A stretch of DNA of 41,387 bases. It comes from an uncultured Monoglobus sp. Lineage in GTDB: Bacteria; Bacillota; Clostridia; Monoglobales; Monoglobaceae. The translations under genes were made by a program, and so were the position numbers. Shown here piece after piece: positions 1-41,387 of the stretch. The stretch spans positions 1 to 41,387 of the forward strand of contig CANRHV010000019.1 in NCBI GenBank assembly GCA_947630505.1, given 5' to 3'. Below the pieces are notes generated by a model. It ran no database searches. It was given only the letters and a program-made list of their open reading frames with translations, and was not told the origin of the DNA. Numbering within the stretch: position 1 is the first letter of the stretch; each line of letters begins with the position of its first letter.

Positions 1-1604
<1,604 letters not shown>

Positions 1605-1614
1605 TTTAAACAAT

Positions 1615-1651
1615 AAAAAAATCGGCTTGGTTTTTTCCAAGCCGATTTTTT
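1615..1651. terminator. Bidirectional rho-independent terminator between ppdK and the DUF3791/DUF3990 cassette
   Basis: A perfect 10-bp stem, ATCGGCTTGG (1621-1630) with CCAAGCCGAT (1637-1646), closes a T6 loop. A-runs on the left and T-runs on the right extend it, so it can act on both strands for the convergent genes. Confidence 0.9.
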
Positions 1652-1856
1652 ATATGCCGTATTCATCCATAAGTTCTCGAGCAAGATAAAGATCGCTCAT
1701 ACAGTGCATATTGGAAATTCCGTTGCTTACCAAATCGTATACATCGGAGCGGTAAAACATTTTGAGCGCCTCATCAAGGCTCAGCCCCGCCATATCGGCA
1801 AATTGTTTAACCACTCTCGCGTATTTTTTCTGAAGAAGAACAGGATTCGCGTTCAT
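1650..1856 (-). CDS. DUF3791-like small protein (third gene of a toxin-antitoxin-like cassette)
   Basis: A 68-residue acidic, helical protein with no signal peptide. It resembles the DUF3791 family in length and pattern (K-Y-A-R-x-x-K near the start, a Y/S-L-x-R/A-E-L block near the end). Function is unknown; members usually sit next to DUF3990 genes. Its ATG overlaps the stop of the upstream DUF3990 gene by 4 bases (ATGA), and a GGGAGTG ribosome binding site lies inside that gene, so the two are translationally coupled. Its stop lies at the edge of the bidirectional terminator. It could be a second antitoxin or accessory subunit. The family call is from memory and moderately sure. Confidence 0.7.
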   Translation of the reverse strand: MNANPVLLQKKYARVVKQFADMAGLSLDEALKMFYRSDVYDLVSNGISNMHCMSDLYLARELMDEYGI

Positions 1857-2326
1857 ATCGTTTCACTCCCGTCAAATTTTAAGTATTTATCGATCACGCA
1901 TTGATTCCTGAAACATAATTGAAGATTTGGCTTTTCATATCTCAGGCGTTTCAATGCCTCGAACTTATCGATCAGATTATCAAAATACAGCTCGACTGTG
2001 TTAAAAACTTTATCATTGGCAATGCCGCCGATCACTATATCATAATCCGTGTTATCTTTTCCGGCTCGGCAGTTTAATACAAAATCAAGCCAATCTTCCG
2101 AATAAGTGTTAAATTCGATCGTTTTAAAATCGGAAAGGGCGGTTTCGTCGAAAACATATCGCGAAATTATGCCGTTCATTTTTCTGCGCTTGAATTTACG
2201 GCACCAATCGACGGCTTGTTCACGCAGAGGCGTTGTGTAAAACCCCTGTCCGAAATCCACCTCCGGTCTTGAGTGTTTTACGTCAGGATCCGGTATTTCC
2301 AAGTATGAGCCGTGGTACAATATCAT
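1853..2326 (-). CDS. DUF3990 domain protein, probable ADP-ribosyltransferase-fold toxin-like enzyme
   Basis: 157 residues. The N-terminus MILYHGSYLEIPDPD followed by DFGQGFYTT (residues about 24-32) is the hallmark of DUF3990. The family is, to my knowledge, related to ADP-ribosyltransferases, in which the H of YHGS and the Y of GFYTT would line the NAD pocket; this is recalled, not computed. It has no signal peptide or membrane segment, so it is cytosolic. It is sandwiched between two small DUF3791-like genes with 4-base ATGA overlaps at both junctions, which implies tightly coupled synthesis of three proteins, as in toxin-antitoxin modules. A ribosome binding site GAAGGTG precedes the ATG. 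The target is unknown. Confidence 0.8.
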   Translation of the reverse strand: MILYHGSYLEIPDPDVKHSRPEVDFGQGFYTTPLREQAVDWCRKFKRRKMNGIISRYVFDETALSDFKTIEFNTYSEDWLDFVLNCRAGKDNTDYDIVIGGIANDKVFNTVELYFDNLIDKFEALKRLRYEKPNLQLCFRNQCVIDKYLKFDGSETI

Positions 2327-2556
2327 ATTTCGACACCTTCTTCCCGAGCTGCGTCAAGAATATCGTTTACTATATAGTTCCGACTCTGAGTGTGGAGAGG
2401 GCCGTAGCTCGGCACGATATAATTATTTAATACGCTGCTTTTTTCCGCCAGTGCGGTATACACTTCTGCAGCGGATTTGTTAAACGCCGACGCGATATTT
2501 TCAATACAAAATATCGCGAACTCAAGCTGATCTATGTTTTGAATGGTATTTCTCAT
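2323..2556 (-). CDS. DUF3791 family small protein (first gene of the cassette, likely antitoxin)
   Basis: 77 residues from the ATG at 2556. A GTG at 2565 is in frame, but it is part of the likely ribosome binding site GGGTGA, so the ATG is preferred. The block LEFAIFCIENIA, then S-A-A-E-V-Y and L-H-T-Q-S-R-N-Y-I-V-x-D-I, matches the DUF3791 pattern as I know it. It is the first gene after a good promoter (2574-2602) and overlaps the DUF3990 gene by 4 bases. By position and size it is a likely neutralising partner of the DUF3990 protein; this is inference. Confidence 0.78.
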   Translation of the reverse strand: MRNTIQNIDQLEFAIFCIENIASAFNKSAAEVYTALAEKSSVLNNYIVPSYGPLHTQSRNYIVNDILDAAREEGVEI

Positions 2557-2573
2557 AACTATCACCCGATAAT

Positions 2574-2602
2574 ATTATATCACATTTTTGCGGGCATGGC
2601 AA
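2574..2602 (-). promoter_or_regulatory. Sigma-A type promoter of the DUF3791/DUF3990 cassette
   Basis: On the minus strand, TTGCCA (2602-2597) and a perfect TATAAT (2579-2574) are separated by 17 bases. The -10 ends about 18 bases before the chosen ATG, so the leader is very short. Confidence 0.75.
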
Positions 2603-2643
2603 TATGAGTTTTTTAATATACTGTAAACTATTCGGGGCGGAAT

Positions 2644-2672
2644 TTGACAAAATTAAAATATTGTGCTATAAT
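2644..2672 (+). promoter_or_regulatory. Consensus sigma-A promoter for the SLH glycoside hydrolase gene
   Basis: TTGACA (2644-2649), 17-base spacer, TATAAT (2667-2672): both hexamers are perfect. It is divergent from the promoter at 2574-2602, 41 bases away. Confidence 0.88.
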
Positions 2673-2751
2673 GTATATTCAATTCATATAATTATCATGT
2701 GAACAAGCCTTTGTGATAATCCGTGCCAAAAAGATACATAGGAGGAATTTG

Positions 2752-4725
2752 ATGAGGAAACACGATTTTGGCTTCAGACTTATAGCCTACGTCATTTGCG
2801 CGGTCGCGGCTGTAAATCTGTTTTATTTTTCAAACGAAAACACCGCGCACGCCGACGACACCGAGATGCGCGGCGTGTGGGTGGCGACGGTTGCGAACCT
2901 CGACTATCCGTCGCAGGGAACCACGGACGCGTGGCAGCTCAGGACCGAGCTCGACACCGTGCTCGACCACTGCGCGGATATGGGATTCAACACGATATTT
3001 TTCCAGGTCCGCCCCTCGGGCGACGCGCTCTATAACTCGGCGGTCTATCCCTGGTCGCGCTACCTGACCGGAACGCAGGGCGTCGCGCCGAGCGACAATT
3101 TTGACCCGCTTGAATACGCGGTGAATGAGGCGCACAAGCGCGGTATGCAGCTGCACGCGTGGATAAATCCCTACAGGGTGACAAACTCGTCCTCGGACAA
3201 CGACCGTCTGGCGGCCAACAATCCCGCGGTGCTGAGGCCCGATCTGGTGCTGACCGACAGCACCGGCAAGATGTACTTAAATCCCGGAGAGGCCGACGCG
3301 ATCGACATAATCCTGGAGGGCATCAGGGAGATAGTTCAGAATTACGACGTGGACGGAATACACCTCGACGATTATTTTTACCCGAGCAGCGGCTTTGACG
3401 ATTCGGCGGCGTATTATAAGTATCAGGACAGCTATCCCGACAAGGCCGACTGGCGCCGCAGCATGGTGAACACTTTGATATCCTGCGCCAAGGAGGCCGT
3501 CAAGGAGATAGACCCGAGCTGCATGTTCGGCGTCAGCCCGAGCGGTATCTGGGCAAACTCCGACACTCCCGGCGGCAGCGCCACCAACGGCAACAGCTCG
3601 TACCACAGCCTTTACGCCGACACCAAGTATTGGGTAGAGAGCGGTTTTGTGGACTATATCATGCCACAGCTCTATTGGTACAACGGCCAGAGCGGAGCGG
3701 ATTACAACACGCTGATCAACTGGTGGGCGGGCGTGTGCGCGCCAACCGACGTGAAGCTTTATATCGGCGAGGCGGCTTACAAGGCCGCGGCCGGGTCCGA
3801 GGCGGCATGGCGCGGACAGAACGGAATAAACGAGCTTAAAACCCATGTCAACATGGGCAGAAACAGTCAGTATATCGGCGGATACAGCATGTTTGAGTAC
3901 TCGTCGTTTATGGAAAACTCATCGCTTTACAACATGATCAAGGAGCTTAACTCGGCTCCCGCGGCTGCGCCGACATTAGGCGGAGCGGTGCCGCCTCCGG
4001 TATCCGAGCCGGAGCCGACATTGGATCCCGAGCCTACGCAGGCGTCCGAGGCGCAGAACCAGACAGGACAGGCTCCGCTGCCGACTCTTGTGCCGCAGGC
4101 TCCGGCTCAGCCGGATCCCACGCCGGAACCGCAGACAAACAGCGGAGACACCGCGTACAAATTCACCGATATGGGCGAGTATGACTGGGCGATGCCCGCT
4201 CTTGATGAGCTTGTAAAGCGCGGGATCGTTAACGGCTTAAGCGAGACGCAGTTCGGTCCCGATGTGTTTATCTCAAGGGCCGACGCCACCGCGCTGCTCT
4301 ACAGAGTGCTGAAAGACGTTGACGTTGAAGTGACCGACAACTTCGCCGATGTCACGCCGGACAAGTATTATTACAACGAGATAGGACAAGCCAAGGCGAA
4401 CGGCGTGGCCTGGGGCGTGGGCGACAACATGTTCAACCCCGATGGCACAATGCTGCGCCAGGATATGGCGACTCTGGCGTACAGAGTTATGAGAGCGCGG
4501 CAGATAGTCACGGCGATACCCAACACCGCCAAGGCGCTCAACAACTATTCCGACTGGTCGTATATTGATTTCTATGCCCGCGACCCGATCGCGGCGTGCG
4601 TGGAGAACAACCTGATGGGCGGCTACGGCGACGGAACGATACGCCCCAAGGATTTTGCCAGCCGCATCGAATTCGCTCTGTTTGTTCAGAGAATAATGAC
4701 CTTGATGGACAGCATGGGTAAATAG
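2752..4725 (+). CDS. Secreted GHL10 (DUF187) glycoside hydrolase with three C-terminal SLH modules
   Basis: 657 residues. The ATG at 2752 is chosen because TAGGAGG ends 8 bases before it; an upstream in-frame ATG at 2713 lacks a site. Residues 1-33 are a signal peptide ending in AHA. MRGVWVATV begins the GHL10 TIM barrel (about 38-400), with the acidic strand end DGIHLDDYFYP (D201, D206, D207) and IMPQLYWYNG. A Pro/Glu/Thr-rich linker (about 405-465) leads to three SLH motifs (about 465-650; FTDMGEYDWA, FADVTPDKYY, YSDWSYIDFY). SLH modules bind pyruvylated secondary cell-wall polymer, so the enzyme is probably displayed on the wall. E. coli DigH (YddW) of this family cleaves denuded peptidoglycan glycan strands; a similar substrate is a reasonable inference. 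Confidence 0.93.
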   Translation: MRKHDFGFRLIAYVICAVAAVNLFYFSNENTAHADDTEMRGVWVATVANLDYPSQGTTDAWQLRTELDTVLDHCADMGFNTIFFQVRPSGDALYNSAVYPWSRYLTGTQGVAPSDNFDPLEYAVNEAHKRGMQLHAWINPYRVTNSSSDNDRLAANNPAVLRPDLVLTDSTGKMYLNPGEADAIDIILEGIREIVQNYDVDGIHLDDYFYPSSGFDDSAAYYKYQDSYPDKADWRRSMVNTLISCAKEAVKEIDPSCMFGVSPSGIWANSDTPGGSATNGNSSYHSLYADTKYWVESGFVDYIMPQLYWYNGQSGADYNTLINWWAGVCAPTDVKLYIGEAAYKAAAGSEAAWRGQNGINELKTHVNMGRNSQYIGGYSMFEYSSFMENSSLYNMIKELNSAPAAAPTLGGAVPPPVSEPEPTLDPEPTQASEAQNQTGQAPLPTLVPQAPAQPDPTPEPQTNSGDTAYKFTDMGEYDWAMPALDELVKRGIVNGLSETQFGPDVFISRADATALLYRVLKDVDVEVTDNFADVTPDKYYYNEIGQAKANGVAWGVGDNMFNPDGTMLRQDMATLAYRVMRARQIVTAIPNTAKALNNYSDWSYIDFYARDPIAACVENNLMGGYGDGTIRPKDFASRIEFALFVQRIMTLMDSMGK

Positions 4726-4886
4726 CAGACAAATATTAATATTTTGTCGATTTGTTTGTAAAATAATTGTAAAAGTGCGGCCGCGCGTTACTGTGCGGTT
4801 GCACATATTTTTGTCCAAAATACGGGCGCGGAATGGTTAAATATAATAAAATTTTAATTAAAACGGAGAGATTATGCTTGTTTCAC

Positions 4887-4915
4887 TTGATAAAAAGGGC
4901 AAATTGGGGTAAAAT
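4887..4915 (+). promoter_or_regulatory. Likely sigma-A promoter of glgP
   Basis: TTGATA (4887-4892), 17-base spacer, TAAAAT (4910-4915). It leaves a leader of about 100 bases with a GC-rich segment (4938-4962) before glgP. The 4726-5019 gap otherwise shows only an AT-rich imperfect inverted repeat at 4728-4748. Confidence 0.6.
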
Positions 4916-5019
4916 AAACTGGAACAGGGCAATGTTTCCGCGGCGCGGAGACGGCGCCCCGCACATTTAAGTTAATTTTCAATATTATATACTATAAGTA
5001 TCAATTGGAGGTAATAAAC

Positions 5020-7536
5020 ATGGAAGGCACTAAATCGGCGGCACCCAAAAAAGGCGCTAAAAAAATGGTGCACACACAGTTAAAGCCCGGCACGCAGGCT
5101 TTTGAAAAAAAGAAAAAGTTTATAAAGTCCGAGATCACGGGCAAGGTTAAGCGCTACTACGGCAAGACCATTGAAAAGGCTGCCAAGCTCGAGGTTTACA
5201 GAGCGACCGCGCTCACTATCCGCGACGAGATAATGGAAAAATACGTGAACTATCAGGACAAGATGGACAAAAAGCCCCGGAAGGAGCTTTATTATCTGTC
5301 GTTTGAGTTCCTCATGGGACGCGCCATGGGCAACAACCTGATGAACATAATGGAGACAGAGGTATACAGAGAGGCGCTCAAGGAGCTGGGCTACGACCTG
5401 AGCGACATTGAGGAGGTCGAGACCGACGCGGGCTTGGGCAACGGCGGCTTGGGCAGACTGGCGGCGTGCTTCCTGGACTCGCTGACAAACCTTGACATGC
5501 CCGCTTTCGGCTGCGGAATCAGATACGAGTACGGTCTGTTCAAGCAGAAGATCGTGGACGGCGAGCAGATAGAGATGCCCGATCCCTGGCTCATGAGCGG
5601 TAACGTTTGGGATATCGCCAGACCCGAGGACGTTAAGGAAGTCCACTTCAACGGACGCATCGTCGAGAAGTGGGAGGACGGCCGCATGAAGTTTGAGCAT
5701 GTGGACTACAACACCGTTATCGCCGAGCCCTACGACATGCCGATCACCGGCTTTGACTCCGACACGGTCAACACGCTGAGACTTTGGAGAGCGTGCTCGC
5801 CCGAGGAGATCGACATGACCCACTTCAACCGCGGCGACTACGCCAAGGCCAACGAGAACAGAGCGCTGGCCGAGGTTATCTCCAAGATACTCTATCCCGA
5901 GGATAACCACTATGAGGGTAAGCTGCTGAGACTTAAGCAGCAGTACTTCTTTGTGTCCGCCACGATGCAGTGGATAATCGCCAAGCACAAGCAGAAGCAT
6001 CTGTCGATCATGGACATACCCGAGTATATGCAGATCCATATCAACGACACTCATCCCACCACCGCGATCCCCGAGCTTATGAGGATTTTGATGGACGAGG
6101 AAGGCTTGGGTTGGGACGACGCGTGGAGCATCGTTCAGAGGACATTCGCGTACACCAACCACACGATCCTCGCCGAGGCTCTCGAAAAGTGGCCCATGGA
6201 GATGGTCGACACTCTGCTGCCCAGAATAGGACAGATCATACATGAGATAGACAGACGCCAGAGAGCGGCTCTCAATGAGCGCTTCCCCGGCGACTACGGT
6301 AAGATCGAGTATATGGCGGTCATTCACGACAACGGCCAGGTCAGCATGTCGAATCTGTGCCTCACCGCCTGTCACAGCATAAACGGCGTCGCGGCGTTGC
6401 ACACCGAGATACTGAAAAAAGAGACCTTTAAGGATTACTACAGCATTTATCCCTATAAGTTCAAGAACATGACCAACGGCATAACGTTCAGAAGATGGCT
6501 GTACAAGGCGAACCCCGAGCTCTCAAAGCTGATATGCGACTCTATCGGCGACGGCTGGGTAAAGGACTACACGCAGCTTGAAAACCTGCTGCCCTTCGCC
6601 GACGACGCGGCCTTCAGAGAGAAGTTCGCCAAGATCAAGCTCGACAACAAGAAGAATCTCGCCGAGTACATCAAAAAGCACAACGACATCATTGTCGATC
6701 CCGAGTCGATCTTCGACGTGCAGATAAAAAGACTTCACGAGTACAAGAGACAGCTGCTCAAGGTGTTCCATATTATCTACAGATACAAGTCGATAATCGA
6801 GACGCCCGAGACGGCCAACATGATGCCCGAGACGTTTATTTTCGCGGCAAAGGCGGCTCCCGGCTATTACATGGCGAAAAACATAATCAAGTTTATCAAC
6901 AAGGTAGCCAAGGTCGTTAACAACGACCCGAGAACCAAGGATATCTTAAAGGTCGTGTTTATCGAGAACTACAACGTTTCGATCGCCGAGAGGATCGTGG
7001 CCGCCGCCAACCTGAGCGAGCAGATCTCGACCGCCAGCAAGGAGGCGTCCGGCACGGGAAATATGAAGCTGATGCTCAACGGCGCGCTGACTATCGGAAC
7101 GATGGACGGCGCCAACGTGGAGATACGCGAGCAGGTCGGAGACGACAACATCTTCATCTTCGGCATGAGCTCCGACGAGGTGCTCGGCCTCTACGCCAGG
7201 AATCACTCGCCCAGCCCCGAGATCTACGCCACCAACATGGGTATCAAGAACATAGTCGACACCCTGATCGACGGAACTTTCTCGGGCGACGACCACAACA
7301 TGTTCTACGACATATACCGCTCGTTGGTGCAGAGCCACGGCGGATTCGCGGATCCCTATCTGCTGCTGCCCGACCTGGAGTCGTATATACGCACCTGCCA
7401 CGACGCCAACAGGGTCTACAGAGACCACCCGGACGACTGGACCAGAAAGGCGGTTATCAACACAGCCAAAGCCGGATTCTTCAGCAGCGACAGAACCATC
7501 GAGGACTACAACAGAGAGATCTGGCATCTTAAATAA
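5020..7536 (+). CDS. glgP: Glycogen/maltodextrin phosphorylase
   Basis: 838 residues, a normal GT35 length. It releases glucose-1-phosphate from alpha-1,4-glucan with phosphate and a PLP cofactor. Family landmarks run in order: YYLSFEFLMGR, LGNGGLGRLAACF, the QIHINDTHPT block, KRLHEYKRQLL, and the PLP-binding site GTGNMKLMLNGA with Lys683. The ATG at 5020 is used because GGAGG lies 8 bases upstream; an in-frame TTG at 5005 overlaps that site. There is a short basic, Lys-rich N-terminal extension (about 35 residues) before the conserved region. The gene stands alone with its own promoter and terminator; no other glycogen genes are in the window. Confidence 0.97.
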   Translation: MEGTKSAAPKKGAKKMVHTQLKPGTQAFEKKKKFIKSEITGKVKRYYGKTIEKAAKLEVYRATALTIRDEIMEKYVNYQDKMDKKPRKELYYLSFEFLMGRAMGNNLMNIMETEVYREALKELGYDLSDIEEVETDAGLGNGGLGRLAACFLDSLTNLDMPAFGCGIRYEYGLFKQKIVDGEQIEMPDPWLMSGNVWDIARPEDVKEVHFNGRIVEKWEDGRMKFEHVDYNTVIAEPYDMPITGFDSDTVNTLRLWRACSPEEIDMTHFNRGDYAKANENRALAEVISKILYPEDNHYEGKLLRLKQQYFFVSATMQWIIAKHKQKHLSIMDIPEYMQIHINDTHPTTAIPELMRILMDEEGLGWDDAWSIVQRTFAYTNHTILAEALEKWPMEMVDTLLPRIGQIIHEIDRRQRAALNERFPGDYGKIEYMAVIHDNGQVSMSNLCLTACHSINGVAALHTEILKKETFKDYYSIYPYKFKNMTNGITFRRWLYKANPELSKLICDSIGDGWVKDYTQLENLLPFADDAAFREKFAKIKLDNKKNLAEYIKKHNDIIVDPESIFDVQIKRLHEYKRQLLKVFHIIYRYKSIIETPETANMMPETFIFAAKAAPGYYMAKNIIKFINKVAKVVNNDPRTKDILKVVFIENYNVSIAERIVAAANLSEQISTASKEASGTGNMKLMLNGALTIGTMDGANVEIREQVGDDNIFIFGMSSDEVLGLYARNHSPSPEIYATNMGIKNIVDTLIDGTFSGDDHNMFYDIYRSLVQSHGGFADPYLLLPDLESYIRTCHDANRVYRDHPDDWTRKAVINTAKAGFFSSDRTIEDYNREIWHLK

Positions 7537-7575
7537 AAACAAAAAGAACGCCCCGCGGGGCGCTCTTTTTGTTTT
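7537..7575. terminator. Bidirectional terminator between glgP and the convergent stalk-repeat gene
   Basis: Left arm AAACAAAAAGAACGCCCC and right arm GGGGCGCTCTTTTTGTTT pair with a single mismatch around a 2-base centre. The A-run and T-run on the two sides make it usable in both directions. Confidence 0.9.
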
Positions 7576-9205
7576 AATCGGCGGGGATGAGATTTATCAG
7601 ATCGAAGCGTCGGCGGGTGCCGTCTGTTTGGTCGGTGACGGTGAGGTATCGTCCGTCGGGGCTGACTTCGGGATCGTTCGCGGGCGTGATCCCGTACGCG
7701 GACATAAGCCGCGCGACAGGCACCGCAAGGCCGTTTGAGCATACCTTAAATAATTCAATAGTGCCGAGAGAGCTGAAAGTGAAGCCGATTATCGCGTGAT
7801 CGGAGCCTTTATAGAGATATTCCTTTGTGACGTTGGGCATATCGTCATAGGTGGTGTATACGCGCTCAAGCTGGGTCTCATAATCCGGGAACCCGTCCAT
7901 CGAGGTGTCAACACGCAGAGCGCCGTTCCACTCGCTTTCTATGCCGCAGGAGATATCATAATTTTCAAAGGAAGTGATCTTCAGATTGTCGAGCCGAACC
8001 ACGGGCTCGCCGTTCATGCTGAGACATTCGACGCCCGCGCCGTTGATATAAACGGTCTTGGGCGCGGCGGCGTCCACGGTCCCCATATCTGTCCCGGGCG
8101 GCAGCGGCTTTGATGCGTCTTTGGTTCCGCCGCCGTTTTTTATCAGTACGATCATGCTGTCGTCTGAGAAAGTTTCCTCAAATCCGAAAGCTTTAAGCGT
8201 GTCAATATCGGCGTAGGTGCTGTTTTGGACGACCATTGCGCGAGCGGGAACGCCGTCGATAAACACGTCGAAGCTCGGGGAAACCGCAGTCTTTCCTACG
8301 GGGCTTTCGGGAGTTGAAAATGCCGGAACATCGGGCGCGGTCTCCGAAATCGAGGTTATTATGTAGCTTTTCAGATCCATTGAGTAGCTGCCTTCGCGTC
8401 CGTCGTTCCTGTATCCCGTGAAATAAAGAGTGTCATTCTTCATTTCGGTGACCTCGATGTGGGTGACGCCCCATTGGCCGTTGAAGCCGTACTTGTAAAA
8501 CACCTCTCCGAGCACGTTCGACCTGCCGCTGTCCGTAAACTGCCGATAATATCTATAGGTGCCGTGAGACGTGCCGCTCGACGAGCATACGACCAGGTCA
8601 AAGTCCGAGCCTCGGTAGGTCGCGTCATGGCGCCAGTTGAATTTGTCGGACGGGTCTGTGAAGTCCGCGATCTGTTTGTCTTTGGGCTCTGTCGGCGCGG
8701 TGTCAAGGCGGAGCAGTCTTTGGCTGTCGTCGTACGTGTGGCGCATACCGAATTCATATCCGCCATCCTTCGCCGTCCTGCCCAGATCTTCCACCTTCGC
8801 GGCCATGCGGCCGTCTATGGCATAGGCGTCAACCTCTGTGCCGTTAAAAAGCACGGTTATATCCGTTTCATAGGTGTGACCGGCGGTGCCGCCTACCTTG
8901 CCGCGGGCGATATCGGGCATGTTCTCGCGCGGCGTTTCTCCGGTTTGGTTCACAAAAAGCGTTCTTATGCTGTCGTCATACGTGACCGTGAATCCGTAAT
9001 CTCTCAGTTCCTCCATGGCGATCAGCGTCTCGCCGTCCACGCAGAACGAGTTTATGTCCCGCCCGTTCACGCGGGTCAAAATATCGGTGGTGTAGATCGT
9101 CTCGGCGATGTCGCCGACAGCGGCCCGCGCGGGAGCGGCCGCGCATGTCATTGTCAGCGCGAGCGCCGCGGCCGCGGCTTTTTTAAGCAAATTTTTCGAG
9201 TTCAT
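7574..9205 (-). CDS. Secreted protein with four copper-amine-oxidase-N-like (stalk) repeats
   Basis: 543 residues. Residues 1-28 are a signal peptide (K-rich start, A/L core, PARA cleavage). At least four segments share the stalk-domain plan, in which a short hydrophobic strand plus NG/DG is followed by an 'A-x-x-x-L-x-x-x-G-F' helix and 'D-D-S-x-x-x-L' strand: about 40-88, 114-170, 307-353 and 383-430. Between them (about 180-290) and at the C-terminus (about 440-540, ending SPDGRYLTVTDQTDGTRRR) lie beta-rich stretches resembling beta-propeller blades, which may bind peptide or polysaccharide. No catalytic motif or anchor is seen. Ribosome binding site AAAGGAG precedes the ATG. Function unknown; likely extracellular. 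Confidence 0.85.
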   Translation of the reverse strand: MNSKNLLKKAAAAALALTMTCAAAPARAAVGDIAETIYTTDILTRVNGRDINSFCVDGETLIAMEELRDYGFTVTYDDSIRTLFVNQTGETPRENMPDIARGKVGGTAGHTYETDITVLFNGTEVDAYAIDGRMAAKVEDLGRTAKDGGYEFGMRHTYDDSQRLLRLDTAPTEPKDKQIADFTDPSDKFNWRHDATYRGSDFDLVVCSSSGTSHGTYRYYRQFTDSGRSNVLGEVFYKYGFNGQWGVTHIEVTEMKNDTLYFTGYRNDGREGSYSMDLKSYIITSISETAPDVPAFSTPESPVGKTAVSPSFDVFIDGVPARAMVVQNSTYADIDTLKAFGFEETFSDDSMIVLIKNGGGTKDASKPLPPGTDMGTVDAAAPKTVYINGAGVECLSMNGEPVVRLDNLKITSFENYDISCGIESEWNGALRVDTSMDGFPDYETQLERVYTTYDDMPNVTKEYLYKGSDHAIIGFTFSSLGTIELFKVCSNGLAVPVARLMSAYGITPANDPEVSPDGRYLTVTDQTDGTRRRFDLINLIPAD

Positions 9206-9338
9206 CCATAAATCTCCTTTCGCGGTTTATATATTGTTAGACGATGAAAGATTCGGTTTTGTTCCCAATATTATTTAAATTTATTAAAACCGAAGCGGGC
9301 ATGTGCGAAGGCGGCTGAGAGGGAGGTGGCAGATATTA

Positions 9339-9540
9339 GGCTCGCCCCTTGGGGAGAGCTGTCAGCGTAGCTGACTGAGAGGGGTTAACGTAGAGACTAG
9401 GAAATAGGATCTAGGAACTAGGAATATCTCGCGTTGACTTTTCAATCCTAGTCCCTAGTTACTAATCTCTAGTGCCTACGTTGACCCCTCTCCGTCTTTC
9501 CGCCGATGGCGGAAATCCACCTTTCCTCAAGGGGCGAGGC
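9339..9540. repeat. Large imperfect palindrome, MITE-like intergenic repeat
   Basis: The 481-base gap 9206-9686 holds this element. The left arm (9339-9423) starts GGCTCGCCCCTTGGGGA and the right arm (9446-9540) ends with its inverse, TTTCCTCAAGGGGCGAGGC. Inner arms GAGAGGGGTTAACGTAGA and the inverse of 9462-9492 also pair, down to CTAGGAACTAGGA. Smaller perfect hairpins are nested: GTCAGC-GTA-GCTGAC at 9361-9375 and TTCCGCC-GAT-GGCGGAA at 9498-9514. No transposase ORF is inside. The 18-mer AGTAACTAGGGACTAGGA (minus strand 9463-9446) recurs exactly at 39905-39922. It is therefore a dispersed element, either a non-autonomous mobile repeat or an RNA-forming repeat. Confidence 0.85.
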
Positions 9541-9620
9541 AAACGAGCGGCTGAGGTCGTCTGTGGCACCGGGCGGGGCGGACTTAATTAATCAAGGAAT
9601 TATTAAAGATTAATTTTATA

Positions 9621-9649
9621 TTGACAATTATTAAAGAATGTGATAATAT
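9621..9649 (+). promoter_or_regulatory. Promoter of the amino-acid ABC transporter operon
   Basis: TTGACA (9621-9626) with TAATAT at 9644-9649 (17-base spacing), or GATAAT at 9642-9647 with 15. It lies about 40 bases ahead of the binding-protein ATG in very AT-rich DNA. Confidence 0.65.
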
Positions 9650-9686
9650 TTTTTTGTACAAAATATTCCAAACGGGAGGTTCAATT

Positions 9687-10550
9687 ATGAAACTTAAGAA
9701 AATTCTGGCACTGGTGCTGGCGCTGGCGCTGGCGGTAACCGTTCTGGCGGCCTGCGGAAGCGCTCCGGCAAACAACGGTGCGGATAACGCTAAAACCGAC
9801 GAGGGCACAGCCGCGAAGACCGACGCAGAGTCGACCGAGTCCGATCTGGCTTACATAAAGGACAAGGGCGAGATGGTTATCGGCATCACGCTGTTTGAGC
9901 CCATGAACTACTATGAGGGCGACGAGCTGGTAGGCTTTGAGACCGAGTTCAGCACGGCTGTGTGCGAAAAGCTCGGCGTTACGCCCAAGTATCAGGAGAT
10001 CGACTGGGGCTCAAAGGAGATCGAGCTCAGCTCAAAGAACATCGACTGCATCTGGAACGGTCTGACGATCACCGACGAGAGAAAAGAGAACATGGCTATC
10101 ACCGAGCCTTATATGAACAACAGACAGGTCATGATAGTTAAGGCCGATAACGTTGACGCTTATTCTCAGAGCGTTGACGGTCTTGACGTTATCGCGGAGG
10201 TCGATTCGACCGGCTATGAGCTGATAGAGAGCGACGAGTTCTTCGCGAACGCCAACGCTACGGCCGTTGACTCTCAGGCCAAGGCTCTGATGGACGTTGC
10301 GGCGGGCACTTCCGATGTGGCGGTCGTTGACTATGTTTCCTCGATCGGCGCTATCGGCGAGGGCACCGACTACGCGGACCTGGTAGTTGCTCCCAACGAG
10401 TTCCCCGGCGACGAGTACGGCGTTGCTTTCAGAAAGGGCAGCGACGTTGCGGAAGAGGTAAACAAGGCCGTGAAGGAACTGGCGGCGGACGGTACTCTGG
10501 CGACGATAGCCGAGAAGTACGGTCTGCAGGATCTGCTCATGGTGGAGTAA
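9687..10550 (+). CDS. Amino-acid ABC transporter substrate-binding lipoprotein (PAAT family)
   Basis: 287 residues from the ATG at 9687, which has GGGAGG upstream. Residues 1-22 are a lipoprotein signal with lipobox LAAC; Cys23 would be lipidated. A Ser/Asn/Thr/Lys linker (about 24-55) precedes the SBP family 3 fold: GEMVIGITLFEPMNYY, LVGFETEFSTAVCEKLG, the NGLTITDERKENMAITEPYM signature, and C-terminal LATIAEKYGL. It captures a polar amino acid, probably a small or acidic one or cystine, and delivers it to the permease encoded next. A strong hairpin (10564-10602) separates it from the permease gene, consistent with the binding protein being made in excess. Exact substrate not readable. Confidence 0.95.
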   Translation: MKLKKILALVLALALAVTVLAACGSAPANNGADNAKTDEGTAAKTDAESTESDLAYIKDKGEMVIGITLFEPMNYYEGDELVGFETEFSTAVCEKLGVTPKYQEIDWGSKEIELSSKNIDCIWNGLTITDERKENMAITEPYMNNRQVMIVKADNVDAYSQSVDGLDVIAEVDSTGYELIESDEFFANANATAVDSQAKALMDVAAGTSDVAVVDYVSSIGAIGEGTDYADLVVAPNEFPGDEYGVAFRKGSDVAEEVNKAVKELAADGTLATIAEKYGLQDLLMVE

Positions 10551-10563
10551 TCTTTTGAATTTC

Positions 10564-10602
10564 ACAGGCTAAACGGCGCGGTTTGCACGGCGTTTAGCCT
10601 GT
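10564..10602 (+). terminator. Intercistronic hairpin after the binding-protein gene (attenuator or mRNA 3' stabiliser)
   Basis: A perfect 12-bp stem, ACAGGCTAAACG (10564-10575) with CGTTTAGCCTGT (10591-10602), is followed only by AGTTTTGTG. The weak T-run suggests partial termination or RNA protection rather than full stop. Confidence 0.7.
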
Positions 10603-10632
10603 AGTTTTGTGTAAAGACAAAAGGAGTTTTAA

Positions 10633-11280
10633 ATGGATAGATTATCGGAAGTAAGCGCCTCCCTTGTGGGCGGCTTTGAATATAACTGTATAATTTTTTT
10701 CTGCACTCTGATAATGGCGGTGCCTCTGGGGCTTGTTATAACCTTCGGCTCAATGTCAAGGTTCAAGCCGCTCAAGTGGGTGTCGAAAACCTTTGTTTGG
10801 ATAATCAGGGGCACGCCGCTTATGCTGCAGCTGTTTGTGGTGCTGTACGCGCCGGGACTGATCTTTGATATCCCCATAAAATCCAGAATGACCGCGGTGC
10901 TTATAGCGTTTGTCATCAACTACGCAGCGTACTTTTCGGAGATCTACCGCGGCGGCATAGAGAGCATACCCAAAGGCCAGTATGAGGCGGGACAGGTCCT
11001 CGGCCTCACAAAGCCGCAGGTGTTTTTTAAAGTAGTGCTGTTCCAGGTCATCAAGCGCGTGATCCCCGCTATGGGCAACGAGATAATAACGCTTGTCAAG
11101 GACACGTCTCTGGCGAGGATAATCGGAGTTACCGAGATCATCATGTGCGCCGAGAGGTTCACCAAACAGGGCCTCATCTGGCCGCTGTTCTCGACGGGTC
11201 TGTTTTTCCTGGCGTTCTGCGGAATACTGACGCTGTTGTTCGGATACATAGAAAAAAAGCTTGACTATTACAAGGGATAA
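10633..11280 (+). CDS. Amino-acid ABC transporter permease (HisM family)
   Basis: 215 residues, membrane-spanning throughout, with the usual four to five helices. The conserved RGTPLMLQL segment and the ATPase-contact EAA loop EIYRGGIESIPKGQYEAG-x(5)-T (about residues 102-125) are both present, as is KDTSLARIIGV. It forms the transmembrane channel, probably as a homodimer since only one permease gene is here. AAGGAG precedes the ATG. It is the second gene of a binding protein-permease-ATPase operon, and the ATPase gene starts 13 bases after its stop. Confidence 0.95.
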   Translation: MDRLSEVSASLVGGFEYNCIIFFCTLIMAVPLGLVITFGSMSRFKPLKWVSKTFVWIIRGTPLMLQLFVVLYAPGLIFDIPIKSRMTAVLIAFVINYAAYFSEIYRGGIESIPKGQYEAGQVLGLTKPQVFFKVVLFQVIKRVIPAMGNEIITLVKDTSLARIIGVTEIIMCAERFTKQGLIWPLFSTGLFFLAFCGILTLLFGYIEKKLDYYKG

Positions 11281-11293
11281 GGGGGCGAGTTCT

Positions 11294-12076
11294 GTGTCAA
11301 TACTTGAAGTTAACAATATACATAAGAGTTTCGGCAAAACCAAGGTTTTGCAGGGCGTGGATTTCACTATGGAGCGGGGCGAGGTCCTGGTTATCCTCGG
11401 CTCGTCGGGCAGCGGCAAGACCACGCTGCTGCGCTGCCTGAATTTTCTGGAGACCGCCGACAAGGGAAAAATATTCGTCGACGGCCGCCTGATCTTTGAC
11501 GCGGACAATAAGCAGAAGCCCTCCCGCGCCGAGATAAGGGAGCGGCAGCTGAATTTCGGGCTGGTGTTCCAGTCGTTCAATCTGTTTCCCCAGTACAGCG
11601 CGCTTGAGAACGTGACGCTGGCGCCCAAGCTGCTGGCCAAGGAGCGGGCCGATTTCAAGCAGAACAAGGCCGCGATATATGACGAGATAGAGAAAAGCGC
11701 CATAGCGCTGCTCGACGACGTGGGGCTTAAAGACAAGATGAACAACTATCCCTGCGAGCTGAGCGGCGGACAGCAGCAGAGGGTCTCGATCGCCCGCGCC
11801 ATGGCGCAGGACCCGAAGATCCTGTTTTTCGACGAGCCCACGTCGGCGCTCGATCCCGAGCTCACCGGCGAGGTGCTGAAAATAATCAGGAGCCTTGCGG
11901 CCGAGCACAAGACCATGGTGATCGTCACCCATGAGATCGAGTTTGCCAGAAACGTGGCCGACAAGATCGTGTTCATGTCGGAGGGCGTGATCGTTGAGCA
12001 GGGCGCTCCCGAGGAAGTGATCGACCACCCCAAGCAGGAGCGCACCCGCGCGTTTTTAAATAAATTGAGCAAATAG
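11294..12076 (+). CDS. Amino-acid ABC transporter ATP-binding protein (GlnQ family)
   Basis: 260 residues. The GTG at 11294 is chosen: it gives the canonical N-terminus VSILEVNNIHKSFG, and AAGGGGGCGAG lies upstream. An in-frame TTG at 11261 would overlap the permease gene. Walker A GSSGSGKTT (about 35-43), the ABC signature LSGGQQQR (about 156-163), Walker B ILFFDEPTSALDPE and the switch His in VTHEIEFA are all intact. It powers uptake by the lipoprotein/permease pair. A 7-bp hairpin at 12108-12124 follows but lacks a T-run, so no convincing terminator separates it from the ribosomal promoter. Confidence 0.96.
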   Translation: MSILEVNNIHKSFGKTKVLQGVDFTMERGEVLVILGSSGSGKTTLLRCLNFLETADKGKIFVDGRLIFDADNKQKPSRAEIRERQLNFGLVFQSFNLFPQYSALENVTLAPKLLAKERADFKQNKAAIYDEIEKSAIALLDDVGLKDKMNNYPCELSGGQQQRVSIARAMAQDPKILFFDEPTSALDPELTGEVLKIIRSLAAEHKTMVIVTHEIEFARNVADKIVFMSEGVIVEQGAPEEVIDHPKQERTRAFLNKLSK

Positions 12077-12175
12077 CGTGTATGAGAGATCAAATTCAAT
12101 ATAAATCCTGCGCAAAATGTGCAGAAAATTACTTCGATTTTGATTAATTTTGTGTAAATTTTACCGAAATTTTTC

Positions 12176-12204
12176 TTGACATTATTTGCTTAAGGTAGTA
12201 TAAT
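12176..12204 (+). promoter_or_regulatory. Consensus sigma-A promoter of the S10 ribosomal operon
   Basis: TTGACA (12176-12181), 17-base spacer, TATAAT (12199-12204), all consensus, with an AT-rich UP-like stretch at 12125-12175. It is the only perfect promoter in the 420-base gap 12077-12496. Confidence 0.9.
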
Positions 12205-12210
12205 AATCGA

Positions 12211-12496
12211 GTGTGACGCGACCATGACTATGATCCCGGAGGTGGCAAACGGCGCAAATACGTCGGTTTGGGAATTTCGGGGGAGATTGTCCGGTTTCGA
12301 AAAACAGGGCGGAAGGTCACATTTTTATGAATACGGATTTGCTTTGCTCCCGCGGGATTTTTGCGGGCTTTTGGCAAAACTGTGTCAATTCCTCCCGAGT
12401 GCGTATCCGAAAGGATATGTTATTCGGGTTTAATTATTCGATCCGCGCGAAACGCCCGGCGCGGTGTAAAACTTTTTTATAAGGAGGGTACCAAGA
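12211..12496 (+). promoter_or_regulatory. S10 operon 5' leader, about 285 nt, structured
   Basis: No credible gene is seen between the promoter and rpsJ. The leader can fold several hairpins: CCCGC-N9-GCGGG at about 12350-12370, CGTATCC-GAAA-GGATATG with a GNRA loop near 12402-12419, and CCGCGC-N10-GCGCGG near 12442-12463. Its length and structure suggest autoregulation by a ribosomal protein (L4 in proteobacteria), but no known motif is recognised. Confidence 0.55.
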
Positions 12497-12805
12497 ATGG
12501 CAACAGAAAGAATCAGAATCAGACTGAAGGCTTACGACGCGAACCTTATCGACCAGAGCGCCGCTAAGATCGTGGAGACTGCAAAGAGATCAGGCGCGAA
12601 GGTATCGGGCCCCATCCCGCTTCCCACGAAGAAGGAGATCGTAACGATCTTAAGAGCGGTCCACATGTACAAGGACTCGCGCGAGCAGTTTGAGCTGAGA
12701 ACGCACAAGAGACTGATCGATGTGCTCAATCCCAACGGAAAGACCATCGACGCGCTCAAGCACCTTGACCTGCCGGCGGGTGTTGACATCGAGCTTAAGA
12801 TATAA
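12497..12805 (+). CDS. rpsJ: 30S ribosomal protein S10 (NusE)
   Basis: 102 residues, full length. [17 protein letters not shown] and the [12 protein letters not shown] block are family hallmarks. It binds the 30S head and, as NusE, joins antitermination complexes with NusB. It is the first gene of the superoperon, with AAGGAGG 9 bases before the ATG. The 103-base gap to rplC is longer than most in the operon and may hold structure. Confidence 0.98.
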
Positions 12806-12908
12806 CAGGCGGCAAAACAAAAATTTTGGTTATGTTGGGAAACCAACCGCTGGCCCGCGGGTATGTTTAAGCCTAAACCGATGCCCGTGTATATAGGAGG
12901 AAAAATTT

Positions 12909-13544
12909 ATGAAAAAGGCGATCTTAGGAAAAAAGATTGGTATGACTCAGGTATTCACCGAGGACGGACAGCTTATCCCTGTTTCGGTTATCGAAGCGGG
13001 ACCGTGCCCGGTGGTACAGAAGAAGACCGAGGAAGTTGACGGCTACACCGCCGTTCAGGTCGGTTTTGAGGACAAGAAGGAAAGACGCGCGAATAAGCCC
13101 GAGAAGGGTCACTTCGGCAAGGCCGGCGTTCCCGTTAAGAGATACTTGAGGGAGCTCAAGCTGGACGGAGCCGCCGATATGAAGGTCGGCGATCAGCTGA
13201 CGGTTTCCCAGTTCGAGGCGGGCGAGACGGTCGACGTTACCGGAACCAGCAAGGGTCACGGATACGCCGGCGTTATCAAGAGATGGGGCACCCACAGAGG
13301 TCCCATGACTCACGGTTCCCACTATCACAGAGGCCCCGGTTCGATGGGCGCCTGCTCGGACCCGTCGAGAGTTTTCAAGGGCAAGAAGCTCCCCGGCCAC
13401 TACGGCGTGGATAAGGTGACGATTCTGAACCTTGATTTGGTTAAAATAGACACAGAGCGCAATCTTCTGTTGGTCAAGGGCTCGATCCCGGGTCCCAAGG
13501 GCGGCTTGGTTGTTGTTCGCAACGCAGTCAAGGCAAGAGCCTAA
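12909..13544 (+). CDS. rplC: 50S ribosomal protein L3
   Basis: 211 residues. The start [16 protein letters not shown], the [15 protein letters not shown] segment and the central GPMTHGS and [16 protein letters not shown] extension that reaches the peptidyl-transferase region are intact. It is one of the first proteins to bind 23S rRNA. AGGAGG lies 8 bases ahead of the ATG. Confidence 0.98.
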
Positions 13545-13570
13545 CCCGCAGAGAGAGGAGGATATAGAGA

Positions 13571-14194
13571 ATGCCTACAGTAGACGTTTATAACACCGAC
13601 GGTCAGGTTGTCGGTTCAATAGATTTGAATGAAAACGTGTTCGGCGTAGAAGTCAACACAAGCGTAATGCACGAGGTAGTCGTTAACTATCTGGCAAACC
13701 AGAGACAGGGCACACAGTCGACGCTGACCCGCACAGAGGTTCGCGGCGGCGGAATCAAGCCCTGGCGCCAGAAGGGAACGGGCCGCGCGAGACAGGGCAG
13801 TATCCGCGCTCCCCAGTGGGTAGGCGGCGGCGTTGCTCTCGGCCCCAAGCCCAGAGACTACAGCTACAGAGTAAACAAGAAGGTAAAGAGACTGGCGCTC
13901 AAGTCTGCGCTCTCGTCTAAAGTAGAGGACAGCGATATCATCGTTCTGGACTCGCTCAAGTGCGACGAGTACAAGACAAAGCAGATCGCGGACATGCTCA
14001 AGAAGCTGGGCGTTACCGAGAAGGCGCTGATCGTTCTTCCCGAGAACGACAAGAAGATCGTTAACTCGGCGAGAAACATCAAGGGCGTTGACGCCACATA
14101 TGTCGGCGAGATCAACACCTACGCAGTGCTTAATCACACAAAGTGCATCGTATTAAAAGATGCGGTAGCAAAGCTTGAGGAGGTGTACGCGTAA
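13571..14194 (+). CDS. rplD: 50S ribosomal protein L4
   Basis: 207 residues. It carries the long basic loop that lines the exit tunnel ([19 protein letters not shown], about residues 58-76). In E. coli L4 also represses the S10 operon; whether it does so here through the leader is unknown. Its stop TAA overlaps the rplW ATG by one base. Confidence 0.98.
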
Positions 14195-14478
14195 TGGTAG
14201 CACACGATATTATCAGAAAACCTATCATAACAGAAAAGAGTATGGATCAGGTTGCGGACAGAAAGTACACTTTCGAGGTTGCGAAAGGCGCTAACAAGAT
14301 CGAGATCAAAAAGGCCGTTGAGGAGATATTCAACGTTGAGGTCGAGAGAGTCACAACGATGAACTATAACGGAAAGCCCAAGAGACAGGGCGTTCACCTC
14401 GGCAAGAGAGCCGACTGGAAAAAGGCCGTTGTAAAGCTCACTCCCGGCAGCAAGACGATCGAGCTGTTCGAAGCGTAA
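14194..14478 (+). CDS. rplW: 50S ribosomal protein L23
   Basis: 94 residues; the start [14 protein letters not shown] and the [16 protein letters not shown] helix mark the family. It sits at the tunnel exit and docks signal recognition particle and trigger factor. Its ATG shares the last base of the rplD stop, so translation is coupled. Confidence 0.97.
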
Positions 14479-14515
14479 TAAACCTTGAAAAATAGCAGAT
14501 AAGGAGATTTGAAAA

Positions 14516-15349
14516 ATGGGTATAAAAAAATATAATCCAACAACACCTTCGCTGCGTCAGATGACATGTTCCACGTTTGAGGAGATCGACAAGGTAGCGC
14601 CTGAGAAATCTCTGCTCCGCCCCTTAAAGAGCAAGGCGGGACGCAACTCATACGGCAGGATCACGGTGAGACACCGCGGCGGCGGCACAAAGAGAAAGTA
14701 CAGAATCATTGACTTTAAGAGAAACAAGGACGGAATGGAAGCCACCGTTCAGTCCATCGAGTACGATCCCAACAGATCGGCGAACATCGCTCTCATCGAG
14801 TACGAGGACGGAGTTAAGAATTATATCATCGCTCCTCTCGGCCTCAAAAAGGGCGACAAGGTCATCTCCGGCGACGGCGCCGACATCAAACCCGGCAACG
14901 CCATGGAGATCAAGAACATTCCCGTCGGCACAATGATCTACAACATCGAATTAAGCCCCGGAAAGGGCGGCCAGATGGTCAGAAGCGCCGGCAACACGGC
15001 TCAGCTGATGGCTAAGGAAAACGGATACGCGCAGATAAGACTGCCCAGCGGCGAGGTAAGAATGGTAAGACTCAACTGCCGCGCCACTATCGGACAGGTC
15101 GGCAACGCGGATTACGAGAACATCAATCTGGGCAAGGCGGGCAGAAAGCGCCACATGGGATGGCGTCCCACCGTTCGAGGCGTCGTTATGAATCCTAACG
15201 ACCACCCCCACGGCGGCGGCGAAGGAAAGTCCCCCATCGGTATGCCCAGCCCCGTTACCCCCTGGGGTAAGCCCACGCTGGGTTACAAGACCAGAAACAA
15301 GAAGAAGGCGTCCAACAAGTTTATCGTTAAGAGACGCAACAGTAAATAA
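14516..15349 (+). CDS. rplB: 50S ribosomal protein L2
   Basis: 277 residues. [14 protein letters not shown] at the start, the OB/SH3-like core, and the C-terminal [14 protein letters not shown] and [11 protein letters not shown], which includes the conserved His near the peptidyl-transferase centre, are all present. It is needed for subunit joining. Highly basic tail as usual. Confidence 0.98.
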
Positions 15350-15363
15350 GGAGGGAATAGAGA

Positions 15364-15636
15364 ATGGGCAGAAGTATTAAAAAAGGACCTTTCGTTGACA
15401 AAAAGCTCCTGGCGAGGATCGTCGCCATGAACGAGAAAAACGAAAAGAACGTTCTCAAAACATGGTCAAGAGCTTCCACGATATTCCCTGAGATGGTAGG
15501 TCATACCATAGCGGTTTATGACGGAAGAAAGCACGTTCCCGTGTATGTGAGTGAGGATATGGTCGGCCACAAGCTGGGCGAGTTTGCTCCCACAAGAACA
15601 TTCAGAGGCCATGCCGGCGCCAAGACGACGGGCTAA
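15364..15636 (+). CDS. rpsS: 30S ribosomal protein S19
   Basis: 90 residues; [15 protein letters not shown] at the start and [15 protein letters not shown] near the end are diagnostic. It forms the S13-S19 pair at the subunit bridge in the 30S head. AAGGAGG lies ahead of the ATG; only 14 bases separate it from rplB. Confidence 0.98.
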
Positions 15637-15686
15637 GGCTTGAGAGAACGAAAGTATTGAATTGAATTGAAAGGAGCCATACAGAT

Positions 15687-16022
15687 ATGGAAGCAGTAGC
15701 AAAGGTTACTCATGTGCGTATTGCGCCGCGCAAAGTCCGCATTGTTATCGACCTTATCAGAAACAAGCCGGTAGGCGAGGCAATCGGTATCCTGAGACAC
15801 ACGCCCAAGGCGGCGAGCCCCGTTGTTGAGAAGCTTTTAAACTCCGCGATAGCCAATGCCGAAAACAACCATCACATGGATGTTGAAAAGCTGTATATCT
15901 CGGAAATTTACGCCGATCAGGGTCCGACACTCAAGAGGATCCAGGCGAGAGCCCAGGGACGCGCGTTCAGAATAAACAAGAAAACAAGCCACATAACAGT
16001 AAAACTTCAGGAGAAGGAATAA
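15687..16022 (+). CDS. rplV: 50S ribosomal protein L22
   Basis: 111 residues. [19 protein letters not shown] and the beta-hairpin tip [10 protein letters not shown], which lines the exit tunnel where macrolides bind, are visible. It follows rpsS by 50 bases with AAAGGAG upstream. Nothing unusual. Confidence 0.98.
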
Positions 16023-16039
16023 GATAGGAGGAAAACAGC

Positions 16040-16783
16040 ATGGGTCAGAAAGTTAATCCGCATGGTCTCAGAGTAGGTATAATAAAAGACTGGGATTCAC
16101 GTTGGTTTGCGAGCAAGAAAGACTTCGGCGACAGCCTCGTTGAGGACTATAACCTCAGAAAATTCTTGAAAGAGAAGTTATTCCAGGCCGGAGTTTCTAA
16201 AATAGAAATTGAAAAATTCGCGAACAAGGTTCGCATCTCCATCCATGCCGGCAAGCCGGGCATAGTTATCGGCAAGGGCGGCAGCGAGATAGAGAAGCTC
16301 AAGAAAGAGCTTGAGAAGATGACGGGCAAGACCATCATCTTAAACGTTATCGAGGTCAGAAGCCCCGACCTCGACGCGCAGCTGGTCGCCGAGAACATCG
16401 CCTCGCAGCTTGAGAGACGTATCTCTTTCAGAAAAGCTATGAAGCAGTGCATGGGCAGAGCCATGAAGCTGGGCGCCAAGGGTATCAAGACTCAGGTATC
16501 GGGCCGCGTTGGCGGAGCCGAGATCGCCAGAGTTGAGCATTACCACGAGGGCACGATTCCGCTGCAGACACTGAGAGCGGACATCGACTACGGCTTTGCC
16601 GAGGCCAACACAACCTACGGCAAAATCGGCGTAAAGACATGGATCTATAAGGGCGAGGTCCTCACCGACAAGGCGGTGACCGCCAGATCGGCAGAGAATA
16701 ACGACCGCCGTCCCCGCAGAAGAAACAGATCGGATGCTCCCAGACAGCGCAGAAACGCCGATCAGAGAGGAGGCAGAAGATAA
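16040..16783 (+). CDS. rpsC: 30S ribosomal protein S3
   Basis: 247 residues. The N-terminus [17 protein letters not shown] and the type II KH domain with GXXG loop [12 protein letters not shown] (about 75-86) are intact. It is part of the mRNA entry channel. It is longer than the common 215-230 because of an Arg/Asn/Asp-rich tail (about 222-247), a variable, disordered region in this family. Its TAA overlaps the rplP ATG by one base. Confidence 0.98.
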
Positions 16784-17214
16784 TGTTATCTCCCAAAAGA
16801 GTTAAATACAGAAGAGTTCACCGCGGCCGCATGAAGGGCGCGGCACACAGAGGAAACCGTGTGTCCTACGGTGAGTACGGCCTGATGGCGGCTGCTCCCG
16901 CGTGGGTGACAAGCAATCAGATAGAGGCTGCCCGTGTAGCGATGACCCGTTACACCAAGAGAGGCGGTAAAGTATGGATAAAAATATTCCCCGATAAGAG
17001 CGTGACCAAAAAGCCCGCCGAGACCCGTATGGGTAAAGGTAAGGGCGCGCCCGAGTACTGGGTAGCGGTTGTAAAGCCCGGAAAGGTTATGTTCGAGATC
17101 GGAGGAGTATCGGAGAATGTCGCCCGAGAGGCGCTGCGTCTTGCCATGCACAAGCTGCCGATGAAGTGCAAGTTTGTCAGAAAGGCTGACCAAGAAACGG
17201 AAGGTGATAGTTAA
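16783..17214 (+). CDS. rplP: 50S ribosomal protein L16
   Basis: 143 residues; the start [18 protein letters not shown] and the segment [18 protein letters not shown], which contacts tRNA at the A site, are intact. Coupled by one-base overlaps to both rpsC and rpmC. Confidence 0.98.
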
Positions 17215-17426
17215 TGAAAATAAATGAAATTAGAGATCTTTCTCCCCAGGAGCTTGAGGATAAGGTTCAGGACTTAAAGGAAGAGCTGTTCAACTTACGT
17301 TTTCAAAACGCTACCAACCAGCTTGACAATCCGATGAGAATGGTTAGCGTAAAAAAAGAAATCGCGAGATGCAAAACAGTTATAAAAGAAAAGCAGCTGG
17401 GTTTGAACACCGGCATTAACGCGTAG
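17214..17426 (+). CDS. rpmC: 50S ribosomal protein L29
   Basis: 70 residues, two-helix coiled hairpin; [20 protein letters not shown] and [13 protein letters not shown] are family hallmarks. It lies beside L23 at the exit tunnel and helps dock trigger factor. The ATG overlaps the rplP stop. Confidence 0.97.
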
Positions 17427-17439
17427 GAGGTGCGGATAA

Positions 17440-17697
17440 ATGGAAGAGCGTAATTATCGTAAGACCCGCGTCGGCGAGGTAACAAGCGACAAGATGGACA
17501 AGACGATCGTCGTTACCATCAAGGAGAACATAAAGCACCCCCTCTATAACAAGGTAATGAAGAGAACCTATAAGCTCAAGGCGCACGACGAGAACAACGA
17601 GTGCGGCATTGGCGACAGAGTAAGGGTTATGGAGACCAGACCTCTCTCTAAAGACAAGAGATGGAGACTGGTTGAGATAATTGAGAAGGCGAAATAA
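17440..17697 (+). CDS. rpsQ: 30S ribosomal protein S17
   Basis: 85 residues, OB fold; [16 protein letters not shown] and [14 protein letters not shown] are diagnostic. It is a primary 16S rRNA binder of the 30S body. GTAGGAGG lies upstream and overlaps the rpmC stop region. Confidence 0.98.
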
Positions 17698-17748
17698 TAT
17701 CGCCTGCCCGCAATTTAATTTTAGAAATCAGATAGGAGGAAATCCGTT

Positions 17749-18117
17749 ATGGTACAACAGCAAACTATATTAAAGGTTGCTGACAACAGCGGCGCTAAGG
17801 AGATCCTGTGCATCCGCGTTATGGGCGGTTCTTTCAGAAGATACGGAAATATAGGCGACGTTATAACCGCTTCGGTCAAAAAAGCAACGCCCGGCGGCGG
17901 TGTCAAGAAGGGCGACGTTGTCAAGGCCGTTATCGTCCGCACCAAGAAGGGTATACAGAGAAACGACGGTTCAAAGATCAGATTTGACGAGAATGCTGCT
18001 GTTTTGATCAGGGATGACAAGACCCCGAGAGGAACACGTATATTCGGCCCTGTCGCCAGAGAGCTGAGAGATAAGGACTACATGAAGATCCTGTCTCTTG
18101 CCCCCGAGGTACTGTAA
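17749..18117 (+). CDS. rplN: 50S ribosomal protein L14
   Basis: 122 residues. [19 protein letters not shown] and [14 protein letters not shown] are canonical. It forms an intersubunit bridge and is the binding site of silencing factor RsfS. First gene of the part equivalent to the E. coli spc operon; no separate promoter is evident in the 51-base gap before it. Confidence 0.98.
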
Positions 18118-18184
18118 GGCGGCGGACAGAGAATATTTGAGCTAAGGCCGGCACGTCCGGCAGAATATGAATAGGAGGAATACG

Positions 18185-18505
18185 ATGTCTACAAAAATGC
18201 ATGTCAGAACCGGCGATCAGGTAATAGTTCGCAGCGGCAAAGACAAGGGCAAAAAAGGCAAGGTTTTATCCGTTGACACGGATAAGCGCACCGTTATCGT
18301 AGAAGGCGTATCTATAGCCACAAAGCACAAAAAGCCCCGCAGAATGGGCGAGGTCGGAGGCATTATCCAGCAGGAGACGCCTATATACGCCAGCAAGGTT
18401 ATGCACCTCTGCGACAAGTGCGGATCTCCCACAAGAGTAGGCCGCAAGGTTCTTGAGGACGGCTCACATGTGCGCTACTGCAAGAAGTGCGGAGAAACGT
18501 TTTAA
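18185..18505 (+). CDS. rplX: 50S ribosomal protein L24, zinc-ribbon type
   Basis: 106 residues from the ATG at 18185, which has TAGGAGG 7 bases before it; an in-frame ATG at 18167 has no site. The KOW motif (GDQVIVRSGKDKGKKGKV) leads. The C-terminus carries two CxxC pairs, CDKCG and CKKCG, which would bind zinc; Bacillus L24 lacks them. It initiates 50S assembly. Confidence 0.97.
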   Translation: MSTKMHVRTGDQVIVRSGKDKGKKGKVLSVDTDKRTVIVEGVSIATKHKKPRRMGEVGGIIQQETPIYASKVMHLCDKCGSPTRVGRKVLEDGSHVRYCKKCGETF

Positions 18506-18537
18506 CCTAAACTTCAGGAAGGAGGTAAAAGTCTGAT

Positions 18538-19074
18538 ATGAGACTTGAAGAGAGATATAACAACGAGATCAAGGACGCTATGATGGCCAAGTTCAGCTAC
18601 AAGAGCGTTATGGAGATTCCCAAGCTCGTTAAGGTGGTCATCAACATGGGCGTCAGCGACGCCAGAGAGAACTCAAAGGCCTGCGACAGCGCTGCCGGAG
18701 ACCTTGCCGTTATCACGGGCCAGAAGGCCGTTATAACAAAGGCGAAGAAGTCCGTCGCGCAGTTCAAGGTCAGAGAAGGCATGAACCTGGGCTGCAAGGT
18801 TACCCTCAGACGCTCGCGCATGTACGAGTTCGTTGACAGACTCTTTAACGCGGCTCTGCCCCGCGTACGCGACTTCAGAGGAATCAATCCCAATTCCTTC
18901 GACGGCAGAGGCAATTATAACCTCGGCGTTAAGGAGCAGCTGATTTTCCCTGAGATCGAATATGATAAGATCGACAAAATCAGAGGTATGGATATAACAT
19001 TTGTAACAACCGCCAAGACCGACGAGGAGGCAAAAGAACTTCTCACTCTGATGGGCGCGCCGTTTACAAGGTAG
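18538..19074 (+). CDS. rplE: 50S ribosomal protein L5
   Basis: 178 residues; [29 protein letters not shown] and [18 protein letters not shown] are diagnostic. It binds 5S rRNA with L18 and contacts P-site tRNA. AAGGAGG precedes the ATG. Confidence 0.98.
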
Positions 19075-19115
19075 TACCGAACAGGCGAATAAGCGAATAA
19101 GGAGGAAAAAAGCTT

Positions 19116-19301
19116 ATGGCTAAAAAGGCAATGATCAATAAGCAGCAGAAAAAGCAGAAGTATTCGACGCGCGAGTACAACAGATGCAAGATTTGCGGCA
19201 GACCGCATGCTTATCTTCGCAAGTTCGGTATTTGCAGAATATGCTTCCGCGAGCTTGCTTACAAGGGCCAGATCCCGGGCGTTAAGAAAGCTTCCTGGTA
19301 A
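19116..19301 (+). CDS. rpsN: 30S ribosomal protein S14, zinc type
   Basis: 61 residues, the short zinc-binding form. Two CxxC pairs (CKIC and CRIC) hold the metal and the end IPGVKKASW is canonical. It completes the 30S head. The 131-base gap after it (19302-19432) has no gene; a small GC-rich inverted repeat is near 19311-19321. Confidence 0.98.
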
Positions 19302-19432
19302 GAGTTGCCGCGCCCGGCGCAATACAGTTACAGTATAAACACGCAGGGGTCAGGTGGTCTTATGAGACGGAAAACCAAACCGGCCCCGATGTCCGATAAA
19401 AAGGAAGTCCGATAATAAGGAGGTAAGTCTAA

Positions 19433-19831
19433 ATGCATATTACAGATCCTATAGCTGATATGCTGACCAGAATCAGAAACGCGAACAACGCGAGACACGA
19501 GACTGTTGATATTCCCGCGTCGAACATGAAAAAGTCTATCGCGGAGATTTTGGTAAACGAGGGATATGTTAAGAGCGCCGAATACATCGACGACGGCGTT
19601 CAGGGTGTAATCCGTATCACACTTAAATATGCGGAAAACAAGCAGAAGGTATTAACAGGCCTCAAAAGGGTCTCAAAGCCCGGCCTGAGATCATACGCGT
19701 CGAAGGATGAGCTGCCGAGAGTGTTAAAGGGTCTCGGTATCGCGATAATCTCAACATCCAAAGGCGTTATGACGGATAAAGAAGCGCGCCGCCAGAACGT
19801 TGGCGGAGAAGTGCTGGCATTCATTTGGTAA
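19433..19831 (+). CDS. rpsH: 30S ribosomal protein S8
   Basis: 132 residues. [18 protein letters not shown] at the start and the C-terminal [14 protein letters not shown] segment that grips 16S rRNA helix 21 are intact. In E. coli S8 is the translational repressor of the spc operon; no obvious rRNA mimic was identified here. Confidence 0.98.
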
Positions 19832-19853
19832 CAGGAGAAAGGAGGAGAATTCA

Positions 19854-20399
19854 TTGTCACGTATAGGAAAGATGCCGGTTACCATTCCCGCGGGAGTGGA
19901 AGTAACGATCGGCGCAAACAATGAGGTGACCGTCAAGGGCCCCAAGGGTGAGCTTCACCAGGTTATGCCCGCCGAGATGGCCATCGCGAAAAACGGTGAC
20001 ACGATCGACGTAACGCGTCCTTCGGACATCAAGAGACATAAAGCTCTTCATGGTCTTACTCGTTCTCTGCTGCACAATATGGTTGTCGGCGCAAGCGAGG
20101 GATTCAAGAAAGAACTTGAGATAAACGGTGTCGGCTACAGAGCCCAGAAGCAGGGCAACAAGCTGGTCATGAACCTGGGCTACTCGCATCAGGTGGAGGT
20201 CGAGGAGATCGACGGTATCACGATCGACGTTCCCAAGCCGAACCAGATCATTATCTCGGGTCCCGACAAACAGAAGGTAGGTCAGTTTGCCGCGGAAGTC
20301 AGAGAAAAGAGACCTCCCGAGCCTTATAAGGGCAAGGGTATCAAATACGTCGATGAGCACATCAGACGTAAGGAAGGTAAGACCGGCGCTAAGAAATAG
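19854..20399 (+). CDS. rplF: 50S ribosomal protein L6 (TTG start)
   Basis: 181 residues starting at the TTG at 19854, giving the canonical (M)[24 protein letters not shown] lies just upstream, and an upstream in-frame ATG (19800) would run back into rpsH. The C-terminal [13 protein letters not shown] motif near the sarcin-ricin loop is intact. Confidence 0.97.
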
Positions 20400-20420
20400 C
20401 GGCCGCAAGGAGGTGCGAAT

Positions 20421-20783
20421 ATGATAAAAAAGAAAAGCAGTAATGTAGCAAGACAGGCAAGACATGAGAGAGTCCGCAAAAAGATATCGGGCACGCCCGA
20501 TCGTCCCAGACTCTGTGTTTTCAGAAGTCTTAAAAATATCTATGCCCAGGTAATTGACGACACGACCGGCAACACCCTGGCAGCCGCATCTTCCCTTGAC
20601 GCCGAGCTTAAGGCGTCATACGGCGGAAACAAGGACGCGGCGAAGGCCGTTGGAGAGCTGATCGCCAAGAAGGCGCTCGACAAGGGCATAACAAACGTTG
20701 TGTTTGACAGAGGCGGATATTTGTATCACGGCAGAGTCGCGGAGCTCGCCGCAGGCGCTCGCGAAGGCGGCCTGAAGTTTTAG
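20421..20783 (+). CDS. rplR: 50S ribosomal protein L18
   Basis: 120 residues; [34 protein letters not shown] and [12 protein letters not shown] are canonical. It binds 5S rRNA with L5. AAGGAGG precedes the ATG by 9 bases. Confidence 0.98.
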
Positions 20784-20809
20784 CGTTAAAGAAAGAGGTG
20801 AAACGATAA

Positions 20810-21340
20810 ATGGCAGAAAAGGGCGAAAGAACCAGAAAGCAGGAGCGCATCGACGCCGATGTGCTTGAGCTTGAGGAGAAAGTGGTTTATTTAAATCGTG
20901 TTGCAAAGGTTGTAAAGGGCGGCAGAAACTTCAGATTCAGCGCTCTGGTAGTAGTCGGTGACAACAACGGTCACGTGGGCTGCGGCATGGGCAAGGCGGC
21001 TGAAATTCCCGACGCTATACGCAAGGGCATAGACGACGCCAAGAAGAATATGATAACCGTTCCCATCCTTGAGACAACGATCCCCCATGAAATTATCGGC
21101 GAATACGGCGCGGGCAGAGTTCTGCTCAAGCCTGCCGCGCAAGGTACCGGAGTTATCGCCGGAGGCGCGGCGCGTGCCGTGCTTGAGCTCGCGGGCATTA
21201 AGGATATAAGAACAAAGTGCTTGCGCAGCAATAATCCCAAGAACGTTGTGGCTGCTACTATCGAGGCGCTGGCTTCACTCAAGAGTCTTGAGGAGGTTGC
21301 CAGACTGAGAGGTAAGAAGCCCGAGGAGATTCTTGGCTAA
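20810..21340 (+). CDS. rpsE: 30S ribosomal protein S5
   Basis: 176 residues. The double-stranded RNA-binding segment ([17 protein letters not shown]) and the [19 protein letters not shown] block are present. It helps set decoding accuracy and mRNA unwinding at the entry channel. Confidence 0.98.
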
Positions 21341-21366
21341 AAGTTTAAAAACAGGAGGTAAGATCC

Positions 21367-21546
21367 TTGGCTAATACAATTAAAGTAACTTTAACCAAGA
21401 GCACCATCGGTGCAAAACCGGACCAGGTAGCCACAGTTAAGGCGCTGGGTCTTCGTAAGATGCATCAGACAGCAGAGCTGCCTGACAATCCTCAGATAAG
21501 AGGAATGGTTTTCAAGGTAAAGCACCTTGTGACTGTAGCTGAATAA
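21367..21546 (+). CDS. rpmD: 50S ribosomal protein L30 (TTG start)
   Basis: 59 residues. No ATG fits; a TTG at 21367 preceded by AGGAGG (8 bases) opens a frame reading (M)[16 protein letters not shown], then [20 protein letters not shown] and a final VKHLVTVAE. Length, motif and location between rpsE and rplO are exactly those of L30. It is easily missed by ATG-only gene callers because of its size and start. Confidence 0.95.
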
Positions 21547-21596
21547 GGCGAAAGCCGTAAACTATTATTTTGATAAAAAAGGAGGAGGTGGACTCT

Positions 21597-22040
21597 ATGA
21601 AACTTCACGAATTATCTCCGGCCGAGGGCGCGAAGAAGAAGGCTTTCAGAGTCGGCAGAGGCCACGGAAGCGGCAACGGTAAAACTTCGGGCAAAGGTCA
21701 GAAGGGTCAGAAATCCCGCAGCGGCGGTCATGTTCGTCCCGGCTTTGAAGGCGGACAGATGCCCATCTACAGAAGACTGCCAAAGCGCGGCTTCACAAAT
21801 ATTTTTGCAAAGAAGTACACTTCGATAAACATTGAAAAGCTCAACAAATTCGACGACGGCGCGGAAGTAACGCCCGAGCTTCTCAAAGAGAGCGGCGTTA
21901 TCAGCAAGATCAACGACGGCGTGGTTATCTTAGGCCGCGGAGAGCTTGACAAAAAGCTGACCGTTAAGGCGTCGAGATTCAGCAAGAGCGCGGAAGAAAA
22001 AATTAACGCGGCAGGCGGAAAGGCTGAGGTGATTAAGTAA
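21597..22040 (+). CDS. rplO: 50S ribosomal protein L15
   Basis: 147 residues from the ATG at 21597, with AAGGAGGAGGTG upstream; an in-frame TTG at 21570 is not supported. [15 protein letters not shown], the Gly-rich basic loop [20 protein letters not shown] and [18 protein letters not shown] are diagnostic. Its TAA overlaps the secY ATG by one base. Confidence 0.97.
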
Positions 22041-23320
22041 TGTTTGAAACCATTCGTAATGCGTGGAAGATTACCGACCTCAGAAAGAAGCTTATATACA
22101 CCGTGGTAATGATCATAATCTTCCGTCTTGGTTCATGTATACCGGTTCCGCTTCTGGACCCGGCGGCAATGAGAGAAATATTCACAGGCGACAACTCGAT
22201 ATTCGGATTTATTGATATTATTTCCGGCGGCGCGTTCCAGAACGCGACAATATTCGCCATGAGCATCACGCCGTACATCAACTCGTCAATTATCATGCAG
22301 CTTCTGACTGTCGCTATCCCCGCTCTCGAGAGACTCTCAAAGCAGGGCGAGGACGGCAGAAAGAAGATCGCTCAGTTCACGAGATACGGCACGGTCGTTC
22401 TGGCGTTGATACAGGCCATTGGTCTGTACTTCATGTTGGCGAGCTATCACGCGGTTGAGAATCCCGGATTCCTCACCGCCATCGTGGTAATCTTCACGTT
22501 CACCGCGGGAACCTCGTTCCTGATGTGGCTGGGCGAGCAGATAACCGAGAAGGGCGTCGGCAACGGCATATCGCTGATCATCTTCGCGGGTATCGTTTCA
22601 AGATTCCCCAGCATGGCGCAGTCGCTTTACGCTTATTCCAAGGGCGGCAGCCTCGGACTTATCGGCGTTATCGCGGTTATCATTCTGATAATCGTGGCGG
22701 TTGCGCTGGTTGTTGCCATGAACGAGGCAGAAAGACGTATTCCCGTTCAGTACGCCAAGCGTATGGTGGGCAGAAAGATGTACGGCGGTCAGAGCACCCA
22801 TATCCCCATCAAGGTCGCTTCTGCCGGCGTTATCCCCATCATTTTCGCGATGTCGATAATGTCATTCCCGGGCACGATAGCCGGATTCTTCGGCGTGCAG
22901 GCGGGTCAGAGCGGATTCTGGGGAACATTCCTGAAGATATTCTCATCGGATTCTATAGTATACGCAATACTTTATTTCCTGCTGATAATATTCTTCACGT
23001 ATTTCTATACTGCGATCCAGTTCAATCCTATTGAAATGTCAAATAACATGAAGAGAAACGGCGGATTTATCCCGGGTATCAGACCCGGCCGTCCCACATC
23101 CGAGTATATCTCGAGAGTTCTTTCGAGAGTAACCCTGGTAGGCGCTATTTTCCTCGGATTAATCGCGATCCTGCCTATTATAATCAACCTCGGCGTGGGC
23201 ATCAGCAATTTCGCCATCGGCGGCACATCGCTGCTGATCGTTGTGGGCGTTGCCCTTGAGACAGTCAAGAGCATCGAGTCGCAGATGCTGATGCGTCATT
23301 ACAAAGGTTTCCTGGAATAA
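22040..23320 (+). CDS. secY: Protein translocase subunit SecY
   Basis: 426 residues, ten hydrophobic segments. It is the central pore of the Sec translocon, through which the window's many exported proteins would pass. Landmarks: [31 protein letters not shown] in TM2, the cytoplasmic loop RRIPVQYAKRMVGRKMYGG, and GGFIPGIRPGRPTSEY (SecA/ribosome contact). It is translationally coupled to rplO. A 159-base gap with two stem-loops separates it from adk. Confidence 0.98.
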   Translation: MFETIRNAWKITDLRKKLIYTVVMIIIFRLGSCIPVPLLDPAAMREIFTGDNSIFGFIDIISGGAFQNATIFAMSITPYINSSIIMQLLTVAIPALERLSKQGEDGRKKIAQFTRYGTVVLALIQAIGLYFMLASYHAVENPGFLTAIVVIFTFTAGTSFLMWLGEQITEKGVGNGISLIIFAGIVSRFPSMAQSLYAYSKGGSLGLIGVIAVIILIIVAVALVVAMNEAERRIPVQYAKRMVGRKMYGGQSTHIPIKVASAGVIPIIFAMSIMSFPGTIAGFFGVQAGQSGFWGTFLKIFSSDSIVYAILYFLLIIFFTYFYTAIQFNPIEMSNNMKRNGGFIPGIRPGRPTSEYISRVLSRVTLVGAIFLGLIAILPIIINLGVGISNFAIGGTSLLIVVGVALETVKSIESQMLMRHYKGFLE

Positions 23321-23345
23321 GGACAACGAAAATTATTTTACGTAT

Positions 23346-23437
23346 GAGCAGGTGCGGTCCGCAAAGCGTCGGGCGTATGCCTGCTCTTGCGTCATTGATA
23401 AGCCCCGATCAGGCCGCGCGTCCGCGCGCCTCGGGGC
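23346..23437 (+). other. Two stem-loops in the secY-adk gap
   Basis: Stem 1: GAGCAGG (23346-23352) with CCTGCTC (23380-23386), enclosing a second small hairpin TGCG-GTC-CGCA. Stem 2: GCCCCGA (23402-23408) with TCGGGGC (23431-23437), enclosing CGCGCG-TC-CGCGCG. Neither is followed by a T-run, so they are not classic terminators. They could be processing or stability elements. Too short and without TPsiC features to be a tRNA. Confidence 0.6.
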
Positions 23438-23479
23438 ATAGCGCGATTATTTAAGTTTTATTTTAAGGAGGCACGGTTT

Positions 23480-24112
23480 ATGAGATTAATATTATTGGCG
23501 GCGCCCGGCGCGGGCAAAGGAACCCAGGCCGAAATGCTCAGCGAGCATTACGGTATCCCGAGTATTTCCACGGGCGCGATCCTGAGGAAAAACATAAGCG
23601 AGGGCACCGAGCTCGGCAAGATCGCGGCGGAATATATAAACGACGGAAAGCTGATTCCCGACGACCTGATGATCAAGGTTATGGACGAGAGATTCAAGCA
23701 GGACGACTGCAAAAACGGATTTATCCTTGACGGTTTTCCCAGAACCATCGCTCAGGCCGAGGCGTTGAGCGCGTCGGATATTGTGATAGACAAGGTGCTG
23801 TCGCTTGAGGTGGACGACGAGACGATCGTTGAAAGGCTCGGCGGACGTCTTGAGTGCAAGTCCTGCGGCGCCACTTACCACACTGAGCACAGAACTCCCA
23901 AAATTGAGGGAAAATGCGACAAGTGCGGCGGCGAACTGGGAGTTCGCTCGGACGACAAGCCCGAGACGGTGCGCGAGAGACTTAAAACATATCACGCCCA
24001 GACGGAGCCTCTTATCGAATACTACAGAGAAAAGGGTCTGCTTTGCGTGGCGAAGGGCAGAAGCGAGATCGCCGACACGAGCAAGGCCGTGCTTGAGGCA
24101 TTGGAGGCGTAG
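23480..24112 (+). CDS. adk: Adenylate kinase, zinc-lid type
   Basis: 210 residues. Interconverts ATP + AMP and 2 ADP. P-loop AAPGAGKGT (residues 7-15), AMP-site segment FILDGFPRT (about 81-89), and a long lid with four Cys (C126, C129, C146, C149) that would hold zinc, as in many Gram-positives. It follows secY, the usual clostridial and bacillar order. AAGGAGG precedes the ATG. map starts 2 bases after its stop. Confidence 0.98.
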   Translation: MRLILLAAPGAGKGTQAEMLSEHYGIPSISTGAILRKNISEGTELGKIAAEYINDGKLIPDDLMIKVMDERFKQDDCKNGFILDGFPRTIAQAEALSASDIVIDKVLSLEVDDETIVERLGGRLECKSCGATYHTEHRTPKIEGKCDKCGGELGVRSDDKPETVRERLKTYHAQTEPLIEYYREKGLLCVAKGRSEIADTSKAVLEALEA

Positions 24113-24114
24113 TT

Positions 24115-24885
24115 TTGGTTAAAATCAAATCAAAGTCCGAGATCGACAAAATGAGAATCGCGGGACGCTATACATACGAGACCTTAAAGGCCGTCGGAGA
24201 GGCGGTCCGTCCGGGCGTCACCACAAGACAGCTTGACAAGGTCGCCGAGCATTATATCCATTCCAAGGGCTGCACGGGCTCGTTTAAGGGCTACGGCGGC
24301 TTTCCCGGAACGATTTGCGCCAGCGTAAACGACACGGTGATCCACGGTTTTCCCGATGATTTTCCGCTCAAAGAGGGCGACGTGGTGAGCGTGGACGTGG
24401 GCGCCTGCTTTGAGGGCTACCACGGCGACGCCTGCCGCACGTTCATAGTCGGAGGCAAGTCCGATGAAAAGACCGAAAAACTGGTGCGCGTGACCCGCGA
24501 AAGCTTTTATAAAGCGCTTAAGTTCGCCAGAAGCGGATACAGGATATCGGATATTTCAAAGGCGGTCCAGGACCACGTGGAGGCGAACGGATTCTCGGTA
24601 CTGAGAAACTACTGCGGCCACGGCGTGGGCTCCGATCTTCACGAGGACCCCGAGGTCCCCAACTATGTGACGCGCAGCCGCGGAATACGTCTGCGCCCCG
24701 GCATGGTAATAGCCATCGAGCCGATGGTGTGCGGCGGCAAAAAGGACATATACGTTGACGACAACGAATGGGCGGTCATCACCTGCGACGGCGAGAAGTC
24801 GGCGCACTACGAGAACACCGTGCTGATAACGCCCGGCGATCCGGTGCTGCTCACTCTGCCCGACGGCTGTCCCGACATCGGATAA
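24115..24885 (+). CDS. map: Methionine aminopeptidase, type I (TTG start)
   Basis: 256 residues from a TTG at 24115; GGAGG of the adk end lies 8 bases upstream and no ATG fits the family N-terminus VKIKSKSEIDKMR. Removes initiator Met from new proteins. The five metal ligands are visible: D94, D105, H169, E202, E233, plus substrate-side H77. The C-terminus extends slightly past the core (GDPVLLTLPDGCPDIG). It sits between adk and infA as in Bacillus. Confidence 0.97.
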   Translation: MVKIKSKSEIDKMRIAGRYTYETLKAVGEAVRPGVTTRQLDKVAEHYIHSKGCTGSFKGYGGFPGTICASVNDTVIHGFPDDFPLKEGDVVSVDVGACFEGYHGDACRTFIVGGKSDEKTEKLVRVTRESFYKALKFARSGYRISDISKAVQDHVEANGFSVLRNYCGHGVGSDLHEDPEVPNYVTRSRGIRLRPGMVIAIEPMVCGGKKDIYVDDNEWAVITCDGEKSAHYENTVLITPGDPVLLTLPDGCPDIG

Positions 24886-24953
24886 CGCGAATAAGAATAA
24901 AAAAGCCAAAATTTGTATATGCTTAAATTACTCAAATAAATTATAGGTGTGTT

Positions 24954-25238
24954 ATGAACAAAAACTCAAGGCCGGCGCTTAACGTCGGCGACATAGTCGA
25001 GGCGGCCGCGGGACGCGGCAGGGGCAGAAAATTTCTGGTGGTCGAAAAAATCGATGACGAGTACGTCCGCGTGTCGGACGGCGACACCAGAAAGCTCGGC
25101 CGCGCCAAGCTGAAAAAAAATCTGCATCTCAGACGGCTTGATCACGTTGACGACACGGATTTTTTGACCGCGCCCGGCGGCACCGCCGATTCCGAGATAC
25201 GAAAAATACTGGATAAATATAACAACAAGGAGGTGTAG
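24954..25238 (+). CDS. KOW-domain RNA-binding protein (L14e-like)
   Basis: 94 residues. The N-terminal KOW-like SH3 barrel starts [21 protein letters not shown] and the C-terminal half is a basic, then acidic tail ending DKYNNKEV. Small KOW proteins related to eukaryotic L14e/L27e are commonly encoded between map and infA in Clostridia; their exact role on the ribosome is not settled. The 4-base gap to infA indicates co-translation. AGGTG precedes the ATG. Confidence 0.85.
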
Positions 25239-25242
25239 ATTA

Positions 25243-25461
25243 ATGTCAAAAGAGGATATGCTGGAGGTTGAAGGCAAGGTCGTGGACGCGCTGCCCAACG
25301 CGATGTTCAAGGTCGAGCTTGAGAACGGACACCAGATACTGGCTCATATTTCGGGCAAGCTCAGGATGCACTTTATCAAGATACTGCCCGGCGACAAGGT
25401 GACGGTCGAGATATCGCCCTATGACCTGACAAAAGGCAGAATAACCTGGAGAGCGAAATAA
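25243..25461 (+). CDS. infA: Translation initiation factor IF-1
   Basis: 72 residues, the standard size. OB-fold protein blocking the A site in initiation; [40 protein letters not shown] and the end GRITWR are canonical. AAGGAGG is embedded in the end of the KOW gene. Normally rpmJ would follow directly; here a CapA-like gene intervenes. Confidence 0.98.
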
Positions 25462-25496
25462 TCAAGGCGCTCGCGTAATTCGGGGGAGTTGATTTT

Positions 25497-26522
25497 ATGA
25501 GGAGTTTTTTGGCCGCGGCGCTGTGCTTCGCGGCGTTTATGCTCGTATCCTGCGGAGCGGATGAGACGGAGCCGGTTTCGGCTCCCGAGACCACGGTCAC
25601 GGTCAGCTGCGCGGGCGACTGCACGCTCGCATCGGACGCGAGTTTTTCGGGCGGCACATTCGAGGAAGTGCTCGAGGCGGAGAACAACGATTATTCATAC
25701 TTTTTCAAAAATGTTAAGAGCGTTTTTGAGGATGACGATCTGACAATTGTGAATCTCGAGGGCACCCTTTCCGAAAACGGAGAGAGGGCGGACAAGACCT
25801 ACGCCTTCAGGGGCAAGCCCGAGTATACCGAGATCCTCACAAGCGGCAGCGTTGAGGGTGTGACGCTGGCGAACAACCACAGCAGCGACTACGGCGAAGT
25901 CTCGCTCAGAGACACGAAAGAGGCGCTTGATAAGGCCGGCATAAAGTACGCCAAGGACGGCGAGATCGCGAGGTTTAACATAAACGGCGCGAATGTGGCG
26001 GTCGTGGGCCTGTATCAGCTCGACGAGTCGGCGGACAAGCTTATTGATTCTGTGATGCGGGAGACCCGGGACGACGATCTGGTTATAGTTGAGGTGCATT
26101 GGGGCGAGGAAAATGCCGAAAAACCGAGCGAGGAGCAGATCGAGCTGGCTCACAAGGCGGTCGATCTGGGAGCCGATCTGGTGATCGGACACCATCCGCA
26201 CGTGCTGCAAGGCGTTGAAAAATATCACGGCAAGTATATATGCTACAGCCTGGGCAATTTCTGCTTCGGCGGGAATCCCAATCCGAGCGACACCGACACG
26301 ATGATATTCCGCCGGACATTCAGGTTCAGGGAAGGCATGGCGGCCAACACCGACGAGTATGAGATAATCCCCTGCTCGATAACCTCGAAGTCGGGAAACA
26401 ACTATCAGCCAAAGGTCCTCGAGGGCGAGCAAAAGACGAGAGTTGAGAAAAAAATAATCGACAGGTCTGAGCAGGTCCGTCAAATCACCAAAACCGAAAA
26501 TCTTGACTTAAAATTCAGATAA
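25497..26522 (+). CDS. CapA-family lipoprotein (PGA_cap metallophosphatase-like), inserted in the ribosomal operon
   Basis: 341 residues. A lipoprotein signal ends in LVSC (Cys19). The CapA/PGA_cap fold motifs run in order: VSCAGDCTLA, IVNLEGTLS, AFRGKPEYTEIL, TLANNHSSDYG, EVHWGEENAEKPSEEQ, DLVIGHHPHVLQGVE, CYSLGNFCFGG. The conserved Asp, Asn, His residues resemble calcineurin-like metal ligands. Relatives act in poly-gamma-glutamate export or as surface phosphoesterases; no other pgs/cap genes are here, so a capsule role is not shown. It starts 35 bases after infA with GGGGGAG, suggesting cotranscription, and a new promoter follows it before rpmJ. Confidence 0.92.
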   Translation: MRSFLAAALCFAAFMLVSCGADETEPVSAPETTVTVSCAGDCTLASDASFSGGTFEEVLEAENNDYSYFFKNVKSVFEDDDLTIVNLEGTLSENGERADKTYAFRGKPEYTEILTSGSVEGVTLANNHSSDYGEVSLRDTKEALDKAGIKYAKDGEIARFNINGANVAVVGLYQLDESADKLIDSVMRETRDDDLVIVEVHWGEENAEKPSEEQIELAHKAVDLGADLVIGHHPHVLQGVEKYHGKYICYSLGNFCFGGNPNPSDTDTMIFRRTFRFREGMAANTDEYEIIPCSITSKSGNNYQPKVLEGEQKTRVEKKIIDRSEQVRQITKTENLDLKFR

Positions 26523-26573
26523 AAAATATCAAAGTTTGTTGAAGATTTACATAGTAGTAATTAACGAAATTAC

Positions 26574-26602
26574 TTGACTTTGAAAAGAAATTATGGTAAA
26601 AT
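26574..26602 (+). promoter_or_regulatory. Internal promoter ahead of rpmJ-rpsM-rpsK-rpsD-rpoA-rplQ
   Basis: TTGACT (26574-26579), 17-base spacer, TAAAAT (26597-26602), in the 145-base gap between the CapA gene and rpmJ. It would keep the alpha-operon genes expressed independently of the intruding gene. Confidence 0.72.
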
Positions 26603-26655
26603 ATTACGGTTCGTTAGTATGGGCAGACATATTTTCGGACATAATACAAATTTAG

Positions 26656-26781
<126 letters not shown>

Positions 26782-26911
26782 TCGGGAAAACAAACCGGGA
26801 GCAGGGTCAGGCATTAAAACCACTTTATTTTTTGCCGATGCCATATGCAAGCAGTATGGGTGAAATTCTGCTCCGCTTTTTCATTGAAAAATTTATGGAG
26901 GTGAAATAATT

Positions 26912-27277
26912 ATGGCACGTATCGCAGGTGTGGATTTACCGAATGACAAAAGAGTTGAGGCAGGCCTCACATACATTTTCGGAATCGGTTTCTCCACTTC
27001 CAGAAAGATTTTGGCGGCAACAGGCGTTAATCCGGACACCAGAGTCCGCGATCTGACGGAGGAAGACGTTCAGAAGCTCAGAAACGAAATCGACAACTAC
27101 AACGTTGAAGGTGATCTGAGACGAGACATCGCTCTTGACATCAAGCGCTTGATGGAGATCAACTGCTACAGAGGGATCCGTCACAGAAAGGGTCTCCCCG
27201 TTCGCGGACAGCGCAGCAAGACAAACGCCAGAACCCGCAAGGGTCCCAAGAGAACCATCGCAAACAAGAAGAAATAA
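26912..27277 (+). CDS. rpsM: 30S ribosomal protein S13
   Basis: 121 residues; [39 protein letters not shown] and the basic C-terminal tail that contacts P-site tRNA are canonical. GGAGGTG precedes the ATG. Confidence 0.98.
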
Positions 27278-27358
27278 GCGATCGGTTTATTGATTTTGAA
27301 TTTTCTTTTGATGATATGTCAAAAGATGCCGTATTTCTTATAGGAGGTGAAAGATACA

Positions 27359-27751
27359 ATGGCAAAAGCAGTAAAGAGAACCAGACGCCGCAGAGAGAAA
27401 AAGCATATCGAGCGCGGCGCTGCACATATCAAATCTACATTTAACAACACCATTGTTACAATTACAGACGTTGCCGGAAACGCGATCTCATGGGCAAGCG
27501 CGGGCGGACTGGGATTCAAGGGCTCCAAGAAGAGCACGCCCTTCGCAGCGCAGATGGCCGCCGAGACCGCGGCGAGAGCAGCGATGGAACATGGTTTAAA
27601 GACGGTCGAGGTATACGTTAAGGGTCCCGGCTCGGGACGCGAGGCCGCTATCAGAGCGCTTCAGGTCGCCGGCCTTGAGGTAAACATGATCAAGGACGTT
27701 ACGCCCATCCCCCACAACGGATGCAGACCGCCCAAGAGAAGACGCGTGTAG
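27359..27751 (+). CDS. rpsK: 30S ribosomal protein S11
   Basis: 130 residues from the ATG at 27359, preceded by AGGAGGTG; the in-frame ATG at 27347 lies in that site. [29 protein letters not shown] and the end [12 protein letters not shown] are diagnostic. It forms the 30S platform with S18 and shapes the E site. Confidence 0.98.
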
Positions 27752-27800
27752 TTTGGCGCGTATCGCGATTTTTTAAATTAGATTTGAAGGAGGAAATAAA

Positions 27801-28394
27801 ATGGCTAAAAATATGCAGCCTGTTCTTAAAAGATGCCGCACTCTGGGCATAGAGCCTACCGTTATGGGTATTGACAAGAGCTCGAACAGAACGTTTGACC
27901 AGAGACGCAAAAAGCAGAGCGAATATGGCATGCAGCTTAACGAGAAGCAGAAAGTCAGATTCATCTACGGCGTTCTCGAGAAGCAGTTCGCTAAATATTA
28001 TGTAATGGCTACAAAGATGAACGGCGTTACGGGCGAGTGCCTGCTGAGCATCCTTGAGTCGAGACTTGACAACGTTATCTATCGCATGGGTCTTGCCAAC
28101 ACAAGACGCGAGGCGAGACAGATAGTAAACCACGGCCACGTTACCGTGAACGGCAAAAGAGTAAACATCCCCTCATACCTGGTTAAGCCGGGCGAGGTCA
28201 TCAGCCTGAAGGAAAAGAGCAGAACAGCCGACAGAATGAAGGACATCGTTGAGAGAAATTCCAACAGACTGGTTCCCAAGTGGATCGACATGAACAAAGA
28301 CACATTGGAAGGTAAGATCATTGCGCTTGCTGACAGAGAGGATATCGACTTCCCTGTAGAGGAGCACTTGATAGTCGAGTATTACAGCAAATAA
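27801..28394 (+). CDS. rpsD: 30S ribosomal protein S4
   Basis: 197 residues. The N-terminal cysteine knot is mostly lost (only one Cys in VLKRCRTLGIEP), so it is the non-zinc form. The S4 RNA-binding domain NVIYRMGLANTRREARQIVNHGHV is split as usual around residues 92-115. It nucleates 30S assembly and affects decoding accuracy. Confidence 0.97.
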   Translation: MAKNMQPVLKRCRTLGIEPTVMGIDKSSNRTFDQRRKKQSEYGMQLNEKQKVRFIYGVLEKQFAKYYVMATKMNGVTGECLLSILESRLDNVIYRMGLANTRREARQIVNHGHVTVNGKRVNIPSYLVKPGEVISLKEKSRTADRMKDIVERNSNRLVPKWIDMNKDTLEGKIIALADREDIDFPVEEHLIVEYYSK

Positions 28395-28435
28395 TAGGCT
28401 CAGCCTATAGTCCTAATTTTATAGGAGGGTGAACA

Positions 28436-29383
28436 ATGATTGAAATTGAAAAGCCGAGAATAGAATGTGTTGAGGCGTCGGATGACGACAGATACGCGAA
28501 GTTCGTCATCGAGCCCCTCGAGCGGGGCTACGGCACGACCCTCGGTAATTCCCTGAGAAGAATGCTTCTGTCGTCTCTGCCCGGCGTGGCTTCCACATCG
28601 GTCAAGATCGACGGCGTGCTTCACGAGTTTTCCACGATACCCGGAGTAAAAGAGGACGTTACCGAGATCATACTGAACATAAAGAATCTGGTGATCAAGC
28701 TTCACTCTGACGGTCCCAAGACGATCTATATCAATCAGGAGGGCGCCGGAGAGGTTTGCGCCCGCGACATAAAGCATGACGCGGACGTTGAGATCCTCAA
28801 CGAGGATCTGCATATTGCGACGCTGGACGAGGACGCCAAGCTGTTTATGGAGATCACCATAGACAAGGGTCGCGGCTATATCTCGTCGGACCAGAACAAG
28901 GAGCTTATTCAGGGTCAGATCGGCGTTATCGCGACAGACTCTATATTCACACCGGTTGAAAAAGTTAATTATTATACCGACACGACCCGCGTGGGCAACG
29001 TTACCGACTACGACAAACTCACGATCGAGATTTGGACAAACGGAACCATAACCCCCGCCGAGGCGGTGTCACTCGCGGCGAAGATAATCAGCGAGCATTT
29101 AAGCCTGTTCATTGATTTGTCCGACAACGCGAAGAATGTTGAGATCATGATAGAGAAGGAAGAGGGACAGAAGGAGAAAGTCCTCGAGACAACTATCGAG
29201 GAGCTTGACTTGTCAGTCCGTTCCTACAACTGTCTGAAACGCGCGGGCATCAACACCGTTCAGGACCTGACGACCCGCAGCGAAAGCGACATGATGAAGG
29301 TAAGAAACCTGGGCAGAAAGTCGCTTGAGGAAGTTATGTCGAAGCTTCAGGCTATGGACCTGAGCCTCGCCAGCGACGATTAA
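28436..29383 (+). CDS. rpoA: DNA-directed RNA polymerase subunit alpha
   Basis: 315 residues. The N-terminal dimerisation domain ([20 protein letters not shown], residues about 25-44) starts polymerase assembly. A linker rich in E/K/D (about 235-247) leads to the C-terminal DNA-binding domain (about 250-310; [29 protein letters not shown]), which reads UP elements and activators. GGAGGGTG precedes the ATG. Standard placement between rpsD and rplQ. Confidence 0.98.
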
Positions 29384-29415
29384 TAGTTTAAGAATTACAG
29401 GAAGAGGTGATTTAT

Positions 29416-29757
29416 ATGGCACAGCAGAGAAAGCTGGGCAGACCGACCGCTCACAGACGCGCTATGCTCAGAAATCTCACGACCTCGCTTCTGGAGAACG
29501 GCAAGATCGAGACCACCACTACCAGAGCCAAAGAGGTTAAGAGAATGGCGGATAAAATGATAACACTCGGTAAAAAGAACACGCTTCACACCAAGAGACA
29601 GGCGCTCTCGTATATCACAAAGAGAGAAGTCGTAACGAAGCTGTTCGACGAAATCGCTCCCAAGTATCAAAGCAGAAACGGCGGATACACAAGAATCATC
29701 AAGATCGGACCCCGCCGCGGCGACGCAGCCGAAGTTTCCGTTCTGGAGCTGGTTTAA
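29416..29757 (+). CDS. rplQ: 50S ribosomal protein L17
   Basis: 113 residues from the ATG at 29416; a GTG at 29407 is part of the GAGGTG ribosome binding site. [18 protein letters not shown] and [16 protein letters not shown] are canonical. It closes the superoperon; the ECF transporter/truA/rplM/rpsI block that often follows in Firmicutes is absent. Confidence 0.98.
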
Positions 29758-29762
29758 TCCAA

Positions 29763-29801
29763 AAAAACAAAATCCCCGCGGTCTCGCGGGGGTTGTTTTT
29801 T
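29763..29801. terminator. Terminator of the ribosomal superoperon (bidirectional)
   Basis: CCCCGCG (29774-29780) and CGCGGGG (29785-29791) form a 7-bp GC stem with loop GTCT, followed by GTTGTTTTTTA. An A-rich left flank gives the convergent subtilase gene a terminator too. Confidence 0.9.
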
Positions 29802-31173
29802 ATGGTTTAAAATCTCGAAATGAAGTTAATGGTTTGATATTATTGCTGTCCGACCACACAAATGACTTGACTTCTGTGGCTGATTCTGTTTCAAGTGATA
29901 TTCTTCTTTTTTCGTTCGCTCGCAAATATAGATTTGTGAATTCAGTATTTGTCAATTCGTTATTATAATAATTAGATAATATATTTACACAACTTATATC
30001 ATTTTGAGAATTGTTGCATATTGTTGTGGTAATATAATTATTGTCAATGCTTATTGGCGATTGAAAAATATCATTTTCATTTATTATTTGCATAGACATT
30101 TTGCCGATGTCCAGCAGCCCGTATCCATAATAATTGTCATATCCCGGTTCGCCCAAGTCTGTTGATGTTTGTTGAATAAGTTTATAAAATTTTTCCGGGG
30201 AAAGATCATTGTCAATACATTTGGCGACAGCGGCCGCGGCGGAAACATGAGGCGCGGCATATGATGTGCCCGATGTGTCTATTGAAAATCCTATATCTAT
30301 GCCGTTTATATTTTTACCGGGAGCGACTACGTCAACGCTGCTGTTATGTTGAGAAAAACTGCAGTAATCGCGATTTTTGTCAATGGCTCCCACGCCTATA
30401 ACGCCGTCATACGCGGCGGGATAGCGTAGATTTTCGCTTCCGTTATTGCCAACAGCCGAGACAATTATTATATTTTTTTGCAGCGCCTTGTTTATCTTAC
30501 TTTCAAGATAAGCTGATTTTCCGTTTATGCCGAAACTCATATTAATTATATCACAATCATAATTATTAATAACATAATCAAGCGCCTCGGCAATTTTATC
30601 TGCTTTGGTAGAATAATTGCGGTCAAAACATTTTATCGGTATGATTTTAGCTTTAGGAGCGATCCCGGCGGCATATTGGTTTTCGACAGAATTTGATATT
30701 ATTCCCGAAACGAATGTTCCGTGTCCTATATTATCAGTAATATTATTTGAGTAATTTATAATATTATAGCCGGGTATCAAACTGTCGCGCAAGCCTTCGC
30801 AATAGCTTACTCCCGAGTCTAATACCGCGATATTTATTTCGTTGCCGTAACATCCGTATTCCCAAGCGGTTTTTGAATTAACCAAGTTAAAGTTCCATTC
30901 TTTATCCGGTTCGCTGTCATACAAGTATACATTATAATTCGGCTCAATATATTCTATGATTCGATTGTTATCAAAAGAAGACGCCTCAACTTCGTCGGTA
31001 TGCAGCAAAGCGTTTTTTTCTTCGGCTGTAATTATTTGTATGTTGTCGTCATATTTATATTTTAAAATATAAGAATCATATAATTCATCGAACGCGTACG
31101 CATGCGCAGCGACAACGCGTTCCAGCATTATAAAACAAACGCAGAATAATATTGCTTTAGATAATGATTTCAT
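29800..31173 (-). CDS. Secreted S8 family serine peptidase (subtilase)
   Basis: 457 residues. A signal peptide ends near residue 27 (AHAYA). Residues about 35-95 look like a short propeptide/inhibitor-like segment. The triad is complete: Asp119 (IAVLDSGV), His151 (IGHGTFVSG), Ser304 (SGTSYAAPH), with oxyanion Asn243 in SAVGNNGS. The catalytic domain ends near 355. The last about 100 residues (SPISIDNNYITTT to the end) look like a beta-sandwich of unknown type. It is AT-rich and uses AAT/TAT/ATA codons far more than the ribosomal genes, suggesting different ancestry. It lies downstream of the giant SLH protein on the same strand, so that protein may be its partner or substrate. Confidence 0.93.
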   Translation of the reverse strand: MKSLSKAILFCVCFIMLERVVAAHAYAFDELYDSYILKYKYDDNIQIITAEEKNALLHTDEVEASSFDNNRIIEYIEPNYNVYLYDSEPDKEWNFNLVNSKTAWEYGCYGNEINIAVLDSGVSYCEGLRDSLIPGYNIINYSNNITDNIGHGTFVSGIISNSVENQYAAGIAPKAKIIPIKCFDRNYSTKADKIAEALDYVINNYDCDIINMSFGINGKSAYLESKINKALQKNIIIVSAVGNNGSENLRYPAAYDGVIGVGAIDKNRDYCSFSQHNSSVDVVAPGKNINGIDIGFSIDTSGTSYAAPHVSAAAAVAKCIDNDLSPEKFYKLIQQTSTDLGEPGYDNYYGYGLLDIGKMSMQIINENDIFQSPISIDNNYITTTICNNSQNDISCVNILSNYYNNELTNTEFTNLYLRANEKRRISLETESATEVKSFVWSDSNNIKPLTSFRDFKP

Positions 31174-31197
31174 AATTTTGCCTCTTTTGATTAATTT

Positions 31198-31228
31198 GAA
31201 AAATGGGAGTATATAACTCCCATTTTTC
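31198..31228 (-). terminator. Hairpin between the SLH giant gene and the subtilase gene
   Basis: A perfect 13-bp stem: GAAAAATGGGAGT (31198-31210) with ACTCCCATTTTTC (31216-31228), loop ATATA. On the minus strand the stem carries its own T-run. Only 24 bases separate it from the subtilase ATG, so subtilase mRNA may depend on read-through. Confidence 0.75.
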
Positions 31229-31262
31229 AGATTGAACTTTATATAATGCTTTGACTACCGTA

Positions 31263-34200
31263 TCACTTTACGGAACTCTCTATATCTTCGGCGATCATAG
31301 TTAAAATATCATCGAAATCATTTTGTTCGCCCGATAATAAGTTGGCGGATGTTATCGGAGAGTCGGTAATTGTGTTGCCGGGTCTTATTTCATTAGTTGC
31401 GGTATTTAGGGTAAATACATTCCAATATATACCGTCTCCGCCATCTGTCGGAGCGTAATATGTGGCAATTTTGGTATCGCCCTTATATACTTCGACATAT
31501 GCGCCGGATGTTGCAATTGTGCCGTTGCCCGCGTAGTGGTGAACATAGAAGTAATAAATTCCGTCGTAAGCCTTGCGGATAGTTGTAGTTTCCGGACCTT
31601 CTCCGTCTACGTCATCCAAGTCAAGATCAGCTACTATACCGTCCGAATTGTAACATGTTTTATTGCTGTACCAAGTATGGAAGGTAGAGTTTTCACCATT
31701 GGGACCAACAAGGTGTGAATCGAGATCTCTGGGATCCATACCCCATCTCAATACAAATCTGTAATTTCCGTCACTCATTGTGGGAGAAAGTGAAGCATTT
31801 TGATTTGCTGTCACTACACCGGGAAGCACAATAATGTTAAACGACTTTGTAGTATAATTTTCTTTTGACGCTGTTAAAGTGTAATTTCCGGGTAGTATTC
31901 CCAGGGTTATTCCAAAGAATTCATGGATCTGATATTCAAATTTACCGTTATCATCGGTTGTAAGAGCCATGAGGATCTCGCCTTCTGACGAGTTATTCCA
32001 ACCATAACGCAGCGACAAATGAACACCTGGAATAGGATTGTTGTTGGTCGCATCCAATATAGTGCCGCTGAATCCGCCGGGCACGCTGCTGTCGCCGACC
32101 ATTAACGATGCGGCTACGTATGTTACGGTGCCATTCTCGACTTTTTCAACTGTTGAAAACGGAATATATCCGTCTTTTGTTATCACAACGGTATATGTTC
32201 CTTCGCTGAGGGAAATGGAATAATCACCTGATGCGTTTGTCTTTTGAGAAGCGACTTCGATACCGTTTTCTTTTATTAAAACTTTCGCATCCGATATAGG
32301 CTCCGATGTATCGGCAGTTTTTACCGAACCTCTGATTGAACCGTCCGCCGAATCAGCGCTGAGTGTAACCGTTTGGGCACGGCCGTTAACGGTAAATGAT
32401 TTGGTTATGTTATTTCCATCAACGTTTCCTGTCGCTTTATACGCACCGTCATAAAGATATTTATTGAAAGTTGTGGTGCCTGATTCTACATTTTGGCCGC
32501 TTTGTTTTGATATGGTCAAATTTGATGATATGTCATTGCCGTCAGCATTTTTGGAAACAAAAGTGGTTCGATATGTTTTATTCGGACAGCTTCCGGGTCC
32601 TATTTTAAGATGTCCGTGGAAAACGCTGTCATCTGAGTTTACTATGGAAACATAGAACTTGCCTTCGTCAAACAAGTTAAGGATATCGAGCCATGTTTCA
32701 TAATTGAATAGTGTTAAATCAATAGGAGTAGCGCTTAGCTTTTTTGTTATATAGAATTCAAGTTTAGCGTCCACGGTAACAAACCATTTTGCTTCTCCTT
32801 CCAAGCAAACGGCGCATGCATGTTTTGAATCTTCGTTTGTAACATTAACAATATCCGCTGCCAATGTTGCGGTGAATTTTATTCCGTATTGTCCGCCGAT
32901 ATTAGCGCTTACTATATACTTATCATTTGCGGGATTTTTGCCCCAGCCAACGCCGGCCTCGATTTTAGGACCGAATGAAACTTCCGCTTTTCCTTCAAGA
33001 CTGAGTGAGAGCGAATAGTGTTTTTCGTCAATAGGCTGTTTTCCGGAATATGTATCGTACGTGAAACCGGAGGCTTGTTTGTAATTAAAGTCAAGTTTTC
33101 CCGAACCCGAAATTTCCCAATCTAAAGGTATAGAAGGCTGTACATATACATCCAAGCCGGTTATCGGCGTGGGAATAGATATTTTTCTTGCCTCAAATTT
33201 TGTTTTATTTTTTTCGGAGTTATCAATAGATGCTGTGAGCTGAACATTGACATCGAATTCCGCTTCTGTTTTAAAGGAGCAGTAAAAATAATCATCGCTG
33301 AACAGGTGCGCGTCATAAGTCATTTTTACAGAGATGGTCGCTTTTCCTTTCAGATTGCCGCTAACTTTAACGTGATCATTTATTTCTCTCTCGAGTCCAA
33401 TACCTATGTCCGTACTCCAATCTCCGTCAACATCTATGATTTCCACATCAAGAGAAGCCTCGTCACTGCTTGATTCGACCATTTCGTTTTGTTGAGCATC
33501 GGTGTGAATATCCATATCGATTTTAATAACGTCATAAAAATCTTCCATGGTCGAATCTTCAGCCGATGTTATTATGAGTTTGCCGTCTTGATTATTAATT
33601 GTATCTATTTTGAACATATAATCTGTTCCGTCAAAATAAACGCAATCTCCGCTTGCTAAATTCAATGCGTCATCAGAAGGATTAGCTATTGTATAATATG
33701 CGTTTGAGCCCGACGGATCATTCATATCCTTTGAGAGCGATACAATATTAACATTGTCGTTTGATTCCAAAATTTTGGTTTCCGGAGCGAGAACGCCGAA
33801 ATTGTTTGTTTCGTCTTCATCATAATTTATGACAGTCTGACCTTCAAAGTCATTAACGGTCAAATTTTTAAATTCTTCATAAGCCGATGTGTATTCGATA
33901 AAGCGGAACGAGTCGCATAACGGATCATTATTATCGTTGATAAGCTGAGCTTCAACTATAAAATACTGCGGCAAATTACTCGGAAGCGGTACTTCGATAT
34001 TCACCATTTCACAATAATCGGGTGTATATGCTGCCGCCGAGGTAATCAAATCACTTGTATTTTCATCTAAGAACGACAAAACGAGGATGCTTTTGCTGTT
34101 AGCATTAACAGTAACATATGCCTTATCGTCAATTATGTCTATTCCGGTAATTGAGTAGATAGTTTCGGTGCCTGATGAAGCGACATATAATTCGTCATCT

Positions 34201-35393
34201 TTTATGCCGTCGGGCGAACCCCAACCGGCATAAAGCATTAAGTCGCCGGTTATTTTTGTGCTGAAGTCAAATTCGTTTATCGCCGCGGCTTCTGTATACC
34301 ATCCGGAAAATTTGTAGTATTCCGATTCCGGATCCGCAGGTTTTACCGCAAAATCATTAGCGGCAACTGTCTGCACGTCATACGCGCCCGGGGATCCGTC
34401 ATTGAGGAGGAATGTTACGGTATAAAAGTCACTTCCGCCTATAGGAACCCATACAGCATATAATGTAACCGACGCAATGACAACGGAATCAAAATCAAAT
34501 AATTCTTGACCTTCTTTGGTAGCTGACCAGCCAAGAAAAGCATAATTGTCTCTGACGGGATTTTCGGGTTTTGTTGCTTTTTCGCCCTTTTTTACTCTTT
34601 GGGCCGCGGGCGCTCCGGTTGCTCCTTCATAGTTTAAATCAAATGTAACGGTGTATGAAGAAGTTGTTACGGTGCCGCCACCGCCGCCACCGCCGCCTCC
34701 GCCGAACATTGAGGCCGAGTTGGGCGTGGCTGTGGGAGCGGGTGTTTCTTCGCTATTATCGGGCACGAGGGTGGGCAAAGATTCGTCGACTGAAACTCTG
34801 TCGAGAATTTGCACTGTTTCGGCTCTGGTTATGGGGCTTTGGGGTCTGAACGAGCCGTCCTCATAGCCTTTGATTATATTGTTTGAGCTGAGCTGCGATA
34901 CATAAGTTTTTGCCCAGTCGCTGATCTGGGCGCTGTCGGTAAAGCTGCCGCTGCCGCCGCCGCTTATGCCGTACGCGCGCGAAATTACGGCGCAGGCTTC
35001 CTCGCGGGTTATCTGAGCTTCGGGTCTGAACGAGCCGTCCTCATAACCGTTGATTATTCCCGCCGCCGCGGCCAGCGAAAGCGAAGAATAATACCACGCG
35101 TTTTGAGCCACGTCTGTGTAACTTATGCTCGCGGTATCGGTGTAGCCTTTGGCGGTGACGATCACCTTGGCAAACTCGGCGCGGGTGATAGAGTCGTCGG
35201 GTCTGAAGGTGCCGTCGCCGTCACCGCTGAGCACGCCTTTGGCGCTCCATTTGTCAATTACGCTCTCCGCCCAGTGACCCGATGTGTCGCTGAACGCGGC
35301 GTAAACCGATTGTGTTCCTATTATGCCGAACACGCTGAATACAAGCGCAAGGCATAATACCATACTGATGATTCTTTTGGTTTGTTTAAACAT
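31263..35393 (-). CDS. Giant SLH-anchored surface protein with InlB-type repeats, carboxypeptidase-regulatory-like domains and a C-terminal beta domain
   Basis: 1376 residues. Signal peptide to about residue 32. Three SLH modules at about 34-75, 92-135 and 150-195 anchor it to the wall. A Pro/Thr linker with ten consecutive Gly (231-240) follows. Two Listeria/Bacteroides InlB B-type repeats are at about 246-316 and 324-392 (FLGWSATKEG, FSGWYTEAAA). Residues about 400-1020 are a large beta-rich region I do not recognise (it contains ACAVC and repeated A/G-rich strands). Two carboxypeptidase-regulatory-like/PEGA-type domains lie at about 1038-1118 and 1126-1205, and a YfaP/DUF2135-like domain at 1209-1332 (LRWGMDPRDLDSHLVGPNG). 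AAGGAGG precedes the ATG. Probably an adhesin or surface scaffold; no catalytic site seen. Confidence 0.92.
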   Translation of the reverse strand: MFKQTKRIISMVLCLALVFSVFGIIGTQSVYAAFSDTSGHWAESVIDKWSAKGVLSGDGDGTFRPDDSITRAEFAKVIVTAKGYTDTASISYTDVAQNAWYYSSLSLAAAAGIINGYEDGSFRPEAQITREEACAVISRAYGISGGGSGSFTDSAQISDWAKTYVSQLSSNNIIKGYEDGSFRPQSPITRAETVQILDRVSVDESLPTLVPDNSEETPAPTATPNSASMFGGGGGGGGGGTVTTSSYTVTFDLNYEGATGAPAAQRVKKGEKATKPENPVRDNYAFLGWSATKEGQELFDFDSVVIASVTLYAVWVPIGGSDFYTVTFLLNDGSPGAYDVQTVAANDFAVKPADPESEYYKFSGWYTEAAAINEFDFSTKITGDLMLYAGWGSPDGIKDDELYVASSGTETIYSITGIDIIDDKAYVTVNANSKSILVLSFLDENTSDLITSAAAYTPDYCEMVNIEVPLPSNLPQYFIVEAQLINDNNDPLCDSFRFIEYTSAYEEFKNLTVNDFEGQTVINYDEDETNNFGVLAPETKILESNDNVNIVSLSKDMNDPSGSNAYYTIANPSDDALNLASGDCVYFDGTDYMFKIDTINNQDGKLIITSAEDSTMEDFYDVIKIDMDIHTDAQQNEMVESSSDEASLDVEIIDVDGDWSTDIGIGLEREINDHVKVSGNLKGKATISVKMTYDAHLFSDDYFYCSFKTEAEFDVNVQLTASIDNSEKNKTKFEARKISIPTPITGLDVYVQPSIPLDWEISGSGKLDFNYKQASGFTYDTYSGKQPIDEKHYSLSLSLEGKAEVSFGPKIEAGVGWGKNPANDKYIVSANIGGQYGIKFTATLAADIVNVTNEDSKHACAVCLEGEAKWFVTVDAKLEFYITKKLSATPIDLTLFNYETWLDILNLFDEGKFYVSIVNSDDSVFHGHLKIGPGSCPNKTYRTTFVSKNADGNDISSNLTISKQSGQNVESGTTTFNKYLYDGAYKATGNVDGNNITKSFTVNGRAQTVTLSADSADGSIRGSVKTADTSEPISDAKVLIKENGIEVASQKTNASGDYSISLSEGTYTVVITKDGYIPFSTVEKVENGTVTYVAASLMVGDSSVPGGFSGTILDATNNNPIPGVHLSLRYGWNNSSEGEILMALTTDDNGKFEYQIHEFFGITLGILPGNYTLTASKENYTTKSFNIIVLPGVVTANQNASLSPTMSDGNYRFVLRWGMDPRDLDSHLVGPNGENSTFHTWYSNKTCYNSDGIVADLDLDDVDGEGPETTTIRKAYDGIYYFYVHHYAGNGTIATSGAYVEVYKGDTKIATYYAPTDGGDGIYWNVFTLNTATNEIRPGNTITDSPITSANLLSGEQNDFDDILTMIAEDIESSVK
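34674..34707. repeat. GGN-triplet tract coding for ten glycines
   Basis: A run of CCGCCA/CCGCCG units (minus-strand GGN codons) encodes the decaglycine hinge between SLH and InlB modules. Such triplet tracts can slip, changing hinge length without frameshift. Confidence 0.8.
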
Positions 35394-35501
35394 AAACCTT
35401 CCTCCTTAGTTTGATATAATTTATTTATTTTATTGTTTTTTTATTTTGCTCATTGATTTTTAAGTATAAATTTCCCCAAAATAAATTATATTCTGTTTAT
35501 A

Positions 35502-35530
35502 ATTTTACCATTGGAAAAAAGTTCTGTCAA
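35502..35530 (-). promoter_or_regulatory. Sigma-A promoter of the giant SLH gene
   Basis: On the minus strand TTGACA (35530-35525), 17-base spacer, TAAAAT (35507-35502). The leader is about 100 bases, AT-rich. Confidence 0.72.
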
Positions 35531-35600
35531 CAATTATTTTTTGACTTTTCGAATATTTTTTGTGTGCACGCATGTTTACGAATCTTATATTGATATTTTA

Positions 35601-35640
35601 GCACATATGTATTCATATGTCAACATTTGTATTCATAAAA
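35601..35640. promoter_or_regulatory. Tandem operator-like sites upstream of the XRE regulator
   Basis: Two 20-base units lie head to tail: GCACATATGTATTCATATGT and CAACATTTGTATTCATAAAA. The first contains a perfect palindrome ACATATG-TATT-CATATGT; the second is a degenerate copy. The exact 20-base period (two helical turns) between divergent genes suggests cooperative binding, perhaps by the adjacent XRE protein. Confidence 0.65.
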
Positions 35641-35641
35641 C

Positions 35642-35669
35642 TTCTTTGGAATTGATAAAATAGTATAAT
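35642..35669 (+). promoter_or_regulatory. Probable promoter of the XRE regulator gene
   Basis: A perfect TATAAT (35664-35669) with only a weak TTCTTT at 35642-35647 (16-base spacer). The weak -35 abuts the tandem sites, in keeping with regulation. Confidence 0.5.
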
Positions 35670-35689
35670 AAATCGTTCGGAGTGATAAT

Positions 35690-35950
35690 ATGCTTGACGC
35701 AATTATAGTCGGAGAGGTCATAAAAGAGTTTCGTAATAAAAAAGGTATATCCCAAGAGGTCTTGAGCGGCCTTGCCGGTATTGGGCGCACTCATCTCAGT
35801 ATGATCGAAAGAGGAGGAAGGAAGCCGACGCTTGAAACATTATTCAGAATTTGCGATGCGCTGTCGCTTCCTCCCGAAATTATGGTAAAAGAAATATCGG
35901 AGCGCAGTAAAATGGTAAAATATGAGACAAAAAATAAGCTTGACATATGA
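35690..35950 (+). CDS. XRE-family helix-turn-helix transcriptional regulator
   Basis: 86 residues, essentially a single HTH_3 domain (about 8-66): VGEVIKEFRNKKGISQEVLS, then GIGRTHLSMIERGGRKPTLE with the recognition helix, then LFRICDALSLPPEIM. A short charged tail ends KNKLDI. The protein is cytosolic, DNA-binding. Tandem palindromic sites lie 50-90 bases upstream, suggesting autoregulation, and the hicA remnant begins 36 bases after its stop, with a promoter overlapping its last codons. It could control the divergent SLH gene or the hic locus. Confidence 0.9.
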   Translation: MLDAIIVGEVIKEFRNKKGISQEVLSGLAGIGRTHLSMIERGGRKPTLETLFRICDALSLPPEIMVKEISERSKMVKYETKNKLDI

Positions 35951-35968
35951 TACTAAATATGATACTAT
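35940..35968 (+). promoter_or_regulatory. Promoter and direct-repeat operator of the hic locus
   Basis: TTGACA (35940-35945), 17-base spacer, TACTAT (35963-35968). The 9-mer ATGATACTA occurs twice (35947-35955 and 35959-35967, 12-base period) across spacer and -10, a position suited to repression by HicB. Confidence 0.6.
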
Positions 35969-35985
35969 GATTTTGAGGTGATATT

Positions 35986-36226
35986 GTGTCTCAGATCGAA
36001 AAATTGATTAAAAAAATTGATTAATAAGATGAAAGACAAGCCGAACGGTATCAGGCCTGAGGAAGCGTAGCGTGTTCTAAACGCGTTCGGATATAGGCTT
36101 GACAGACAAAAAGGCTCTCATATGCATTTTATTAACGATGATGGAGATGTTGTCACTATTCCCGAAAGAACCCCTCTCAAGGCGGTATATGTTAAGGATA
36201 TTTTAATCAGAATTTCAAAGCAGTAA
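35986..36226 (+). pseudogene. hicA: Decayed hicA toxin gene (frameshift plus in-frame stop)
   Basis: A GTG at 35986 with GAGGTG upstream opens VSQIEKLIKK, which ends at a TAA (36022-36024) in its own frame. Shifting frame within the A-run at 36010-36016 continues as LINKMKDKPNGIRPEEA, then hits TAG at 36068-36070. The same frame carries on as RVLNAFGYRLDRQKGSHMHF, then DGDVVTIPERTPLKAVYVKDIL to a TAA at 36224-36226. GSHMHF, VVTIPERTPLK and VYVKDIL are the HicA double-stranded RNA-binding fold, including the catalytic His. Two independent lesions argue for a real pseudogene rather than one sequencing error. Confidence 0.88.
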
Positions 36227-36240
36227 CGGAGGTAAAGCAT

Positions 36241-36585
36241 ATGACTGTAAAAGAATACATGAAGCTGCCTTATAACTTTATTATCCAAAAAGTCAATGAC
36301 GAGAGCGGCGAGTATTATTACGCGCGCGTAATGGAGCTTGACGGCTGTCAGAGCGACGGAGAAACGTTTGATGAGGCATATCAAAATATTTTGGAAGCGA
36401 TGGAAGGATATATTGAGACAAAGCTTGAAAACGGATTTGATGTGCCGTTGCCGAGCAGCGCGGATCGTTACAGCGGCAAATTTGTTGTCAGGGTTCCGAA
36501 ATCGCTTCATCGCTCCCTTGCCGCGGCCGCGGAGAGAGAAGGTGTTTCGCTCAATCAATACGCGCTGTATAAGCTCAGCAAATAG
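36241..36585 (+). CDS. hicB: HicB-family antitoxin
   Basis: 114 residues. The N-terminal partial RNase H-like fold (FIIQKVNDESGEYYYARVMELDGCQSDGE, about 13-41) is followed by a ribbon-helix-helix DNA-binding C-terminus (about 78-114; GKFVVRVPKSLHRSLAAAAE, GVSLNQYALYKL). It normally binds HicA and represses the hic promoter. Here the toxin gene just upstream is broken, so it is an orphan that may neutralise HicA from elsewhere or act only as a regulator. Start has ACGGAGG 8 bases upstream. Confidence 0.94.
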   Translation: MTVKEYMKLPYNFIIQKVNDESGEYYYARVMELDGCQSDGETFDEAYQNILEAMEGYIETKLENGFDVPLPSSADRYSGKFVVRVPKSLHRSLAAAAEREGVSLNQYALYKLSK

Positions 36586-36591
36586 CAAAAC

Positions 36592-36622
36592 CCCCGCGGC
36601 ATAGCCGCGGGGTTAGGTTTTT
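36592..36622. terminator. Bidirectional terminator after hicB
   Basis: A perfect 9-bp stem CCCCGCGGC (36592-36600) with GCCGCGGGG (36604-36612), loop ATA, is followed by TTAGGTTTTTATTT. AAAAC on the left serves the convergent GH26-like gene. Confidence 0.88.
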
Positions 36623-38462
36623 ATTTGTTGATGATCACGGTTTGAGACGCGTCGTCCCAGTCAACTTGGCAGTCAAACGCCTCGCTTACGGCTCTGACGG
36701 GGACCAAGGTGCGGTCGCCTATCAGGCGGGCCGGCACGTCGAGGAGGGGGGTTCGTATATTTTCCGCCACGAGCGAATCTATGTAGTTCGGCAGCCGGTC
36801 AGGGTCAGTCTCCCTGCTCATAAGCATCGCGGCGATGTGCGGATCAAGCAAACCCATGCTGTCTATGATCATATAAGGGCAGTCGATTTTTACGTATATT
36901 GTTTTGCCGTACCTTGCGGCGATGGCGGTCCGATATGCGCTGTCCCAATCAACATAGGCTCCCAGCGCTTCAAATATCTTGCGCATCGGGACCAGAACGC
37001 GGTCGCTTTCCATAACCGGATTCTGGTCAAAGATGAGCTTTTCGCCGTTCACCGTGACGCTTATCGTCTGCGCCGCGGGCGCTGTGGGAGCCGAGGTTGT
37101 TGTCGGCGTTGCGGGCATGTATTCGGGCTCGCCGCCGAACCGTATCGCTCCGCCTCTCTTGTAGAACGTGTAGCTCTTTTCGCTGCCCGAGGCGGATATT
37201 TTAAGAGAATGCTCACCGTCCGCGAGGGCCGTTATGTCAAGATTGTATATATACGGTATTTGGTTTGCCGAGTGCTTCCACGTGCCGTCGATATAATAAT
37301 TAACGGTAATGTTCGGATTCTTGGGCATATATGCCAATGTGTACAGCCTTACAAGACCGTCCTTTGCGGCGAGAGTTCCCGCGTTGTTGGCGGGCCGGAA
37401 CACGAAGTCCGCCGTGTCGCTCGCGCTGTGGAGATACGCGTCGCATTGAGCCGCTTCTTTAAATATGTCACTCGCGTAGGAATAACCGGAGATCGGATAT
37501 CTTACGGCCTCATCCGGTCTGTCGATATTGAAGTAATTTATCATTTTTATCTGGGGGTATTTCATAATAACGCTCCACAGCATGTTTCTCAGTCTCGGAG
37601 CCACCCAGCTTTCCTCGACCGGGCCGTGGTTTGTGGCGGTTGTCACTCCGCCCTCGCTTATCATAACAGGCTTTTGGATGTTGTTATCGCTCATGAATTT
37701 TAATATCGGCTTAACGCGGTTTGTCGCCCATGCGTAATCTCCGGTCATAAAATACACGCTGTCTTTATAGGTCGTGTTTGGGTTACCCTGAAAATATCTG
37801 AGACTGTAGCAGCTGACGCCTACCCAATCCACATATTCGTCGCCGGGATAATAGTATTCAAAGGGTCTGTCAAGAGAGCCCAAGTCAATGGGCGACCATA
37901 CCATTGCAAAGTTCGGGTACTCGTGAACCACATTGGCAACGGCTCTGAAGGTGTCGACATATCTTGTCGGATCATCTCCTATGCCATCAGTGTTCATCTC
38001 GTTGGCAAAGCGGATAAACATGGGCTTGTTATAAGAACTCAGGGTATTTAAAACATTGCGCACATGATCAATATCTACCATGTCCAGGCTGTGTATTGTC
38101 CAGCCCACCATCGTTACCACGTCGTCATTTTCTATCATTTGATTCGCGGGATAATACAAGTCGGGCTGATTCATGTTGTCAATATATGTCAGGTATGAAC
38201 TCAGGGGTCTGAATTCATCCGATGTTTCGGCTATCATACCCAAATAGGCTCCGCTGCGCGGTTCCAGACGCGCGCCGTAATATGGGGCGTGGTCGGAAGT
38301 TGCCTCGGCGTACAGCTCAAAGTCGGTCTCGTTTACCATATTCTCTTTTTCTCGCAGAAGAGCGCCCCAGTCGGGTTCGGGGAATCTGAACGCGAAGGCC
38401 GGCGCGGCGCAAAGAAGCGTTATGCTCATCAGCAGCATCGCCGCGATAATCTTTTTCTTCAA
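36621..38462 (-). CDS. Secreted GH26-like glycoside hydrolase with C-terminal stalk (copper amine oxidase N) domains
   Basis: 613 residues from a TTG at 38462, chosen because GAGGTG lies 6 bases upstream and the start then gives a clean signal peptide (KKK, hydrophobic core, APAFA). An upstream in-frame ATG at 38516 overlaps the -10 box. The GH26-like barrel spans about 40-350. FIRFANEMN holds the likely acid/base Glu, YYPGDEYVDWVGVSCYS is the typical strand, and MISEGG holds the likely nucleophile Glu. A sugar-binding-like beta stretch follows (about 365-450), then stalk domains (about 475-613; VLVPMRKIFEALGAYVDWDSA, TLVPVRAVSEAFDCQVDWDD). GH26 enzymes cut beta-mannan or mixed-linkage glucan; the substrate here is not readable. 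Confidence 0.88.
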   Translation of the reverse strand: MKKKIIAAMLLMSITLLCAAPAFAFRFPEPDWGALLREKENMVNETDFELYAEATSDHAPYYGARLEPRSGAYLGMIAETSDEFRPLSSYLTYIDNMNQPDLYYPANQMIENDDVVTMVGWTIHSLDMVDIDHVRNVLNTLSSYNKPMFIRFANEMNTDGIGDDPTRYVDTFRAVANVVHEYPNFAMVWSPIDLGSLDRPFEYYYPGDEYVDWVGVSCYSLRYFQGNPNTTYKDSVYFMTGDYAWATNRVKPILKFMSDNNIQKPVMISEGGVTTATNHGPVEESWVAPRLRNMLWSVIMKYPQIKMINYFNIDRPDEAVRYPISGYSYASDIFKEAAQCDAYLHSASDTADFVFRPANNAGTLAAKDGLVRLYTLAYMPKNPNITVNYYIDGTWKHSANQIPYIYNLDITALADGEHSLKISASGSEKSYTFYKRGGAIRFGGEPEYMPATPTTTSAPTAPAAQTISVTVNGEKLIFDQNPVMESDRVLVPMRKIFEALGAYVDWDSAYRTAIAARYGKTIYVKIDCPYMIIDSMGLLDPHIAAMLMSRETDPDRLPNYIDSLVAENIRTPLLDVPARLIGDRTLVPVRAVSEAFDCQVDWDDASQTVIINK

Positions 38463-38501
38463 TTTGATCACCTCATAATTTTTTGTTTTGCTTTTCAAAA
38501 C

Positions 38502-38530
38502 ATTATACACTAACATTCGTATGATTGCAA
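38502..38530 (-). promoter_or_regulatory. Sigma-A promoter of the GH26-like gene
   Basis: On the minus strand TTGCAA (38530-38525), 17-base spacer, TATAAT (38507-38502). It supports the TTG start at 38462 over the upstream ATG at 38516. Confidence 0.75.
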
Positions 38531-38587
38531 GGATTTTTTATTGTTTGGCGAATTAATTATAAAATTGGTTATATGTTAAAAAATAAC

Positions 38588-38616
38588 TTGTAATATATAT
38601 TAATATATGTTAGAAT
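38588..38616 (+). promoter_or_regulatory. Probable promoter of the CaCA exchanger gene
   Basis: TTGTAA (38588-38593), 17-base AT-only-rich spacer, TAGAAT (38611-38616), about 42 bases ahead of the ATG. Confidence 0.6.
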
Positions 38617-38658
38617 AATAATAGAATAATATGCAATCTGCTGAAACGGAGGAAGATT

Positions 38659-39624
38659 ATGGGAAATATTTTAATGTATGTATGGCTTTTGGTGGGCTTT
38701 GTGCTGCTCATCAAGGGCGCGGATTTTTTTGTGGACGGCACATCATCGATCGCGAGGCTGCTTAAGGTTCCGAGCATTGTGGTCGGCCTAACCATTGTCG
38801 CTATGGGTACAAGCGCGCCCGAGATGGCGGTGTCGGTGTCCGCGGCGCTCAAGGGCAGCAACGATATAGTTATCAGCAACGTGCTGGGCTCCAATCTGTT
38901 TAATCTTCTGGTTGTCGCCGGCGCCTGCGCCGTGATAAAAAATCTGCCCGTATCGAAAGACTTGAAAAATCGCGATTTTCCGTTTTCTATCATTGTGGGT
39001 CTGATCCTTATGCTGTTCATAGTTGACAGCCTGTTTTTGGGCGGCGGAGATTTCGTGATCGGCAGGATCGAGGGAACAATACTGTTCGCCTTGCTTATCG
39101 CTTATCTGATATATCTGGTGTTCGCGGCTCTGAAAAACAGGACCGAGGGCGGCGAGGATATCAAGGTCATGTCGCCTCTTAAAAGTATTATTTTCACGAT
39201 AATAGGAATCGCGGGAATCGTTATCGGCGGCGATATGACCGTTGACGCGGCTACCGATATAGCAAAAGCCTTCGGCCTCAGCGACGTTATCATAGGCCTC
39301 ACGATACTGGCGGTCGGCACGTCCCTGCCCGAGCTGGTGACCTCGCTTGTCGCCACCCGCAAGGGAGAGAACGATCTGGCGATGGGCAACGTTATAGGCT
39401 CGAATATTTTCAACATTTTGGGCGTCGCGGGACTTTCGGGAGCCATCAGCCCGTATAAAGTCGGAAGTCTCTCGGTTATCGACCTTTGTCTGTTCTTGGG
39501 TTTCAGCGTTATCGTGTACATAGTGGTTCGGGCGCGGAACAAGATCGAGCGGCTGCCCGGAATCTGCATGGTGCTGATGTACGCGGCGTATATGGTGTAC
39601 GCGGTCATGAGAGAGATCATGTAA
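38659..39624 (+). CDS. Calcium/sodium antiporter, CaCA family (YrbG-like)
   Basis: 321 residues, about ten transmembrane helices with an internal duplication. The two alpha repeats are plain: GTSAPEMAVSVSAALKGS then NVLGSNLFN (about 50-83), and GTSLPELVTSLVATRKGEND then NVIGSNIFN (about 220-252); they hold the ion-binding acidic and Asn residues. It exchanges Ca2+ (or Na+/K+) across the membrane; direction and ion are inferred from family. GGAGGAAG precedes the ATG. A small membrane protein gene begins 13 bases after its stop. Confidence 0.95.
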   Translation: MGNILMYVWLLVGFVLLIKGADFFVDGTSSIARLLKVPSIVVGLTIVAMGTSAPEMAVSVSAALKGSNDIVISNVLGSNLFNLLVVAGACAVIKNLPVSKDLKNRDFPFSIIVGLILMLFIVDSLFLGGGDFVIGRIEGTILFALLIAYLIYLVFAALKNRTEGGEDIKVMSPLKSIIFTIIGIAGIVIGGDMTVDAATDIAKAFGLSDVIIGLTILAVGTSLPELVTSLVATRKGENDLAMGNVIGSNIFNILGVAGLSGAISPYKVGSLSVIDLCLFLGFSVIVYIVVRARNKIERLPGICMVLMYAAYMVYAVMREIM

Positions 39625-39637
39625 AAAGAGGTGCCTT

Positions 39638-39820
39638 ATGAAAAGAAAAACATTTTATATAATAGCGGCGGTATGGTTCGCGCTGCTGATAATAGTGGTG
39701 GCGGGCAGCTTTTTGCCCGGGGTCGACGCGGCGCTCAGAGAGGAAGTGCGCAAGTACGTGGGCTACGTTATTGTGGTCGGCGCGCTGTGCCTGATCCTGA
39801 TCCGCAGGAAGGTTAAATAA
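39638..39820 (+). CDS. Small two-helix membrane protein of unknown function
   Basis: 60 residues: MKRK, a hydrophobic helix (about 5-26), a short polar loop (LREEVRKYVG), a second helix (about 42-55) and RRKVK. An ATG with GAGGTG 7 bases upstream and the 13-base gap to the exchanger gene support translation. The basic ends suggest both termini are cytosolic. A competing frame from 39631 has no helix and no site and is rejected. Could be an exchanger partner; no family recognised. Confidence 0.65.
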   Translation: MKRKTFYIIAAVWFALLIIVVAGSFLPGVDAALREEVRKYVGYVIVVGALCLILIRRKVK

Positions 39821-39828
39821 AAAATTTT

Positions 39829-39853
39829 GCGGCGCGGTTTTTAACCGCGCCGC
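39829..39853 (+). terminator. GC-rich hairpin after the exchanger operon
   Basis: GCGGCGCGGTT (39829-39839) and AACCGCGCCGC (39843-39853) form a perfect 11-bp stem with loop TTT. The following TGTTATG is a poor T-run, so efficiency is uncertain. Confidence 0.6.
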
Positions 39854-39863
39854 TGTTATGTTG

Positions 39864-40085
39864 CCTCCTCCCGGGAGGAGGTGGAAACGTAGGTACCGGG
39901 AAACAGTAACTAGGGACTAGGACCCCCTCAGTCGGGCCTTGCCCGACAGCTCCCCCCAAGGGGCGCCACGGGCGGCAGATTGCCGCCCCTACAGGTTTCA
40001 TCACAATGTAGGGGCGGATATTATCCGCCCGTTTTTAATGAATTCATTGGTTTTATGCGGGACGCCGGGGTCGTCGTCCCCTACG
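39864..40085. repeat. Cluster of nested palindromic repeats related to the 9.4-kb element
   Basis: Fills most of the 290-base gap before the flavoprotein gene. It contains CCTCCTCCCGGGAGGAGG (39864-39881, a perfect 18-bp palindrome), the 18-mer AGTAACTAGGGACTAGGA (39905-39922) shared with 9446-9463, and GTCGGGC-CTT-GCCCGAC (39931-39947). It also has GGGCGGCA-GAT-TGCCGCCC (39970-39988) and GGGCGGAT-ATT-ATCCGCCC (40012-40030). CCGCCCCTACA (39983-39993) also pairs with TGTAGGGGCGG (40007-40017), an alternative fold. No ORF here is credible. Likely a mosaic of dispersed repeats. Confidence 0.8.
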
Positions 40086-40110
40086 ACAGATTTTTACGCA
40101 AATAATATTC

Positions 40111-41280
40111 TTATTTTACTAATGCGTCCGCAAGAGCGTTTAACGCTTCCACCGTTTCGGGCTTCATGGACGACTTGACGGTCACGATCGGCTCGATGAT
40201 CTCGATGCCTTTGAGGCTTTCCATGGCGGCTTTGATTTTTTGTCCCGCCGAGGGAGCCCAGGTTCCGTTTTCGATTATGCCGACCTTGCGGTTCCTGTAG
40301 GTCTTTGCGATCAGATGGTGGATAAATTCGTCCGCCGGAGTGAAGATGCCGCCGTCGTATGTGGGAGAGGCGATAACCAGACGGTCGTAGCGGAACGCGT
40401 CCTCAACGCACTCGGCCCAGTCGTCGCGCGCCAGATCGGCGATCGAGACTTTTTCCGCGCCCTTTTCTTTGAGCAGCTCCGCCAGCTTTTCGGCGGCCTT
40501 TTTTGTGTTTCCGTAGATCGAGGCGTAGGCGATAAACACGCCGCGGCTCTCGGGCTCGTATTTGCTCCAGGTGTCGTAAAGGCCGATGTAGTGGTCGAGA
40601 TCCTCTTTGAGGATCGGGCCGTGGAGCGGGCAGATGATCCCGATGTCGAGGGCGGCCGCCTTTTTAAGCAGCGCCTGCACCTGCGCGCCGTATTTGCCGA
40701 CTATGTTGAAGTAGTAGCGTCTGGCCTCGCAGTCCCAGTCCTCGTCGGTGTCGAGCGCGCCGAACTTGCCGAAACCGTCGGCGGCGAACAGAATTTTCTC
40801 CGAGCTCTCGTAGGTCACCATGACCTCGGGCCAGTGTACCATCGGCGCCATAACGAAGGTCAGAGTGTGGCTGCCGAGCTCAAGGGTGTCGCCCTCTTTT
40901 ACAACGACCTTGCGGTCCTCGATATCAATATCAAAAAATTGGTCGATCATAACAAAGGTCTTGGCGTTGCCCACGATCTTCATATCGGGGTATTTTTCCG
41001 CGGCGGCCTTGATGCTCGCCGAGTGGTCGGGCTCCATGTGCTGGACAACCAGATAGTCGGGGGATTTGCCGCCCAAAACCTCATTGAGATTTCCGAGCCA
41101 CTCATCGCACGCGCGCTTGTCTACCGTGTCCATGACCGCGATCTTTTCGTCCAAGATAACATAGGAGTTATATGCCACTCCGTTGGGGATTATATACTGA
41201 CCCTCAAACAGATCAAGATCGTAATCCTGAACGCCGACATATTTGACCGAGTCGGTCACAATAATATCACTGTATTTCAT
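40111..41280 (-). CDS. FprA-family A-type flavoprotein (flavodiiron oxidase)
   Basis: 389 residues. The N-terminal metallo-beta-lactamase-like domain (1-240) carries a full diiron site: H81, E83, D85 (HMEPDH), H149 (MVHWPE), D168 (ADGFG) and H220 (CPLHG). The C-terminal flavodoxin domain (about 246-389) starts VFIAYASIYGNTKKAAEKL, the FMN phosphate loop, with SPTYDGG and GTWAPSAG around the flavin. Such enzymes reduce O2 to water or NO to N2O in anaerobes, taking electrons from rubredoxin; none is encoded in view. GGAGGTG precedes the ATG. It stands alone and is expressed toward the repeat cluster. Confidence 0.96.
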   Translation of the reverse strand: MKYSDIIVTDSVKYVGVQDYDLDLFEGQYIIPNGVAYNSYVILDEKIAVMDTVDKRACDEWLGNLNEVLGGKSPDYLVVQHMEPDHSASIKAAAEKYPDMKIVGNAKTFVMIDQFFDIDIEDRKVVVKEGDTLELGSHTLTFVMAPMVHWPEVMVTYESSEKILFAADGFGKFGALDTDEDWDCEARRYYFNIVGKYGAQVQALLKKAAALDIGIICPLHGPILKEDLDHYIGLYDTWSKYEPESRGVFIAYASIYGNTKKAAEKLAELLKEKGAEKVSIADLARDDWAECVEDAFRYDRLVIASPTYDGGIFTPADEFIHHLIAKTYRNRKVGIIENGTWAPSAGQKIKAAMESLKGIEIIEPIVTVKSSMKPETVEALNALADALVK

Positions 41281-41315
41281 AAAATATGCACCTCCAAAAA
41301 ATTCTTTTTTTTAGC

Positions 41316-41362
41316 CATGAGCAAAACTCCGAAAAGTACGTTTTTACGTGGGTTTACTCATG
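41316..41362 (-). promoter_or_regulatory. Inverted repeat in the leader of the flavoprotein gene
   Basis: CATGAGCAAAAC (41316-41327) and GTTTACTCATG (41352-41362) form an imperfect stem enclosing ACGTTTTTACGT (41338-41349). It lies 36-82 bases upstream of the ATG and could be an operator or an RNA leader. No clear promoter could be picked before the window ends. Confidence 0.45.
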
Positions 41363-41387
41363 TTAAATTTTTTCTTATCACTCCATA

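Follow-up and report, generated by a model that had tools for sequence, protein, structure and literature searches.

In the window, which is the whole 41,387-nt stretch of Monoglobus DNA analysed here, a palindrome of 202 nt occupies positions 9339-9540. Its flanking genes are divergent, and it lies upstream of a promoter-like site (9621-9649). The preliminary description, made from the letters of this DNA, had given the same coordinates, and these turned out to be exact in that they are also the boundaries of a repeat family. The arms of the palindrome pair over 26 nt at 81% (9336-9361 with 9518-9543) and over 51 nt at 80% (9373-9423 with 9446-9496), and the small hairpins reported to be nested in it are found at 9362-9374 and 9497-9515. 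Folding as RNA gave a very stable single strand of -114.4 kcal/mol; shuffled sequences averaged -64.6, which corresponds to a z of -11.5, and 0 of 200 shuffles were as good. A search of the window with the Rfam 15 covariance models at the gathering threshold returned no match, and no intrinsic terminator (a hairpin followed by a T tract) was found inside 9339-9540. As had been stated, no transposase is apparent: a Pfam scan of 10 window ORFs, out of 103 mechanical ones, found none.

An exact 18-mer at 9446-9463 occurs again, reverse-complemented, at 39905-39922. The earlier view that two loci share this core is right for the 18-mer itself, but the palindrome is not repeated at the second locus, which holds a different one (39864-39966); the 18-mer is the tail of a heptad array within the latter. 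Downstream of this second locus, at 39960-40090, the window holds several GTAG-type hairpins in a row. The idea of a single family also had to be revised, because 9339-9540 is a composite of two nested dispersed families, an outer hairpin frame and inner heptad arrays, and it is the arrays that account for the 18-mer. The parts are as follows.

9339..9540, no strand assigned: the whole composite, made up of L unit, loop cargo and R unit, with boundaries common to 36 complete elements and a fold z of -11.5
9339..9384, + strand: L unit, GGCTCGCCCCTTGGGGAGAGCTG-hairpin-CTGAGAGGGG, with 63 L-pattern matches in its own genome
9362..9374, + strand: L hairpin TCAGC-GTA-GCTGA, whose stem is exchanged by compensatory change in other copies (covariation)
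9387..9421, + strand: left heptad array AACGTAG(N4TAG)4, subtype CACC
9422..9447, + strand: core separating both arrays, GAATATCTCGCG...TTTTCAATC, which recurs in other array pairs
9448..9482, - strand: right heptad array AACGTAG(N4TAG)4, subtype CTCC, whose inner end is most of the shared 18-mer
9485..9540, - strand: R unit, CCCCTCTCCGTC-hairpin-TCCACCTTTCCTCAAGGGGCGAGGC, of which 81 units were counted in the fetched loci
9493..9519, + strand: CGTC, 8-bp stem TTTCCGCC-GAT-GGCGGAAA and TCCA, a layout like that of CGTC-tagged REPs as given in the available part of PMC3733652
39886..39920, + strand: second locus, a decayed single heptad array inside the different palindrome 39864-39966

The palindrome had been proposed to be a non-autonomous dispersed repeat, and this is supported by its copies. 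A 221-nt query against its own genome (G000; 2.70 Mb in 119 contigs) found 109 matches at E<=0.01, which were merged by hand count into about 40 loci; the number is a lower bound, because just 40 of 153 candidates were scored. Longer copies were mostly 75-90% identical to the window copy, and partial and single-array derivatives were common. The preliminary description would have been refuted by the existence of just two copies without conserved boundaries. This is not the case, because there are about 40 loci at the least and because 36 complete elements with distinct flanks, gathered from all the fetched loci, have the same ends. Since the fetched loci were chosen for carrying these motifs, the counts of hairpins, arrays, orientations, boundaries, placements and pairings given below describe a non-random sample.

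The frame starts with GGCTCGCC in all the complete elements but one, which has GGCTCTCC, and ends with GGCGAGGC in 36/36; the base after the end is A in 31/36. It consists of two facing, non-identical hairpin units with sharp ends, L and R, and thus has the terminal inverted repeats with fixed ends by which MITEs are recognized. R mirrors L yet differs from it at fixed positions (GGCT/GCCT, AGCTG/AGGTG and CTGAG/CGGAG), and therefore the long stem keeps conserved mismatches. Among the adjacent facing pairs within 400 nt, with overlapping loci still counted, L was joined with R in 21 of 22. Flanking target duplications, another trait of MITEs and one that had been suggested as a check, were sought around the 36 elements and none was found: flank k-mers of 4-6 nt matched no more often than permuted flanks, and matches of 2-3 nt were scattered among the 16 offset combinations tested per k-mer size.

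The hairpins carried by the frame are diverse, with 69 distinct sequences and 28 stem types in 176 L units, and 33 distinct sequences and 16 stem types in 81 R units. Stems of at least 5 bp were present in 92 of the L units (4 when shuffled) and in 47 of the R units (1 when shuffled). In 16 equal-length hairpins, 15 cells were changed on both sides versus 4.4 in shuffled hairpins, and 0 of 500 shuffles reached 15; covariation measures that count pairs or types were unexceptional (130/500 and 98/500). Relative to transcription, the orientation of L units showed no bias (21:20), and that of R units was 13:5 in a small sample. Contrary to an intergenic picture, 25 of 101 L units lay inside ORFs of at least 100 aa by a crude ORF rule.

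Other repeats were seen besides these. A further insert of about 100 nt (GCGGCCGGAGCCGCGCAGCGGGTTCGTGGCAC...) lies inside hairpins of these palindromes (L202:4400-4560 and the interior of L227). A third family consists of the GTAG-tagged hairpins GTAGGGGCGGATATTATCCGCCC (e.g. L187:13290-13320 and L228), with 23 strict copies in G000, which lacks a Y1/RAYT transposase, up to 111 in G010, and presence in 10 of 12 genus genomes. There is also a repeat of about 250 bp in which a constant scaffold, GTGAAAACAATAGTGTTGTAAAT..., contains a short copy-specific word repeated several times (L186:8160-8370, L203:11190-11420, and L060 near 1300-1500).

The loop of the frame holds two inverted, facing arrays with a short core. 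In 206 arrays of distinct context, the unit was AAC(G/A)TAG plus typically four heptads NRANTAG, and conservation fell sharply past the fourth heptad, giving a sharp length of 35 nt. Constraint was strongest on the TAG and on the A in the third position of the heptad. In 25 facing pairs, the two arms mostly differed in subtype and were complementary at 4.56 of 12 variable positions, compared with 5.22 for shuffled arms. That the pair is kept for hairpin pairing was ruled out, because its arms are no more complementary than random ones; by analogy with transposons, the two arms resemble left and right ends. Array orientation relative to transcription was balanced (47:46). Of 34 arrays placed relative to ORFs, 28 were intergenic, 3 at an edge and 3 inside.

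The palindrome matched 11 of the 60 genomes searched, its own included; the others were 9 of 11 genomes of the same genus, 1 of 25 of the same family and 0 of 23 more distant ones. The strict array pattern occurred in 139 copies in G000 (0 for the reversed-pattern control) and in 11 of 12 genus genomes, and 397 other sampled genomes of the phylum gave none. The array is not essential, because it is absent from one genome of the same genus, the single-contig G008. For the L unit, the pattern GAGCTGN{8,24}CTGAGNGGGG had 63 matches in G000 (reversed control 0), and named genomes contained it in 114 or more stretches; the 80 of these that were listed came mostly from assemblies of rumen Clostridia and rabbit-gut Monoglobus, and one came from Faecalibacterium. 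One rabbit-gut record (L101) was 92.5% identical to G000 over 7.2 kb. A search of phages gave 2 weak partial matches, and a search of plasmids for the element gave none. Nine stretches of viral contigs (IMG/VR, L193-L201) had the L pattern, and a single 13-kb stretch had four L-unit hairpins; in contigs classed as viral, these may stem from prophage, from carried-over host DNA or from true carriage by phages. The titles and abstract beginnings of the papers that literature searches returned, subscription journals being outside this coverage, contained no description of these repeats in Monoglobus or Clostridia.

Stop codons and Shine-Dalgarno sequences coincide with the outer ends of the arrays much more often than with their inner ends. 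Arrays lying 320 nt or less from the end of a locus were skipped, which left 157 testable arrays in the fetched loci. The head was in the GGGGTY of the hairpin frame in 53 of them. In 27, an ORF of 100 codons or more took its stop codon from the outer end, which either contained it or completed it with the first bases of the array; the inner end, used as the control, did so in 1. The stops were supplied in different frames, by the first, second or third TAG, or by a TAA formed with the array head. A Shine-Dalgarno sequence with a start codon was directly outside the head in 12 arrays (inner-end control 0); three of the 27 stop cases (L104, L159 and L171) were also scored as Shine-Dalgarno, and these are probably antisense frames.

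The chaperone genes provide an example of this placement. The grpE stop codon lies in an array in 7/7 relatives; it is the first TAG in six and, because of a frame change, the TAG of the third heptad in the seventh. The dnaK ribosome-binding site likewise carries an array in 7/7, with the stretch from G011 beginning within that site. Between the two genes, the spacer ranges from 182 to 416 nt in the six genomes where it is measurable. Both border arrays are kept in the seven relatives while the interior differs: some have L/R palindromes there, whereas others have hairpins of the GTAG type or different palindromes. The head array at dnaJ directly adjoins the ribosome-binding site in three genomes (G000, G002 and G004); a hairpin separates the two in G003 and G011, and the head array is missing in G010 and G006. 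Three further sites compared with relatives of about 94% identity likewise differed in content. Among the orthologous sites, 3 gap pairs were examined as empty sites, and none was a base-precise insertion. The same arrays and hairpins also occur apart from each other across intergenic regions, in mosaic arrangements that vary among close relatives.

A partner enzyme was sought in the genomes. A search of G000 for the Y1/RAYT transposase (PF01797) gave no hit. Two of the 12 genus genomes had PF01797 hits, and the loci surrounding these hits contained no motif of the L, R or array type. Six candidate loci between inward-facing arrays, considered for an autonomous partner such as a MITE would have, contained host genes and no recognisable transposase-like cargo, as judged by eye on the beginnings of the ORFs.

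BIMEs and the neisserial intergenic mosaic elements are built of palindromes and other short modules mosaicked between genes. Their sequence families are different from those found here, and we know of no counterpart in them to the TAG-heptad borders. From the descriptions in the available parts of two papers, the nearest published relatives are the CGTC- and GTAG-tagged REPs (PMC3733652) and the TAACTGA heptamers of Beggiatoaceae (PMC4679880). In the portion consulted of the former, Neisseria CGTC-1 elements are interleaved with other repeats, and REPINs and GTAG-tagged REPs with RAYT are, like our element, short extragenic palindromes in inverted pairs, with many copies, precise units and stem variation (PMC3733652). 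The REPIN arrangement of short palindromic units, inverted as a pair and copied to many extragenic places, is present here. However, the feet of the L and R hairpins have no GTAG, their flanks being CTG...CTGAG and CCG...CACC; the Y1 transposase is missing from G000; and the frame is much longer, with a cargo slot.

The CGTC-tagged REPs are marked, in the same partial text, by CGTC, a stem of 8-9 bp with two leading A/T pairs, a CCA tail and a loop of 4-5 nt (PMC3733652). The R unit at 9493-9519 resembles them in its CGTC, its 8-bp stem starting with A/T pairs and its CCA tail, and the described elements also form head-to-head heterodimers with no dedicated transposase known, so far as that part of the paper goes (PMC3733652). 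In contrast, its loop is of 3 nt (GAT) rather than the 4-5 nt given there (PMC3733652), the tag is missing in R units with CCCGC-type stems, and the L unit reads AGTC. Because of this short loop, and because not every R unit has the tag, we did not file the R unit as a CGTC-tagged REP. The main text of that paper does not contain the word Firmicutes (PMC3733652).

The TAACTGA heptamers share with our arrays the period of 7, stop codons in the forward frames, an intergenic position near start codons and more than 100 sets per genome, according to the available part of PMC4679880. There, the repeat is a fixed heptamer, almost only direct, in 2-6 copies and up to 43 elsewhere, and that part describes no palindromic frame (PMC4679880). 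Here, in contrast, a 35-nt unit with a distinct head mostly brackets other repeats in inverted orientation, and its consensus NRANTAG does not match exact TAACTGA direct repeats. Our arrays differ from these heptamers in sequence, in unit length and in their inverted bracketing.

Another way to read the arrays on gene signals would be as host-maintained translation punctuation, in which the TAG heptads secure termination, the mirrored array marks or regulates initiation, and the hairpins are ballast. The placement of stops (27 of 157 versus 1) and Shine-Dalgarno contacts (12 versus 0), the array at the end of grpE in all seven relatives, the persistence of both borders at grpE-dnaK around a differing interior, and the constraint on TAG and the A at position 3 are all in agreement with it, as are the heptamer repeats at start codons in the part of PMC4679880 available. 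We nevertheless think it improbable, for the 53 heads in the hairpin frame lie away from gene signals, the strand of the arrays is balanced, G008 lives without the array, and two relatives lack the head array at dnaJ. The alternative of a structured intergenic RNA, already raised in the preliminary description and here framed as a regulatory or mRNA-stabilising family conserved for its fold, has become weaker and now seems to us very unlikely. The stable fold, the compensatory stem changes and the copies within the grpE-dnaK-dnaJ region would suit it, but such stems are equally expected of single-stranded DNA recognised by a transposase. L units have no strand bias, orthologous sites hold unrelated structures, and neither an Rfam match nor a terminator-like site in 9339-9540 was obtained. 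The balanced strands of L units and arrays, together with the position of the window copy between divergent genes upstream of a promoter-like site, argue for an element at the DNA level over a strand-specific RNA, and therefore favour a non-autonomous mosaic of the REPIN/BIME kind.

Against current mobility, recombination among old copies is a serious rival. The copies could be relics, with the diversity at orthologous sites produced by homologous recombination and slippage between old palindromes without active transposition. No transposase was found, the longer copies mostly have 75-90% identity with the window copy, and partial and single-array derivatives are common, as would be expected of relics. 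We regard this account as possible but rather doubtful, because 36 elements retain precise ends and relatives of about 94% identity have very different content at the same site. Recombination among existing copies could explain part of the turnover.

We therefore consider it likely that the palindrome is a composite, REPIN/BIME-like non-autonomous mosaic repeat spread in trans by an enzyme, with the L/R frame and the array both copied at the DNA level. Mobility itself, and its continuing at present, are inferred. The enzyme would act in trans on both families, presumably recognizing L and R in folded single-stranded form, as is assumed for REPINs, and the arrays by their 7-bp periodic end sequence. 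Whatever its frame, a gene reading into an array end would be stopped within a few codons, and because of this an insertion beside genes may be tolerated at little cost. Any effects of RNA on neighbouring genes would be by-products. More tentatively, and with less conviction, we suggest that the TAG-heptad array is at once gene punctuation and a kind of mobile-element end not described before. With its head on stops and Shine-Dalgarno sequences and termination in all frames, it might turn gene spacers, even those of chaperone operons, into protected slots in which cargo is rapidly exchanged between species, driven by a protein that reads a 7-bp period.

These findings extend REP-like mosaics to a lineage of uncultured Monoglobus-like Clostridia, and add to them a module that is confined to the genus and placed on translation signals. 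If the element is mobile, it would show how short spacers of dense bacterial operons can be occupied without breaking genes, and it would point to a novel recognition protein. It may also help to explain why intergenic regions are unstable in assemblies of these gut bacteria.
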